A DNA stretch of 59,618 nucleotides. It comes from Clostridia bacterium. GTDB taxonomy: Bacteria; Bacillota; Clostridia; Oscillospirales; CAG-272. Position 1 is the first letter of the stretch. Every line of letters begins with the position of its first letter. The translations under genes and the position numbers were made by a program. The stretch spans positions 1-59,618 of the forward strand of contig JAGBEE010000031.1 of NCBI GenBank assembly GCA_017937135.1. Reading direction: 5' to 3'. Shown here piece after piece: positions 1 to 59,618 of this stretch. The notes under the pieces are model-generated. The model was not told where the DNA came from, did no database searches, and worked only from the letters and a program-made list of their open reading frames with translations.

Positions 1-90
1 AAATATGTGCCCAAGGCGAGATTCGTACACGTAGGCGTACTTCGTACGGTAGAGTGCGAGGTCGCGCCTAAAAAACAGACATTAAAAGAA
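1..90. other. Intergenic left edge, GC-rich short inverted repeats
   Basis: No gene is visible here. The first ~75 bases are clearly more GC-rich than the surroundings. They contain repeated TTCGTAC words and a small perfect hairpin (CGTAC-TTC-GTACG near 38-50), with AGGCG near 14 and CGCCT near 66. The style resembles the structured GC-rich stretch at 2431-2538. It may be the end of another repeat or element outside the window, but nothing more can be supported. Confidence 0.3.
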
Positions 91-119
91 GAGAGCTTGC
101 AACAAAACCGCAAGCTCTC
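91..119 (-). terminator. Intrinsic terminator of rlmA-like gene
   Basis: A perfect 10-bp stem (GAGAGCTTGC / GCAAGCTCTC, 9-nt loop) lies 73 bp beyond the stop of the minus-strand methyltransferase. On the minus strand it is followed by TTCTTTTAAT, which fits an intrinsic terminator for that gene. Confidence 0.75.
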
Positions 120-192
120 AACCTTAAAATTTTACTAAAATAAATGTTTATACTTAATTTCAAGAGGGAATGTGTCCTTATTTGGTCTAAAC

Positions 193-1017
193 TTATTGCA
201 ACATCCCCTTCTTTTTATAAATAGCGAAATTAACCTCAATACAAGTGTTAATTTCAGACACTCCCTCAAGCTTTTCCTTGTCTTTTAAGCATGTTCTATG
301 ATAATAAGGAGTCATAGTAAATAGGTTTTTAATTGTATCATTACCTGATATTTGTGCTTGATACTTTAAATTTACAATATCAACAAGCTCAAAGCCATCA
401 AGGGGAGAAAATTTTTCCTCGTTCAAGTAAATCTCGTTATATAAAATTCCTTTTAGCCCGTCTAAGTGATTTATTCCTGCCGAGGCAACTATTAAATGAC
501 CACCTTTTTTTAAAATCCTTAAAAACTCATCACCTGCAACAGGTGCAAAAAGATTAGTAACAACGTCACAGTACTCATTTTTCAAAGGCAAGTCAAAGAT
601 GTTCCCAACGCAGTAGCCAATGTTTGTAGTTCCCTCACGCCGAGCAACCTTAGCACCGTGCTCACATCCGTATTTTGACATATCAAATCCCAAAACAAAG
701 GAGGACGTGTGAGCTTTTGCTAAATTTTGAGTATAATAACCTTCGCCGGCACCGGCGTCAACAATGATGTCGTTTTTAATTTTAGATACAATATCACATA
801 GCTTGTCGCTAATTCCCTTATACGCGCAGGATGCAAAAAAATCGCTACGTGCCTTTATCATTTCCTTAGAGTCGCCGGCTTTTTTGTTGTTCATCTTGCC
901 AGGGTTTAATAGATTAACATACCCCGAGGCTGAAATGTCAAAGGAATGTCTTTTTTCACACACAAGCGAGTTATTATTTCTTTTTAACTCATTTTTACAA
1001 ATGGGGCACAAAAACAT
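193..1017 (-). CDS. rlmA: RlmA-like 23S rRNA (guanine-N1)-methyltransferase
   Basis: A 274-residue SAM-dependent methyltransferase of the RlmA/RrmA type, which methylates N1 of a guanine in helix 35 of 23S rRNA. The N-terminus carries the family's zinc finger (C4, C7, C20, H24). A SAM-binding motif I, DAGAGEGYY, follows at about residues 87-95, and NLFAP is the post-I catalytic-loop equivalent. The start chosen is the ATG at 1017. It places MFLCPIC at the N-terminus as in the family and has AGGAG 7 nt upstream; a longer reading to 1083 would run through the promoter. It is divergent from rlmD with overlapping promoters. Which guanine (745 or 748) is modified cannot be read from sequence. Confidence 0.85.
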   Translation of the reverse strand: MFLCPICKNELKRNNNSLVCEKRHSFDISASGYVNLLNPGKMNNKKAGDSKEMIKARSDFFASCAYKGISDKLCDIVSKIKNDIIVDAGAGEGYYTQNLAKAHTSSFVLGFDMSKYGCEHGAKVARREGTTNIGYCVGNIFDLPLKNEYCDVVTNLFAPVAGDEFLRILKKGGHLIVASAGINHLDGLKGILYNEIYLNEEKFSPLDGFELVDIVNLKYQAQISGNDTIKNLFTMTPYYHRTCLKDKEKLEGVSEINTCIEVNFAIYKKKGMLQ

Positions 1018-1038
1018 ATAATATCTCCTAATAGTTGG

Positions 1039-1067
1039 TTGATTTTTGTAACTAAATATATTATAAT
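1039..1067 (+). promoter_or_regulatory. SigA-type promoter for rlmD-like gene
   Basis: TTGATT (1039-1044), a 17-bp spacer and TATAAT (1062-1067) precede the rlmD-like gene by about 40 bp. The -10 element overlaps the divergent -10 of the rlmA-like gene. Confidence 0.6.
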
Positions 1068-1088
1068 ATATTTGTATAAACAAATCAA
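1060..1088 (-). promoter_or_regulatory. SigA-type promoter for rlmA-like gene
   Basis: On the minus strand, TTGATT (-35, 1083-1088) and TATAAT (-10, 1060-1065) are separated by exactly 17 bp. The -10 overlaps that of the divergent rlmD promoter by four bases, within a perfect 20-bp AT palindrome (1054-1073). Confidence 0.6.
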
Positions 1089-1105
1089 GAAGAAAAGGAG
1101 AAATT

Positions 1106-2383
1106 ATGTTAGAGTCAGGACAAGCCTACACAGTGACAATTGAAGAATGCAATATTTTTGCAAATGGTGTATGTCACATTGATAATATGGTTGTTTTTGT
1201 GCCCAATACCTTACAGGGTGAAGAGTGCGAAATTACAATTACTAAGGTAATGCCAACGTATGCCTTTGCAAGGTGCGATAAAATTATTTCTCCGTCAAAT
1301 AAAAGGCAGGTCCCAGCCTGTAAAGTGTATAATGAGTGTGGTGGATGCTCATTTTTACATATGGATATTGAAGAAGAAAACTATATAAAAAATGAGTATG
1401 TAAAAAGTGCGTTTAAAAAACAAAAAATAGAGGCAGATTTTGAAAAAACAGTCTCACCTGTGTGCGAAAAATACAGAAACAAGGTAGTTTTGTTCTTTGA
1501 TGGTAACGACTTTGGGTACATGAAAGAGGGCACAAATCAAATAGTAAAGCATCACACTTGCAACTTGAACCCCGATATATTTGATAAAATAGCAAGTTTT
1601 ACAAAGGAGCACATAAAAAGCAATAACCTAAGGGCGCTATATTTAAGAAAATCCTCACATAGCGTACCCGAAATAATGGTGTGCCCAATTTTCTATAAAA
1701 GCACGGATATTAGCACTTTTGTAAAGGATATTACAAATGAGTTCCCGCAAATAAAGTCAATACTGGTGTCAAGCTACGAAAAAAGTGATTTTACTCTTGA
1801 AAAGCTGACATTTAAAGCAGTATATGGCAACGGATATATAAACGATGAGATATGTGGTGTCAATTTTAGAATATCACCCGAGTCCTTTTATCAAATTAAC
1901 CACCCCTGTGCAACTCTTTTGTATGAAAAGGCGATAGAGCTTGCAGATGCTAAGAAAGGAACCCTTTGCGCTGACCTTTTCTGTGGAACGGGCACAATTG
2001 GAATAATTATTGCTAAAAAAACAGGAGCCGAGGTTAACGGAGTAGAAATAGTAAAAAGTGCAGTAGAGGACGCAAGATTTAACGCAACACAAAATGGTAT
2101 AGCAAATGCTACATTTGAAGCATGCGATGCAAAAGCCTTTAACAAAAAAACAGATGTATGTATAATTGACCCACCTCGCAAGGGCTGTTCACAGCTAATG
2201 CTAAATACCCTTTTGCGCCTAAAGCCTAAACGCATAGTTTACGTTTCCTGCAATACCGACACCCTAACAAGAGACTTAAAAATCCTTTTAAATGACTATA
2301 AAATTTCTTCCCCTGTGTCTGTATTTAATATGTTTCCTAGGACAAAACACGTTGAAAGCGTGGTTTGTCTTACTCGCGAGTAA
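1106..2383 (+). CDS. rlmD: 23S rRNA (uracil-C5)-methyltransferase, RlmD/RumA family
   Basis: A 425-residue TrmA/RlmD-family enzyme that makes 5-methyluridine in 23S rRNA. An N-terminal TRAM domain (about 1-62) is followed by the [4Fe-4S] cysteines (C72, C78, C81, C152). Then come the SAM motif ADLFCGTGTIG (about 289-299), DPPRKG (355-360) and the catalytic SCNTDTL with C382. The C-terminus HVESVVCL is the usual family ending. Start ATG 1106 has a GGAG site. The last codons plus stop lie inside a perfect 28-bp palindrome (2363-2390), and the HVESVVCL codons recur twice downstream, so the gene's 3' end appears to be an element integration site. The final TRE was probably supplied by an inserted element. 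Firmicutes have several paralogues, so the exact position modified is not certain. Confidence 0.88.
   Translation: MLESGQAYTVTIEECNIFANGVCHIDNMVVFVPNTLQGEECEITITKVMPTYAFARCDKIISPSNKRQVPACKVYNECGGCSFLHMDIEEENYIKNEYVKSAFKKQKIEADFEKTVSPVCEKYRNKVVLFFDGNDFGYMKEGTNQIVKHHTCNLNPDIFDKIASFTKEHIKSNNLRALYLRKSSHSVPEIMVCPIFYKSTDISTFVKDITNEFPQIKSILVSSYEKSDFTLEKLTFKAVYGNGYINDEICGVNFRISPESFYQINHPCATLLYEKAIELADAKKGTLCADLFCGTGTIGIIIAKKTGAEVNGVEIVKSAVEDARFNATQNGIANATFEACDAKAFNKKTDVCIIDPPRKGCSQLMLNTLLRLKPKRIVYVSCNTDTLTRDLKILLNDYKISSPVSVFNMFPRTKHVESVVCLTRE
2348..2370 (+). repeat. Putative attachment-site core, copy 1 (inside rlmD 3' end)
   Basis: These 23 bp encode HVESVVCL at the end of the rlmD-like protein. 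Near-identical copies occur at 3146-3168 (1 mismatch) and 4149-4171 (2 mismatches). The 3' ends of rum-type methyltransferase genes are known integration sites for streptococcal ICEs and phages, so this is read as the gene-side attachment core (attL). Confidence 0.7.
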
Positions 2384-2390
2384 GACAAAC
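2363..2390. repeat. Perfect 28-bp palindrome over the rlmD stop codon
   Basis: GTTTGTCTTACTCG is followed directly by its exact reverse complement. It spans the last codons and stop of rlmD. There is no T-tract afterwards, so it is not a classical terminator. It lies at the junction between the gene and the inserted block and may be an element end or an integrase/excisionase site. Confidence 0.6.
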
Positions 2391-2430
2391 GCAAAAATCC
2401 GACGGCAAGATAGGCGTCGTGCTTGCACGT

Positions 2431-2538
2431 AAGGATATATTGACTTCGTGATTTTAGAGGGATCGCCATAAGGCGAGAACGAAACACGCTTTCATCGTAT
2501 CGTGTCACGCTCTCGGCGCGAGAGCAACATATATCCTT
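2431..2538. repeat. 108-bp structured element with 10-bp terminal inverted repeats
   Basis: AAGGATATAT at the left end is matched by ATATATCCTT at the right. In between are nested perfect hairpins: TCGCC-ATAA-GGCGA (2463-2476), ACACG..CGTGT (2484-2505) and GCTCTCG-GCG-CGAGAGC (2509-2525). A further CGTGC-TT-GCACG lies just to the left. It is clearly more GC-rich than neighbouring spacers. It could be a small MITE-like or palindromic repeat, or a structured RNA; no coding potential is convincing. Confidence 0.5.
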
Positions 2539-2705
2539 CTTTGGAATATATGTTTCCTTTAATTTATAGAGTTAAAAATACAATAAATAAGTGTTCAAAA
2601 TCAAAAAATGCCCCAATTTAGCATTGGGACAAATGTGAGTTTTGAGCAAAACTCGAAAGTGCATTTTACAGTAGTACGGTATAACAATCGAAAGGAATTG
2701 ACGAT

Positions 2706-3026
2706 ATGGAACAAGATTTGAGACTGAATGGTCAAGAGGAATATTTAAAAAATGTAGTCCTCTATAGAATTGTTTTCCCTGATTTTTGGGCGAAAGCATT
2801 TGCTGATAAAAACGAATTTTATCAAAGCATTTTAAGATATGCCGAAAATCATGTTAAGGCTTTCCCTAATACAAAGGAATATCTTGAAGGTGAAAAAATA
2901 CAGTTATTTTGGCACGAACACTGCGATTTCTGTTGGGAAAAAGCAATGACAAGTATGGTCTGTGAGTTTTATTGTACAAAAGATATGCGTTATTGGATTT
3001 GCAAAGAATGCTTTGAAGAATTTTAA
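2706..3026 (+). CDS. Hypothetical cysteine-rich protein, element cargo
   Basis: I do not recognise this 106-residue protein. It has an AAGGAA site 9 nt before ATG 2706 and an ordinary codon pattern. The N-terminal two thirds are charged and helical-looking. The C-terminal 45 residues hold HCDFC, then VCEFYC, then ICKEC, a Cys/His spacing suggesting a small zinc ribbon or treble-clef fold. Two small hairpins (near 2609 and 2638) lie upstream. It sits alone between attachment-core copies 1 and 2, so it is probably element cargo. No function can be assigned. Confidence 0.6.
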   Translation: MEQDLRLNGQEEYLKNVVLYRIVFPDFWAKAFADKNEFYQSILRYAENHVKAFPNTKEYLEGEKIQLFWHEHCDFCWEKAMTSMVCEFYCTKDMRYWICKECFEEF

Positions 3027-3098
3027 AGATAAATTTGGGTGGATTGTAAAATTCGCTGATGAGCTGTTTGATTGACTATAAATATACCTTTTGTCGTT

Positions 3099-3168
3099 AC
3101 ACCCCCTGTTTTTGACACAAAAATATACCTTTTGACCTCTTGCCCCACGTCGAAAGCGTGGTTTGTCT
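3099..3168 (+). repeat. 70-bp direct repeat, copy 1 (element right end plus att core)
   Basis: It matches 4102-4171 at a constant offset of 1003 bp with two mismatches. The last 23 bp are the rlmD-derived core, followed here by codons for T-K-L and a stop, so this copy still reads HVESVVCLTKL-stop like an authentic rlmD tail. Within and before it, the word AATATACCTTTTG occurs twice 40 bp apart (near 3081 and 3121), resembling integrase arm-site repeats. Confidence 0.75.
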
Positions 3169-3200
3169 GACAAAATTATAAATCCACAAAGGAGAACGAT

Positions 3201-3686
3201 ATGAAAATAATATCTGCTGAGCGTTGTGCACTTTTGAAAAAATACGGCTTTGATGATAGCTCCAACAGGGATCTTTCCTTTGGATTTCCTACTCCTGCCT
3301 ATGTCATGGATACTAAAATGCTGGTACAAGGAGACCACACTACCGATCACGCCTACATATATTACGCCTGTGTGGACACGTACGAAGGAGAGCGGCTTGA
3401 CGGATTCTTTTATTCTCCTTCTTTACTTGAATATTTGCTTATTGATTTCGGTGGCGAGTGGGATTTTAACCGTATGCTAAAAGCCATTCAAAGGCAATTG
3501 GATTGCGAAGTGCGTCTTGTTTCGGTGAACGGTTACCCAAATCTGTTTATCGAGCTCGATGAGCAAGATGGGAAAACAGCTGATATTCGCTTTCAAATAA
3601 GTGATATGCTCAAGTTGATTGGTCAATTGGATTATCTTTTGTCGCGTAAGCTGGAAAGCCTGCGAGCAAAAAGGAGAAGGGCTTGA
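3201..3686 (+). CDS. Hypothetical protein, element cargo
   Basis: I do not recognise this 161-residue protein. The start ATG 3201 has AGGAG 8 nt upstream. It looks soluble, with mixed alpha/beta composition, an acidic middle and a strongly basic C-terminus (ESLRAKRRRA). Codon choice is less AT-biased than in neighbouring housekeeping genes (CGT, GAC, CTC-type codons are more frequent), which fits acquisition with the element. It lies directly after attachment-core copy 2, and a tiny hydrophobic ORF follows three bases after its stop codon ends. Confidence 0.6.
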   Translation: MKIISAERCALLKKYGFDDSSNRDLSFGFPTPAYVMDTKMLVQGDHTTDHAYIYYACVDTYEGERLDGFFYSPSLLEYLLIDFGGEWDFNRMLKAIQRQLDCEVRLVSVNGYPNLFIELDEQDGKTADIRFQISDMLKLIGQLDYLLSRKLESLRAKRRRA

Positions 3687-3688
3687 TT

Positions 3689-3793
3689 TTGAAAGACATT
3701 GTCATCGTGATAGATTCGGTTATTGGAATTGTGCTTTTCTCGTTTTATAACTTGCTTGTGTATGGAACAGCAGTATTTGCTTGTTTTTACTGA
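3689..3793 (+). CDS. Possible 34-residue hydrophobic peptide
   Basis: A TTG-initiated small ORF begins almost immediately after the stop of the 161-residue gene, with AAGGAG 12 nt upstream. The product would be one hydrophobic segment (IVIVIDSVIGIVLFSFYNLL) after a short charged start, ending in Cys-Phe-Tyr. It would be a single-pass membrane peptide. The spacing is long and the start is TTG, so this is tentative. If real, it is probably translationally coupled to the upstream gene. Confidence 0.3.
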   Translation: MKDIVIVIDSVIGIVLFSFYNLLVYGTAVFACFY

Positions 3794-4101
3794 TAAAATT
3801 AAGTATAAAAATGGGCTTTTAAAAAAAGCAGTTGGTCATTCTTTCAAGTCAATACAAAATTAAATTGAGAAGGCTAACTACCCGAAGTGGCTATACAGTT
3901 TGGATGTTGATGCACCACTATAAAGACAAAAGGGTGTTGACATATAAACTGTGTCAATCACTCGCAGGAAAAAGGAAATATGATTTGTGCCAAATAGGTT
4001 GTGAGATCATTGACCGTCAAAAAGTGATCAAGTAACTATAAAGCAATAAAATCGGCAGAGCGGTTTCAACTAAAGGCAAAAAAGTGATACTTTTTGGCTT
4101 C
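3794..4101. other. Poorly coding spacer in element remnant 2
   Basis: A 67-codon open frame from a TTG at 3832 to 4035 lacks a convincing ribosome site. Its product (basic, containing VLTYKLCQSLAGKRKYDLC) is not recognised and may be a decayed fragment. Just right of it, GATACTTTTTGGCTTCACACC resembles the arm repeat seen near 3081. No other feature is visible. Confidence 0.3.
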
Positions 4102-4171
4102 ACACCCCCCGTTTTTGACACAAAAATATACCTTTTGACCTCTTGCCCCACGTCGAAAGCGTGGTTTGCCT
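4102..4171 (+). repeat. 70-bp direct repeat, copy 2 (element right end plus att core)
   Basis: This is the second copy of the repeat at 3099-3168. The final 23 bp (4149-4171) encode HVESVVCL in one frame, but here the frame runs on without an immediate stop. It is followed by a small hairpin, GCTTGG-ACAG-CCAAGC. It marks the probable right boundary (attR) of the array, 36 bp before the next gene. Confidence 0.75.
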
Positions 4172-4222
4172 GGCTTGGACAGCCAAGCAACGTGATATAA
4201 CATATCGATGGAGAAAAACAAA

Positions 4223-5431
4223 ATGAGCGAAATGGATAAATTTGAAATTTCAGACAGCAATGTTTTAAAAAGATACAAGGGTAATGACTCAATTGTTGTT
4301 GTACCAAATCGTGTAAAAGAAATTGAAAGATGTGTTTTTTATAATTGTGATTTGCTTGAAGAAATTTCAATTCCAGACGGCATCGAAATAATAGATGAAA
4401 CTAATTTTATAGAATGTAAAAATCTTAAATTTAATGAAGCTGACGGAGTAAGATATTTAGGAAATAAAAACAATCCATACCTTGTGCTTGTTTCAGCAGA
4501 GAAAAATATAAAAGAGCATGATATAAAAGAAGGCTGTAAGCTTATAAAGGGAAACGCATTTGATCTGTGTAGTGAGTTAGTACGCATATCAATACCGTCA
4601 ACTGTAAGGCAAATAGGCTACATGGCGTTTTACAACTGTTACTCACTAAGTGAAGTAAAAATTTCAGAAGGTGTTGAAAAAATATATAGCTGTGCTTTCG
4701 AAAATTGTAGCATTGAAAATCTTCAACTCCCAAATAGCTTAAAATACATTGGTGAAAACGCATTTAGTATGGTGAGCCTAAAAGAGGTTAGTATTTCAAA
4801 TGAAATTCTTTATATTGGCTGTGGTGCCTTTGCTTATAATGACATTAGGTACAATGAATACAAGGAAGGTTGCTATTTTGGAAGTGATAAAAATCCATAT
4901 CTTTGCTTTGTAAAGCCAAAGGATAAAAATACTTCAAATATAGACATTCATAGTAACTGTAAAATAATATACTCTAACGCATTTTCTAAATGCAAAAATC
5001 TAAAAAATATAAAATTACCAGATGGCTTAGTACAAATTGGTAAAAATGCTTTTCAAGAATGCTATGAGCTTGAAGCTATCAACATACCAAGTAACGTAAC
5101 GCTAATTGATGAATGTGCCTTTGCAAGCTGTAAAAGGCTAAAATCTATTAAAATTCCTAATCAAAGAATAACAATTGAGTCTGGAGCCTTTATGGAATGC
5201 TCCTCAATTGAGACCTTAGAGCTTATAAATGCCATTGTTAGTGATAATGTATTCGACGGGTGCAATGGATTAAAACGCTTAGTAGTAGGTGAAGCGTCAA
5301 ATTTATATGGCTACTATATATTTTCAGGCTGCAACTCTCTTAAGGAAGCAATATTGCCAAAAAAATTAGAAAATAGCACCATAATAGATGAATTAAATGA
5401 AATCGGAAATGTTAAGATTACATACGTGTAA
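4223..5431 (+). CDS. BspA-type leucine-rich repeat (LRR_5) protein
   Basis: A protein of about 402 residues made mostly of BspA-like leucine-rich repeats (LRR_5 family). Units of ~23 residues recur in the style 'I..xAF..C..L..I.IP..V..I', for example IPSTVRQIGYMAFYNCYSL and LPDGLVQIGKNAFQECYEL. There is no signal peptide, anchor or transmembrane segment, so this copy appears cytoplasmic, unlike most surface BspA proteins. ATG 4223 is preferred because GGAG stands 9 nt upstream; ATG 4208 in the same frame has no site. It lies immediately right of the attachment-site array, so it could belong to a further inserted block. The ligand is unknown. Confidence 0.8.
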   Translation: MSEMDKFEISDSNVLKRYKGNDSIVVVPNRVKEIERCVFYNCDLLEEISIPDGIEIIDETNFIECKNLKFNEADGVRYLGNKNNPYLVLVSAEKNIKEHDIKEGCKLIKGNAFDLCSELVRISIPSTVRQIGYMAFYNCYSLSEVKISEGVEKIYSCAFENCSIENLQLPNSLKYIGENAFSMVSLKEVSISNEILYIGCGAFAYNDIRYNEYKEGCYFGSDKNPYLCFVKPKDKNTSNIDIHSNCKIIYSNAFSKCKNLKNIKLPDGLVQIGKNAFQECYELEAINIPSNVTLIDECAFASCKRLKSIKIPNQRITIESGAFMECSSIETLELINAIVSDNVFDGCNGLKRLVVGEASNLYGYYIFSGCNSLKEAILPKKLENSTIIDELNEIGNVKITYV

Positions 5432-5446
5432 GAAGGGAATAAGCAT

Positions 5447-6232
5447 ATGAAAGCAAAAGAGCTCATTGAGAAATTGATATACGGAGCATACAAGCGCGAG
5501 CCAACCTGCGATACAATAAAAGCAGGAGACCCCGAAAAAGAGCTTAAACGCGTTATGGTAACAATGTTTGCAACCGTTGACGTTGTTCGCCAGGCTAAGG
5601 AGTGGGGAGCAGATATGCTTATAGTACACGAGCCTACATATTACGACCATTGGGACATAGTAGAAGAAAATAAGGTTACCATAGCAAAAAAGAAATTGAT
5701 TGATGAAAGTGGAATAGTAGTTTTTCGCTATCACGACCATATGCATTCAAGAGACATTGACCAAATAACCCAGGGTGAACTACATTATTTGAGGCTTGAT
5801 GGCACAGTAAGTAAAACACCATATGATGCATCATATATGTTTACAGCAAATGAGCCAATTACAGCTCTTGAGCTTGCAAATCGCATGGAAAACAAGCTTG
5901 GCATAAAGCATGTAAGAATAGCAGGAGAAAGAAACAAAAAATCAACTAAAATTGCGGCATGCTTCGGTACTCCCGCAGGTGTTTACGAGTTATTAACAAG
6001 TGATGATGTAGAAATAGTTTTAACAGGCGAGGCTTGCGAGTGGAAGCTTTGTGAATACGCGCGAGATGCATCACTGCTTGGTATAAATAAATCAATTATA
6101 GTTATGGGACATATCCCATCTGAAAGAGATGGAATGCGCTTGCTTGCCGAGCGAATGAAAAAGGAATATAAGTCATTTGAAACACGCTATATCGAATGTG
6201 GGGAGGCTTATACCTATACTGATGAAGAATAA
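5447..6232 (+). CDS. Nif3-like (DUF34) dinuclear metal-center protein
   Basis: A 261-residue protein of the Nif3/YqfO family, which form hexameric rings with a two-metal site. Visible family features are LIVHEPTYY (about 62-70, equivalent to the metal-binding HHP segment), FRYHDHMHS (about 94-102) and VLTGEACEW then GHIPSER near the C-terminus, where metal ligands cluster. The HEPTYY variant recalls the clade annotated as DUF34 enzymes acting on nucleotide-like compounds. The start ATG 5447 has AAGGGA. It begins a run of closely spaced genes to 10112. The true substrate is not established for most members. Confidence 0.75.
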   Translation: MKAKELIEKLIYGAYKREPTCDTIKAGDPEKELKRVMVTMFATVDVVRQAKEWGADMLIVHEPTYYDHWDIVEENKVTIAKKKLIDESGIVVFRYHDHMHSRDIDQITQGELHYLRLDGTVSKTPYDASYMFTANEPITALELANRMENKLGIKHVRIAGERNKKSTKIAACFGTPAGVYELLTSDDVEIVLTGEACEWKLCEYARDASLLGINKSIIVMGHIPSERDGMRLLAERMKKEYKSFETRYIECGEAYTYTDEE

Positions 6233-6241
6233 GGAGATATT

Positions 6242-6913
6242 ATGAACACAGTTAAACTAAGCTTTAATGGTTATGAGGCAACTGTAATTCGCCCAGAAAA
6301 TCCAAACGGAAAATGGATATGGAAAACAGAGTTTTTATATGCCTTTGATGCGTCAGAAAAGGCACTTTGCGAAATGGGATATACTCGCGTATATTATCAA
6401 ATAAGCGACAAATATGGTAGCTATGAGGCAGTGCGTCTTATGCACAAATTTTATCATTTTATAGTAAAAGAATTTAACCTTGATAAAAAATGTGTGCTAT
6501 TCGGCTTTAGTAGAGGTGGACTATATGCTTTTAATTTTGCGATGTCCTATCCCGAATATGTAGAAAAAATATACCTTGATGCGCCAGTTTTAGATATGCG
6601 CTCATGGCCACCAAAGGGAAGCCGTGAAAGAGAAGAGGTTTATCAAGAGTATACCTTAACAGAGGAAACCTTAGAAATATTTAAGGGGCACCCAATTGAA
6701 AATTTAAAGGAGTTCTTTGAATTAAATATTCCTCTTTTATTAGTAGCTGGTGGTAGCGATGAGGTTGTGCCATTTGAGGAAAACTCAGGCAAAATGATAG
6801 AGTATTGCAAGAACAACAATATTGATATTATCTCCATAGTTAAGCCAGAATGTAAGCATCATCCTCATTCTTTAGAGAATGTACAGCCTATAATTGATTT
6901 TATCGAGCAATAA
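6242..6913 (+). CDS. Alpha/beta hydrolase
   Basis: A 223-residue single-domain alpha/beta hydrolase. The nucleophile elbow is GFSRGG (G-x-S-x-G, about 88-93). The acid is probably the Asp of GGSDEVVP (about 177), and the histidine lies in CKHHPHSLENV near the C-terminus. There is no signal peptide. AGGAGATATT precedes ATG 6242, only 9 bp after the Nif3-like gene. The neighbouring GH78 gene suggests a role in deacylating plant sugars or glycoconjugates, but this is inference. Confidence 0.8.
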   Translation: MNTVKLSFNGYEATVIRPENPNGKWIWKTEFLYAFDASEKALCEMGYTRVYYQISDKYGSYEAVRLMHKFYHFIVKEFNLDKKCVLFGFSRGGLYAFNFAMSYPEYVEKIYLDAPVLDMRSWPPKGSREREEVYQEYTLTEETLEIFKGHPIENLKEFFELNIPLLLVAGGSDEVVPFEENSGKMIEYCKNNNIDIISIVKPECKHHPHSLENVQPIIDFIEQ

Positions 6914-6967
6914 GGAGAAAATAAGAGACTAATTATAGAGAATACTTGTAGATGAAAGGGATATATA

Positions 6968-7750
6968 ATGAAAAAAGCAACGATAAAAATCACCTTTTTA
7001 GGCACGTGTGCGTGTGATTTTTCGCCAAAATTGGATAAAGAACTAAAGGATAAGCTCGATTGTGATGCAAGGCGCTCAAGCTCCGTATTATTAAACGACA
7101 ATTTTCTTATTGACTGTGGCACACACACTATAAATTCCTTAGATATTCTTAAAATAGATAAGACAAAAATAACGGATTTGTTTATAACTCATCTGCATAG
7201 CGACCACTACGATATTGATAATATTAAAATGCTTGCGAAAAATCATTCAATACCACTCAATTTATGGGTAAGAGAAGATGCTGATATCCCCGAAATATTA
7301 AACGTAAATGTAATAAAAATGAAATCCTTTGTACGTTATGAGGTAAAAGGAGCATATATAACCTCGCTTCTTGCAAATCACGACCAAGATTCATTTCCAC
7401 AGCACTTTTTGATAGAAAGTAATGATAAGAAAATATTTTATGGTTGTGACGGAGCGTGGATTTTAAATCCCACATACTATTATTTAAAGGACGCAAGGCT
7501 TGATATGGCGATTCTTGACTGCACCTGTGGTGATTATGTTGGCGATTATCGTATAGCAGAGCATAACACCATACCAATGATAAGGCAGCTACTACCGTCA
7601 TTGAAAAGCTTTGGAATAATAGATGATAATACAAAAATATATCTTTCGCATTTAGCACCATCATTACATAAGCCACATTCGGATACTGTTAAAATCGCAC
7701 AAGAATTTGGCGCATATGTTGCCTATGATGGATTAATTCAAGAAATATAA
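6968..7750 (+). CDS. MBL-fold metallo-hydrolase
   Basis: A 260-residue metallo-beta-lactamase-fold hydrolase. It opens with ITFLGTCACDF, typical of PhnP/phosphodiesterase-like MBL proteins. The zinc motif THLHSDHY gives H75, H77, D79 and H80; further ligands are probably the His in ANHDQDS, the Asp in YGCDGAW and the His in LSHLAPSLH. There is no signal peptide. It may hydrolyse a cyclic or phosphodiester compound, but no specific substrate can be read. It follows the alpha/beta hydrolase by 54 bp and precedes the GH78 gene by 14 bp, suggesting one operon. Confidence 0.8.
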   Translation: MKKATIKITFLGTCACDFSPKLDKELKDKLDCDARRSSSVLLNDNFLIDCGTHTINSLDILKIDKTKITDLFITHLHSDHYDIDNIKMLAKNHSIPLNLWVREDADIPEILNVNVIKMKSFVRYEVKGAYITSLLANHDQDSFPQHFLIESNDKKIFYGCDGAWILNPTYYYLKDARLDMAILDCTCGDYVGDYRIAEHNTIPMIRQLLPSLKSFGIIDDNTKIYLSHLAPSLHKPHSDTVKIAQEFGAYVAYDGLIQEI

Positions 7751-7764
7751 GCAGTAGGAAAAAC

Positions 7765-9687
7765 ATGAATATATTTGAAAAAAGTCAATGGATATGGATA
7801 AAAAAGGCCGCAGACGTGGATGAATACGCCGAATTTTGCGATAAGCTTGAATACTATGGTGGAAAAGCGAGCATACGTCTATCCTGTGATTCGGATTATA
7901 CACTATACATTAATGAGCAATATGTCGCCTCTAATCAATATGGAGATTACGAGCATTATAAAATCTATGATGAAATAGAAATATCTAACTATTTAAAAGA
8001 GGGTGAAAACAATATTGAAATCCTCGTGCATTATTTTGGTGAGAATTCTCAGAGATACAAGGTAGGGAAAGGTGGACTAATATACGAGGTTATATGCGAT
8101 AATAGCATAATTGCATACAGTAGCGAAAAAACACTTTCTCGCAAAAGTCCTACCTATATAAGTGGCAGAAAAATAAGGGTAAGCTCTCAGCTTGGCTTCA
8201 CGTTCTCATATGATTCCACCAAGGAAACAAAGCTTGGATATGATATATCAAGAATTGTAGAAAAAAGCTGTACATTTTATCCCCGTCCAATAAAAAAGCA
8301 AACTATTAAAGATAGACAAAAAATAAAGAGCATAAAAGTATATAGTGATAGCCATTACTTGATAGATTTGGGCACGGAGATAGTTGGGCTTCCCACGCTT
8401 GAAATAGTGTCTGAGAATGAAGCTGATATTACAGTTGCATATGGTGAGCATATAGAGGACGGATGCGTCAGAAAAACTATTTATGACAGAAATTTCTATT
8501 ATGAATATAAGGCAAAAAAGGGACATAACCAATTTACAAATTATATGCTACGCTTAGCGTGTCGCTATCTTGAGGTGTTTTCAAGCTCACCAATTGAAAT
8601 AAAATATGTTGGTGTTCTTCCTCAAATATATGAGATTGAAGAGAATGAATGTAAAATAGAGAGTGCTCTTGACAGAAAAATATATGATATATGCGTAAAT
8701 ACGCTAAAGCTTTGTATGATGGAGCACTATGTAGATTGTCCTTGGAGAGAGCAGGCGCTTTATGCCTTCGATTCAAGAAATCAAATGCTTTGTGGATATT
8801 ACGTCTTTAAAGACGGAAACAAGGACTACGCAAGAGCAAATTTAAAGCTTATAGGACAGGATAGACGTAATGATGGCTTATTATCAATATGCTATCCCTG
8901 TGGCACGAGCTTAGCAATTCCCTCATTTTCGCTTTATTACATACTTCAAATGAAGGAATACATTGATTACACCCGTGATACAAGCTTAAGTGGCGAGCTA
9001 TATGAAAAAATGTGTTTAATTATAGACGAGTTTTTAAAGAATTCCCCCAACGGCTTAATAAACAAGTTTTCAGGCGATGAAATGTGGAATTTTTATGACT
9101 GGTCGCCTTTCCTATCCGGAAGCCTTGGTGTATCACAGGATGCAAAGAGCGATTTGATTGTAAATTGCCTGTTTATAATCGCGCTTGATTGCTTGGAACA
9201 AATAGCTGGGCGTATAGGCAAAAGCTTTAATTATGTCTTGCTTGCACAAAATCTAAGGTTAAAAACAAGAAATGAATTTTTGACAAATAGCAACACCTTT
9301 ACAGTTCACAGAAACGCTGATGAAATAACCGTGCTTGGCAATTCGTTGGCGATTTTAGCAAAGGTAGCCACAAAAGAAGAAGCACATTATCTTTGTGAAA
9401 AAATTATCAACGGACAAATGCACGATTGCTCTCTTAGTATGAAGATTTTTGAATATGAAGCGCTTCTTTATGTAAATAGTGAAAAATACAAGGCGTTTGT
9501 GCTAAACGACATCAGAACAAACTACAAAAAAATGTTAGACTATGGCTCGGATACTGTATGGGAAACCATAGATGGTCCAAGCGCCTTTGATAATGCAGGA
9601 AGCCTATGTCACGGCTGGAGCGCAATACCAGTGTACATATTCCACAAGCTTGGAATAGCAAAAAAAGAAGGTGAGAGAATAATATGA
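7765..9687 (+). CDS. GH78-like alpha-L-rhamnosidase (six-hairpin glycosidase)
   Basis: A 640-residue intracellular glycoside hydrolase resembling family 78. An N-terminal beta-sandwich (about 1-180) includes YTLYINEQYV. The (alpha/alpha)6 catalytic barrel begins near 300 with DCPWREQ, matching the GH78 DCPxRxE motif that carries the acid residue. The late motif WETIDGP...SLCHGWSA (about 605-630) is also typical. There is no signal peptide, so it probably acts on imported oligosaccharides. The stop overlaps the next gene's start (ATGA). It is shorter than many GH78 enzymes (800-1000 residues), lacking extra beta domains. Specificity for rhamnose is presumed from family. Confidence 0.8.
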   Translation: MNIFEKSQWIWIKKAADVDEYAEFCDKLEYYGGKASIRLSCDSDYTLYINEQYVASNQYGDYEHYKIYDEIEISNYLKEGENNIEILVHYFGENSQRYKVGKGGLIYEVICDNSIIAYSSEKTLSRKSPTYISGRKIRVSSQLGFTFSYDSTKETKLGYDISRIVEKSCTFYPRPIKKQTIKDRQKIKSIKVYSDSHYLIDLGTEIVGLPTLEIVSENEADITVAYGEHIEDGCVRKTIYDRNFYYEYKAKKGHNQFTNYMLRLACRYLEVFSSSPIEIKYVGVLPQIYEIEENECKIESALDRKIYDICVNTLKLCMMEHYVDCPWREQALYAFDSRNQMLCGYYVFKDGNKDYARANLKLIGQDRRNDGLLSICYPCGTSLAIPSFSLYYILQMKEYIDYTRDTSLSGELYEKMCLIIDEFLKNSPNGLINKFSGDEMWNFYDWSPFLSGSLGVSQDAKSDLIVNCLFIIALDCLEQIAGRIGKSFNYVLLAQNLRLKTRNEFLTNSNTFTVHRNADEITVLGNSLAILAKVATKEEAHYLCEKIINGQMHDCSLSMKIFEYEALLYVNSEKYKAFVLNDIRTNYKKMLDYGSDTVWETIDGPSAFDNAGSLCHGWSAIPVYIFHKLGIAKKEGERII

Positions 9688-10112
9688 AAAAAGAGCTTGA
9701 AATTTACCGTTCTAAATTTTATGTAGCAATAATATTTGCTTTTTCAATAATATCATTTCTAATATCACTTTTCTATATGGTTAATTTTATGGAAATCTCG
9801 ATATTTATGATTGTAATTTTTTTGACACTTAGCATATTAGGCGTCGCAATAAGCATAATTTGCGTTTATAGGGATATAAAGGTGCTTGATATCAAGAATG
9901 AACGGCTAATTATATATAAGCCCACAGAAACGATCATATTGCTTAGTGACATTGAAAAAGTCATAATACAAAATAGCAAAAGAGCATTCGATGTAACTAT
10001 AATAACAAAGGAGCAAGAACTAAATATACATTCGTTTATATCATTCAAAAACGAGAAAACAAATGAATTTTTTGCTCTTATGAATGAATATCAAATAAAA
10101 ATTGAAAATTAA
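9684..10112 (+). CDS. Small membrane protein, two TM segments plus PH-like tail
   Basis: A 142-residue protein of unknown function. It has two hydrophobic segments (about 13-35 and 38-62) with little between them, then a cytosolic beta-rich region containing LIIYKPTETIILLSDIEKVII, in the style of bacterial PH (photosystem/YdbT-like) domains. The start ATG 9684 overlaps the GH78 stop by 4 bp, so the two are translationally coupled. No terminator follows, but a separate promoter for the lipoprotein begins 35 bp downstream. Confidence 0.7.
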   Translation: MKKELEIYRSKFYVAIIFAFSIISFLISLFYMVNFMEISIFMIVIFLTLSILGVAISIICVYRDIKVLDIKNERLIIYKPTETIILLSDIEKVIIQNSKRAFDVTIITKEQELNIHSFISFKNEKTNEFFALMNEYQIKIEN

Positions 10113-10146
10113 ATAAGTAAATATTTGATTAACTCTCACAAAAATA

Positions 10147-10175
10147 TTGACTGTTAGGGTCAAATGTGATAAAAT
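10147..10175 (+). promoter_or_regulatory. SigA extended -10 promoter for DUF4353 lipoprotein
   Basis: TTGACT, a 17-bp spacer ending in TGA, then TAAAAT. This arrangement recurs upstream of many transcription units in the window. It lies 50 bp before the lipoprotein start. Confidence 0.65.
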
Positions 10176-10224
10176 ATAAAAAATAAATATATGTTTTTTG
10201 TGCATATTGCAAAAGGAGTGTAAA

Positions 10225-12216
10225 ATGAAAAAGCTAATTGCATTACTTATATCGCTTTTGACTCTTGTATTTTTGGTAGCTTGTGGAGATGAAGAGACAC
10301 CAATAGATACAAGCTCTAAGCAAGAAGGAACAAATTCGGGCGAGGCATTGCAGCCAGATGAGGATTTGGTTACCATTCCATCAAATTATGACGTGCCTGA
10401 AATCCTTGAGCTTTTAGGAAGCAAGCTGGATGTCTTCGATGCAAAGGATAAATTTGAAGTAGGCGGAGAAGCTCTTGGATACGAGGGCGTAACTGATGTA
10501 GACGTTTCAGAAATCACTCTTAAAGGAAAATATGAAATTAAATATGGTGGAGCATATAGATTTCATGGTAAATCTGAAAATGCCCAAATATACGTTAAGC
10601 CTGAAAATAAGGGTACAGAGGACGTTGTGATTCTTCTTGACAACGTGGACCTTACATTTGGCGCGGGCGCACCCACCATCTATGCAGAGGACTGCAAATC
10701 AGTAACAATAATTTTAGTAGATGGTAGTGAGAATTACCTTAGTGATGCATCTAATAACGATGGAGAAAAGGGAGTTATTAGAGTTAGAAGCTGTGATTTA
10801 ACACTTGATGGCAAGGGCAAGCTTACAATAGATGCAAAGGAAAAATATGCTATTTCTAACACCAAGAAGCTCACAATAAAGGGTGGAGAATACGACATTA
10901 CCTCTGTAGAACACGGTATTTACGGAAATGAAGGCCTTACAGTAAAGGCTGGTAAATATACAATGGATGTGCAAAAGAGCGCGTTTAAGAGTGGTAATGA
11001 CCATGCAAATGAAAAAGATGAGCAACCAGAGCCAGGCTACATAGTAATAAACGAGTGTAGCGCAAAGCTCAAATGTGGAACAAATGGATTTAATTGCTTT
11101 GGACCAGTTACAATTGATAATGGATACTTTAAAATCGAAGCCAAGGATGGAAATGGCATAGATGCAACTGAAAATGTTGAAATCAAAAACGGAACCTTTA
11201 TAATCAATTCCGCAAAATCTGCGATAAAATCCGAAAAGGATGTTTCAATTTCAGGTGAAGCTAATGTTAAAATTGAAACAACAGGCAATGGTATTTCTGG
11301 AAACAATGTAACAGTATCTACAAAGGGTATAATATATATTCAAACCTCAGCACTTTATCTTAGAATTACAAGATTTGATAATTTTGCTTATGTAAAGATA
11401 AGTGGCGAATATAAGGTATACGATGCTAAAAATACAGAGCATGCAAATGAGGATGTTTACATAAAAATAGCCGATGATGAATATGTAAAGGCATATATAA
11501 AAGCCGAGGATGCTTACGTAAATTACAGACCTGATGTTCACACACAAAAGAACCCTGTTTTATACGAGCGCAGAGACTGTAAGGGTATTAAGTCTGACAA
11601 TAAGCTGACCATAACAAATGTAACACTCGGCATTAACTCATATGAGGATGCATTAAAGGCTACTACAGTTGCTATTTCAAGTGGCGAAATTATCGTTAAT
11701 ACTATGATAGATGGTATTGATACAGATAGTGTAACAATTTCTGGCACTGCTAATTTCAGAGTGGTATATTCACAAAAGGGAATAAATGCAAAGACAGTAA
11801 AGATAGAAAACGGAAAGGTTGATATCGTTGCTGATAAGGATGCTATAAACGGAAAAAATATAACTATAACCAATGGAATAGTTTACCTGTACGATAAATT
11901 TGACACGGGAGAAAACGGAACTGTTACAGTAAATGGTGGAAAGGTAATAATGCTTTCTACCACAAAGAAGCCTCAAGCAACCTCAGGTAGTGCTAAATAT
12001 ATTTCTGGAGTTATAGAAAATAAAGCGCAATGCGTAGCAGGCGCTTATATGAGAATAACAAACGGAAAGGATATAATAGAATTTAAGCTACCAAAGGACT
12101 ATTTAGAGAAGGCAGCACTTTATATCACAACAAATGAAAGCTCCGTAACGGTAGAAATAGGCGTTTATGAAAATGGCGAATTTAAGCCAGCAAAGACAGA
12201 GACCTTAAGCAAATAA
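10225..12216 (+). CDS. DUF4353-type carbohydrate-binding beta-helix lipoprotein
   Basis: A 663-residue secreted lipoprotein. A lipoprotein signal peptide (MKKLIALLISLLTLVFLVAC) ends in the lipobox LVAC with the lipidated Cys at 20. A linker rich in Ser/Glu follows, then a long series of parallel beta-helix-like repeats such as ITLKGKYEIKYGG, LTIKGGEYDITS, VTVNGGKVIML. This matches the DUF4353 family (Cthe_2159-like), for which calcium-dependent pectin or polygalacturonate binding has been reported. The true start is ATG 10225 with AAAAGGAG; the longer frame lacks a site. It is monocistronic, with its own promoter and terminator. It probably binds plant or host polysaccharide at the cell surface. 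Confidence 0.82.
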   Translation: MKKLIALLISLLTLVFLVACGDEETPIDTSSKQEGTNSGEALQPDEDLVTIPSNYDVPEILELLGSKLDVFDAKDKFEVGGEALGYEGVTDVDVSEITLKGKYEIKYGGAYRFHGKSENAQIYVKPENKGTEDVVILLDNVDLTFGAGAPTIYAEDCKSVTIILVDGSENYLSDASNNDGEKGVIRVRSCDLTLDGKGKLTIDAKEKYAISNTKKLTIKGGEYDITSVEHGIYGNEGLTVKAGKYTMDVQKSAFKSGNDHANEKDEQPEPGYIVINECSAKLKCGTNGFNCFGPVTIDNGYFKIEAKDGNGIDATENVEIKNGTFIINSAKSAIKSEKDVSISGEANVKIETTGNGISGNNVTVSTKGIIYIQTSALYLRITRFDNFAYVKISGEYKVYDAKNTEHANEDVYIKIADDEYVKAYIKAEDAYVNYRPDVHTQKNPVLYERRDCKGIKSDNKLTITNVTLGINSYEDALKATTVAISSGEIIVNTMIDGIDTDSVTISGTANFRVVYSQKGINAKTVKIENGKVDIVADKDAINGKNITITNGIVYLYDKFDTGENGTVTVNGGKVIMLSTTKKPQATSGSAKYISGVIENKAQCVAGAYMRITNGKDIIEFKLPKDYLEKAALYITTNESSVTVEIGVYENGEFKPAKTETLSK

Positions 12217-12220
12217 AAAT

Positions 12221-12254
12221 AAAAATCGACGGCTGATTAGCCGTCGATTTTTTT
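12221..12254. terminator. Bidirectional intrinsic terminator
   Basis: A stem AAAAATCGACGGCT / AGCCGTCGATTTTT with loop GATT lies between the convergent lipoprotein and wzy-like genes. T-tracts on both strands serve both. The stop codon of the minus gene sits in the loop region. Confidence 0.9.
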
Positions 12255-13610
12255 ATCGGTATCAAAGCTACACTTTTCTAAAAGAACAAGCAGAAGCGAA
12301 TATATAAATGTTGGATACATATTAAAGAAATGATTATCAAGCAAGCTTCCAAATAACAAGGTTCCTATCGCAAGTGCCATATAGAGCGTGTAAACGCTTC
12401 TTTTTTGCCACAAAAGCTCAAGTGTTTCAAATCTATGCCATAAATAAGCAAACAAGCCTACAATGCCACACGCGCCCATCATTTGTATTATTGTATTATG
12501 ATATCTGTATGGCAAGAATGGAATAAATTGAAAATCATAAGCCCAATCGGAATAAAACCCAGTGCCAAAAATAGGATTATCAAAGAAGTTTATAATGCCA
12601 TACTCGTAAATTTCAAATCTACCATTGTCATCAAGACCACGCTGTAAATAATCGTTTAAAATAGAAGCGATTTTGTCCCAATAAATAAATATTCCCACAA
12701 AGCATAAAATAATAGCGCTAAGGGTGAGAATTCTGTTGATTTTTTTGTTCACTCCGACAAAACAGCTGACAATGGCACAAATAACTATTGTTATACCGCC
12801 CGAAAGAAGAGAAGAACGACTAAGAGATAAAATAATTGCTATGAAGGATATACCACCTGTTAAATAGAAAATAAAGCCAAATTTTTTAACGGTAGAAGCA
12901 AAATAGAAATGTATCGGCAGTAAAAATGCAAGCATTCCACCAATATTGTTCCACATTCCCCAACCAACACGAATGGTTTCCTTAACAATAGAGCCATTAT
13001 TAAACTCAATTTGGTGAACAAATGAGAGGAAAAGCTGGATAGTGACAAGAAGAGAAGTTAAATAAAGAATATAAAAAACATAATTTTTCAAGCTATCAGT
13101 AATTTTTAAGTTAACGTAAAATAACCAAAATATCAACGAAATTGAGCCTACCAAAATAAGCGCATAGGTAAAATTACCAAAAACATATTCATCAAAATTT
13201 AGAAAGCCATTCAGTAAAAAGGATACTGATAAAAATACAAAGCCTAAAAATAATTTAGATTTTGTAAAGCTTTTAAAATCAATGCTTTTTCTATAAATTA
13301 TAAAATGAGCAATAAAAAAACCAACAAGCAATATAGCGAGAATAATTATTGCAACAATATATGGCGTGGTATAAAATTTACCACTCATTATGCTTTTTTC
13401 AGAAAACATCATAATGAACATAATCAATGGAGAGATGATAAATTTTAAATCATCACAGGTCAATAGACCAATGATTACGCTTGAAATTATCAATGATGCT
13501 CCAAAAACCTCAATAGAGAGGGAATGACAAATAAGAGCGATAAGAAAAATAGCCAAGGGATAATAATAGCTATTTAAAAATGTACGAGACCTTTCAACAA
13601 ATTTTGTCAT
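12237..13610 (-). CDS. O-antigen ligase / Wzy-like polymerase
   Basis: A 457-residue polytopic membrane protein with about 11-12 hydrophobic segments. The Wzy_C/O-antigen ligase signature is visible in the large loop: GRFEIYEYGIINFFDNPIFG and GTGFYSDW, followed by PYRYHNTIIQMMGACGIVG with the conserved H. It probably polymerises or ligates repeat units of an exopolysaccharide or teichoic-type polymer at the outer face of the membrane. Start ATG 13610 has AGGAGATATT. It is the last gene of a minus-strand operon with cpsD, cpsC and cpsB homologues, from which it is separated by a strong hairpin. Confidence 0.8.
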   Translation of the reverse strand: MTKFVERSRTFLNSYYYPLAIFLIALICHSLSIEVFGASLIISSVIIGLLTCDDLKFIISPLIMFIMMFSEKSIMSGKFYTTPYIVAIIILAILLVGFFIAHFIIYRKSIDFKSFTKSKLFLGFVFLSVSFLLNGFLNFDEYVFGNFTYALILVGSISLIFWLFYVNLKITDSLKNYVFYILYLTSLLVTIQLFLSFVHQIEFNNGSIVKETIRVGWGMWNNIGGMLAFLLPIHFYFASTVKKFGFIFYLTGGISFIAIILSLSRSSLLSGGITIVICAIVSCFVGVNKKINRILTLSAIILCFVGIFIYWDKIASILNDYLQRGLDDNGRFEIYEYGIINFFDNPIFGTGFYSDWAYDFQFIPFLPYRYHNTIIQMMGACGIVGLFAYLWHRFETLELLWQKRSVYTLYMALAIGTLLFGSLLDNHFFNMYPTFIYSLLLVLLEKCSFDTDKKIDG

Positions 13611-13628
13611 AATATCTCCTAACTAAAA

Positions 13629-13660
13629 TAGGAATTCGGACTTCTAATTCCGAATTCCTA
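13629..13660 (-). promoter_or_regulatory. 12-bp hairpin between cpsD and wzy-like gene
   Basis: TAGGAATTCGGA and its exact reverse complement are separated by 8 nt. On the minus strand no run of Ts follows, so it is more likely a partial terminator or mRNA-processing/stability element lowering expression of the polymerase relative to the kinase. Confidence 0.5.
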
Positions 13661-13670
13661 CATTTGTAGA

Positions 13671-14441
13671 TTATTTCTTATTTTCTTCAGAATCATCGCC
13701 GTAGCCATAACCACCGTATTGACCGTAGCCATAGCCGTATTTACCATAGCGAGATTTTTTGTATTTTCCGTAGTATTTCTTATAGTAGTTATTGTAATAA
13801 GAGCCGGACTTCATTGGAATACGATTAAGAATAGCACCAAGAACTCTGCAATTACTCTTTTCGAGCTGCTCCTTTACATCTTGCGCGAAGCGGTAGCTGA
13901 TGTCATTAGCAGTAATAACAAGAATAGCACCGTCGCAAAAGGCAGAGATAACAGAAGCATCAATAACTGCGCCAAGAGGAGCTGCGTCTATAATAACATA
14001 ATCGTACTCATTGCGTGCATTGGCCACCATATCCTTGAATTTGTTACAGCCAAGAAGCTCAACTGGATTAGGAGGTACTGCTCCTGCAAATACCATATAA
14101 AGATTTTCAAATTGTGTAGAGTAGAGCACGCTATCATAATCTGTTTGACCAGAAAGATACTCACTAAGACCGAGAATTTCATTTTCGTTAGTGGTATATT
14201 TTGTTGCAAAAACTGATTTACGAAGGTCGCTGTCTATTAAAAGAACCTTTTTGTCAGCAAGAGCTAAGGATTTAGCAAGCTCAAGTGAAATTGTACTTTT
14301 ACCTTCATTTTTAACACAGCTTGTGATTAGAACGGTTTTTACATCATCGCCAGAGAAGAGGAAATTTGTACGAAGAGTCTTGAAAGCCTCTCTTACGGAA
14401 TAGTTCATTTTTTTAGTTTCATTTAAAACTGTATTATTCAT
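13671..14441 (-). CDS. cpsD: CpsD/CapB-type tyrosine kinase with Tyr-rich tail
   Basis: A 256-residue bacterial tyrosine (BY) kinase that partners with the Wzz-like membrane protein encoded upstream to control polysaccharide assembly. Walker A is SCVKNEGKST (41-50), Walker A' is VLLIDSDLRK (66-75) and Walker B is YVIIDAAP (148-155). The C-terminal tail (about 214-248) is extremely Tyr/Gly/Lys rich, with 14 tyrosines in about 35 residues, the autophosphorylation cluster. The start is ATG 14441, with GAGG 9 nt upstream; the in-frame GTG at 14456 lies in that site. The preceding gene stops 12 bp upstream. Confidence 0.88.
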   Translation of the reverse strand: MNNTVLNETKKMNYSVREAFKTLRTNFLFSGDDVKTVLITSCVKNEGKSTISLELAKSLALADKKVLLIDSDLRKSVFATKYTTNENEILGLSEYLSGQTDYDSVLYSTQFENLYMVFAGAVPPNPVELLGCNKFKDMVANARNEYDYVIIDAAPLGAVIDASVISAFCDGAILVITANDISYRFAQDVKEQLEKSNCRVLGAILNRIPMKSGSYYNNYYKKYYGKYKKSRYGKYGYGYGQYGGYGYGDDSEENKK

Positions 14442-14452
14442 AATTTTATACC

Positions 14453-15274
14453 TCACGCCTCATCAATTTCGGGAATCGCGCCCAAAACGCTTAAGCCAAG
14501 ATGCTTTTGAATGTCATCAGGTGTCTTAATTTTGTCATCAAAGATGAATATAGCAATTAAAATTGCACAAACAAGAACTGCACCAATAAGAGCAGCAATA
14601 AAAATGTTTTTCGTCAAGCTGATATTAGATGGATTGTTGCTTATTTTTCCTCTTGAATAAATATCAGTTTTGATATTTTCGTTTGGAATTACTTCTATTA
14701 CATCACCATCTTCGTTTTCAATCTTTTCACCCATAAGGTTTTTTACATAGTCCTCATAGTAGTAAAGAACGGCATTGGAAATAACAGCAGAGAGCTCTGG
14801 GTTTACAGTTGTCGCAGTAACAGAAACCAATGGAGAATCCTCGTTTCCAGAAACGGAAATATATGAGCGGATTTGACCTCCGGATATCATTTCTCCTACT
14901 ATTCCGCCAAATTTGGTTAAGAAGTCGTAATCCTTAGCCTCTTTACCTAAAATTGTATCCATAGGAAAATCGTTCTTATTCAGCTTTTCAGCGACGTCAT
15001 CGCAAAAGTCACCTGTAATGATGTATGGGCTGGCATAAGTAAGCTGTTGACCACCCGTCATATTAGAGGTAATATTAGTACTGCCTGAATCGTTTACAAT
15101 TAGCATATCTGTAGTAGAAGAATACTTAGGTGTAACGAAATAACTGGTGTAAACGAAAGCGATAATTGCAAAGCAGATAACAACAAGAGCGATGATCCAA
15201 AGCTTGCCAAGAAGAAATCTTGCAATGTCCCTTATATCAATCTCGTTGTTCTTAACATTGTTGTTAGAATCCAT
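14453..15274 (-). CDS. cpsC: Wzz-like polysaccharide co-polymerase / kinase activator (CpsC)
   Basis: A 273-residue chain-length determinant protein. There is a transmembrane helix at about 20-42 (WIIALVVICFAIIAFVYTSY), a large extracytoplasmic domain, and a second helix at about 228-250 (IFIAALIGAVLVCAILIAIF). The short cytosolic tail would contact the CpsD kinase. Before the second helix the usual PxxP motif is replaced by NNPSNIS. Start ATG 15274 has AAGGAG. It lies between the phosphatase (10 bp) and the kinase, the classic cpsB-C-D order. Confidence 0.83.
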   Translation of the reverse strand: MDSNNNVKNNEIDIRDIARFLLGKLWIIALVVICFAIIAFVYTSYFVTPKYSSTTDMLIVNDSGSTNITSNMTGGQQLTYASPYIITGDFCDDVAEKLNKNDFPMDTILGKEAKDYDFLTKFGGIVGEMISGGQIRSYISVSGNEDSPLVSVTATTVNPELSAVISNAVLYYYEDYVKNLMGEKIENEDGDVIEVIPNENIKTDIYSRGKISNNPSNISLTKNIFIAALIGAVLVCAILIAIFIFDDKIKTPDDIQKHLGLSVLGAIPEIDEA

Positions 15275-15284
15275 TTTTAACTCC

Positions 15285-16031
15285 TTAATATATTTTTACA
15301 TTATTTATAATAGCATTTGGTGTAGTGAAAAAAAGCATTTTTGCATATTCCTCTCCGTAGCGCTTAAAAATTTTATCGTGCGCTTTAGAAAGAATAGGGG
15401 ATAGCTCCTTGTCATTATGTGCATCAGTACAGATAATATCAACGAGCTTATTTTTTAGAGCATTTTTAATAAAACGAGCGGTCTTGCCAAACCAAAATTT
15501 TAATATTGACCCTGCATTTATTTGTAATAATGCCCCCAGACCTCGTAGCTCTTTGAGCTTTGATGGGTCATTAACAAGAGCACTATACCTTTCAATGTGA
15601 GCGATAACAGGAATATATCCCTTACGTAAAATCTTAGACACTATATTCTCAATATCAAACATTGGTGTTTCCGGCTTAAACTCGACTAAAACATAAGAGC
15701 TATCTGCTAAAAATCTACATTTTCCCGTAGACAATGAATTACAAATGTCGTTGTGAAACATAACCTCGTTGCCAAGATATATTTTCATATCAGAATATTT
15801 TTCGTTGACATATTCAAGAGCAGAGGAAAAGACCCTTTCAATATGCAAGTTGTATTTTCTTATATGCTCATCATTTTTAAATTGATGAATTTTAAAATGA
15901 GGAGTAAAGCAAATAGCTTTAATACCATCATTATAAGCAATATCAAGCATGCTTTTCATCATGTCATCGTCATAAGCGCCGTCATCAACGCTCGAAAGAA
16001 TATGGCAATGTAAATCTATTAAATCGTACAA
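15285..16031 (-). CDS. cpsB: CpsB/YwqE-type tyrosine-protein phosphatase (PHP fold)
   Basis: A 248-residue manganese-dependent PHP-family phosphatase that dephosphorylates the CpsD tail. The metal-binding LIDLHCHILSSVDDGA is at the very N-terminus (HxH at 8-10). Later CFTPHF, GNEVM, PVIAHIERY and CTDAHND give the remaining PHP ligands. I choose TTG 16031 as start because AGGGAG stands exactly 7 nt upstream and the protein then begins, like relatives, with -YDLIDLHCH; a more distal TTG at 16061 lacks a site. It is the first gene of the minus-strand operon. Confidence 0.87.
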   Translation of the reverse strand: MYDLIDLHCHILSSVDDGAYDDDMMKSMLDIAYNDGIKAICFTPHFKIHQFKNDEHIRKYNLHIERVFSSALEYVNEKYSDMKIYLGNEVMFHNDICNSLSTGKCRFLADSSYVLVEFKPETPMFDIENIVSKILRKGYIPVIAHIERYSALVNDPSKLKELRGLGALLQINAGSILKFWFGKTARFIKNALKNKLVDIICTDAHNDKELSPILSKAHDKIFKRYGEEYAKMLFFTTPNAIINNVKIY

Positions 16032-16066
16032 AACAATACTCCCTTGTGAATTTTTACACAATTAGT

Positions 16067-16095
16067 ATTCTACCACAATGGTCGTAATTTGTCAA
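16067..16095 (-). promoter_or_regulatory. SigA extended -10 promoter of the cps operon
   Basis: Minus strand TTGACA, a 17-bp spacer ending TGG, then TAGAAT. The predicted start site is about 30 bp before the TTG start codon of the phosphatase gene. Confidence 0.7.
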
Positions 16096-16148
16096 TAGAA
16101 TATAAAATAAAATAATTTTTATATTAGAAGAGAAATGGTGTTAAAATG

Positions 16149-16177
16149 TTGACAAAAAAGTATAATTTTGATAAAAT
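16149..16177 (+). promoter_or_regulatory. SigA extended -10 promoter for radical SAM gene
   Basis: TTGACA, a 17-bp spacer ending TGA, then TAAAAT. Transcription would start near 16184. This rules out the in-frame start codon at 16168 and supports the TTG at 16201. Confidence 0.72.
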
Positions 16178-16200
16178 TTAATATGAATGGAGGGATTGAC

Positions 16201-17865
16201 TTGAAAACGTTGATATGTGCTATAAATAGTAAATTTATTCATTCCTCTCTTGCAGTATGGTGCTTGGCAGGAGCACTTGAAAAGTGGGCAAGTGACGTAG
16301 AGTATGATATTTTTGAGGGAACGATAAATGAAAATATAGACAACACATGTGAAAAATTAACCTTAGGAAATTATGAATTAGTTGCTTTCTCGACATATAT
16401 ATGGAATGTAAGCTATGTAAAGGAGCTTGCAAGGCGAGTAAAAGAAAAAACAGGGGCAAAAATTCTTTTGGGTGGACCAGAGGTAAGCTACAATGCAAAA
16501 GAAGTTTTAGAAGAGTGCCAATATGTTGATTACATAATAAGTGGAGAGGGTGAGGAGCCCTTTTCAATGCTGGCGCAGGGGAGGAATTTCGATCAGATTC
16601 CTGGGCTATGCTATCGCACAGGAGATAAGATAATAGTAAAAGAGCCTTATGTTTCAATGGAAAATCCGCCATCACCATATGTTGAAAAATATTTTAACGC
16701 CTTAAATGGAAGAATTGCCTATATCGAAACGAGTAGGGGGTGTCCATACAGGTGCGCTTTTTGTTTATCTGGTAGATGTGGTGGAGTGAGATTTTTTGAT
16801 CTTGATGAATCGAAGCAAAAAATAATACTACTTGCTAATAGTGGGACAAAAACGGTAAAATTTATAGACCGAACATTTAATGCAGATAGAAAAAGGGCAA
16901 TAGAAATTTTTGAGTTCATAATTGATGAATATGGCAAAAAAGTGCCAAAGAGTGTCTGTTTTCACTTTGAAATAGAGGGTGAGCTGATAGATGATAAAAC
17001 CATCGAGGTGCTAAAAAAAGCTCCAAAGGGGCTATTTCAATTTGAAATAGGCTTACAAACATTTAATGAAAAAACACTTGAGCATATAAACAGGAAAACG
17101 GACCTAAAAAAATTAACTTACAACATCAAAAGAATTATAGAGCTTGAAAATATTCATGTGCATATAGATTTGATTGCAGGAATGACATATGAGGATATGG
17201 AAAGCTTTGAAAAAAGCTTTAATAAAGCGCTTTCTTTAAAACCAGATATGCTTCAATTAGGTTTTTTAAAGTTACTTCATGGTGCAGATATGCGTGAAGA
17301 TGGAGAAAAGTACAAGTGTGAGTTTTCACCTACGCCTCCATACGAGGTTATATCTACAGAGCACATGAGTAAAAAAGAGCTTCAAGAGCTACATATCCTT
17401 GAGGACGTGTTTGAAAAGCTATATAATTCCTCACGCTTTGAAAGAACCTGCGAATATGTTTTTTCATTATACAGCAGCAGCTTCAAGATTCTCATGGAGC
17501 TTGCATTGTTCGTTGAAAAATCCAACATACCAAATAATCTTGATTTGTTTACAAAGGCTGTTTATGACTTCTTTTCTAAGAAGAAAGAGGTGAATCCAAG
17601 CAAGCTACGCGATTGTATGGCACTTGATCGCTTGTCAACAAATAGGATGGGAACATTACCGGATTTTTTAAAGGTTCATTCTCCAATTATAAAAGAGTAT
17701 CTTACCCTTCTTGAAAAAAGCAAGGATACAAAAAGACCACAAAACGTTAAAAGAGCAGCAACAGTGCTACTTTCAGAAAATAAATTTATCTATGTAGATT
17801 ATCAAAATCCTGATAAAATAAAAAATTCGTACAAAATAATTGAAAAAATTATTAAAAGTGACTAA
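16201..17865 (+). CDS. B12-binding-domain radical SAM protein (DUF4080 type)
   Basis: A 554-residue radical SAM enzyme. A cobalamin-binding-like Rossmann region comes first (about 1-130, including INSKFIHSSLAVW and ILLGGPEVSY). The radical SAM core starts at TSRGCPYRCAFC, with cluster cysteines C181, C185 and C188. The C-terminal region resembles DUF4080, found in many Clostridia and Bacteroides proteins of unknown substrate. The classic DxHxxG cobalamin motif is absent, so true B12 binding is uncertain. The start TTG 16201 has GGAGGG 6 nt upstream. It is a single-gene unit before the mrp-hydrogenase promoter. The reaction is unknown. Confidence 0.82.
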   Translation: MKTLICAINSKFIHSSLAVWCLAGALEKWASDVEYDIFEGTINENIDNTCEKLTLGNYELVAFSTYIWNVSYVKELARRVKEKTGAKILLGGPEVSYNAKEVLEECQYVDYIISGEGEEPFSMLAQGRNFDQIPGLCYRTGDKIIVKEPYVSMENPPSPYVEKYFNALNGRIAYIETSRGCPYRCAFCLSGRCGGVRFFDLDESKQKIILLANSGTKTVKFIDRTFNADRKRAIEIFEFIIDEYGKKVPKSVCFHFEIEGELIDDKTIEVLKKAPKGLFQFEIGLQTFNEKTLEHINRKTDLKKLTYNIKRIIELENIHVHIDLIAGMTYEDMESFEKSFNKALSLKPDMLQLGFLKLLHGADMREDGEKYKCEFSPTPPYEVISTEHMSKKELQELHILEDVFEKLYNSSRFERTCEYVFSLYSSSFKILMELALFVEKSNIPNNLDLFTKAVYDFFSKKKEVNPSKLRDCMALDRLSTNRMGTLPDFLKVHSPIIKEYLTLLEKSKDTKRPQNVKRAATVLLSENKFIYVDYQNPDKIKNSYKIIEKIIKSD

Positions 17866-17890
17866 AATTAAATTATCTTTTCAAAGATAC

Positions 17891-17919
17891 TTGAAAATTT
17901 CTTGCGTATATGATATTAT
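17891..17919 (+). promoter_or_regulatory. SigA extended -10 promoter of mrp-hydrogenase cluster
   Basis: TTGAAA, a 17-bp spacer ending TGA, then TATTAT, about 50 bp before the mrp start. No other promoter is evident before the hydrogenase genes, which probably share this transcript. Confidence 0.6.
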
Positions 17920-17968
17920 ATTGTGTAGAAAATATATTATATCTAATGATATAAGGAAGGAAAATAAA

Positions 17969-18787
17969 ATGGCAGAATGCTCTCACGATTGTGCAAACTG
18001 TTCAAGCAAATGCTCACAGGCTATCCCAAAGGACAAGCTAAATGAGTTTAGCTCAGTAAAGCACGTAATAGGAGTAGTAAGTGGTAAAGGTGGAGTAGGA
18101 AAGTCTATTGTAACCTCTATGCTTGCTGTTCTTATGCAAAGGAAAGGTTATAAAACCGCAATTCTTGATGCTGATATAACAGGACCTTCTATTCCAAGCA
18201 ACTTTGGCTTAAAGGAAAAGGCTACCTCTAACGGTCAGTATCTATTACCTGTTTCATCTAAAACAGGAATTGACATTATGTCAGTAAATCTTCTTTTAGA
18301 GGATGTAACCAAGCCTGTAGTATGGCGTGGACCTGTAATTGCTGGTACAGTAAAGCAATTTTGGACCGACGTGGTTTGGGATGAGGTTGACTATATGTTT
18401 GTTGATATGCCTCCAGGAACGGGAGATGTACCACTAACGGTGTTCCAATCGCTTCCTGTTGACGCAATTGTTATCGTTACAACTCCTCAGGATCTTGTTT
18501 CTATGATAGTAGAAAAGGCTACTAAAATGGCTCAGATGATGAACATTCCAGTACTTGGTATAGTAGAGAATATGAGCTATATAGAATGCCCCGACTGTGG
18601 AAAGAAGATATATGTATTTGGTGAAGAAAAGACAAACAAGGTAGCTAAAAAGTACGGTTACGAAATACTTGGTCAGCTTCCAATGGATGGACGACTTACT
18701 GCACTTTGTGACAAGGGAATAATTGAGCTTATGGAAAACGATTATCTTGACAATGCAAGTAAAACCATCGAAAATAAATTAGTTTAA
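17969..18787 (+). CDS. Mrp/NBP35-family Fe-S cluster carrier ATPase
   Basis: A 272-residue P-loop NTPase of the Mrp/ApbC/NBP35 group, which carries and delivers Fe-S clusters. The deviant Walker A GKGGVGKS is at 39-46; DADITGPSIP and MPPGTGD follow. An N-terminal cysteine cluster (C4, C8, C11, C15) recalls NBP35. The C-terminal CPDCG supplies the bridging CxxC that holds a cluster between two subunits. ATG 17969 has AAGGAAGG and starts after the promoter; a longer frame would begin upstream of it. The gene lies 27 bp before the hydrogenase genes, which encode many Fe-S clusters, so a maturation role is a reasonable inference. Confidence 0.88.
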   Translation: MAECSHDCANCSSKCSQAIPKDKLNEFSSVKHVIGVVSGKGGVGKSIVTSMLAVLMQRKGYKTAILDADITGPSIPSNFGLKEKATSNGQYLLPVSSKTGIDIMSVNLLLEDVTKPVVWRGPVIAGTVKQFWTDVVWDEVDYMFVDMPPGTGDVPLTVFQSLPVDAIVIVTTPQDLVSMIVEKATKMAQMMNIPVLGIVENMSYIECPDCGKKIYVFGEEKTNKVAKKYGYEILGQLPMDGRLTALCDKGIIELMENDYLDNASKTIENKLV

Positions 18788-18814
18788 TAAAATTTTATAT
18801 AAAGGAGTTCCCCT

Positions 18815-19309
18815 ATGAAAAAGAAATTGACAACTGTTGCTTTCAATGGTACAGCTGAGCAGCTTGCAAAGCTTGACGAACTCATTGCAAAGCACAAAGG
18901 TGAGAAGGGCGCACTTATGCCTGTTCTTCAAGGCGCACAAGGTATTTATGGATACTTGCCAATCGAAGTACAACAGCACATTGCACTCTCAATGGATGTT
19001 CCACTATCTGAGGTTTATGGAGTTGCATCCTTCTACTCACAATTCATCCTCAATCCAAAAGGCGAATATGCAGTAGCAGTATGCCTTGGTACAGCTTGCT
19101 ATGTAAAAGGTGCAGGCTTGCTTATGGATAAGCTTGAATCCCTCCTTGGAATTAAAAATGGAGAAATCTCTGCTGACAGAAAATTCAGCCTTGATGCAAC
19201 TCGTTGCATCGGTGCATGTGGACTTGCTCCCGTGCTTACAGTAAACGAAGAGGTTTACGGAAGACTTACACCTGATATGATCAAGGGCATCCTTGATAAA
19301 TATAACTAA
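18815..19309 (+). CDS. hydC: NuoE-like [2Fe-2S] subunit of NAD-linked [FeFe] hydrogenase (HydC)
   Basis: A 164-residue thioredoxin-fold [2Fe-2S] subunit (NuoE/HydC type). The cluster cysteines are in CLGTACYVKGA (about 90-95) and RCIGACGLAP (about 131-135). Early features such as GALMPVLQGAQGIYGYLP are typical. With the NuoF and HydA homologues it would form the cytoplasmic trimeric hydrogenase that couples NADH and ferredoxin to H2. AAAGGAG precedes ATG 18815. Codon use shifts here to the CTT/GGT/ATC-rich pattern of highly expressed genes. Confidence 0.9.
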   Translation: MKKKLTTVAFNGTAEQLAKLDELIAKHKGEKGALMPVLQGAQGIYGYLPIEVQQHIALSMDVPLSEVYGVASFYSQFILNPKGEYAVAVCLGTACYVKGAGLLMDKLESLLGIKNGEISADRKFSLDATRCIGACGLAPVLTVNEEVYGRLTPDMIKGILDKYN

Positions 19310-19328
19310 TGGAAGGACGGAAGAAAAA

Positions 19329-21239
19329 ATGATTAAAACTTTACAAGAACTCGCTAAGATCAGAGAATCTTATGAGGGAAAGATCGCTTTCCGTCAACAC
19401 AGCAAGGATCAAACTGTATCCGATGGTAAAATTAAAAAGCACGTTCTTATTTGTGGTGGTACAGGCTGTACCTCTTCAAAGAGCGTTCAAATTAAGGCAA
19501 AAATGGAAGAAGAGCTTGCAAAAGCAGGAATCGCAGACGAGGTACAGGTAGTTCTTACAGGATGCTTCGGTCTTTGCGCACTCGGACCTATTGTTATCGT
19601 ATATCCAGAGGGAACCTTCTATTCCAGAATAGAAATTAAAGATGCTGAAACAATCGTAAAGGAGCATCTTGTAAATGGTAATCCTGTAAAGAACCTTCTT
19701 TACTCTGAAACAGTTAAGGGAGATGAAATTCTTTCACTTAACGAAACAGCATTCTATAAAAAGCAAAAGCGTGTTGCACTTCGTAACTGTGGTGTTATTG
19801 ACCCTGAGTGTATTGACGAATACATAGGAACAAACGGTTATATGGCTCTCGGTAAGGTTCTTACAGAGATGACACCCGAAACTGTTATCAATACAATTCT
19901 TGACTCAGGACTCCGTGGTAGAGGAGGCGGTGGATTCCCAACAGGTAGAAAATGGGCTTTCGCTGCTGCACAGCCTAAGGGACAAAAGTATGTTGTATGT
20001 AATGCTGACGAGGGTGACCCAGGAGCATTCATGGACCGTTCTATCCTTGAGGGAGACCCACACGCTCTTATTGAGGCTATGGCAATTGCTGCTTACGCAA
20101 TTGGTTCAAACCAAGGCTTTGTATATGTTCGTGCTGAATATCCTATCGCAGTAAACAGACTTCAAAAGGCTATTGACCAGGCAAGAGAACAAGGTCTTCT
20201 TGGCAAAAACATTTTTGGAACAGACTTCGAGTTTGACCTTCAAATCAGACTTGGTGCTGGTGCTTTCGTATGTGGAGAAGAGACAGCGCTTCTTACATCT
20301 ATCGAGGGTAACAGAGGTGAGCCACGTCCACGTCCTCCATTCCCAGCAGTTAAGGGACTTTGGGGCAAGCCTACTATCATCAACAACGTTGAAACCTATG
20401 CAAACATTCCTCAAATCATCTTAAAGGGCGCTAATTGGTTCACATCTATGGGTACTGAAAAGTCCAAGGGAACAAAGGTATTTGCTCTCGGTGGTAAGAT
20501 TACAAATACAGGTCTTGTTGAGATTCCTATGGGTACAACTCTTCGTGAGGTTGTTGAGGAAATCGGTGGAGGCATTCCTAACGGCAAGAAGTTCAAGGCT
20601 GCTCAAACAGGTGGTCCTTCAGGTGGATGTATCCCAGCTTCTAAATATGATGTTGAGATTGACTACGATAACCTTATTGCTCAAGGATCAATGATGGGCT
20701 CTGGTGGACTTATCGTAATGGATGAAGACACATGTATGGTTGACCTTGCTAAATTCTTCCTTGAATTTACAGTTGACGAGTCCTGTGGTAAATGTGCACC
20801 TTGTCGTATCGGTACAGTTAGACTTCTTGAAATCCTTGATAAGATTACAAGTGGTAACGGTGAAATGGAAGACCTCGATAAGCTTGAGGAGCTTGCTAAC
20901 TACATTAAGAGCGCTTCACTTTGTGGTCTTGGACAAACAGCACCAAACCCTGTTCTTTCAACACTTAAGAACTTCCGTGACGAGTATATCGCACATATCG
21001 TAGATAAGAAATGCCCTGCTGGCGTATGTAAGAACCTCTTTACATATAAAATCGACGCTGACAAATGTATCGGTTGTGGTATGTGTGCAAAGCAATGTCC
21101 TGCTGATGCAATTTCAAGAACAGACTATGTTGCAGAGGGACACAAGCTTGCTTCCTTCGCAATAGATGCTTCTAAGTGCGTAAAATGTGGAGCTTGCTTA
21201 CCAAGCTGTAAGAAGATTAAGGCAATTTATAAGGGTTAA
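19329..21239 (+). CDS. hydB: NuoF-like NADH-binding subunit of [FeFe] hydrogenase (HydB)
   Basis: A 636-residue flavoprotein subunit. In order: an N-terminal thioredoxin-like [2Fe-2S] domain (CGGTGCTSSKS, then CFGLCALGP), the NADH/FMN 51-kDa core with GRGGGGFPTGRKW and CNADEGDPGAFMDR, an SLBB domain, and the [4Fe-4S] segment ESCGKCAPCRIG. C-terminal two-cluster ferredoxin motifs follow (CIGCGMCAKQCP and CVKCGACLPSC). This domain set is that of electron-bifurcating HydB. The ATG at 19329 is chosen because the longer frame start lacks support. It sits 19 bp after hydC and 18 bp before hydA. Confidence 0.92.
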   Translation: MIKTLQELAKIRESYEGKIAFRQHSKDQTVSDGKIKKHVLICGGTGCTSSKSVQIKAKMEEELAKAGIADEVQVVLTGCFGLCALGPIVIVYPEGTFYSRIEIKDAETIVKEHLVNGNPVKNLLYSETVKGDEILSLNETAFYKKQKRVALRNCGVIDPECIDEYIGTNGYMALGKVLTEMTPETVINTILDSGLRGRGGGGFPTGRKWAFAAAQPKGQKYVVCNADEGDPGAFMDRSILEGDPHALIEAMAIAAYAIGSNQGFVYVRAEYPIAVNRLQKAIDQAREQGLLGKNIFGTDFEFDLQIRLGAGAFVCGEETALLTSIEGNRGEPRPRPPFPAVKGLWGKPTIINNVETYANIPQIILKGANWFTSMGTEKSKGTKVFALGGKITNTGLVEIPMGTTLREVVEEIGGGIPNGKKFKAAQTGGPSGGCIPASKYDVEIDYDNLIAQGSMMGSGGLIVMDEDTCMVDLAKFFLEFTVDESCGKCAPCRIGTVRLLEILDKITSGNGEMEDLDKLEELANYIKSASLCGLGQTAPNPVLSTLKNFRDEYIAHIVDKKCPAGVCKNLFTYKIDADKCIGCGMCAKQCPADAISRTDYVAEGHKLASFAIDASKCVKCGACLPSCKKIKAIYKG

Positions 21240-21257
21240 TGAAAGGGGCTACATATT

Positions 21258-22997
21258 ATGGAAAACATGGTAAATATTAAAATTAACAATAGAGAATATG
21301 CAGTTCCTGCTAATTCAACAGTGCTTGAAGCAGCAAGATATGCTGGAATTGATATTCCTACGCTTTGCTATCTTAAAGATATAAATGAAATCGGTGCATG
21401 CCGTCTTTGCCTCGTTGAAGTAAAGGGAGCAAGAGGCATGGCTGCTGCTTGCGTATATCCTGTAAACGAGGGTATGGAGGTATTTACAAATACTCCAGCA
21501 ATCAGAAAAGCAAGAAAGACAAACCTTGAGCTTGTTCTTTCAGCTCACAAGAAGAAATGTCTTACATGTATCCGTTCAACAAGCTGTGAGCTTCAAAAGC
21601 TCGCTTTGGAATACGGTGTAGATGAAGACCACTTCCAAGGTAACAACAATGTATATCCTATTGATGCTACAACACCTTACATAGTAAGAGATAACGAAAA
21701 ATGTATTCTTTGCCGCCGTTGCGTAGCTGCATGTAAGAATATGCAACAAATCGGTGTTATCGGTGCTAATGACCGTGGATTTGATACACACATCGCATCT
21801 GCATTTGAAAAGACACTTGATCAAACATCCTGTATCGGATGTGGACAATGTATCGTTGCTTGTCCTGTTGGAGCACTTTATGAAAAGGACGATACACAAA
21901 AGGTTCTTGAAGCACTTGCAGATCCTACAAAGCATGTTGCAATTTGCGCAGCCCCATCAGTTCGTGCTACAATAGGTGAATGCTTCGACTACGAGGTAGG
22001 CACAGATGTAGAGGGCAAGATGGTTGCAGCTATGAAGGCTCTTGGCTTTGATGGTGTTTACGATATGAACTTGACAGCTGACCTCACAATTATGGAAGAG
22101 GCAACTGAGTTCCTTGAGAGATTTAAGGAGGGTAAGAACTTGCCACTTATCACATCCTGCTCACCAGGATGGGTTAAGTACTGCGAGCACTACTTCCCAG
22201 AATTTACAGATAATCTTTCATCCTGTAAATCACCACAACAGATGTTTGGTGCTATGTATAAAACATACTACGCACAAAAGGCAGGACTTGATCCTAAGGA
22301 TATCGTATTCGTTTCTTGCATTCCTTGTACAGCAAAGAAATTTGAGGTAACAAGAGATCATCAAAATGCAGCAGGTGTATGTGATGTTGATATAGCTATC
22401 ACAACACGTGAGCTTGCAAGAATGATTAAACAAGCAGGTATCGACTTTAGATCCCTTAATGATGCTAAGTTTGATGAGCCATTCAGCATCGGTTCAGGCG
22501 CAGGAGCAATCTTTGGCGCAACAGGTGGTGTTATGGAAGCAGCTCTTCGTACAGCAGCTGAGGTTATCGAAAAGAAAGAGCTTCAAAAGCTTGAATTTGA
22601 TGACGTAAGAGGTACAGAGGGCATTAAGAAGGCTACATACAAGATTGGTGACGTTGAGGTTAGAGTAGCAGTAGTAAGTGGTACAGCAAATGCTAAGAAG
22701 CTCCTTAACGCAATTAAATCAGGCGAAGAAAAGTATGACTTTATTGAGGTTATGGCTTGTCCTGGTGGATGCGTAAATGGTGGTGGACAGCCTACACAGC
22801 CTGCAGTTGTTCGTAACAACGTTGACCTTAAGGCACTTCGCGCAAAGGTTCTTTATACAGCAGATAAGAATATGGACGTTAGAAAGTCACATGAAAACTC
22901 AGCTGTTAAGAAGCTTTACGATGAGTATTTTGGTGCTCCAGGTAGCCACAAGGCTCACGAGATTCTACATACAAAGTATGTAAAAAGAGGCCTTTAA
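21258..22997 (+). CDS. hydA: [FeFe] hydrogenase catalytic subunit, group A (HydA)
   Basis: A 579-residue [FeFe] hydrogenase. The N-terminal [2Fe-2S] ferredoxin domain (C37, C48, C51, C65) is followed by a His/Cys segment (about 97-110) and a two-[4Fe-4S] domain (CILCRRCVAACK; CIGCGQCIVACP). The H-cluster domain has L1 TSCSPGW (299-305), L2 IPCTAKKFE (355-363) and L3 with CPGGCVNGGGQP (501-512). L1 has Ser after the first Cys where TSCCPxW is the textbook form. The protein ends in the small-subunit-like region with YDEYFG. It reduces protons or oxidises H2 together with HydB and HydC; maturases HydE/F/G are not in the window. Confidence 0.93.
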   Translation: MENMVNIKINNREYAVPANSTVLEAARYAGIDIPTLCYLKDINEIGACRLCLVEVKGARGMAAACVYPVNEGMEVFTNTPAIRKARKTNLELVLSAHKKKCLTCIRSTSCELQKLALEYGVDEDHFQGNNNVYPIDATTPYIVRDNEKCILCRRCVAACKNMQQIGVIGANDRGFDTHIASAFEKTLDQTSCIGCGQCIVACPVGALYEKDDTQKVLEALADPTKHVAICAAPSVRATIGECFDYEVGTDVEGKMVAAMKALGFDGVYDMNLTADLTIMEEATEFLERFKEGKNLPLITSCSPGWVKYCEHYFPEFTDNLSSCKSPQQMFGAMYKTYYAQKAGLDPKDIVFVSCIPCTAKKFEVTRDHQNAAGVCDVDIAITTRELARMIKQAGIDFRSLNDAKFDEPFSIGSGAGAIFGATGGVMEAALRTAAEVIEKKELQKLEFDDVRGTEGIKKATYKIGDVEVRVAVVSGTANAKKLLNAIKSGEEKYDFIEVMACPGGCVNGGGQPTQPAVVRNNVDLKALRAKVLYTADKNMDVRKSHENSAVKKLYDEYFGAPGSHKAHEILHTKYVKRGL

Positions 22998-23024
22998 TTA
23001 ACACTCAAAAGGTAGAATAAATTA

Positions 23025-23058
23025 TACCCAAGCACTTTCGGTGCTTGGGTATTTTTTT
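23025..23058 (+). terminator. Intrinsic terminator of hydrogenase operon
   Basis: An 11-bp stem TACCCAAGCAC / GTGCTTGGGTA with loop TTTCG is followed by seven Ts, 28 bp after the hydA stop. Confidence 0.92.
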
Positions 23059-23083
23059 ACAAAATTATTCAAATAACAAAGCG

Positions 23084-23112
23084 TTGACACATAAATCTTA
23101 CTATGATATAAT
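23084..23112 (+). promoter_or_regulatory. SigA extended -10 promoter for DUF2500 gene
   Basis: TTGACA, a 17-bp spacer ending TGA, then TATAAT; an almost ideal promoter. The start site near 23119 decides the ATG at 23138. Confidence 0.75.
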
Positions 23113-23137
23113 AATATTAAAGAAGGGTTGTGAAGGT

Positions 23138-23476
23138 ATGCCAATTATAATATTATTTATTTCAATTCCGCTTGTTTTGGGTGTTTTCGCCGTGATTTTA
23201 CTTTTCAAGCTGTTTGGTGGAGCTGCGTATAGTAGCACAAAAAACCTTTTGTCTAAGAAAAAGATAGTGCAAGCAGAGTTTATAACAAAAAGAGAACAGC
23301 TTATGCTAAGAGCATCCGGCCCATATACAAACTATTTTGCAACCTTCAGACTATCAGAAAATGATAGTATTGAATTTCCAATACCTAAAAGACTTTATAA
23401 AAAGCTTAAAAGTGGACATACAGGAACCCTAACATATCTTGGCAATACATTTTATAGCTACAAAATAAACAAATAA
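23138..23476 (+). CDS. DUF2500-like membrane-anchored protein
   Basis: A 112-residue protein with one N-terminal membrane helix (about 3-26, ILFISIPLVLGVFAVILLF). A small soluble beta domain follows, with AEFITKREQ, NYFATFRLSENDSIEFPIP and GHTGTLTYLGNTFYSY. This layout matches the DUF2500 family (helix plus a beta-barrel-like domain), whose function is unknown. ATG 23138 is used because the predicted transcription start excludes the longer frame; GAAGGT precedes it. The gene is monocistronic, with its own promoter and terminator, and unrelated in sequence to its neighbours. Confidence 0.72.
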   Translation: MPIIILFISIPLVLGVFAVILLFKLFGGAAYSSTKNLLSKKKIVQAEFITKREQLMLRASGPYTNYFATFRLSENDSIEFPIPKRLYKKLKSGHTGTLTYLGNTFYSYKINK

Positions 23477-23506
23477 AAAGAGCTTCGTTTGAAGCTCTTT
23501 TTTATA
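23476..23506. terminator. Bidirectional intrinsic terminator
   Basis: A stem AAAAGAGCTTC / GAAGCTCTTTT with loop GTTT lies between the convergent DUF2500 and reductase genes and has T-rich flanks on both strands. Confidence 0.88.
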
Positions 23507-24221
23507 TTATATATCCACCATTAACGCCCAAAATCTGTCCAGTAATAAAAGCAGATGATTCTTGGCACAAAAATAGCATTGTATTAACTACATCCTCGCA
23601 TCTTCCAATTTTACCAAGTGGAGTATCCTGCTTTAAAGCTTCAATGTCGTCACTTGAAAGATTTTTGTTCATATCTGTATCTATAACGCCTGGTGAAATG
23701 CAATTTACTCTTATTCCAGACGGACCAACCTCCTTGCTAAGAGCCTTTGTAAGTCCTATAAGCCCCGCTTTTGATACGGAGTAGTGAACCTCGCAGGATG
23801 CGCCAACCTCTCCCCACATAGAGGAAATGTTGATAATTATACCATCCTTCCTTGAAATCATATCAGGAAGAACCTCTCTCGATGCATAAAACGCGCTTGA
23901 AAGGTTGGTATCTATCATTTTGCGCCACATTTCATCAGTGATGTCAGTGAAAAGAGAAAACTCATCAATTCCTGCATTATTTATTAAAATATCAATTTTC
24001 CCAAAACTATTTATAGTTGATTTTATCGCTTTTTTAATATCCTCGCTTTTGGAAACATCGCAATATATAGAAAGTGCACCACACTCATTTGCAAGAGAAG
24101 TAGCTTTTTCTAAGGACGATAAGTAAGTAAAGGCAACATTGTAGCCACGACGTGAAAACTCGCGAACTGCGCAAGCGCCAATGCCTTTGCTACCACCTGT
24201 AATAAAAACTGTTTTATTCAT
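23502..24221 (-). CDS. Short-chain dehydrogenase/reductase (FabG or EF-P aminopentanone reductase type)
   Basis: A 239-residue classical SDR. The cofactor motif is TGGSKGIG (9-16), NNAG is near 81-84, and the catalytic Ser is in NISSMWGEVG, with Tyr and Lys in YSVSKAG. The C-terminal GQILGVNGGY is typical of FabG-like proteins. The segment NISSMWGEVGASCEVHYS resembles Firmicute proteins assigned as elongation factor P 5-aminopentanone reductase (YmfI), so that role competes with 3-oxoacyl-ACP reductase. No fatty acid or efp genes are near. AAGGATATTTT precedes ATG 24221. Confidence 0.85.
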   Translation of the reverse strand: MNKTVFITGGSKGIGACAVREFSRRGYNVAFTYLSSLEKATSLANECGALSIYCDVSKSEDIKKAIKSTINSFGKIDILINNAGIDEFSLFTDITDEMWRKMIDTNLSSAFYASREVLPDMISRKDGIIINISSMWGEVGASCEVHYSVSKAGLIGLTKALSKEVGPSGIRVNCISPGVIDTDMNKNLSSDDIEALKQDTPLGKIGRCEDVVNTMLFLCQESSAFITGQILGVNGGYII

Positions 24222-24255
24222 AAAATATCCTTTAAATATGATTTTACTATGATAT

Positions 24256-24284
24256 ATTTTATCATATTTTAACTTAAATGTAAA
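24256..24284 (-). promoter_or_regulatory. SigA extended -10 promoter for SDR gene
   Basis: Minus strand TTTACA, a 17-bp spacer ending TGA, then TAAAAT. It is arranged back-to-back with the beta-galactosidase promoter only 8 bp away. Confidence 0.65.
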
Positions 24285-24292
24285 TATATTTC

Positions 24293-24321
24293 TTGACTAA
24301 TATTATGTAGTATGATAAAAT
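24293..24321 (+). promoter_or_regulatory. SigA extended -10 promoter for beta-galactosidase
   Basis: TTGACT, a 17-bp spacer ending TGA, then TAAAAT, 38 bp before the start codon. No operator-like inverted repeat or catabolite-response sequence was recognised around it. Confidence 0.68.
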
Positions 24322-24332
24322 AAACTTAATAA

Positions 24333-27188
<2,856 letters not shown>

Positions 27189-27190
27189 TA

Positions 27191-27228
27191 AAAAAGTCAC
27201 TGTCGAGCAAAACGGCAGTGACTTTTTA
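27191..27228. terminator. Bidirectional intrinsic terminator
   Basis: A long stem AAAAAGTCACTG... / ...CAGTGACTTTTT lies between convergent lacZ and the ECF gene, with T/A runs on both sides. Confidence 0.88.
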
Positions 27229-27750
27229 TTATTGCTTACTTAGAAAATTTTTAATGTATTTGTTGCTTTTTAATAGATTTGTAATAATAACGCCTACTAA
27301 TATTCCTGAAAAGCCTTGAATCAAATTAAATGGAACATTTAAAAGAGCGCCATATGCATTTTTTAATACAAAAATCCATTCGTAAATGAAGTATCCAAGA
27401 ACCATAATGATTTCAGCGGCAATACCACCAATTATCATAGATGGTAAATCCTTATGTATCAGCTTGGAAAATAAAGTGAATATAAAATATCCAACCAACG
27501 ACATAAGACCTTTTATTATAAATGTTGCTGGAGCATATAGGGTGTAAAATGGTAAATCAGCGAGCATGGCACCCGTTGCTCCGGCTATAGCTCCATAGAT
27601 AGGACCCAATAAAAATGTCGAACAAAGAATAAATGCATCACCTAAATTTATATTTCCAACTCCTGTGGGAATTGAAATAAACATAGTTGCAACAAAGGTA
27701 ATCGAAGCAAATAGAGCACAAAGAGTAATTGTTTTAATATGATTTTTCAT
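27229..27750 (-). CDS. ECF transporter S (substrate-binding) component
   Basis: A 173-residue integral membrane S component with about five to six hydrophobic helices. It resembles the vitamin-specific subunits that plug into a shared EcfAA'T module. Typical features are a short cytosolic start (MKNHIKTITLCALFASITFV), then NLGDAFILCSTFLLGPIYG, GAIAGATGAMLADL and ATFIIKGLMSLVGY. The overall style is close to pantothenate or hydroxymethylpyrimidine-type S proteins, but substrate cannot be read. GGAGG before ATG 27750 lies in the 3' end of mntP, so the two genes are co-translated. No ECF ATPase or T component is in the window. Confidence 0.8.
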   Translation of the reverse strand: MKNHIKTITLCALFASITFVATMFISIPTGVGNINLGDAFILCSTFLLGPIYGAIAGATGAMLADLPFYTLYAPATFIIKGLMSLVGYFIFTLFSKLIHKDLPSMIIGGIAAEIIMVLGYFIYEWIFVLKNAYGALLNVPFNLIQGFSGILVGVIITNLLKSNKYIKNFLSKQ

Positions 27751-27753
27751 ATT

Positions 27754-28317
27754 TCAACCTCCAAAAAGATGTTCAATCAAGATTTTTACACCGATTAAAA
27801 TAAGAACTATTCCGCCAGCAAGCTCAGCCTTTGATTTATATTTAGCTCCAAAAATATTGCCTATTTTTACGCCTAACATGCAAAGAACAAATGTAATCAA
27901 ACCAATAGAGGATACAGCGACACCGATATCTACATTGGGTAAAATACCATATGAAATACCTACAGCTAAAGCATCAATGCTTGTAGCGATAGCCATAATT
28001 AACATAATTTTAAACGCAAGAGAACAATCGTGCTTTTCTTCGTCCTTGGAAAATGATTCTTTAATCATCATAGCACCAATTAAAGCAAGTAAAACAAAAG
28101 CAACCCAATGGTCAAACGCTTCAATATATGATTGAAAAGCGTGACCTAAAAAGTATCCAATAAGTGGCATAAGTGCTTGGAACCCACCAAACCAAAGACC
28201 AACAATCGCCATTTCCTTGATTTTTACTTGTTGCATAGCAAGTCCTTTGCAAATGGCAACCGCAAAAGCATCCATAGATAGAGCCACAGCAGTAATTATA
28301 AGCTCGTAAACCTCCAC
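27754..28317 (-). CDS. mntP: MntP-type manganese efflux pump
   Basis: A 187-residue membrane protein of the MntP family with six hydrophobic segments in two repeats. Family motifs are ALSMDAFAVAICKG (about 10-23) and its repeat ATSIDALAVGISYG; the acidic residues in both are conserved for Mn export. I choose GTG 28317, since AAGGAGG stands 5 nt upstream and the protein then starts with the first helix; the longer reading runs through that site. A promoter is immediately upstream and leaves only a ~25-nt leader, so unlike many mntP genes this one has no manganese riboswitch. That riboswitch instead precedes the P-type ATPase at 52.6 kb. Confidence 0.88.
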   Translation of the reverse strand: MEVYELIITAVALSMDAFAVAICKGLAMQQVKIKEMAIVGLWFGGFQALMPLIGYFLGHAFQSYIEAFDHWVAFVLLALIGAMMIKESFSKDEEKHDCSLAFKIMLIMAIATSIDALAVGISYGILPNVDIGVAVSSIGLITFVLCMLGVKIGNIFGAKYKSKAELAGGIVLILIGVKILIEHLFGG

Positions 28318-28348
28318 TTTTTCCTCCTTGCAAGCATTAATATAATCA

Positions 28349-28377
28349 ATGATAGCATTTAAGCTAAAAATTGTCAA
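28349..28377 (-). promoter_or_regulatory. SigA promoter of mntP-ECF operon
   Basis: Minus strand TTGACA, a 17-bp spacer ending TGC, then TATCAT. It is placed about 30 bp before the GTG start of mntP. Confidence 0.62.
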
Positions 28378-28445
28378 TATTTTAACGCAAAAACGTGAAC
28401 AAAAACAGCTATATATAATATATACAAAAAAATTCTAAAAAAGTA

Positions 28446-28474
28446 TTGACAAAAAGCAACACTTATGATAAAAT
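28446..28474 (+). promoter_or_regulatory. SigA extended -10 promoter of rplU-prp-rpmA
   Basis: TTGACA, a 17-bp spacer ending TGA, then TAAAAT. The predicted start near 28481 leaves a ~77-nt leader before rplU. Confidence 0.72.
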
Positions 28475-28480
28475 CTATAT

Positions 28481-28557
28481 CGCCGCATAATGCCGATGGT
28501 CTCAAACAGTTTATCTTACCCGGCTTAGCGAGTTTTGGTGAAAGAGAGGTGCTTTTC
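28481..28557 (+). ncRNA. Candidate ribosomal protein L21 leader RNA
   Basis: The 5' untranslated region between the promoter and rplU contains GC-rich paired segments (GCCG.../...CGGC, with AATGCCGATGGTCTC) in an otherwise AT-rich context. Firmicutes commonly carry an L21 leader motif exactly here for autogenous control. The match is by position and general composition only; a covariance-model scan would be needed to confirm it. Confidence 0.45.
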
Positions 28558-28869
28558 GTGTTCGCAATTATTTTAACAGGCGGAAAGCAGTACAAAGTAA
28601 ACGAAGGAGATGTTATCTTCGTTGAGAAGCTCGGCGCACAAGAAGGCGAAGAGGTTACATTTGATCAAGTTCTTGCTGTATCAAATGAAAACGGCTTTGT
28701 TGCAGGTGCTCCTTATGTTTCCGGCGCTTCCGTAACAGCAAAGGTTGTTCGTAACGGTAAAGCAAAGAAAATTTACGTTATGAAGTACAAGGCTAAGAAG
28801 AACGAGAAAAAGAAGATCGGTCACAGACAGCCTTATACAAAAGTACAAATCGAAAAAATTGTTGGCTAA
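28558..28869 (+). CDS. rplU: 50S ribosomal protein L21
   Basis: The 103-residue ribosomal protein L21. It opens with [13 protein letters not shown], the family hallmark, and ends with [16 protein letters not shown]. The start is GTG 28558, preceded by GAGAGGTG 8 nt away. The longer frame (from 28465) reads into the promoter and leader and is rejected. Order rplU-prp-rpmA is the standard Firmicute arrangement. Confidence 0.95.
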
Positions 28870-28884
28870 TTTGGAGAAATCAAT

Positions 28885-29253
28885 ATGACAAAGGTCGTAT
28901 TTTTCAAGTCTAACGGAGTTTTTTGGGGCTTCGAGGAGCAAGGACATTCTGGCTTCGCAGCAAGTGGAGAGGATATACTTTGCTCAGCAATTTCAGCAAT
29001 GACAATGCTTGTCATAAATGCTATAGAGGTTGCTTATGCATCTGATGTAAACTACGAAATAGACGATGAGACAACAAATGTACGAGTTACTTCTCGTAGC
29101 GCGTTACCGAGCTATGAGGACGATGAGAAGAAGAGATTTGCTATCTCTGGGCTCATTATGGCATACTACTATCAATTAAATGATTTGGTAGAAGAGTATT
29201 ATGATCATCTTTCGGTTGATGTAATCGAAAAGGAATATGACGGTAACAAATAA
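28885..29253 (+). CDS. prp: Ribosomal-processing cysteine protease Prp
   Basis: A 122-residue YsxB/Prp-family protease that removes the N-terminal extension of L27 in Firmicutes. The catalytic pair is H21 (in GHSGFA) and C33 (in GEDILCSAIS), spaced as in characterised Prp. It lies 15 bp after rplU and 28 bp before rpmA, and the rpmA product has the expected cleavable leader. There is a GGAG site before ATG 28885. Confidence 0.93.
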   Translation: MTKVVFFKSNGVFWGFEEQGHSGFAASGEDILCSAISAMTMLVINAIEVAYASDVNYEIDDETTNVRVTSRSALPSYEDDEKKRFAISGLIMAYYYQLNDLVEEYYDHLSVDVIEKEYDGNK

Positions 29254-29281
29254 ACGTAAAATTTAAACGGAGGAACATATA

Positions 29282-29560
29282 ATGTTAAGACTTGGTTTAC
29301 AGTTCTTCGCACACAAAAAAGGTGTTGGTTCTACAAAGAACGGTCGTGACAGTGAATCTAAGCGTCTCGGCGTTAAAAAGGCTGACGGTGCAAGTGTAAT
29401 CGCTGGCAACATCATTGTTAGACAAAGAGGAACAAAAATTCATCCCGGTGCAAATGTAGGTATCGGAAAAGATGATACACTTTTTGCTCTTAGTGACGGT
29501 GTAGTTAAATTCGACTACATGGCAAAGGACAAGAAGCGTGTTAGCGTTTTGGCAAAATAA
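29282..29560 (+). CDS. rpmA: 50S ribosomal protein L27 with Prp-cleaved leader
   Basis: The 92-residue ribosomal protein L27. The N-terminus [18 protein letters not shown] carries the Firmicute extension MLRLGLQFF, cut by Prp after FF to expose the AHKKG end that reaches the peptidyl-transferase centre. The remaining sequence ([28 protein letters not shown]) is standard. GGAGGAAC precedes ATG 29282. Confidence 0.96.
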
Positions 29561-29567
29561 TTAAGTT

Positions 29568-29612
29568 ATAATTATAGCGGTGTGAGAATTCATACCGCTA
29601 TAATTATTTTTT
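29568..29612 (+). terminator. Intrinsic terminator after rpmA
   Basis: A perfect 14-bp stem (ATAATTATAGCGGT and its complement) with a 12-nt loop is followed by a T-tract, 8 bp after the rpmA stop. Confidence 0.9.
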
Positions 29613-29694
29613 GTAAAAATAGATAATAAATTAACCATCCTTCACTATAAAATACATCAAATTATAAAATATATCATTAAATATAAAAAAACTC

Positions 29695-29723
29695 TTCACA
29701 ATAAAGTGAAAATGTGATAAAAT
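29695..29723 (+). promoter_or_regulatory. SigA extended -10 promoter of sufC-sufB
   Basis: TTCACA, a 17-bp spacer ending TGA, then TAAAAT, 34 bp before sufC. Confidence 0.68.
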
Positions 29724-29756
29724 AAACTGAAAAGATATATTGTAAAGAGGAAAACT

Positions 29757-30476
29757 ATGCTTGAACTTAAAAATATTTCCTTTAAGGTTTCAGTAGAAAA
29801 TCAAGAAAAGGAAATTTTAAAGAATGTAAATTTAGTAATTGATGATAAATTCGTTGCAATAACAGGGCCAAACGGTGGAGGAAAATCAACACTTGCAAAA
29901 ATTATAGCGGGCATTTACCAGCCAACGACGGGACAAATTTTGCTTGATGGTGTTGATATTACAAATAAAAGTATAACAGAAAGAGCAAATTTAGGCATTA
30001 GCTTCGCTTTTCAACAGCCGGTAAGATTTAAGGGCTTAACAGTACGTGATTTGATTACACTTTCGGCGGGAAAGCAGATTACAGTATCTGAGGCGTGCAC
30101 ATATCTTTCTGAGGTTGGACTTTGTGCAAGAGATTATATAGATAGAGAGATAAATGCATCGTTGTCGGGGGGAGAGCTTAAAAGAATTGAAATTGCTATG
30201 ATAATGGCAAGAGGAACAAAGCTTTCTGTTTTTGATGAGCCTGAGGCGGGAATAGATCTTTGGAGCTTTAATAACCTTATAAGAGTATTTGAAAAAATGC
30301 ACGAGAAAACAAATGGCTCGATTATAATCATTTCTCACCAGGAGAGAATACTGGATATTGCCGACAAGATAGCTTTAGTTGCAAATGGTGAGGTTAAAAA
30401 GTACGGAAGCAAGGAAGAAATTTTGCCCGAGCTTTTAAGAAAAGAGAATACAAATTTCGGCTGTGTAAAGCTTTAA
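29757..30476 (+). CDS. sufC: SufC-like Fe-S assembly ATPase
   Basis: A 239-residue ABC-type ATPase of the SufC family. Walker A GPNGGGKST (37-45), Q-loop FQQPVRFKG (85-93), signature LSGGELKR (136-143) and Walker B with FDEPEAGID (159-167) are all present. The EPEAGID tail and the FAFQQPVR segment distinguish SufC from transport ABC proteins. It drives conformational change of the adjacent SufB-like scaffold. The next gene starts 13 bp later. No SufS, SufU, SufD or SufE is nearby, so the unit is a two-gene minimal system. Confidence 0.9.
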   Translation: MLELKNISFKVSVENQEKEILKNVNLVIDDKFVAITGPNGGGKSTLAKIIAGIYQPTTGQILLDGVDITNKSITERANLGISFAFQQPVRFKGLTVRDLITLSAGKQITVSEACTYLSEVGLCARDYIDREINASLSGGELKRIEIAMIMARGTKLSVFDEPEAGIDLWSFNNLIRVFEKMHEKTNGSIIIISHQERILDIADKIALVANGEVKKYGSKEEILPELLRKENTNFGCVKL

Positions 30477-30488
30477 TTGGAGATAAAA

Positions 30489-31406
30489 ATGAATATAATT
30501 GAAAAGGGCTTGCTTGAAAAGATTACTGGCTTGCACGAGGTGCCCCAGGGCGCATATAACATTAGAGCAAATGGTGGCTTGGGTGGCAGAAACACAACTG
30601 CAAACATAGATATTGTGTCAAAAGAGGACAAGCCAGGAATTGATATAATAATAAAGCCTAATACAAAAAATGAGAGTGTTCATATTCCTGTTGTTGTTAG
30701 CAAAAGCGGACTAAATGATCTTGTATATAACGATTTCTATATTGGCGAAAATGCAGATGTAGTTATTGTAGCAGGCTGTGGAATTCATAATAATGGCGAT
30801 GAAAAGTCAAGTCACGATGGAATACACTCCTTCCATGTAGGAAAAAATGCAAAAATAAAATATGTTGAGAAGCATTATGGAGACGGAGATGGCTTAGGTG
30901 AAAGGGTTATGAACCCAACCACGGTTATCGAAATTGACGAGGGTGGATATATGGAAATGGAAACCACTCAAATCAAGGGTATCGATTCGACAGTAAGGGT
31001 TACTAACGCATCACTTGCTAATGATGCAAAGCTTGTTATAAAGGAAAGCTTGATGACACATGGCAAGCAATATGCAAAAACTGATTTTACCGTTGACTTA
31101 AATGGAGAAAATTCTTCAGCAAACGTTATTTCACGTTCAGTTGCGAAGGACGAATCATATCAGGTATTCCTTTCAAATATAAATGGAAATAATAAATGTG
31201 CAGGACACACAGAATGTGATGCTATTATAATGGACAAGGCAAGGGTTAGTGCTATTCCCGAAATTACAGCAAATCACATTGATGCAAGCCTTATTCACGA
31301 GGCAGCCATCGGAAAAATAGCTGGAGAACAGCTCTTAAAGCTTATGACACTTGGACTAACCGAGGAAGAGGCAGAGGAGCAAATAGTAAATGGATTTTTA
31401 AAATAA
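30489..31406 (+). CDS. Short SufB/SufD-like Fe-S scaffold (minimal SUF/SMS type)
   Basis: A 305-residue SufB/SufD-superfamily protein. The core beta-helix region is recognisable (DFYIGENADVVIVAGCGIHNN, HVGKNAKIKYVEKHYGDG). The C-terminal helical SufBD motif is also present: CAGHTECDAIIMD..., EITANHIDASLIHEAAIGKI, GLTEEEAEEQIVNGFL. It is much shorter than SufB (~470) or SufD (~430), lacking most of the N-terminal region. Candidate ligands are Cys in AGHTECD and His in ANHIDASLIHEAAIG. ATG 30489 has TTGGAG. Together with SufC alone it looks like the minimal SufBC (SmsBC) arrangement proposed as an ancestral scaffold. Confidence 0.85.
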   Translation: MNIIEKGLLEKITGLHEVPQGAYNIRANGGLGGRNTTANIDIVSKEDKPGIDIIIKPNTKNESVHIPVVVSKSGLNDLVYNDFYIGENADVVIVAGCGIHNNGDEKSSHDGIHSFHVGKNAKIKYVEKHYGDGDGLGERVMNPTTVIEIDEGGYMEMETTQIKGIDSTVRVTNASLANDAKLVIKESLMTHGKQYAKTDFTVDLNGENSSANVISRSVAKDESYQVFLSNINGNNKCAGHTECDAIIMDKARVSAIPEITANHIDASLIHEAAIGKIAGEQLLKLMTLGLTEEEAEEQIVNGFLK

Positions 31407-31415
31407 AATAAACGC

Positions 31416-31442
31416 AATTCCCGTGACAAAGCCACGGGAATT
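31416..31442 (+). terminator. Hairpin after sufB-like gene (weak terminator)
   Basis: A perfect 10-bp stem AATTCCCGTG / CACGGGAATT with a 7-nt loop. It is followed by AACCATTAAGG, not a T-tract, so it may be a partial terminator or processing site between sufCB and metF. Confidence 0.55.
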
Positions 31443-31460
31443 AACCATTAAGGAAACAAT

Positions 31461-32327
31461 ATGAAAATAAGTGAAATAATAAAATCAAAATCACCCTCAT
31501 TATCACTTGAGGTATTCCCACCTAAAACAAGCGATACTTTTGAAAGCGTTATAGGAGCAACTAATAAAATTGCAACTCTAAAGCCATCGTTTATGAGTGT
31601 TACATATGGCGCAGGTGGAGGAACAAGTAAATATACAATTTCTATTGCTAAGAGTATTCAAGAAAACCACGGAGTAACTGCGCTTGCACATCTAACTTGT
31701 GTTAATTCCACAAGAGACGAGGTGAAAGCGCGTTTAAGGGAGCTTAAGGAGAGTGGAATTGAGAATATTTTGGCATTAAGAGGAGATATAACTCCAGAGA
31801 ATCAAAATAGAGAAAAGTGGGATTATAGATACGCTAACGAGCTAATACAGGAAATAAAAGCGGAGTATGATTTTTGCGTGGGTGGAGCTTGTTATCCAGA
31901 GGGACATCCTGAATCAGAGCATCAAAGTGATGATATTCTTAATTTGAAAAGAAAAGTGGAAGCAGGATGCGATTTTTTAACGACACAAATGTTTTTTGAC
32001 AATAATATCCTTTATAATTTCCTTTATAAAATAAGAGATAAGGGAATAGATGTACCAGTAATTGCAGGAATTATGCCTGTAACTAACGGAAGGCAAATAA
32101 AAAGGACCTGCGCTCTTTGTGGCTCACAGCTACCACAAAGATTTAAAACAATAGTCGATAGATACGCAGATACCCCCGATGCGATGAAGCAAGCGGGAAT
32201 TGCATATGCAACGGAACAAATAATTGATCTTTTTGCCAATGGTGTAAATGCTGTTCACGTATATTCAATGAATAAATTTGATGTTGCGCAAAAGATAATG
32301 GAAAATATTTCGGAGATAATAAAGTGA
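31461..32327 (+). CDS. metF: 5,10-methylenetetrahydrofolate reductase
   Basis: A 288-residue flavin-dependent MTHFR that makes 5-methyl-THF, the methyl donor for MetH. Motifs: SLEVFPPKTSDT (Glu of the active site), FMSVTYGAGGGTS, LAHLTCVNST, LALRGDITPE and TTQMFFDN. The length matches bacterial MetF (about 290). AAGGAAAC lies before ATG 31461. The stop overlaps the start of the reactivation gene by 4 bp, so metF, the activator and metH form one translationally coupled unit. Confidence 0.95.
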   Translation: MKISEIIKSKSPSLSLEVFPPKTSDTFESVIGATNKIATLKPSFMSVTYGAGGGTSKYTISIAKSIQENHGVTALAHLTCVNSTRDEVKARLRELKESGIENILALRGDITPENQNREKWDYRYANELIQEIKAEYDFCVGGACYPEGHPESEHQSDDILNLKRKVEAGCDFLTTQMFFDNNILYNFLYKIRDKGIDVPVIAGIMPVTNGRQIKRTCALCGSQLPQRFKTIVDRYADTPDAMKQAGIAYATEQIIDLFANGVNAVHVYSMNKFDVAQKIMENISEIIK

Positions 32328-32917
32328 CAGCTCCCACATTGATAAGTATAAGCGATGTAAAAGCCTTAAAAATCAACATAAATGAGGTTTTACGTTATCT
32401 TAAAATAAATAAAAAAAGCGATGATATAATTGCTTATTTAGATGAATGTAAGGAGCTCGTATATAAAAACGCAAATCCAAGAGGAGCTTTCATAAGAACA
32501 GAAATTTCTGTTTGCGAAGATATAATTGATTTCGGATTTGATAGAGTAGAAAGCAAAAAGCTTGCTAAAAATTTAAAAGGCTGTAAGGAGGCTTATGCTT
32601 TTGTAGCAACGCTTGGTGTTGAAATAGACAGATTGTTTGAACGATATTTAAAAATAGAGCCATCAAAGGCATCTGTTTGCGATGCAATTGCTTCCTCCTT
32701 GATAGAAAGCTTTTGCGATTATATTAATGAATATTTAAAAGCTAATGAAACACTATGTCCACGCTTTTCGCCTGGATATGGTGATTATTCCATAAAGCAC
32801 CAGGGAGCATTACTAAATATTCTGGATGCAAGCAAAAGAGTAGGTATAACATTAACTAATTCTTATATGATGGTGCCGACTAAATCTGTAAGTGCCATAA
32901 TAGGAATAAAAATTTGA
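32324..32917 (+). CDS. Stand-alone methionine synthase reactivation protein
   Basis: A 197-residue protein matching the C-terminal AdoMet-binding activation domain of cobalamin-dependent methionine synthase, here encoded separately. The hallmark RFSPGYGDYS (about 146-155) is followed by LDASKRVGITLTNSYMMVP and TKSVSAIIGI. An N-terminal helical stretch with EVLRYLKINKKSDD resembles the linker of MetH activators. It would supply the reductive methylation that rescues inactive cob(II)alamin, since the adjacent MetH lacks this domain. It starts at GTG 32324, overlapping metF. Confidence 0.88.
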   Translation: MTAPTLISISDVKALKININEVLRYLKINKKSDDIIAYLDECKELVYKNANPRGAFIRTEISVCEDIIDFGFDRVESKKLAKNLKGCKEAYAFVATLGVEIDRLFERYLKIEPSKASVCDAIASSLIESFCDYINEYLKANETLCPRFSPGYGDYSIKHQGALLNILDASKRVGITLTNSYMMVPTKSVSAIIGIKI

Positions 32918-32932
32918 TTTATGGAGAGAAAA

Positions 32933-35284
32933 ATGGACATCTTATCAAGGATAAAAGAGGGTTATGTATTTTTTGATGGTGCTATGGGCACCGAACTACA
33001 AAAATACGGACTTTTGGCAGGGGAGTGTACAGAAAACTGGAATTTAACCCATCCCGAAACTATAACAGAAATACACAAAAAGTATTTTTTAGCTGGTGCA
33101 AACATTGCGACTGCAAACACATTTGGTGCTAACCCAATTAAGATATCAAATACAGAAGAAATAATAAGATGTGCCATAGAAAATGCAAAAAATGCAGTAA
33201 ATTCAAGTGAACAATATGTTGCACTTGATATTGGCCCAACAGGTAAGCTATTAAAGCCACTTGGAGATCTTGATTTTGAAGATGCGTATAAAGCATTTTC
33301 TGTAGCTGTAAGGGCAGGGGCAGAGGCAGGCGCAGATTTGATACTTATTGAAACAATGAGCGACACTTATGAACTAAAGGCTGCAGTTCTCGCTGCAAAG
33401 GAGAACTCCAATTTGCCAATATTTACAACCTTTGTTCTTGATGAGAATGGAAAAAGCGTAACAGGCTGTGATGTGGATGCTATGGTTGCTATGCTTGAGG
33501 GACTTGGAGTCAACGCTCTTGGAGTGAATTGCTCACTTGGGGCAGAGCAATTAAAAAAATATATTCCAAATATAATTAAAGCATCATCATTACCTGTAAT
33601 AGTAAACCCAAATGCAGGAATGCCCATACTTTGCGATGGAAAAACAACATATGAGCAATCACCCGATAAATTTGCTTGTGATATGGTCGAAATAGCTAAT
33701 ATGGGTGCAAGAATATTAGGTGGATGCTGTGGTACAACACCTGAGCACATAGTAAAAATGACACAGGCTGTTAAAAAAACACCCACAAAAGCAATAGTTA
33801 AAAAGAATTATACAGTAGCATCATCTTATTCTCATGCGTGCTATTTTGATAAAAAAACCGTTCTGATAGGTGAAAGAATAAATCCAACAGGAAAGCCAAG
33901 GCTTAAGGCAGCATTACGAGAAAACAATATTGATTATTTAATAAAAGAGGCAATAGGACAAGAGGAAAATGGTGCACATATGCTTGATGTTAATGTTGGA
34001 TTGCCTGAAATAGATGAAAAAGCTGTTTTGACACAAGCAATAAAAGAAATACAAGCAGTCTCAACATTACCACTTCAAATTGATACGTCAAATAAAGATG
34101 CTCTTGAAAGTGCTATGAGAATTTACAACGGAAAGCCACTTGTAAACTCGGTAAACGGCAAGGAAGAGAGCATAAATAGCGTATTCCCCATAGTAAAAAA
34201 ATATGGTGGCGTAGTAATAGCCTTAACTCTTGACGAAAACGGAATACCAAATACGGCCCGTGAAAGATTGAATATAGCCAAAAAAATTATAGATAGAGCA
34301 AGAGAATATGGTATAGACAAAAAGGATATAATTGTTGACCCTCTTTGTCTCACGGTCAGCTCTGATAAGACAGCACCAAGTGTGACCCTTGAGGCTATTG
34401 AAATAATAAAAAAAGAGTTAGGTGTAAAAACCTCGCTTGGTATTTCAAATGTTTCATTCGGCTTGCCATCACGCGACATAGTAAACTCGGTATTCTTTTC
34501 ACACGCACTTTTAAAAGGGCTTGATGCTGTTATAATGAATCCATATTCAGAGGAAATGAAGAAGGCGTATTATGCTCACAATACTCTTATGGGCATAGAC
34601 GAAAATTGTCAAGAGTATATCAATTTCGCAAGTAATACTATTAGCCAAGAAACAATTAAAGATTTAAGTGATATGACTCTTGAAAAGGCAATAATCAAGG
34701 GACTTAAAAAGGAAGCTCGCGAAATTACTAAATCGCTTATTATAAACACTCCCCCCCTTGAAATTGTAAATAATCATATAATTACAGCACTTGATAAGGT
34801 CGGAGAAGGCTATGAAAAGGGAAAAACCTTTTTGCCTCAGCTACTAATGAGCGCCGAAACGGCAACTGTTGCCTTCGATGTTGTAAAGGAGAATATTTCT
34901 GTTGATAGCGAGGCAAAGAAGGGCGATATTATATTAGCAACCGTTAAGGGCGATATTCATGATATAGGTAAAAACATTGTCAAGGTGATTTTGCAAAATT
35001 ACGGCTTTACGGTTCATGACCTTGGCAAGGATGTTTCACCTGAAAAAATACTTGATTATGCTAAAAAAACAGGAGTAAAGCTTGTTGGACTTTCTGCACT
35101 TATGACAACGACTGTTGTGTCAATGCAAAAAACCATAAAGCTCTTAAAGACCGAGCTTCCAGATGTAAAGGTTATGGTCGGTGGAGCAGTGCTAACCGAG
35201 GAATATGCAAACATGATTGGTGCTGACAAATATGGCAAGGATGCGATGGATAGCGTAAGATACGCACAAGAATTCTATAAATAA
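32933..35284 (+). CDS. metH: Cobalamin-dependent methionine synthase, three-domain (MetH)
   Basis: A 783-residue MetH with three modules. The homocysteine methyltransferase barrel (about 1-290) has zinc cysteines in GVNCSLG and GGCCGTTPEH. The pterin-binding domain (about 310-555) includes LIGERINPTG, DVNVGLPEID and LGISNVSFGLPSR. The B12 region (about 565-783) has DIHDIGKN, in which His676 is the cobalt ligand. The AdoMet activation domain of E. coli MetH (1227 aa) is absent and is supplied by the preceding gene. I use ATG 32933 because GGAG is 7 nt upstream; ATG 32921 lies in that site. It converts homocysteine and 5-methyl-THF to methionine and THF. Confidence 0.95.
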   Translation: MDILSRIKEGYVFFDGAMGTELQKYGLLAGECTENWNLTHPETITEIHKKYFLAGANIATANTFGANPIKISNTEEIIRCAIENAKNAVNSSEQYVALDIGPTGKLLKPLGDLDFEDAYKAFSVAVRAGAEAGADLILIETMSDTYELKAAVLAAKENSNLPIFTTFVLDENGKSVTGCDVDAMVAMLEGLGVNALGVNCSLGAEQLKKYIPNIIKASSLPVIVNPNAGMPILCDGKTTYEQSPDKFACDMVEIANMGARILGGCCGTTPEHIVKMTQAVKKTPTKAIVKKNYTVASSYSHACYFDKKTVLIGERINPTGKPRLKAALRENNIDYLIKEAIGQEENGAHMLDVNVGLPEIDEKAVLTQAIKEIQAVSTLPLQIDTSNKDALESAMRIYNGKPLVNSVNGKEESINSVFPIVKKYGGVVIALTLDENGIPNTARERLNIAKKIIDRAREYGIDKKDIIVDPLCLTVSSDKTAPSVTLEAIEIIKKELGVKTSLGISNVSFGLPSRDIVNSVFFSHALLKGLDAVIMNPYSEEMKKAYYAHNTLMGIDENCQEYINFASNTISQETIKDLSDMTLEKAIIKGLKKEAREITKSLIINTPPLEIVNNHIITALDKVGEGYEKGKTFLPQLLMSAETATVAFDVVKENISVDSEAKKGDIILATVKGDIHDIGKNIVKVILQNYGFTVHDLGKDVSPEKILDYAKKTGVKLVGLSALMTTTVVSMQKTIKLLKTELPDVKVMVGGAVLTEEYANMIGADKYGKDAMDSVRYAQEFYK

Positions 35285-35316
35285 AAAATTGCCCGATTAT
35301 TTCGGGCAATTTTTTA
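35283..35316. terminator. Bidirectional intrinsic terminator
   Basis: A stem AAAATTGCCCGA / TCGGGCAATTTT with loop TTATT lies between convergent metH and the dehydrogenase gene, with A/T runs on both sides. Confidence 0.92.
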
Positions 35317-36283
35317 TTTCGTTGTCGCAGCTTCCGTTTTCAAAAAATTCATTTATATTATTTACAGTAGTGCTCGCAATGTTTGATACTGCCTCTTTTG
35401 TGAAAAACGCTTGGTGTGATGTAACTATTACATTTGGCATTGTCATAAGCAGGGCAAGAGTATCATCTTTGATGATCATATCTGAGTTATCCTCAAAAAA
35501 CAGCTCTGATTCCTCCTCGTAAACATCAAGACAAGCACCACCGATTTTTCCCGATCTTATTTCCTCAAGTAAATCCTCAGAGTTTATAAGCGCTCCTCGT
35601 GAAGTATTAAGAATAATAACACCATTTTTCATTTTGTCAATGCTATTTTTAGAAATCATATGATAGCTTTCCTCATTAAGTGGACAATGTAGAGAAATAA
35701 TATCACTTGCTTCAAATAGCTTATTAAGCTCCGTGTATTCAATATCTAAATTCTTGTTTGGAAATTTATCATATGCTAATACACGCATTCCAAGCCCCTT
35801 GCAAAAGCCAGCAAAAATACTACCAATTTTACCTGTACCGATAACACCTATTGTTTTCCCATGCAGATCAAAGCCCATAAGACCAGTCAAAGCGAAATTA
35901 AAGCTCTTTGTACGAATATAAGCCTTATGAATATTTCTTACAGAAGTCAGTAGCAGAGCGAGCGTATGCTCAGCAACAGCATATGGAGAATAATCAGGAA
36001 CTCTTACAACATTGATTTTTCCATAAGCGTGCTTCAAATCAACGTTATTAAATCCGGCACAACGCAGGGCAATCAGCTTTACACCATAGGATACAAGCTT
36101 ATCAATAACCTCGCTGTTTACAGTATCATTAACAAAAACACAAATTCCATCATACCCGTTTGCAAGAGAAACAGTATCAGGATTTAGCTTTGTTTCAAAA
36201 AATTTAAACTTTAAATTATCACTTTTAAATTTGTTAAATGAATCGATGTCGTAGGATTTAGAATCAAAGAAAGCTATTTTCAT
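35297..36283 (-). CDS. D-lactate dehydrogenase / D-2-hydroxyacid dehydrogenase
   Basis: A 328-residue NAD-dependent D-2-hydroxyacid dehydrogenase, close to the LdhA/D-LDH group. The substrate domain has LIALRCAGFNNVD and VPDYSPYAVAEHTLALLL. The nucleotide motif is GVIGTGKIGS (about 146-155). Catalytic residues are Arg in LNTSRGALIN, Glu in DVYEEES and His in VTSHQAFFT. The H-Q-A-F-F form and Y-S-P-Y-A-V-A-E-H fit D-lactate dehydrogenases that reduce pyruvate. ATG 36283 has GAGGTGATATTT; the longer frame start lacks this. It probably recycles NADH in fermentation. Confidence 0.88.
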   Translation of the reverse strand: MKIAFFDSKSYDIDSFNKFKSDNLKFKFFETKLNPDTVSLANGYDGICVFVNDTVNSEVIDKLVSYGVKLIALRCAGFNNVDLKHAYGKINVVRVPDYSPYAVAEHTLALLLTSVRNIHKAYIRTKSFNFALTGLMGFDLHGKTIGVIGTGKIGSIFAGFCKGLGMRVLAYDKFPNKNLDIEYTELNKLFEASDIISLHCPLNEESYHMISKNSIDKMKNGVIILNTSRGALINSEDLLEEIRSGKIGGACLDVYEEESELFFEDNSDMIIKDDTLALLMTMPNVIVTSHQAFFTKEAVSNIASTTVNNINEFFENGSCDNEIKNCPK

Positions 36284-36301
36284 AAATATCACCTCATTCA
36301 C

Positions 36302-36330
36302 ATTTTAATATATTCTTTCCAAAATTACAA
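36302..36330 (-). promoter_or_regulatory. SigA promoter of D-lactate dehydrogenase gene
   Basis: Minus strand TTGTAA, a 17-bp spacer, then TAAAAT, about 20 bp before the start codon. No TG extension. Confidence 0.5.
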
Positions 36331-36432
36331 GAATAATAAGAAAAAAACACCAAAAAACGATTTTAAGTAATAATTACCAAAAAAATTTGATAAAATTTTA
36401 TTATTTTCTGCGTGTTAACAAAAGAAAATCTA

Positions 36433-36461
36433 TTGACAATAACGCGCGTGCATGATAAAAT
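36433..36461 (+). promoter_or_regulatory. SigA extended -10 promoter of purine operon
   Basis: TTGACA, a 17-bp spacer ending TGA, then TAAAAT. Transcription would begin near 36468, just ahead of the riboswitch. Confidence 0.78.
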
Positions 36462-36469
36462 AAATAGCG

Positions 36470-36545
36470 GTAAGGTTTTTGCAACTGACGGATTTGCGGG
36501 TCACCGCAGGGGAGCAAAAACATAATTTGTCGACCGTCTGGGCAG
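36470..36545 (+). ncRNA. ZTP riboswitch (pfl motif) aptamer
   Basis: The leader of the purine operon carries the pfl/ZTP consensus. It has GCAACTGACGG (P1/P2 side), then GGGTCACCGCAGGGGAGC, a variable linker, and the hallmark CCGTCTGGGC at 36534-36543, which forms the pseudoknot and binds ZTP/ZMP. ZMP (AICAR) accumulates when 10-formyl-THF is short. Because the genes downstream make purines and include the AICAR transformylase, the switch is expected to turn expression on when ZTP/ZMP is high. Confidence 0.92.
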
Positions 36546-36578
36546 TTCTACCTTATGGGGTAGTACCGCCTATTTTTT
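36541..36578 (+). terminator. Regulated terminator of the ZTP riboswitch
   Basis: GGCAGTTCTACC pairs imperfectly (two mismatches) with GGTAGTACCGCC and is followed by TATTTTTT. The first three bases are the last bases of the CTGGGC pseudoknot strand, so ligand binding and terminator formation exclude each other. This is the architecture of a transcriptional ON switch. Confidence 0.85.
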
Positions 36579-36610
36579 GTTTTTATTGAAATAATTTTAA
36601 GGAGAATAAT

Positions 36611-37105
36611 ATGAAAAAAGTCGCAATTCTTATGGGTAGTGATAGTGATCTTCCCATCGTTGAAAAAGGAATCAATGTATTAAAAGAGTATGGCGTACCA
36701 TTTGAGGTACACGTATATTCAGCACACAGAACTCCAGTGCAAACAGCAGAGTTTGTAAAGAATGCTAAGGAAAATGGCTTTGGCGCAATAATTGCCGCTG
36801 CAGGAATGGCTGCGCATTTAGCAGGCGCAGTTGCTGCAAATACAGTATTACCAGTTATTGGCATTCCTGTTTCATGCAAAAACACCGGTGGCGTTGATGC
36901 GCTTTGGGCGACAGTACAAATGCCATCTGGAATACCTGTTGCAACAGTAGCGATTGATGGTGCAGCGAATGCAGCACTTTTAGCAGTTGAAATTCTTGCG
37001 TTGTCTGACGATGCACTTTATAACAAGCTTTTACAGGCTCGCAAGGCAGGAGAAGAAAAGGTTCTTGAAAAGAACAAGGCAATTGAAGAAAAATTTAATA
37101 TATAA
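36611..37105 (+). CDS. purE: N5-CAIR mutase / AIR carboxylase PurE (possibly class II)
   Basis: A 164-residue PurE converting (N5-carboxy)AIR to CAIR. Motifs: ILMGSDSDLPIV (6-17), SAHRTPV with the conserved His, and AAAGMAAHLAG. The AGMAAHLAG form (rather than AGGAAHLPG) and the absence of purK in this operon favour a class II enzyme that uses AIR and CO2 directly; this is inference. AAGGAG precedes ATG 36611. It is the first gene after the riboswitch. Confidence 0.92.
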   Translation: MKKVAILMGSDSDLPIVEKGINVLKEYGVPFEVHVYSAHRTPVQTAEFVKNAKENGFGAIIAAAGMAAHLAGAVAANTVLPVIGIPVSCKNTGGVDALWATVQMPSGIPVATVAIDGAANAALLAVEILALSDDALYNKLLQARKAGEEKVLEKNKAIEEKFNI

Positions 37106-37127
37106 TCATAGCACATAAGGAGAATAT

Positions 37128-38537
37128 ATGGGAGTATTTGGAATTATTGGAGAAGAAAAGGCCAAGGTCGCATCAAGCGTTTATTATGGTCTTTATGCAC
37201 TCCAGCACAGAGGACAGGAGAGCTGTGGAATCGTCGTAAATGATGATGGTGTATTCCACACACATAAGGATTCTGGTTTAGTAAATGATGTGTTTACACA
37301 CAATGTTCTTAACTCGCTCGGTGATGGTAATATGGCGATTGGTCATGTTCGTTATGGAACGCTCGGAACAAAGGCGAGAGTAAATGCAGAGCCTCTGGTA
37401 GTAAACCACGTTAAGGGTCATTTGGCTATTGCGACAAATGGAAAACTTGTAAATTCAGATGAATTAAAGAAGGAGCTTGAGCTTCAAGGTATGATTTTCC
37501 ATACCACGAGTGATGCGGAAATAGTTTCGTATGTTGTTATAAAGGAACGATTAACATCTAACTCTATTGAAGAAGCGGTAAACAAGGCAATGTGTAAGCT
37601 AAAGGGTGGCTATTGCTTGCTTTTGATGTCTCCACAAAAAATAATTGCCGCAAGAGACGAAAGCGGATTGCATCCCCTTTGCTATGGAAAAAGAGAAAAT
37701 GGTCAATATGTAATAGCGAGTGAAAGCTGCGCGCTTGATTCAGTAGGAGCAGTTTTCATAAGAGAGCTTGAACCAGGAGAAATTCTTGTTTTCTCAAACG
37801 AGGGCATCACTTCAATCAAGGACCATTGTAATAAAAAGCCTGAGGCTCTTTGTGTATTTGAATATGTTTATACAGCACGTCCTGATTCTGTAATATGTAA
37901 CTGTTCAGTGCACGAGGCAAGAAAAAAGGCTGGTGCATATTTGTCAACTGTAAATCCAGTTGAGGCTGACGTGGTTGTTGGAGTGCCGGACTCGGGACTT
38001 GACGCAGCGCTCGGTTATTCAGAGGCATCCGGAATCCCATACGGAATAGGCCTTATAAAGAATAAATACATAGGAAGAACGTTTATAGCTCCTGGACAGG
38101 ATGTTAGAGAAGATAAGGTTAGAATAAAGCTCAATCCTGTTAGTGCAACTGTGAAGGGAAAAAAAGTAATTTTGGTTGATGACTCTATAGTTCGTGGTAC
38201 AACCTGTGCAAGAATAGTAAAGCTACTAAGAAATGCAGGAGCAACAGAGGTTCATCTTCGTTCCTCGGCACCGCCATTTATAAATCCCTGTTACTATGGA
38301 ACAGACATTGATTCAAAGGAAAATTTAATAGCATGTGTTCATACAATAGATGAAATTGCAAAAATCGTAGGGGTTGATTCCTTGGCTTACTTGAATTTGG
38401 AGGATGTTTCCAAAATCGGTGCAAGTGGTACATGTAGTGGATATTGCACAGCGTGCTTTGATGGGGTATATCCCACAGAAATACCAGTAAAAAATAAAAA
38501 TAAATTTGAAAATAAAATATCTGAAAGTGAGAACTAA
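37128..38537 (+). CDS. purF: Amidophosphoribosyltransferase PurF lacking the N-terminal Cys
   Basis: A 469-residue PurF, the first committed step of purine synthesis (PRPP + Gln to phosphoribosylamine). The PRPP motif VILVDDSIVRGTT (about 346-358), PDSGLDAALGYSEASG and CxxC-style cysteines near the C-terminus (CSGYCTAC) are intact. The glutaminase domain is recognisable (LQHRGQESCGI, GHVRYGTLG, TTSDAEIV). However, the protein begins M-G-V-F-G-I where other PurFs read (M)C-G-V-F-G, so the N-terminal nucleophile Cys is missing. An in-frame stop lies 12 bp upstream of ATG 37128, and AAGGAG fits that start. AHNGN is also altered to ATNGK. It may use free ammonia, or the sequence may contain an error. 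Confidence 0.9.
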   Translation: MGVFGIIGEEKAKVASSVYYGLYALQHRGQESCGIVVNDDGVFHTHKDSGLVNDVFTHNVLNSLGDGNMAIGHVRYGTLGTKARVNAEPLVVNHVKGHLAIATNGKLVNSDELKKELELQGMIFHTTSDAEIVSYVVIKERLTSNSIEEAVNKAMCKLKGGYCLLLMSPQKIIAARDESGLHPLCYGKRENGQYVIASESCALDSVGAVFIRELEPGEILVFSNEGITSIKDHCNKKPEALCVFEYVYTARPDSVICNCSVHEARKKAGAYLSTVNPVEADVVVGVPDSGLDAALGYSEASGIPYGIGLIKNKYIGRTFIAPGQDVREDKVRIKLNPVSATVKGKKVILVDDSIVRGTTCARIVKLLRNAGATEVHLRSSAPPFINPCYYGTDIDSKENLIACVHTIDEIAKIVGVDSLAYLNLEDVSKIGASGTCSGYCTACFDGVYPTEIPVKNKNKFENKISESEN

Positions 38538-38540
38538 GAA

Positions 38541-39581
38541 ATGAAGAATTCAAGATCCGAAAGCTATGCAGCAGCAGGCGTTGATATCACAGCAGGCTAC
38601 AAGGCAGTTGAGCTTATGAAGGCTCATATTGCAAGAACTATTATTAAAGGAGCAGATTCCGAAATCGGAGGATTTGGTGGCCTTTTTGAGCTCGACTTGA
38701 CAGGTATTACACATCCTGTACTTGTAAGTGGAACAGACGGTGTTGGTACAAAGCTAAAAATTGCTTTTCTTATGGACAAGCACGATACAGTAGGTATTGA
38801 CTGTGTTGCAATGTGCGCAAATGACATTGTATGTGCAGGCGCTAAGCCGCTTTTCTTCCTTGACTATATTGCATGTGGCAAGAACGTGCCAGAGAAAATT
38901 GCAGACATCGTTAAGGGTGTAGCAGAGGGATGCGTACAGTCAGGGGCAGCTCTTATCGGTGGAGAAACAGCAGAAATGCCTGGCTTCTACCCAATTGACG
39001 AATACGACTTGGCAGGCTTCTGTGTTGGTGTTGTTGATAAATCAAAGGTTCTCGATAACTCCAAGATGGTAGAGGGAGATGTCGTTATCGGCTTGCCATC
39101 AACAGGCGTACACTCAAATGGTTTTTCACTTGTACGTAAGGTATTTGATATTGAAAACGCAGATCTTAAGACACCAAGGGTAGAGCTCGGGGGAAGAAGC
39201 CTTGGAGAAGCGCTTTTGGCTCCTACAAAAATATATGTTAAGCCAATGCTTGCGCTCTTTGACAAAATAACAGTTAAGGGTGTTTCACACATTACAGGTG
39301 GTGGCTTCTATGAGAATATTCCAAGAAGCATTCCTAAAGGACTTGGCGCAAAAATTGCAAAGAAGGATATCCGTGTTCTACCTATATTTGACCTTATTCA
39401 AAAGGAAGGCAACATTCCTGAAAGAGATATGTTCAATACATACAATATGGGTGTTGGTATGAGCGTTGTAGTTGCAAAAGAGGATGTAGATACAGCTCTT
39501 GAAATACTTAAGGCAAATGGTGAGGATGCATACGTAATTGGTGAAATCATCAAGTCCGACGAGGGCGTAGTTTTATGCTAA
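38541..39581 (+). CDS. purM: Phosphoribosylformylglycinamidine cyclo-ligase (AIR synthase)
   Basis: A 346-residue PurM converting FGAM to AIR with ATP. Family motifs: [63 protein letters not shown] and [13 protein letters not shown]. Length and ends match the family. It lies 3 bp after purF and overlaps purN by 7 bp. Confidence 0.96.
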
Positions 39582-40207
39582 AGGCAAATATATCTGTCCT
39601 TGTTTCAGGTGGAGGCACAAACCTTCAAGCGCTTATTGATGCCGAAAAGAGTGGCATTATAAGCAGTGGAACAATTGGACTTGTGGTTTCAAACAAGGAA
39701 GGCGCATATGCTCTTGAAAGAGCGAAAAACGCAGGTATAGCATCTAAAACCGTAATAAAGAATCAGCTCGGCTCACAAGAGGCATTTGAAAAGGAGCTTA
39801 TTCGCGTTTTAGAGGAAGCAAACACCGATATAATCGTTTTAGCAGGCTTTATGAGTATTTTAAGCGCTGATTTTACAAATCATTTCAAGGATAGAATAAT
39901 AAATGTACATCCATCTCTTATTCCTTCCTTCTGTGGAAAGGGCTTTTACGGACTAAAGGTTCACGAGGCAGCCCTTGCATACGGGGTGAAGGTAAGTGGT
40001 GCAACGGTTCATTTTGTAAATGAAGTTCCAGATGGTGGAAAAATCATTATGCAAAAGGCAGTAGAGATACATGATGGCGATACACCAGAAACTTTGCAAA
40101 AGAGAATAATGCAAGAGGCTGAGTGGAAGATACTTCCTATGTCCTGTGAAAAGGTTTGTAAGGAAATTATCAATAATAAAGGATTTTTGCAAGGAGAAAC
40201 GAAATGA
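39575..40207 (+). CDS. purN: Phosphoribosylglycinamide formyltransferase (10-formyl-THF type)
   Basis: A 210-residue PurN that formylates GAR using 10-formyl-THF. Motifs: [15 protein letters not shown] (N-terminal phosphate loop), VLAGFMSIL, and [18 protein letters not shown] with the catalytic His. Then [16 protein letters not shown] contains the conserved H and D. It starts at ATG 39575 inside the 3' end of purM, so translation is coupled. It consumes one-carbon units made with the serine and folate genes. Confidence 0.95.
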
Positions 40208-40923
40208 ATATCTATAAAATCGACGATATAGGCTCCCTTCTTTCCACAAATACATATCCTGGCAGAGGAATTGTAATAGGAAAGACTGAGGATGGAAAAA
40301 AGGCAGCAGTAGCATATTTTATTATGGGTAGAAGCGAGAACAGCCGTAATCGTATTTTTAAAGAGGTTGATGGTGATGTATTTACCGAGCCATTTGATTT
40401 TTCAAAGGTTGAGGACCCATCGCTTATTATCTACGCTGCAATAAGAAAATTTGAAAATAAGCTTATCGTAACGAATGGAGACCAAACAGATACTATTTAT
40501 AATCATTTGAAGGATTGTGGATGCTTTAAAAAGGCACTCAAAACAAGAGAATTTGAGCCTGATGCACCTAACTTCACACCAAGAATAAGTGGTATTCTTA
40601 AGTTTGCAAATGGAGATTTTAATTATCAAATGAGCATTCTTAAGAGCGCAGACGAAAAGGGCAGTGCTTGTAATAGATATTTCTATGAATATACAGCACT
40701 TAACGGACTTGGACACTTCATTCATACATATGTATGTGATGGCAATCCAATCCCAACATTTCAGGGCGAGCCCGAAAGAGTAAAAATTCCATCAGATATC
40801 GATGCTTTTACAAACGAGATTTGGACAAATCTTAACGAAAATAATAAAATTTCCTTGTATGTTCGCTACATTGACCTTGAAACAGGTGCTGTAGAGAACA
40901 GAATGATAAATAAGAACAAATAA
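40204..40923 (+). CDS. purO: PurO-type IMP cyclohydrolase
   Basis: A 239-residue protein of the archaeal-type IMP cyclohydrolase family (PurO, PF07826), which closes FAICAR to IMP. Visible features are NTYPGRGIVIGKTEDGK, VAYFIMGRSENSRNR, VTNGDQTDTIY and PNFTPRISGIL. A C-terminal segment includes NGLGHFIHTY. It replaces the MGS-like cyclohydrolase half of bifunctional PurH, and a separate transformylase is encoded two genes downstream. It overlaps purN by 4 bp. Confidence 0.88.
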   Translation: MNIYKIDDIGSLLSTNTYPGRGIVIGKTEDGKKAAVAYFIMGRSENSRNRIFKEVDGDVFTEPFDFSKVEDPSLIIYAAIRKFENKLIVTNGDQTDTIYNHLKDCGCFKKALKTREFEPDAPNFTPRISGILKFANGDFNYQMSILKSADEKGSACNRYFYEYTALNGLGHFIHTYVCDGNPIPTFQGEPERVKIPSDIDAFTNEIWTNLNENNKISLYVRYIDLETGAVENRMINKNK

Positions 40924-40938
40924 TAGTGAGGAAAAATC

Positions 40939-42372
40939 ATGCAGGATAAAGAGCGCTACATTTCCCCGTTTTCCACAAGATATGCAAGTGATGAAATGCA
41001 ATATGTTTTCTCGGCAGATTTCAAGTTCAGAACATGGAGAAAACTATGGATTGCCCTTGCAAGAGCGGAAAAAACACTGGGTCTTGATATAACTGATGAG
41101 CAAATTGCAGAGCTTGAAGCAAATAAGGATAATGTTAATTATGACGTTGCCGAGGCAAGAGAAAAAGTTGTTCGTCACGATGTTATGAGCCACGTTTACG
41201 CATATGGAAAGCAATGTCCTAAGGCTGAGCCTATAATTCACTTAGGCGCAACCTCTTGCTATGTTGGTGATAATACAGACATAATAATTTTGCGTGAGGC
41301 GTCAAACATAGTAATAAGGAAGGCAACACAGGTAATAAAAAATCTCACCGACTTTGCTAAAAAATATAAATCCTTACCATGCCTTGCATATACACACCTC
41401 CAACCTGCTCAGCTTACAACTGTAGGAAAAAGAGCAACGCTTTGGATGTATGAGCTACTTCAGGACATACACAACCTTGAATATCAGCTTTCAAACCTTA
41501 AGCTTTTAGGTCAGAAGGGAACAACAGGAACACAAGCAAGCTTTATGGAGCTTTTTGAGGGTGATGAGGAAAAAATTAAGCAGCTTGAAAAGCTTATCGC
41601 TAACGAAATGGGCTTTGAGGGCTCAGTTGCTGTATCAGGACAAACATATTCAAGAAAAGTAGATGCTTACTTCCTTTCAGTTCTTTCAGGAATAGCGCAA
41701 AGCGCATATAAATTCTCAAACGATTTAAGAATTTTACAATCCTTTGAGGAAATGGAGGAGCCATTTGAAAAGAATCAAATCGGCTCATCTGCAATGCCAT
41801 ATAAGCGCAACCCAATGAGAAGTGAAAGAATATCTGCACTTGCAAGATACGTAATTGTCGATTCGCTTAACCCAGCTATGACAGCAGGCACACAATGGTT
41901 CGAGCGTACTCTTGATGACTCAGCAAACAAGAGGATTTCTGTTTCCGAGGCATTCTTGGCAGTTGATGCAATTTTGAACATTTATATAAATGTAACATCA
42001 GCGCTTGTAGTTTACGATAAGGTCGTTACTCGCAGAGTGATGGAAAAGCTTCCATTTATGGCAACAGAGAATATAATGATGGAATGTGTAAAGCGTGGTG
42101 GAAACAGACAAGAGCTTCACGAGGCGCTTCGTGTTCATTCTCACGCAGCAGCAGCTAAGGTTAAGCTCGAGGGTGGAGTGAACGACCTTATTGATAGAAT
42201 TGCAAATGATGATAGCTTCCCGATAACAAAGGAAGAAATTTTATCTCAGCTTGACCCTAAAAAGTACATTGGTAGAAGCGAAAGTCAGGTTGACGAATTT
42301 ATAAAAACAGAGGCACAGCCCGTAATAGATAAATATTATAAGGAAGAAATCAAAGAGGATTTAAAGGTATAA
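40939..42372 (+). CDS. purB: Adenylosuccinate lyase
   Basis: A 477-residue PurB of the fumarase/aspartase superfamily, acting twice in purine synthesis (SAICAR to AICAR, adenylosuccinate to AMP). Motifs: HLGATSCYVGDNTD, YTHLQPAQLTTVGKR with the catalytic His, KGTTGTQASFMELF, and the signature GSSAMPYKRNPMRSE (about 281-295). GAGGAAAAATC precedes ATG 40939. purA and purC are not in the window. Confidence 0.95.
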   Translation: MQDKERYISPFSTRYASDEMQYVFSADFKFRTWRKLWIALARAEKTLGLDITDEQIAELEANKDNVNYDVAEAREKVVRHDVMSHVYAYGKQCPKAEPIIHLGATSCYVGDNTDIIILREASNIVIRKATQVIKNLTDFAKKYKSLPCLAYTHLQPAQLTTVGKRATLWMYELLQDIHNLEYQLSNLKLLGQKGTTGTQASFMELFEGDEEKIKQLEKLIANEMGFEGSVAVSGQTYSRKVDAYFLSVLSGIAQSAYKFSNDLRILQSFEEMEEPFEKNQIGSSAMPYKRNPMRSERISALARYVIVDSLNPAMTAGTQWFERTLDDSANKRISVSEAFLAVDAILNIYINVTSALVVYDKVVTRRVMEKLPFMATENIMMECVKRGGNRQELHEALRVHSHAAAAKVKLEGGVNDLIDRIANDDSFPITKEEILSQLDPKKYIGRSESQVDEFIKTEAQPVIDKYYKEEIKEDLKV

Positions 42373-42382
42373 GGAGAACGCA

Positions 42383-43567
42383 ATGAAAGAATTTGAACTT
42401 AAATATGGTTGTAACCCCAATCAAAAGCCTTCAAAGATTTATATGGAAAATGGTGCAGAGCTTCCAATTGAAATTCTTTGTGGAAGACCGGGTTATATAA
42501 ACTTTTTGGATGCATTTAACTCATGGCAGCTTGTGAAGGAGCTTAAGGAGGCAACAGGTATGCCTTGTGCAACTTCCTTTAAGCACGTAAGTCCAACATC
42601 TGCAGCAGTTGGTAAAAAGCTTTCTGATAAGCTTAAAAAGGCTTGCTTTGTTGATGATATTGAGGGACTTGATGAATCTCCCTTGGCTTGTGCATATGCA
42701 AGAGCAAGAGGAACAGACAGAATGTCATCATTTGGTGACTGGATTGCACTCTCCGACGTATGTGATAAAACAACTGCAACACTTATAAAGAGAGAAATTT
42801 CTGACGGTGTTATAGCTCCTGGATATACAGACGAGGCACTTGAAATTCTTAAATCTAAGAGAAAGGGTAATTATAATATAGTAAAAATTGACCCTAATTA
42901 TATTCCCGAGGAGCAAGAAAAGAAGCAGGTTTATGGCATCACCTTTGAGCAGGGAAGAAATAATTTCAAAATCAACAAGGAGCTTTTTAGCGAAGTTGTA
43001 ACAGAAAACAAGGAATTCCCCGAGGATGCAATTATTGACCTTATAATTTCTATGATTACCCTTAAATATACACAGTCAAACTCTGTATGCTATGCATATG
43101 ACGGACAGGCTATCGGCGTAGGAGCAGGTCAGCAATCAAGAATCCATTGTACACGCTTAGCAGGAACTAAGGCAGATACATGGCACCTTCGTCAACATGA
43201 GAAGGTATTAAATCTTCCTTTCCTTCCCACAATTTCAAGACCTGACAGAGATAATGTAATTGACGGTTATATAAATAAAAATGAAGAAGATGTTTGCGCA
43301 GACGGTGTGTGGCAAAAATACTTTACAACCCAGCCAGAGCCACTCACAAACGAGGAAATAAGAGCATATCTTGATACGATTACAGGTGTTAGCGTAGGCT
43401 CAGATGCATTCTTTCCATTCAGCGACAACATTGAAAGGGCAAGACGCAGCGGCGTTTCTTACATAGCAGAGCCAGGTGGATCTATAAGAGATGATATTGT
43501 TATAGATTGCTGTAATAAGTATGGTATTGTTATGGCATTCACAAAAATGAGATTATTCCACCATTGA
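42383..43567 (+). CDS. Stand-alone AICAR transformylase (PurH C-terminal domain)
   Basis: A 394-residue AICAR formyltransferase lacking the N-terminal cyclohydrolase (MGS) domain of bifunctional PurH. It starts KYGCNPNQKPSKIYM, followed by SFKHVSPTSAAVG, whose Lys-His pair is catalytic. Later come RARGTDRMSSFGDWIALSD, SVCYAYDGQAIGVGAGQQSR, and SDAFFPFSDNIERARRSGV near the end. It uses 10-formyl-THF to make FAICAR, which the PurO homologue then cyclises. AAGGAGAACGCA precedes ATG 42383. Its substrate AICAR (ZMP) is the ligand of the operon's own riboswitch. Confidence 0.92.
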   Translation: MKEFELKYGCNPNQKPSKIYMENGAELPIEILCGRPGYINFLDAFNSWQLVKELKEATGMPCATSFKHVSPTSAAVGKKLSDKLKKACFVDDIEGLDESPLACAYARARGTDRMSSFGDWIALSDVCDKTTATLIKREISDGVIAPGYTDEALEILKSKRKGNYNIVKIDPNYIPEEQEKKQVYGITFEQGRNNFKINKELFSEVVTENKEFPEDAIIDLIISMITLKYTQSNSVCYAYDGQAIGVGAGQQSRIHCTRLAGTKADTWHLRQHEKVLNLPFLPTISRPDRDNVIDGYINKNEEDVCADGVWQKYFTTQPEPLTNEEIRAYLDTITGVSVGSDAFFPFSDNIERARRSGVSYIAEPGGSIRDDIVIDCCNKYGIVMAFTKMRLFHH

Positions 43568-43579
43568 TGAGGTAAGCTG

Positions 43580-44851
43580 ATGAAGGTAATGGTAGTTGGT
43601 GGCGGTGGAAGAGAACACGCCATAATAAGAAAATTAAAGGAAAACAAAAAAATAGAACAAATCTTTGCTTTACCAGGTAACGGTGGCATGCACAAGGATG
43701 CAACATTAGTTAATATTGGTGCAAAGGATATAGATGCAATAGTAAAATTTGCTACTGAAAACAAAATCGATTATGCAGTAGTAGCACCTGATGACCCATT
43801 AGTGCTTGGCTGTGTAAACGCACTTAACGAGGTAGGCATTCCAGCATTTGGTCCTACTAAGGAGGCTGCAATTATTGAGGGAAGCAAGGTTTTCTCCAAA
43901 AACCTTATGAAAAAATATGGTATTCCCACAGCAAGCTATGAGGTGTTTTCGGATGCTCAAAAGGCACTTGACTTTATAAAAACAGCTCCAATCCCCACAG
44001 TAATAAAGGCTGATGGCTTGGCTCTTGGAAAGGGCGTTATAATCGCACTTACAAGAGAAGAGGCAGAGGATGCAATAAAGTCAGTAATGACAGATAAAAA
44101 GTTTGGTGCAAGTGGCGATAATATCGTAATTGAAGAATTTTTAGAGGGTCCTGAGGTTTCTGTGCTTGCATTTACTGACGGCAACTGTGTAAAGCCTATG
44201 GTTTCCTCAATGGACCACAAGCGCGCACTTGATGGTGATAAGGGACTTAACACAGGTGGTATGGGTACAATAGCGCCTAATCCCTATTACACTGAAAAAA
44301 TTGCCGAGGAGTGTATGAAAAAGATATTTCTGCCTACAATTGAGGCGATGAAAAAAGAGGGCAGAGAGTTCAGAGGATGCTTGTATTTTGGGCTTATGCT
44401 TACAAAGGATGGTCCTAAGGTAATTGAATATAACTGTCGTTTTGGAGACCCTGAAACACAAGTAGTTCTTCCATTACTTGAAAGCGACCTATTTGAAATT
44501 ATGCAAGCAACCACAAATGGCACACTTAGCGAGTGCGAGGTTGAATTTGCTGATAAAAACGCGTGCTGTGTAATTATGGCGTCAAAGGGTTATCCCGAGA
44601 AATACCAAAGTGGATTTGAAATGGTAATTCCAGAGGACATCGAAAAGGACGTATATGTTGCAGGAGCAAAGTACGAAAATGGCAAAATATACTCAGCCGG
44701 TGGACGTGTTCTTGGTGTTACTGATATTGGTAGCACATTAAAGGGCGCTATTGATGGCGCATATGCCAAGGTTGAAAAAATCAAATTTGATAATGCGTTT
44801 TACCGTCACGACATAGGTGGCAGAGCGCTTTTGGCAACGGAGGAGAAATAA
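43580..44851 (+). CDS. purD: Phosphoribosylamine-glycine ligase
   Basis: A 423-residue PurD, an ATP-grasp enzyme that joins phosphoribosylamine and glycine. Motifs: MVVGGGGREHAIIRKL, VVAPDDPLVLG, VIKADGLALGKGVII, DHKRALDGDKGLNTGGMG and YNCRFGDPETQVVLPLL. GAGGTAAGCTG precedes ATG 43580. Its stop shares one base with the purL start. Confidence 0.96.
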   Translation: MKVMVVGGGGREHAIIRKLKENKKIEQIFALPGNGGMHKDATLVNIGAKDIDAIVKFATENKIDYAVVAPDDPLVLGCVNALNEVGIPAFGPTKEAAIIEGSKVFSKNLMKKYGIPTASYEVFSDAQKALDFIKTAPIPTVIKADGLALGKGVIIALTREEAEDAIKSVMTDKKFGASGDNIVIEEFLEGPEVSVLAFTDGNCVKPMVSSMDHKRALDGDKGLNTGGMGTIAPNPYYTEKIAEECMKKIFLPTIEAMKKEGREFRGCLYFGLMLTKDGPKVIEYNCRFGDPETQVVLPLLESDLFEIMQATTNGTLSECEVEFADKNACCVIMASKGYPEKYQSGFEMVIPEDIEKDVYVAGAKYENGKIYSAGGRVLGVTDIGSTLKGAIDGAYAKVEKIKFDNAFYRHDIGGRALLATEEK

Positions 44852-47800
44852 TGGTTTATCGCATTTATGTAGAAAAAAAGGCAGGGCTTGAGAATGAAGC
44901 AAGAGCGTTGCTTTCAGAAATTAAAACCTTTCTCGGTATAAACTCTATCGAAAAGGTAAGAATACTTAACCGCTATGATGCTGAGAACATAACAGAACAG
45001 CTTTTTGATTATGCTGTAAAGACAGTATTTTCGGAGCCACAGCTTGATAACGCGACAAAGACCTTTGAGGCGAAGGATGCAGTAGTATTTGCAACAGAGT
45101 ATCTCCCAGGACAATTCGACCAAAGAGCAGACTCAGCGGCACAATGTATTCAGCTCATCTCTCAAGGTGAAAAGCCAACCATTCAAAGCGCAAGAGTATA
45201 TGCACTTTATGGAAAATTAACCGATGATGAAATAGCAAAAATCAAAAAGCACGTTATAAACCCTGTTGAAGCAAGAGAAGCCTCACTTGAGGAAAAGGAA
45301 ACTCTTAAAACAGAGTATGAAATTCCTACAAGCGTAAAAACTCTTGAGGGCTTTATTGAGCTTGACGAAAACGGACTTGCCGCCTTCGTTAAGGAATATG
45401 GTCTTGCTATGGACCTTGACGATATTAAGTTCTGTCAAAGCTACTTTGTAAAAGAGGGAAGAAACCCAACAATTACAGAGATAAGAATGATAGATACATA
45501 TTGGTCAGACCACTGTCGTCATACAACCTTCTCAACAACAATCGACAGTGTAAAATTCCACGACGAGGTTCTTGAAAAGACATATCAAGAATACCTCTCA
45601 ACAAGAAAAGAGCTTGGCAGAACAAAGCCCATTAACCTAATGGACATTGCAACCCTTGCTGTTAGATATCTTAAAAAGGAAGGCAAGCTTCCAAAGCTTG
45701 ACGAAAGTGAAGAAATCAACGCTTGTACCGTTAAAATTGACGTAGAAATTGACGGAAAGAGCGAAGAATGGCTTCTTCTTTTCAAAAACGAAACACATAA
45801 CCACCCAACAGAAATAGAGCCATTTGGTGGCGCCGCAACCTGTATTGGTGGTGCAATTCGTGACCCACTTTCAGGCCGTTCATATGTTTATGGTGCTATG
45901 AGACTTACAGGTGCTGCTAACCCATTGCGTCCGATTTCAGAAACCATTGAGGGCAAGCTACCTCAAAGAAAGATAGTAACAACAGCTGCAGCAGGCTATT
46001 CATCGTATGGTAACCAAATAGGTCTTGCAACAGGCATAGTTGACGAAATTTATCATGATGGCTACGCTGCAAAGCATATGGAGGTTGGCGCAGTTATAGC
46101 AGCTGCTCCTGCAAGAAACGTTAGACGTGAGGTTCCCGAGGATGGCGATATAGTAGTACTCCTCGGTGGTAGAACGGGACGTGACGGTTGTGGTGGAGCA
46201 ACAGGCTCATCAAAATCTCACACAGTAGAATCACTTGAAAGCTGTGGAGCAGAGGTACAAAAGGGTAATGCACCCGAGGAAAGAAAGCTCCAAAGACTCT
46301 TTAGAAACTATGAAGCCTGCAGAATGATAAAGCGTTGTAACGACTTCGGTGCAGGTGGTGTATCAGTTGCTATCGGTGAGCTTGCAGACGGTCTTTATAT
46401 CGACCTTAACGCGGTTCCTAAAAAATATGACGGACTTGACGGAACTGAGCTTGCAATCAGTGAATCTCAAGAGAGAATGGCTGTTGTAATTGAGGCAGAA
46501 AATAAGGATAGATTCTTAGAGCTTGCAAATAAGGAAAATCTTGAGGCAACAGTTGTTGCAAAAATTACCAAAGAGCCAAGACTTAGAATGGTATGGAATG
46601 GTAATGTCATTTGTGACATTAGTCGTGAGTTCTTAAATTCTAATGGTGCAGAAAAGCACATAGATATTGAATGTAATAAGGTGCAAAGCTACGAAAAGGA
46701 AATTCCTTCAAGCTTTGAAGGTGGTATGAACGAAGTTGTAACCGACCTTAATGTATGCTCAAAGAGAGGACTTAGCGAGCGCTTTGACTCAACAATTGGC
46801 GCAGGCACAGTTCTTATGCCATTTGGTGGTAAAAACCAACGTACACCTATTCAAGCAATGGTACAAAAGGTATCAGTTGAAAAGGCTCATACAGATGACT
46901 GCTCCTTTATGTCATGGGGCTATAACCCATACATTTCCGAAAAAAGCCCGTATCACGGAGCTTATCTTGCAGTAATTGAATCTGTATCAAAGCTTATCGC
47001 AACAGGCGCTAAATATGAGGATGTATATCTTACATTCCAGGAATATTTTGAAAAGCCAACAAAGGAAGCAACACGCTGGGGTAAGCCATTATCTGCGCTT
47101 CTTGGAGCGTTTAAGGCTCAAAAGAATCTTGGTATTGGCTCAATAGGTGGTAAGGACTCAATGAGTGGCTCATTTGAAAAGCTCGACGTTCCACCAACAC
47201 TTATTTCCTTTGCTGTTACAATGGGTAAAACAAGTGATGTTATTTCACCTGAATTTAAAAAGGCTGGTAATAAGGTAGTTATCTTAAAGCCCGAATATGA
47301 TGAAAATAACCTTCCTGTAACTGACTCACTCCTTAGTGTTTACGACAAGGTAACTAAGTTAGCAAGAGAAGGCAAGGTTGCAAGCGCATATACACCAACA
47401 ATAGGTGGTGTTGCAGAGGCTATTTATAAGATGGCTATCGGTAATGGCTTCGGCTTTGAATTTGCTTCAGACGTTACTATGGAGGACATTTTCTCATATA
47501 ACTATGGTTCATTTATCTTAGAGCTTACAGATGATATAAATATCGGTACGGCTCTTGGTAAGGTAAGCGACAATGGCGAAATTTCCTATAACGGAAGTAA
47601 GGTGTCTATGTGCGAGCTTAATGACGGCTACGAAAACAAGCTCGAGAGCGTATATTCTTGCAATATCGCATTCAATAATGAAAAGCCCGAAACAATTTCC
47701 TACAACACAGAAAAGCGCTTTGGTGCAAATATTAAGGTTGCAAAGCCAAAGGTTCTTATCCCTGTATTCCCAGGTACAAACTGTGAATATGATTCTGCTA

Positions 47801-48540
47801 AGGCAGTTGAGGATGCAGGTGCACAAAGTGAAATCTTTGTAATAAACAACCTAAGTGCTGAAGGCATCAAGAGAAGTGCACAGGAATTTGCAAAGAAGGT
47901 GGGAGAGAGTCAGATTGTATTTATCCCAGGTGGATTCTCAGGTGGAGATGAGCCTGACGGTTCAGGTAAGTTCATTACAGCCTTCTTAAGAGGAAACGAC
48001 GTTAAGAACGCAGTTACCGAGCTTCTTGATAACAGAGGCGGACTTATGTGTGGTATTTGTAATGGCTTCCAAGCGCTTGTAAAGCTCGGACTTGTACCTT
48101 ATGGTAAGATTATAGATACAGACGAAAATTGTCCAACACTTACATTTAACAATATCTCACGTCACCAATCGAAGATAGTAAGAACAAGAATAGCATCAAA
48201 TATGTCACCTTGGCTTTATGAATGTAATGTAGGTGATATAGTAAACGTTCCAATCTCACACGGAGAAGGTAAGTTCTTAGCAAACGACGCAACAATTAAG
48301 GAGCTTATTGCAAACGGACAAATTGCAACACAGTATGTTGACTTGAATGGAGAAGCGACCTACGACATCCAATACAACCCCAACGGTTCAACCCTTGCAA
48401 TAGAAGGTATAACATCACCAGACGGACGTGTATTTGGTAAAATGGGACACTCCGAGCGTATCGCAAATGGTCTTTACAAGAACGTTTATGGCGAATACGA
48501 CATCAAGATGTTCAAATCTGCTGTTAAATTCTTCAAATAA
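44851..48540 (+). CDS. purL: FGAM synthase, single-chain PurL with fused glutaminase
   Basis: A 1229-residue formylglycinamidine ribonucleotide synthase combining the synthetase and glutaminase. The N-terminal PurS-like and linker regions come first. The FGAM core has YWSDHCRHTTF (about 211-221), KNETHNHPTEIEPFGGAATC and GSIGGKDSMSGSF. The C-terminal class I amidotransferase has FPGTNCEYDS, GGFSGGDEPDG, and nucleophile Cys in GLMCGICNGFQAL. It also has SHGEGKF with the catalytic His. No separate purQ/purS is present. It overlaps purD by 1 bp and is the last gene of the operon. Confidence 0.95.
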   Translation: MVYRIYVEKKAGLENEARALLSEIKTFLGINSIEKVRILNRYDAENITEQLFDYAVKTVFSEPQLDNATKTFEAKDAVVFATEYLPGQFDQRADSAAQCIQLISQGEKPTIQSARVYALYGKLTDDEIAKIKKHVINPVEAREASLEEKETLKTEYEIPTSVKTLEGFIELDENGLAAFVKEYGLAMDLDDIKFCQSYFVKEGRNPTITEIRMIDTYWSDHCRHTTFSTTIDSVKFHDEVLEKTYQEYLSTRKELGRTKPINLMDIATLAVRYLKKEGKLPKLDESEEINACTVKIDVEIDGKSEEWLLLFKNETHNHPTEIEPFGGAATCIGGAIRDPLSGRSYVYGAMRLTGAANPLRPISETIEGKLPQRKIVTTAAAGYSSYGNQIGLATGIVDEIYHDGYAAKHMEVGAVIAAAPARNVRREVPEDGDIVVLLGGRTGRDGCGGATGSSKSHTVESLESCGAEVQKGNAPEERKLQRLFRNYEACRMIKRCNDFGAGGVSVAIGELADGLYIDLNAVPKKYDGLDGTELAISESQERMAVVIEAENKDRFLELANKENLEATVVAKITKEPRLRMVWNGNVICDISREFLNSNGAEKHIDIECNKVQSYEKEIPSSFEGGMNEVVTDLNVCSKRGLSERFDSTIGAGTVLMPFGGKNQRTPIQAMVQKVSVEKAHTDDCSFMSWGYNPYISEKSPYHGAYLAVIESVSKLIATGAKYEDVYLTFQEYFEKPTKEATRWGKPLSALLGAFKAQKNLGIGSIGGKDSMSGSFEKLDVPPTLISFAVTMGKTSDVISPEFKKAGNKVVILKPEYDENNLPVTDSLLSVYDKVTKLAREGKVASAYTPTIGGVAEAIYKMAIGNGFGFEFASDVTMEDIFSYNYGSFILELTDDINIGTALGKVSDNGEISYNGSKVSMCELNDGYENKLESVYSCNIAFNNEKPETISYNTEKRFGANIKVAKPKVLIPVFPGTNCEYDSAKAVEDAGAQSEIFVINNLSAEGIKRSAQEFAKKVGESQIVFIPGGFSGGDEPDGSGKFITAFLRGNDVKNAVTELLDNRGGLMCGICNGFQALVKLGLVPYGKIIDTDENCPTLTFNNISRHQSKIVRTRIASNMSPWLYECNVGDIVNVPISHGEGKFLANDATIKELIANGQIATQYVDLNGEATYDIQYNPNGSTLAIEGITSPDGRVFGKMGHSERIANGLYKNVYGEYDIKMFKSAVKFFK

Positions 48541-48543
48541 ACT

Positions 48544-48571
48544 AAAAAAGGCTGATTTTCAGCCTTTTTTT
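48544..48571 (+). terminator. Intrinsic terminator of purine operon
   Basis: A 12-bp stem AAAAAAGGCTGA / TCAGCCTTTTTT with a 3-nt loop ends in a T-tract, 3 bp after the purL stop. Confidence 0.93.
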
Positions 48572-48716
48572 ATAATTCTTATAATAATAAAGACAAAATT
48601 TATCCTAAATACAAAAACACTTGTACGCGAACCACGAACAACTTGCTATATCTGTTAAAGCACCAAAAAATAACTAAAAAAAGTTCAAAAAAAGTTGAAA
48701 AAAATGAAAAAAAGAC

Positions 48717-48745
48717 TTGAAATTACTTTAGCGTAGTAGTACAAT
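48717..48745 (+). promoter_or_regulatory. SigA promoter of serC-serA operon
   Basis: TTGAAA, a 17-bp spacer, then TACAAT. About 80 nt of AT-rich leader follows before serC, in which I see no recognised riboswitch. The region from 48572 to 48716 is A-rich and otherwise featureless. Confidence 0.55.
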
Positions 48746-48832
48746 GAAATAAATATTCATTTTGAGCATAGTATTATAATATTACCACTTAAACTGAATA
48801 AATATAAAAAAGATTCCATGGAGGAGATAAAA

Positions 48833-49921
48833 ATGGAGAGAGTTTACAATTTTTCGGCAGGACCATCAATGTTGCCCTTGCCAGTGCTTGAAAAGGCAGC
48901 AAAAGAAATGCTTTGTTATGAGGATAGCGGAATGTCCGTAATGGAAATGAGTCACCGCTCACCTGTTTACGATAAAATTATTAAGGATGCAGAGGCTTTG
49001 CTTAGAAAGCTTATGAACATTCCTGACAACTATAAGGTTCTTTTCCTTCAAGGCGGAGCATCAACACAGTTTTCAGCAGTTCCCCTTAACCTTCTTAACA
49101 AGAGTGGAAAGGCAGACTACATAGTATCAGGACAATTCTCAGGAAAGGCATACAAGGAAGCACAAAAATATGGCGATATCGCACTCGCTGCAACAAGCAA
49201 GGATGCTAACTTCGTATTTGTTCCAAAGACAGATCGTAGTTCATTCAGACCCGATGCTGACTATGTTCATATTTGCTTCAATAACACAATTTATGGAACA
49301 AAGTTCCCTTATATTCCCGACACAGGAGATATTCCATTAGTAGCAGATATGTCATCCTGCATCATCAGTGAGCCTGTTGACGTTTCTAAATTCGGTCTTA
49401 TCTATGCAGGCGCACAAAAGAACATGGCTCCTGCTGGACTTACTCTCGTTATCGTTAGAGAAGACCTCATTGGAAAAGCAAATGAAAAAATTCCAACAAT
49501 GCTTGATTATAGCATTATGGCAGAAAATGATTCAATGTACAATACACCACCATGCTACTGCATATATATTGCAAAGCTTGTTTATGAGTGGATTTTGTCA
49601 CTTGGTGGACTTGAAAAGATGAAGGAGCTCAATCAAAAGAAGGCAAACGTTCTTTATGATTATCTTGATAGCCAGGACTATTACATTGCACCTGTTGAAA
49701 AGGAAAGCCGTTCAATGATGAACGTGACATTTGTAACAGGAGATGCTGAGCTTGATAAGAAGTTTGCTAAGGAAGCAGATTTGGCAGGACTTAAGAACCT
49801 TAAGGGACATAGAAGCGTTGGTGGTATGAGAGCATCTATCTACAATGCAATGCCATACGAGGGCGTAGTAAAGCTCGTAGAATTCATGAAGGAATTTGCA
49901 AAAAATAATCCTAAGGCATAA
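48833..49921 (+). CDS. serC: Phosphoserine aminotransferase
   Basis: A 362-residue PLP-dependent SerC converting 3-phosphohydroxypyruvate and Glu to phosphoserine. Motifs: VYNFSAGPSMLPLPVLEKAA, MEMSHRSPVYDKI, LFLQGGASTQFSAVP, and the PLP lysine in YAGAQKNMAPAGLT (about 198). The C-terminal GHRSVGGMRASIYNAMP is standard. ATG 48833 has GGAGG 8 nt upstream; the in-frame ATG at 48818 lies before that site. The stop and the serA start are 12 bp apart. Confidence 0.96.
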   Translation: MERVYNFSAGPSMLPLPVLEKAAKEMLCYEDSGMSVMEMSHRSPVYDKIIKDAEALLRKLMNIPDNYKVLFLQGGASTQFSAVPLNLLNKSGKADYIVSGQFSGKAYKEAQKYGDIALAATSKDANFVFVPKTDRSSFRPDADYVHICFNNTIYGTKFPYIPDTGDIPLVADMSSCIISEPVDVSKFGLIYAGAQKNMAPAGLTLVIVREDLIGKANEKIPTMLDYSIMAENDSMYNTPPCYCIYIAKLVYEWILSLGGLEKMKELNQKKANVLYDYLDSQDYYIAPVEKESRSMMNVTFVTGDAELDKKFAKEADLAGLKNLKGHRSVGGMRASIYNAMPYEGVVKLVEFMKEFAKNNPKA

Positions 49922-49933
49922 TTGGAGTGTAAA

Positions 49934-51091
49934 ATGAAAAATATTAAGTTAATGAATAAAATTGCCAAGGTTGGTACTGACAATTTTGATAAAAACGAGT
50001 ACAACGTTGGAGAAAATGTAGAAAATGCACAAGCAATAATGGTTCGTTCAGCAGCACTTCACGATATGGAATTTAACTCAGAGCTTGAAGCTATTGCTCG
50101 TTGTGGCGCTGGAGTTAACAACATTCCAATCGAAAGATGCACAGAAAACGGAATTGTAGTATTCAATACCCCAGGTGCTAACGCTAACGGTGTTAAGGAG
50201 CTTGCTATTTGCGCTCTTATCTTGGCTTCAAGAGACGTTGTCGGTGGCATTAAATGGGTAGAAACCTTAAAGGACGAAGCAGGTGTAGCAAAGCTTGTTG
50301 AAAAGGGCAAGAGTGCATATGTTGGAAATGAGCTTTTAGGCAAAACTCTCGGTGTTATAGGTCTTGGCGCTATCGGTGGTATGGTTGCAAACTCTGCTAA
50401 TGCTCTTGGTATGAATGTTGTTGGATATGACCCATACTTAACACCAAAGGCAGCTTGGAACTTAGCTCCCTCTATTAAGCAAGCAAGTGGATATGAGGAA
50501 ATCTTTAAAACATGTGATTATATCACACTCCACGTGCCTGCAACACCAACAACAAAGAATATGATTTGTGAAGCATCACTTTCTACAATGAAGGATGGCG
50601 TAAAAATAATTAACCTTTCACGTGCAGACCTTGTAAATGCTACAGATATTAAGAAGGCAATCGCTGACAAGAAGGTAAGCGTATATGTAACAGACTTTCC
50701 AACTGAGGAAACAGTATGCGAGAGTGGAATTGTTAACATTCCTCACCTTGGAGCATCAACATTTGAATCAGAGGACAACTGTGCTGTAATGGCGGCAAAG
50801 CAGCTTGACGAATATCTCAAAACAGGTAATATCAAAAACAGCGTTAACTTCCCAGCAGTTTCATTGCCACGCTCATCAAATGCAAGAATTTGTGTAATGC
50901 ATAAAAATATTCCAAATATGCTTTCTCAAATTACAACCGCTATTTCAAATGAGGGTGTAAACATTGAAAACCTTGCAAATGGCTCAAAGGGCGATGCTGC
51001 ATATACAATCGCAGAGGTTGAAAAGGTTGACGAAAAAACAATTAACGATTTGAAGTCTATTGAAGGCGTATTAAGAGTTAAATGCTATTAA
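49934..51091 (+). CDS. serA: D-3-phosphoglycerate dehydrogenase with ACT domain
   Basis: A 385-residue SerA, NAD-dependent first step of serine synthesis. The nucleotide motif is GVIGLGAIGG (about 141-150). Active-site Arg is in INLSRADLVN and the His in NIPHLGASTFES. A C-terminal ACT domain (about 315-385, RICVMHKNIPNMLSQITTAI) suggests serine feedback. ATG 49934 has TTGGAG upstream. It follows serC in the same operon, and an unknown DUF1015 gene comes next, where a phosphoserine phosphatase might be expected. Confidence 0.95.
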   Translation: MKNIKLMNKIAKVGTDNFDKNEYNVGENVENAQAIMVRSAALHDMEFNSELEAIARCGAGVNNIPIERCTENGIVVFNTPGANANGVKELAICALILASRDVVGGIKWVETLKDEAGVAKLVEKGKSAYVGNELLGKTLGVIGLGAIGGMVANSANALGMNVVGYDPYLTPKAAWNLAPSIKQASGYEEIFKTCDYITLHVPATPTTKNMICEASLSTMKDGVKIINLSRADLVNATDIKKAIADKKVSVYVTDFPTEETVCESGIVNIPHLGASTFESEDNCAVMAAKQLDEYLKTGNIKNSVNFPAVSLPRSSNARICVMHKNIPNMLSQITTAISNEGVNIENLANGSKGDAAYTIAEVEKVDEKTINDLKSIEGVLRVKCY

Positions 51092-51099
51092 AATAATAA

Positions 51100-51127
51100 G
51101 TAGGGCGAATATATATTTCGCCCTATT
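51100..51127 (+). terminator. Hairpin between serA and DUF1015 gene
   Basis: GTAGGGCGAA and its near-perfect complement TTCGCCCTAT are separated by about 7 nt. The following TCTTAG is a weak T-tract, so partial termination or RNA processing is more likely than a full stop. This allows read-through into DUF1015. Confidence 0.5.
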
Positions 51128-51145
51128 CTTAGTTGAGGTGAAAAT

Positions 51146-52384
51146 ATGGTAAAGGTAAAACCCTTTTTTGCATTAAGACCAAAGGAAGAGCTTGTAAGTA
51201 AGGTAGCAGCATTGCCCTACGACGTTATGTCAAGTGACGAGGCAAGAGAAGAGGTAAAGGATAATCCTTATTCATTTTTGCATATCGATAAAGCAGAAAT
51301 AGATCTTGACAAATCTATTGATATATATGATGAGCGCGTTTATGCTAAAGCGAAAAACAACCTTGAAAAATTTGAAAATTACGGAATTTATATAAATGAT
51401 AATAAAAAGCGTTATTATTTTTATCGTCAAATAATGAACGACCACGCGCAAACAGGAATTGTGGGCTGTGCTTCTATTGATGATTATTTAGAAAATCGTA
51501 TAAAAAAGCATGAATTTACACGCGCAGACAAGGAAGTTGACAGAATAAAGCATGTAAACACCTGTAGCGCGCACACAGGACCTATTTTTCTCGCTTTCAA
51601 GGAGAATCACGAATTGGAGAGTATAATAAAGGAAGAAACCGAAAAAACACCCCTTTATGACTTTGTAGCAGATGATTCGGTAAGACACACAGTGTGGGAA
51701 AGCTCAGATGAAGTTAACTTGAAAATTGAAGAAGCGTTTTTAAAAACCGATGCACTTTATATAGCAGATGGGCACCATCGCGCAGCATCAGCTGTTAAGG
51801 TTGGTGTTATGAAAAGAGAAGAAAATCCGAACTATACAGGAGATGAGGAGTTTAACTTCTTTCTATCTGTAATTTTTCCTGCAAAGAGCTTGAAAATTCT
51901 TGATTACAACCGTCTTGTAAAGGACTTAAACGGTATGAGTGATGAGGAATTTTTAAAAATCGTGGAAGAAAAAATAGGAACGATTACGGAGTATAAAGAT
52001 GGTGCATATCGCCCTACAAAAAAACACGAAATCGGTATGTATTTGAATAAAAAGTGGTATAAGGTAGAATTTTATAATCATATATGCAATGCAAATACAC
52101 CTGTAAAAAGGCTAGACTGCTCAATATTGCAGGATAACCTTCTTTTGCCAATTTTAGGAATTGACGACCCACGTAGCAATAAAAGAATAGATTTTGCAGG
52201 TGGAATAAGAGGACTTTCATATCTTGAAAAAAGATGTAATGAGGATATGAAGCTTGCAATATCTATGTATCCTACCTCACTTGATGATTTGATGGCTGTT
52301 GCAGATTCTGGTGATGTTATGCCACCAAAATCAACCTGGTTTGAGCCAAAATTAAGAAGTGGTATTCTAATCCATAAAATTTAA
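51146..52384 (+). CDS. DUF1015 protein, serine-operon associated
   Basis: A 412-residue member of DUF1015, recognised by the start VKPFFALRPKEELVSKVAALPYD... (split here as VKPFFALRP then AALPYDVMSS), HIDKAEIDL, and KHEFTRADKEVDRI. The central LYIADGHHRAASA holds D-G-H-H-R at about 207-211. The C-terminal segment includes ILGIDDPRSNKRIDFAGG. Family function is not established, but it recurs beside serC-serA in Clostridia and Bacteroides. The DGHHR motif recalls the active-site motif of ParB/Srx-fold serine kinases (SerK). A role in serine or phosphoserine conversion is therefore plausible but unproven. GAGGTGAAAAT precedes ATG 51146. Confidence 0.85.
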   Translation: MVKVKPFFALRPKEELVSKVAALPYDVMSSDEAREEVKDNPYSFLHIDKAEIDLDKSIDIYDERVYAKAKNNLEKFENYGIYINDNKKRYYFYRQIMNDHAQTGIVGCASIDDYLENRIKKHEFTRADKEVDRIKHVNTCSAHTGPIFLAFKENHELESIIKEETEKTPLYDFVADDSVRHTVWESSDEVNLKIEEAFLKTDALYIADGHHRAASAVKVGVMKREENPNYTGDEEFNFFLSVIFPAKSLKILDYNRLVKDLNGMSDEEFLKIVEEKIGTITEYKDGAYRPTKKHEIGMYLNKKWYKVEFYNHICNANTPVKRLDCSILQDNLLLPILGIDDPRSNKRIDFAGGIRGLSYLEKRCNEDMKLAISMYPTSLDDLMAVADSGDVMPPKSTWFEPKLRSGILIHKI

Positions 52385-52434
52385 AGCAAAGACCTTTGTA
52401 AGCAAAATTTTAATATAAAATTCATTTCTAAGTA

Positions 52435-52463
52435 TTGACAATTATCCTGCAAAGTGATAAAAT
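52435..52463 (+). promoter_or_regulatory. SigA extended -10 promoter of the P-type ATPase
   Basis: TTGACA, a 17-bp spacer ending TGA, then TAAAAT, immediately ahead of the riboswitch. Confidence 0.78.
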
Positions 52464-52468
52464 CTTAT

Positions 52469-52555
52469 CAGTAAGGGAGTAATCGACGCTTGCCGTAATA
52501 AAGTCAACACATGGACTATAGTTCTGGCTTTATTTTAAATGATGAGACTTATCTG
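52469..52555 (+). ncRNA. Manganese riboswitch (yybP-ykoY motif)
   Basis: The leader matches the yybP-ykoY aptamer: CAGTAAGGGAGTAATCGACG (P1 and the conserved GGGAGUA loop), GCCGTAA, GTCAACACATGGAC, CTGGCTTTA, then GATGAGACTTATCTG closing P1 with one bulge. This aptamer senses Mn2+ and commonly controls Mn/Ca export pumps. The closing strand also forms the 5' arm of the downstream terminator, so Mn binding should prevent termination (ON switch). Confidence 0.88.
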
Positions 52556-52580
52556 TTTTTTGCAGATAAGTCTTTTTTTA
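52545..52580 (+). terminator. Regulated terminator of the manganese riboswitch
   Basis: AGACTTATCTG pairs with CAGATAAGTCT across a T-rich loop and is followed by TTTTTT. The 5' arm is shared with the aptamer's P1 helix. Confidence 0.88.
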
Positions 52581-52609
52581 CAAGATTACTTACTATGAAA
52601 GGAGAAAAA

Positions 52610-55261
52610 ATGAAAGAATACTTAACCGACTCAAACGAAGTGTTAAAATCTCTTAACACAGGCGAAGAGGGACTTTCATCAGCCGAGGCAGAAAAGCGTT
52701 TGGAAGCAAACGGTAAAAACAAGCTTGTTGAGGCAAAAAAGGAAACTCTTTTAATGCGTTTTGTTAAACAGCTCATTGAGCCAATGACAATTATTTTAAT
52801 TATTGCCGCAATAATTTCAGCAATAGTTGAAGCACCACATGGCTTCCCAACAGATACATTAATTATTTTAGTGGTTGTTCTTGTAAATGCATGCCTTGGT
52901 GTATGGCAAGAGAGTAAATCGGAAAAATCGATAGAAGCACTTCAAAAAATAGCCGCCGCAACCTCAAAGGTTATTCGTGACGGACACCAAATAAGCGTAA
53001 AGAGCGAGGATTTGGTTGTCGGCGATATAATTATACTCGAAGCAGGCGATGCAGTTCCTGCTGATGCTCGAATTATCGAATCCGCCAGCCTTCAAATAGA
53101 AGAGGCAGCGCTTACAGGAGAAAGCGTTCCTGTAACTAAAACAGATAAAACAATAGAAGCTAGCTCAAACGGAGACGTTTCCTTAGGTGACAGAAAAAAT
53201 ATGGCATTTATGGGAAGCACAGTTGTTTATGGGCGAGGAAGAGCAGTTGTTACAGCTACTGGTATGGATACCGAAATGGGTAAAATAGCAGATGCGCTTG
53301 CTAATGCAAGTGAGGGAAAAACACCTCTTCAGCAAAAGCTCGGTCAGCTAAGTAAGGTTCTTACAGTTATAGTAATTGGCATTTGTGCAGTAATGTTTAC
53401 AATAAATATGCTTCGTGCAGAAAAGCCAAGTGAGGTAGTACTTGATACCTTCTTGTTAGCAATTTCCTTAGCAGTTGCTGCAATTCCAGAGGGACTTTCA
53501 ACCGTTGTAACTCTCGTGCTTTCAATTGGCGTAACCAATATGTCAAAAAGAAATGCAATTATCCGTAAGCTAACAGCAGTAGAAACGCTTGGCTGTACAC
53601 AGATAATTTGCTCTGATAAAACAGGAACACTAACACAGAATAAAATGACCGTAGTTGAAAGCTATGGAAACGATGAGGGAATGCTTGCTATTGCAATGTC
53701 TCTGTGCTCAGATGCCGAGTTTGATAACGAGGCGGGCACAGCAATAGGCGAGCCAACTGAATGTGCGCTTGTAAACTATGCTGAAAAATTAAACCTTTCT
53801 AAAAATGAGCAGAAGCATATATATACCCGTATTGGAGAGGTTCCTTTTGACTCGATGCGTAAAATGATGACAACCGTTCATAATAATAACGGAGCAATCA
53901 TTCAATTTACTAAGGGTGCACCGGATGAAATATTAAAGCGCTGTGTAGCATATTATCAAGACGGAAAATCAGTTGAAATGACTGATGAAAAAAGAGCAGA
54001 AATTCTTGCAACCAACAAGAATATGGCAGACAGAGCCTTGCGTGTTCTTGCAGTAGGTCTTAAGAGCCTCGAAAGCGTTCCCGAGGAATACGAGGCTCAA
54101 AAGGTAGAAAATAATCTTACCTTTGTAGGACTTGTTGGAATGATAGACCCTGTAAGGGAAGAGGTTAAGCCAGCTATCGACCAATGCCGAAGCGCAGGAA
54201 TACGACCAATTATGATTACAGGCGACCACAAGGATACGGCAGTAGCTATCGCTATGCAGCTCGGTATTATTGAAAGCGCAGAACAAGCAATAACAGGCGC
54301 AGAGCTTGATGCTATTTCAGAAGAGGATTTTGAAACTCTTGTAGAAAAATATTCAGTTTATGCAAGAGTTCAGCCCGAGCACAAAACAAGAATAGTAAAC
54401 GCCTGGCGTAAAAAGGGTAAGGTTACCGCAATGACAGGTGATGGAGTAAATGACGCGCCATCAATAAAAAATGCCGACATTGGTGTTGGTATGGGTATTA
54501 CTGGTACTGACGTTACTAAAAATGTTGCAGATATGGTTTTAACAGATGATAATTTTGCAACAATAGTTTCAGCAGTCGGTGAGGGAAGAAGAATTTATGA
54601 CAATATAAGAAAAGCAATTCAATTCCTTCTTGCTTCAAATCTTTCAGAGGTAATTGCAATATTTATTGCATCACTAATAGGCGTGGCAACATTATTTAAG
54701 CCATCGCATCTACTATGGATAAATCTAATCACAGATACGTTCCCAGCTGTTTCCCTTGGCTTAGAGAAGCATGAGGAAAATATAATGAAGCGAAAGCCAC
54801 GAGATTCAAAGGAGGGCGTTTTTGCAGACGGACTTGGCTTTGGTGTTGTGTATCAGGGAATAATGGTTGCAGCCCTAACCTTGATTTCATATTTCTTAGG
54901 CGCAAAGGTATTTGCACCCGAGCTTGGATTAACTGGTGATAATATAGGGGTTCTCGGTACATCAATGGCATTTTTAACTCTTGCTATGTCCGAGGTATTC
55001 CACTCCTTTAATATGCGCTCGCTAAAGGGATCAATATTTACAATTAAAAAGCAAAATATTGTTCTTTGGGCAGCAGCAATATTCTCATTTGCATCAACAA
55101 CATTAATACTTCAAGTTCCTGTATTAGCAGACTTTTTCAGTCTAATGCCTCTTGGAATAAGAGAATATGGCGTAGCAATCGGTCTTGCATTTGCAGTAAT
55201 TCCAATAGTTGAAATTGTTAAGCTTATAACAAGATTCATTCAAAAAAATAAAAACAAATAA
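52610..55261 (+). CDS. P-type cation (Ca2+/Mn2+) ATPase
   Basis: An 883-residue P2-type ATPase of the SERCA/PMCA-like calcium group. The actuator motif LTGESVPVTK is near 168-177. The intramembrane PEGLSTVVTL includes the ion-binding Glu. The phosphorylated Asp is in CSDKTGTLTQNKM (about 336). FTKGAPDE and MTGDGVNDAPSIKNADIG (about 607-624) complete the core, with ten predicted helices. The start is ATG 52610 with AAAGGAG; a longer frame would run through the riboswitch. Because a manganese riboswitch controls it, export of Mn2+ (perhaps with Ca2+) is likely. It is monocistronic with its own terminator. Confidence 0.93.
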   Translation: MKEYLTDSNEVLKSLNTGEEGLSSAEAEKRLEANGKNKLVEAKKETLLMRFVKQLIEPMTIILIIAAIISAIVEAPHGFPTDTLIILVVVLVNACLGVWQESKSEKSIEALQKIAAATSKVIRDGHQISVKSEDLVVGDIIILEAGDAVPADARIIESASLQIEEAALTGESVPVTKTDKTIEASSNGDVSLGDRKNMAFMGSTVVYGRGRAVVTATGMDTEMGKIADALANASEGKTPLQQKLGQLSKVLTVIVIGICAVMFTINMLRAEKPSEVVLDTFLLAISLAVAAIPEGLSTVVTLVLSIGVTNMSKRNAIIRKLTAVETLGCTQIICSDKTGTLTQNKMTVVESYGNDEGMLAIAMSLCSDAEFDNEAGTAIGEPTECALVNYAEKLNLSKNEQKHIYTRIGEVPFDSMRKMMTTVHNNNGAIIQFTKGAPDEILKRCVAYYQDGKSVEMTDEKRAEILATNKNMADRALRVLAVGLKSLESVPEEYEAQKVENNLTFVGLVGMIDPVREEVKPAIDQCRSAGIRPIMITGDHKDTAVAIAMQLGIIESAEQAITGAELDAISEEDFETLVEKYSVYARVQPEHKTRIVNAWRKKGKVTAMTGDGVNDAPSIKNADIGVGMGITGTDVTKNVADMVLTDDNFATIVSAVGEGRRIYDNIRKAIQFLLASNLSEVIAIFIASLIGVATLFKPSHLLWINLITDTFPAVSLGLEKHEENIMKRKPRDSKEGVFADGLGFGVVYQGIMVAALTLISYFLGAKVFAPELGLTGDNIGVLGTSMAFLTLAMSEVFHSFNMRSLKGSIFTIKKQNIVLWAAAIFSFASTTLILQVPVLADFFSLMPLGIREYGVAIGLAFAVIPIVEIVKLITRFIQKNKNK

Positions 55262-55266
55262 AAATG

Positions 55267-55293
55267 AAAGCTCCGTTTTAAACGGGGCTTTTA
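55267..55293 (+). terminator. Intrinsic terminator of the P-type ATPase gene
   Basis: AAAGCTCCGTT / AACGGGGCTTT (one G-T pair) with a short loop, followed by TTAATATTT, 5 bp after the stop. Confidence 0.78.
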
Positions 55294-55380
55294 ATATTTG
55301 GCAAATATGGAAAGGATAAAAAGGAATATTAGAGCTTTTTGAGCAAATAATAACTTCAAATACTTAAAAGGAGAAGTTTT

Positions 55381-57096
55381 ATGAGCAGTAAAACCAAAAG
55401 TGAAGCTACCTTAAATCCAAATAAAAAACGCTTTGATCGCTCTAAGGTTTTTGACTTCTTACAAAAGCTCGGTAAGGTTTTAATGGTAGTTATCGCAGTA
55501 ATGCCCGCTGCTGGAATAATGATAAGTATAGGTAAGCTTATTCCGACATTTGGAGTAGAGGCAGCATGGCTATTGAGAATAGGCGCTATAATTGAAAATA
55601 TAGGCTGGGCAATAATTACAAACTTAAATATTCTTTTCGCAGTTGCCATAGGAGGCTCTTGGGCAAAGGATAGAGCAGGAGGAGCATTTGCCGCTCTTCT
55701 TTCGTTCATTTTAATCAATAATATTACAGGAAATATTTTTGGTGTAACAAACGCAATGCTTGCAGACCCTGATGCGGTAACGCATACGCTTTTTGGGCAG
55801 GAAATAGCGGTTAATGGATATTTCACATCAGTTTTAGGCTCTCCTGCATTAAACGCAGGCGTGTTTGTTGGTATAGTGGCAGGCTTTGTCGGTGGAGTAG
55901 TATATAATAAATTTTATAATTTCAGAAAGCTCCCCGATGCATTATCATTCTTCAATGGTAAGCGATTTGTGCCACTTGTTGTAATAGGAGTATCCTTAAT
56001 TGTAGCGCTTTTATTTGCAATAATATGGCCACTTATTCAGCTTGGAATAAACTCATTTGGTGTATGGATAGCAAACTCAGCTAATACATCGCCTATATTA
56101 GCTCCATTTATATATGGAACGCTTGAAAGATTACTTTTGCCATTTGGATTACACCATATGCTGACAATTCCAATGAATTATACCTCGTTTGGCGGAAGCT
56201 ATGTAATACAAACAGGAATAAACGCAGGAAGCACCGTTTATGGTCAGGACCCATTATGGCTTGCATGGATAAACGACCTTATAAATCACAAAAATGCAGG
56301 TGATACAGGCGCATATGAGGCACTTTTAACAGGTATCACACCTGCAAGATTTAAGGTCGGACAGATGATAGGCGCAACAGGCTTGCTCCTTGGTATTGCC
56401 TTAGCGATGTACAGAAGAATAGACAAGGATAAAAGAAAAAAATACCGTTCAATGTTTATTTCAACAGCATTAGCAGTATTTTTAACAGGTGTAACGGAGC
56501 CAATTGAATTTATGTTTATGTTCTGTGCAATACCACTTTATATAGTTTATTCCTTGATTCAGGGCTTGGCCTTTGCAAGCGCAGGAATTGTCAATTTAAG
56601 GCTCCATTCATTTGGTAATTTAGAACTCTTTACAAGACTGCCAATGTCAATAAAGGCAGGGCTTGCAGGAGATATTATAAACTTTGTAATCGCATGCGTG
56701 CTATTTTTTATAGTAGGATACTTTGTGGCATATTATATCATAGGAAAATTCAAATATGCAACCCCGGGACGACTTGGAAACTACGCGGATATATCGGTTG
56801 ATAATACAGTAGATTCGGAAAAAGAGGAAGGCAGAGATAATAATACCTCGCAAACACCCTCCAATACAACTGCCGAAAAAATTATTGGGCTACTCGGTGG
56901 TAGAGAAAATATAGAGCTTGTGGATGCTTGTATGACAAGATTAAGAGTAACAGTAAAGGATCCCGACAAGGTTGCAGACAAGGAAGCGTTTAAGGAAACG
57001 GGCGCGCTTGGCTTGTTTAAAAAGGGAAATGGCATCCAAATACCCTACGGACCGAAGGCGGACGTAATAAAGTCCGACATCAACGATATTTTATAA
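55381..57096 (+). CDS. PTS IICB transporter, maltose/glucose family
   Basis: A 571-residue phosphotransferase-system permease with IIC then IIB domains. The IIC domain (about 15-450, roughly ten hydrophobic helices) includes VMPAAGIMISIGKLI, LPFGLHHMLTIP and the sugar-binding motif FLTGVTEPIEFMF. The IIB domain (about 495-571) has the phosphorylated Cys517 in DACMTRLRVTV. There is no IIA domain, so a IIA from elsewhere (Glc-type) must supply phosphate. The family with VMPAAG and the downstream malQ argues for maltose or an alpha-glucoside (MalX-like). AAGGAG precedes ATG 55381, and the next gene overlaps by 1 bp. Confidence 0.9.
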   Translation: MSSKTKSEATLNPNKKRFDRSKVFDFLQKLGKVLMVVIAVMPAAGIMISIGKLIPTFGVEAAWLLRIGAIIENIGWAIITNLNILFAVAIGGSWAKDRAGGAFAALLSFILINNITGNIFGVTNAMLADPDAVTHTLFGQEIAVNGYFTSVLGSPALNAGVFVGIVAGFVGGVVYNKFYNFRKLPDALSFFNGKRFVPLVVIGVSLIVALLFAIIWPLIQLGINSFGVWIANSANTSPILAPFIYGTLERLLLPFGLHHMLTIPMNYTSFGGSYVIQTGINAGSTVYGQDPLWLAWINDLINHKNAGDTGAYEALLTGITPARFKVGQMIGATGLLLGIALAMYRRIDKDKRKKYRSMFISTALAVFLTGVTEPIEFMFMFCAIPLYIVYSLIQGLAFASAGIVNLRLHSFGNLELFTRLPMSIKAGLAGDIINFVIACVLFFIVGYFVAYYIIGKFKYATPGRLGNYADISVDNTVDSEKEEGRDNNTSQTPSNTTAEKIIGLLGGRENIELVDACMTRLRVTVKDPDKVADKEAFKETGALGLFKKGNGIQIPYGPKADVIKSDINDIL

Positions 57097-57893
57097 TGAA
57101 GCTACTAACTCTTAATACTCATAGCCTGATGGAAAAGGACTATGAAAGAAAATTAGATGCCTTTGTAGATGCAATAGTAAAAAACAAGCCCGAAATAATT
57201 GCACTACAAGAGGTAATGCAGCCTAAGAACGCAAATGAAGCACATTTCAGAGGAGAAATGTACACTATTGGTAAAATACCGGCAAAAGAGGGAAACCACG
57301 CAGTAAACGTTTTAAATAAGCTTAAAGAGAAAGGCTTAGATTATAAGCTTGTATGGCATGGCTTTAAGGAAGCCTACAATGACTACGATGAGGGACTTTG
57401 TATATTAACAAATCAAGAGATATTGGGAGTAAAGGAATTGATGCTAACAAAATTTGAAGATTATAACAGCTTCAAAACTCGTAAGGCAATAGCTATAAAA
57501 ATAAACGACGAATGGTTTTATTGCGTTCATTTTGGATGGTGGGATGATGAAAAGAGTCCATTTTCGGATGAATGGAAGAGTCTTTTAATAAAAACCAAAA
57601 GAAATGAAAAAACATGGCTTCTTGGGGATTTTAATATAGATGCAAAGGAACAAAACGAGGCATATAACCTGATAAAAAATGATTTTTACGACACGTATTT
57701 ACTTGCTAAGGACAAGGACGACGGAATAAGCGTAAAGGGGAAAATTGATGGTTGGGAGAAAAATAGCAAGGATAAGCGCATAGATTATATATTTACAAAC
57801 CGAAATGTACCAATAATTTCATCAAAAATAATATTCAATGGTGAAAATGGAGAAATTATCTCCGATCACTATGGTGTAATGGTAACATTTTGA
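57096..57893 (+). CDS. Endonuclease/exonuclease/phosphatase-family hydrolase
   Basis: A 265-residue EEP-superfamily (DNase I-like) enzyme. The metal Glu is in ALQEVMQP, the catalytic pair in LLGDFNIDA, and the ending KRIDYIFTN...SDHYGVMVTF carries the Asp-His pair. There is no signal peptide. Such genes recur beside maltose PTS and malQ genes in Clostridia, so the substrate may be a phosphorylated metabolite rather than nucleic acid; this is inference. It starts at ATG 57096, sharing one base with the PTS stop, so it is translationally coupled. Confidence 0.85.
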   Translation: MKLLTLNTHSLMEKDYERKLDAFVDAIVKNKPEIIALQEVMQPKNANEAHFRGEMYTIGKIPAKEGNHAVNVLNKLKEKGLDYKLVWHGFKEAYNDYDEGLCILTNQEILGVKELMLTKFEDYNSFKTRKAIAIKINDEWFYCVHFGWWDDEKSPFSDEWKSLLIKTKRNEKTWLLGDFNIDAKEQNEAYNLIKNDFYDTYLLAKDKDDGISVKGKIDGWEKNSKDKRIDYIFTNRNVPIISSKIIFNGENGEIISDHYGVMVTF

Positions 57894-57907
57894 GGAAAGG
57901 AAGCAAA

Positions 57908-59407
57908 ATGAGAAAAGCAGGAATTTTGTTACCAATAAGTGCGTTAAAATCCAAGTATGGTATAGGATGCTTTTCAAGGGATGCCTATGAATTTATAGAT
58001 TGGCTAAGGGAAGCAGAACAGACCTACTGGCAAATTTTGCCCATAGGTCCGACAGGCTTTGGAGATTCCCCATATCAGTCCTTTTCATCCTTTGCAGGCA
58101 ATCCGTATTATATAAGCATAGAGGAGCTTATAAATGAGGGCACACTGAAGGAAATCGAATGTGAAGGCTGTGATTTTGGCAAGGATGAAAGAACAGTAGA
58201 TTATGAAAAAATCTTTAAAAATCGTATTCCACTTTTAAAAATATCATATGAGAGAAGTGTCCATCAAAACACCGAGGAATATATAAAATTTGTAAATGAA
58301 AATAGCTTTTGGTTAGAGGACTACGCGCTATTTATGTCAATAAAAGACAATAAAGAGGGGAAAAGCTGGCAAGAGTGGGAAAGACCACTTATAGAAAGAG
58401 AAGAAAAAGCAATAAATGAATATAAAGAAAAGCTAAAAAAGCAAATCGACTTTTGGAAATATATTCAGTTTAAATTTTATTCTCAATATAGAAAATTAAA
58501 GGAATATGCTAATAATTTAGGAATAAAAATTATAGGAGATATTCCAATATATACAGCGCTCGATAGTAGTGATGTATGGGCAAACAAGGAGCTGTTTCAG
58601 CTTGATAAAAATTACGAGCCAATAGCAGTTGCAGGATGCCCACCCGATGGCTTTTCTAAAAATGGTCAGCTATGGGGGAATCCACTTTATAATTGGGAAT
58701 ACCATAAAAAAACAGGCTTTGAGTGGTGGCATAAAAGACTTGAAAATGCGTTTTTAATTTTTGATGTATTAAGAATAGACCACTTTAGGGGCTTTGATGA
58801 GTATTATTCAATACCTTATCCAAGCGAAAATGCCAAAAAAGGGGAATGGAAAAAGGCATATGGTAAGGAACTTTTTGAATCATATAAGAATAAATATGGG
58901 CAAAAAGAAATAATAGCAGAGGATTTAGGCTTTGTAACAGATAGCGTAAAGGAGCTTTTAAGCTATTGTCAATTCCCAGGAATGAAGGTTTTTCAATTCG
59001 CATTTGATTTACGTGACACAGGAGCAAAAAACGACTATTTACCACACAATTATGAAAAAAATTCTGTTGCTTATACAGGAACACACGATAATCCTACAAT
59101 TATTTCTTGGTTTTTTGAAATTACAGAGGAAGAGAGGGAGGCGGTAAGAAATTATCTATGTGACTATCACACCCCGAATTCCGAAATAAATATGCCTATA
59201 ATAGGCGCAGTAATGAGAAGCAACTCAAAAATTTGTATAATACCAATACAGGACTATCTTGGGTACGATAGTAGAGCAAGAATAAATAAGCCCTCGACAA
59301 TGTCTGCAAACTGGACTTGGCGTATGAGTGAAGCTGATTTTAAGGAAGAGCTTAAATTTAAAATAGCAAAAATAACTAAAGCCACAGGCAGAGGCTTAAG
59401 TGAATAA
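57908..59407 (+). CDS. malQ: 4-alpha-glucanotransferase
   Basis: A 499-residue GH77 amylomaltase (MalQ) that transfers glucan segments during maltose and maltodextrin use. Motifs: QILPIGPTGFGDSPYQSFSS, GDIPIYTALDSSDVWA, VAGCPPDGFSKNGQLWGNPLY, the nucleophile Asp in LRIDHFRGFDEYY, the acid/base Glu in IIAEDLGFVT, and TGTHDNPTI. Length matches bacterial MalQ. ATG 57908 has AGGAAAGGAAG. It is the last gene of the PTS-EEP-malQ unit. Confidence 0.95.
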   Translation: MRKAGILLPISALKSKYGIGCFSRDAYEFIDWLREAEQTYWQILPIGPTGFGDSPYQSFSSFAGNPYYISIEELINEGTLKEIECEGCDFGKDERTVDYEKIFKNRIPLLKISYERSVHQNTEEYIKFVNENSFWLEDYALFMSIKDNKEGKSWQEWERPLIEREEKAINEYKEKLKKQIDFWKYIQFKFYSQYRKLKEYANNLGIKIIGDIPIYTALDSSDVWANKELFQLDKNYEPIAVAGCPPDGFSKNGQLWGNPLYNWEYHKKTGFEWWHKRLENAFLIFDVLRIDHFRGFDEYYSIPYPSENAKKGEWKKAYGKELFESYKNKYGQKEIIAEDLGFVTDSVKELLSYCQFPGMKVFQFAFDLRDTGAKNDYLPHNYEKNSVAYTGTHDNPTIISWFFEITEEEREAVRNYLCDYHTPNSEINMPIIGAVMRSNSKICIIPIQDYLGYDSRARINKPSTMSANWTWRMSEADFKEELKFKIAKITKATGRGLSE

Positions 59408-59417
59408 AACACCAAAA

Positions 59418-59450
59418 ACCCAACCTCAAACGAGGTTGGGTATATTTTTA
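59418..59450 (+). terminator. Intrinsic terminator of PTS-malQ operon
   Basis: ACCCAACCTC / GAGGTTGGGT with loop AAAC, followed by ATATTTTTAT, 10 bp after malQ. Confidence 0.92.
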
Positions 59451-59562
59451 TCGAAAAAAATCAGAAAAATAAAAAATTTTTAAAAAATTTTGTAAAAAAA
59501 CCGACTTTTTCAAAAAAACGTGTGTTTATTATAGTAGAGCACCCGAAAGGGAGGGGGAAGCT

Positions 59563-59586
59563 ATGCCCAAAATTAACATCAAATAA
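59563..59586 (+). CDS. Possible 7-codon leader peptide (MPKINIK)
   Basis: After an A-rich spacer and a possible -10 (TATTAT, 59527-59532), the purine-rich block AAAGGGAGGGGG gives an unusually strong ribosome site 5-6 nt before ATG 59563. The frame ends after seven codons (MPKINIK). A second site, AAAGGAGATT, ends the window and should serve the next gene. A tiny ORF with a stronger site than most genes here suggests a leader peptide controlling the gene beyond the edge, or a translational ramp; its identity is unknown. Confidence 0.4.
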   Translation: MPKINIK

Positions 59587-59618
59587 GAGGAAAAACAAAA
59601 CAAGAAAAAAAGGAGATT

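Follow-up and report, generated by a model that had tools for sequence, protein, structure and literature searches.

A putative array of tandem, non-autonomous gene cassettes behind an rlmD-like gene in gut Clostridia

Elements of the staphylococcal cassette chromosome lie in tandem at the 3' end of rlmH, a 23S rRNA methylase gene, employ serine recombinases, and have recombinase-less relatives; CIMEs consist of att-bounded DNA that lacks recombination genes and is derived from one ICE by deletion; and arrays in which single-gene cassettes are captured and shuffled are known from IntI/attC integrons. In streptococcal serine-integrase ICEs residing in rumA, the integrase gene and rumA swap 3' ends, with the att site inside the integrase gene, and a C. 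difficile 630 derivative is noted to carry CTn5 in its rumA gene (PMC4701971). Searches of the open-licence PMC literature returned no description of rlmD-anchored arrays such as the one considered here. In the present window (the whole 59,618-nucleotide stretch analysed, from a Clostridia bacterium), comparison with related genomes makes it the likelier reading that the region behind rlmD is the front of a tandem, non-autonomous cassette array at the 3' end of that gene, moved by a putative driver encoded elsewhere.

The nearest solved structures to the product of the anchor gene (Table 1) are S. pneumoniae SP_1029 and E. coli RumA, and its reading frame ends, through core 1, in HVESVVCLTRE-stop. 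A first-pass annotation had described a 23-bp repeat of this gene end, traced it to rlmD, and read its second copy as a gene tail; all three points are borne out, in that the repeat is present at the three cores, all on the forward strand, core 1 forms the end of the RlmD-like ORF, and copy 2 does read as such a tail. With the window's own core sequence as query, 100 shuffled windows gave zero matches at three or fewer mismatches. The reported 70-bp likeness of copies 2 and 3 likewise recurs, with two differing positions over 3099-3168 at an offset of 1003, and belongs to 86 bp held in common at the same offset (3084-3169 vs 4087-4172, 93% identity); the conserved right end, previously put at 48 bp, measures about 86 bp including the core and holds two direct repeats. 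The tandem blocks carry no integrase, as had been claimed, and no recombinase match (PF00589 or PF00239) was obtained on the window's contig; they are, however, not two related small elements, as once proposed, but two members of a big pool, i.e., unrelated cassettes with common ends. Cassette 1 is 91.5% identical over 532 bp to its counterpart in a relative (G022), in a match that stops 3 bp past core 2; the relative's gene encodes 122 aa and stops just before the right end, and the window's ORF stops early because of one extra base near its 3' end, as judged against two relatives. Block 2 is a composite, its downstream portion matching the 3' region of another cassette, from G182, while the palindrome that starts inside core 1 represents one of several left-end types found after the core. 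No match was returned by Rfam for window positions 1000-6000 at E up to 1, nor by phage and plasmid collections searched with 2371-4207.

Table 1. Coordinates of the anchor gene, cores, and cassette parts within the window.
Feature	Position	Strand	Basis or remark
rlmD-like 23S rRNA uracil-5-methyltransferase gene (RlmCD/RumA family), anchor	1106..2383	+	Pfam tRNA_U5-meth_tr + TRAM
Core 1, within rlmD 3' end (HVESVVCL)	2348..2370	+	23-bp copy
28-bp perfect palindrome, start inside core 1	2363..2390	.	Sequence reading
Leader common to several unrelated cassette genes	2635..2705	+	Comparison of cassettes
Cassette 1 gene, 106 aa ORF	2706..3026	+	Pfam: none at E up to 1
Cassette 1 right end (two direct repeats around a spacer)	3083..3145	+	Repeat comparison
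Motif TTTTGNNNTT within repeat 1 of the cassette 1 right end	3089-3098	+	Commonest break of shared cassettes
Motif TTTTG within repeat 2 of the cassette 1 right end	3130-3134	+	
Core 2, HVESVVCLTKL-stop	3146..3168	+	23-bp copy
Cassette 2 gene, 161 aa	3201..3686	+	Pfam: none at E up to 1
3' remnant of a different cassette, joined behind the 161-aa gene	3680..4119	+	86% identity, G182 cassette
Cassette 2 right end (two direct repeats around a spacer)	4086..4148	+	Repeat comparison
Core 3	4149..4171	+	23-bp copy

A typical unit comprises one small forward gene followed by the ~86-bp end, in which two direct repeats of ~24 bp, 41 bp apart, adjoin 23 bp copied from the 3' end of rlmD; some units carry two genes. 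The stop of the last forward ORF (at least 70 aa) precedes the right end by a median of 4 bp and lies within -5 to 20 bp of it in 166 of 221 cases, duplicates included, and site matches of at least 35 bits fall on the plus strand 225 times and on the minus strand never (per oriented locus, duplicate contigs included), no oriented locus holding sites in both orientations at that threshold. Such tandem, mostly single-ORF cassettes in one orientation are an integron-like feature. The reading HVE[STNC][VILMF][VI][CGS] is kept in 95 of the 119 scored array cores, namely those of 140 sites whose first nine bases fitted a pattern. Profile R1 matched the right end in 46/196 family genomes at E<=0.01, with few matches outside the family; the 20 copies behind this model come from 13 genomes, and these source genomes, which match R1 because their own copies made the model, account for 11 of the 13 strong genus matches and 4 of the 46 family matches. 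BLAST with the window's 86 bp alone found 14/57 genomes, and one pattern scan misses many sites, since its pattern fitted only 29/73 known ones. Viral contigs gave 32 pattern hits, which were taken as chance because none reached a 20-bit match to the right-end profile. An rlmD-family gene lies upstream on the same strand in 35 of the 56 fetched stretches with a site, the remaining 21 starting at a contig edge; 11 of the 46 matching family genomes fall outside these 56 stretches, mostly as weak matches (G207, G141, and G224 are not weak). The number of recognised sites in relatives ranges from zero to six, and the region is not fixed among them, two close relatives (G011 and G024) having different cassette genes between collinear flanks of 90-93% identity; nor, in the stretches examined, was the repeat found apart from rlmD other than behind a contig edge. 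Every named record is a MAG, and contigs may therefore be misbinned.

Different species hold common cassettes, up to 99% identical. One is 96% identical over 1048 bp between two genera (G006 and G030) whose rlmD proteins are 31% identical, the G006 rlmD lying on a contig other than that of the shared cassette, and another is 96% identical over 300 bp between two families (G010 and G354; rlmD 36%). Among 26 cassette pairs, in which each site was used once and one genome pair (L332/G087) contributes two, identity stays at ~96% until repeat 1 and drops to background level within a few bases after it; the posterior for the right boundary places 12.9/26 in repeat 1 up to TTTTGNNNTT, 5.2 in repeat 2, and 7.9/26 outside both repeat motifs. 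This sharp right boundary, mostly at TTTTG in the repeats, points to site-specific cassette exchange. It is improbable, in our estimate, that no dedicated enzyme is involved and that right ends, cores, and leaders simply recombine by homology or short homology after rare founding insertions: the repeats, core, and leader are indeed common to units, left boundaries are scattered over all three, and the blocks holding the right breaks are also among the most conserved, whereas many unrelated cassettes break at the same right motif and the repeats are kept across genera and families.

A gene for a large serine integrase lies ahead of the array in three relatives (L370, L334, and G077, where it is a contig-edge fragment), with its 3' end fused to the rlmD core and the other element end outside view; the encoded C-termini read ...TQVESLVCL, TQVETIVCL, and TQVESVICL, respectively. 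The first-pass annotation had suggested a search for integrase-bearing elements with the same right end; a serine integrase fused to the same core does exist in relatives, and further family members, also with RlmD-like tails, occur in G191 (two copies), G103, G091, and G088. The integrase stands beside 3/162 array loci (duplicate contigs included), and its family is present in 7/196 family genomes, of which only G077 has an array site, a partial one. PF00239, the resolvase family, gave no match in five of 15 tested array-bearing genomes (G003, G010, G030, G087, and G238), all drafts that are 86-97% complete. In the window's cassettes, core copies are the only sign of rlmD 3'-end exchange. Measured leftward from the integrase/rlmD junction, the exchange point in repeat 2 is ~15-20 bp away and that in repeat 1 ~60 bp away. 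That junction was rejected as the left exchange point, the left-boundary posterior being diffuse, with no single point. By eye, repeat 2 resembles the pre-core DNA of the integrase genes, in that either can contain TTTGGAC some 15-20 bp ahead of the junction.

A tyrosine recombinase acting in trans on the repeats, possibly a widespread Xer-like protein, is somewhat less probable still than recombination by homology. PF00589 matches occur in 23/23 genomes tested, and 22 of them (not G002) yielded an Xer-like protein (328-365 aa, HKLRH motif); in G153, which is 98% complete and has a four-site array, it is the sole PF00589 match at E<=0.001. The four copies of this protein that were tested are closest to XerC/XerD in NCBIfam, under the cut-offs, and the exchange point shows partial linkage across some three columns, which would fit an overlap region. 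Against this, the protein is present in array-free genomes too, and a home-made profile, run without a positive control, placed no tyrosine recombinase at the 162 array loci. Taken as wholes, neither PF00589 nor PF00239 tracks the arrays across 15 array-bearing and 8 array-free genomes, with matches unsorted by orthology. An integron or CALIN with diverged attC sites is very unlikely: its tandem, mostly one-ORF cassettes of largely uncharacterised cargo with a 3' site adjoining the stop codon are matched here, but 20 aligned right ends with core gave 0 predicted pairs and no consensus fold in RNAalifold, TIGR02249 exceeds its cut-off in 0/18 array genomes (weaker matches occur in 18/18 and in 14/14 controls), and the core is an rlmD fragment.

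We favour the reading that the non-autonomous cassettes use the att site of an rlmD-targeting serine integrase, whose own part would be that of a candidate driver. Each unit would combine a core copy that can supply the C-terminus of RlmD with a right end and, as a rule, a single forward gene, in some cases with a leader; units would circularise and then re-enter at rlmD, and the copy of the gene tail that each one carries would keep the gene intact and the site open. With less weight, the driver may be, or may formerly have been, the large serine integrase of elements whose target is the same set of rlmD codons, and would act in trans whenever such an element is present; the cassettes would then be satellites mobilised in trans. 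Nucleases, an HpaII-like restriction system, and small proteins that belong to no known family are among the cassette cargo. The Pfam run covered 98/99 cassette representatives (the one omitted being a second rlmD copy) and two window ORFs and matched 72 families, with readings based on the best 25 of the 72; PADLOC, run on 100 cassette proteins, matched 80 families, and the 25 families listed, each matched in one protein, are all DNA methylase models apart from a single model for a type II restriction enzyme.

The array layout works like an integron, in little-studied gut Clostridia, and no integron enzyme or site was recognised. Tentatively, and leaning slightly against it on balance, we consider a broader possibility: a second, independent kind of integron, i.e., a gut-Clostridia capture platform in which a housekeeping 3' end would serve as att site, a cassette-borne gene end would regenerate that site, and the serine integrase of visiting elements would move cassettes between genera. 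An array on another site, and probably with another enzyme class, would mean that the cassette strategy has had more than one origin, and would give access to unstudied small genes moving between genera; the right end and core also provide a defined DNA site for testing candidate recombinases.

Among known systems, the staphylococcal cassette chromosome resembles the array in that its elements follow one another in tandem where a 23S rRNA methylase gene ends, and differs in the gene used, in its bigger, multi-gene elements, and in carrying ccr in cis when autonomous. Likewise, the window's blocks share with CIMEs their flanking att-like repeats and freedom from recombination genes, whereas the array cassettes form a large, shuffled gene pool rather than the deletion product of one ICE. 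The rumA ICEs share an identical target gene family and an integrase 3' end fused to the core, yet bring their own integrase, whereas array units are mostly single genes without a recombinase, in tandem, with a readable rlmD tail (PMC4701971). Lastly, the array departs from integrons and CALINs in that IntI does not exceed its cut-off, an attC able to fold was not found, and a housekeeping gene's 3' end is the anchor; it resembles them in its units of one ORF plus a 3' site, its tandem arrangement, its mostly unassigned functions, and the sharing of cassettes between species (PMC8618304).

Comparison with relatives identifies the locus behind rlmD as a shuffled cassette array that is present across the family. 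In the window, core copies 2 and 3 each lie in a copy of an 86-bp repeat (93% identical), and a core match within three mismatches occurred in 0 of 100 shuffled windows. Between the cores lie two ORFs that gave no Pfam match at E values up to 1, one of 106 aa and one of 161 aa, the latter with a remnant behind it. The first-pass annotation was right to regard the rlmD end as an attachment site and to describe the blocks as lacking an integrase.

Coordinates of features in the window and of cassette genes at three other loci
Feature	Record	Position	Remark
Paired 25-bp arms	window	1039-1088	80% complementary, no gap
RlmD-like gene	window	1106-2383	3' end is the 23-bp core
Leader	window	2635-2705	common to several unrelated cassette genes
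Cassette 1 gene	window	2706-3075	length differs by one base from two relatives
Core copies 2 and 3	window	3146-3168, 4149-4171	repeats of the rlmD-end core
BspA-type leucine-rich repeat gene	window	4208-5431	directly 3' of core 3
Gene of the commonest cluster	L062	3820-4440	also at many other array loci
Small GIY-YIG-like cassette gene	L152	91-471	
Small GIY-YIG-like cassette gene	L147 (reverse-complemented)	363-707	

The one-base difference in the cassette 1 gene lies near its 3' end and causes the early stop of the window ORF, which may reflect a sequencing error or a pseudogene. The BspA-type gene is preceded by a leader-like remnant (ATAACATATCGATGGAG) but followed by no right-end match; it is possibly a final cassette minus its end. 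The paired arms are located in the divergent region separating rlmD from a 296-aa methyltransferase-like ORF.

The right end that closes each cassette consists of two direct repeats of about 24 bp, with the consensus ATATACCTTTTG-NNN-TTACAACCCC and ATATACCTTTTG-NNN-TCTTGACC; in the window the two start at an offset of 41 bp, with the second abutting the core, and no consensus fold was predicted across 20 aligned copies. A sequence model (R1) built from the alignment of these copies, drawn from 13 genomes, has two matches in the window's own genome, both in the window array. Within the genus, 18 of 29 genomes match at E<=0.01; for 13 the match reaches E<1e-15, and 11 of these 13 had supplied copies to the model. 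In the family, again at E<=0.01, matches occur in 46 of 196 genomes, which represent 25 of 71 genera; four of the genomes had supplied copies. Across the order, 19 of 394 genomes match at E<=1e-4, seven of them in four other families. A scan of a species-genome collection, made with a strict pattern and in a possibly biased collection, returned 106 stretches, all titled as Clostridia, Clostridiales or Oscillospiraceae MAGs; RGIG titles, which name the sample, specify ruminant cecum, colon or rectum in every case.

Among 56 fetched whole-genome stretches with at least one site (some genomes contributing two), an rlmD-family gene precedes the sites on the same strand in 35, at a median of 1133 bp and a maximum of 3001 bp from the first site. 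The remaining 21 start at a contig edge, with 88 to 3335 bp between that edge and the first site; one of these (from G405) has an rlmD-family gene downstream. No counter-example was found among the 56, and the frequent assembly breaks within the array are what varying array content in the population should produce. Each stretch has between 1 and 6 sites, with a median spacing of 763 bp (34 intervals), and arrays also occur behind a second rlmD paralogue (e.g., in G011, G024, G067 and G476). Two neighbouring rlmD-family genes were seen in G001, G010, G011, G023, G024, G145 and G476, among other genomes; both genes of G023 and both of G145 are followed by right-end matches, of which some are partial.

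The cores remain readable as rlmD tails: 95 of 119 scored cores read HVE[STNC][VILMF][VI][CGS]. The HVE frame has an internal stop in none and a stop within 25 codons in 96%, against 15% and 28%, and 80% and 73%, respectively, for the other two frames. Entropy is highest at third codon positions (1.15 vs 0.42 and 0.30), with the selection of scored cores biasing the first nine bases. These data fit units that each bring, or have recently taken, a working rlmD tail; cores captured repeatedly from different rlmD genes would read this way too, even with no later selection.

Cassettes are mobile. Different species carry the same cassette, with identity reaching 99% over 300 bp (L332/G087); between genera, shared cassettes are 96-98% identical, against 31-56% for the rlmD proteins in the eight pairs compared. 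Cassette 1 of the window matches one in G022 at 91.5% over 532 bp, the match stopping 3 bp beyond the core. G011 and G024 align collinearly (90-93% identity) but differ in the genes between matched flanks behind both rlmD genes; behind the second rlmD, the left-hand homology stops at the core, and on the right it restarts where a repeat 1 begins. Three genomes (G014, G019 and G001) have rlmD tails and no R1 match genome-wide; these tails may mark empty loci or loci from which the right end has been lost.

The exchange point was located with 26 same-cassette pairs from different loci (mean gene identity 96%), drawn from 140 sites with no site used twice. Identity stays at about 0.96 through the end of the repeat 1 ATATACCTTTTG, falls to 0.73, 0.69 and 0.50 in the following columns, and from column 29 on equals the background of unrelated pairs, save for a modest spacer excess, as expected from pairs broken at repeat 2. 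Summed over the pairs, the break posteriors assign 12.9 of 26 to repeat 1 as far as TTTTGNNNTT, 5.2 to repeat 2 and 7.9 to other positions. This fixed right-boundary break is the strongest evidence that the process is site-specific. The left boundary is more diffuse: in 23 pairs selected for homology beginning within 25 bp past the core, the posterior assigns 11.3 to the core or its immediate right, 2.9 to the last part of repeat 2, 4.5 to TTTTG of repeat 1 or positions left of it, and 4.3 to the interval between; further pairs break within the leader.

The last forward ORF (at least 70 aa) stops a median of 4 bp ahead of the right end in 221 cassettes (a count that includes duplicate contigs), and within -5 to 20 bp in 166 of them; with duplicates removed, 273 forward and 41 reverse ORFs form 152 clusters. 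A Pfam search of 100 proteins gave 72 families, each in at most two proteins among the matches listed. The 25 families listed include HNH, HpaII restriction enzyme, C5 methylase, ResIII, NERD, GIY-YIG and 23S_rRNA_IVP, as well as one recombinase zinc-ribbon match, which we take to be the G077 integrase fragment. The commonest cluster has 32 members, one matching 23S_rRNA_IVP, often close behind a core; the copies inspected have an inverted core copy upstream, together with 7- or 8-base units (TGAAGTT, TCGATATG or TGAATTG) alternating with small hairpins. Stretches near the GIY-YIG-like genes translate as HPER-like peptides.

Home-made recombinase profiles were applied to 162 array loci (1.5 Mb, counting duplicates). 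A tyrosine recombinase was detected in none of them and a serine integrase in three (L370, L334 and G077). Each of these genes runs into the same rlmD-type core, with the tails LDNDTQ-VESLVCLTRK, LDNDTQ-VETIVCLCKQ and LDNDTQ-VESVICLTWSDKV, respectively; beyond the core come cassette left-end sequence, then one or two genes, and finally a right end, which in G077 is partial. The two long copies match Pfam Resolvase, Recombinase and zinc ribbon. Relatives 75-96% identical over the matched part occur in G191 (two copies), G197, G103, G091 and G077, and more distant ones in G088 and G093, giving 7 of 196 family genomes; RlmD-like C-terminal tails are present in G191, G103, G091 and G088, the G197 protein diverges after VE, and that of G093 is not comparable. 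The same exchange of gene ends is described for streptococcal ICEs whose serine integrases target rumA (PMC4701971). The clade thus has an enzyme whose apparent cutting site lies in these rlmD codons and which meets the arrays, the observed sequence covering one end of such an element. Nevertheless, the sharp exchange point does not coincide with the integrase junction, integrase and array match occur together in only one genome of the 196-genome family sample, and a resolvase-family match is absent in 5 of 15 array genomes; a different recombinase may work on the repeats, or another route may account for most remodelling of the arrays. We class the array with attachment-site elements that use an rRNA methylase gene; it works in the manner of an integron but fails the tests for one.
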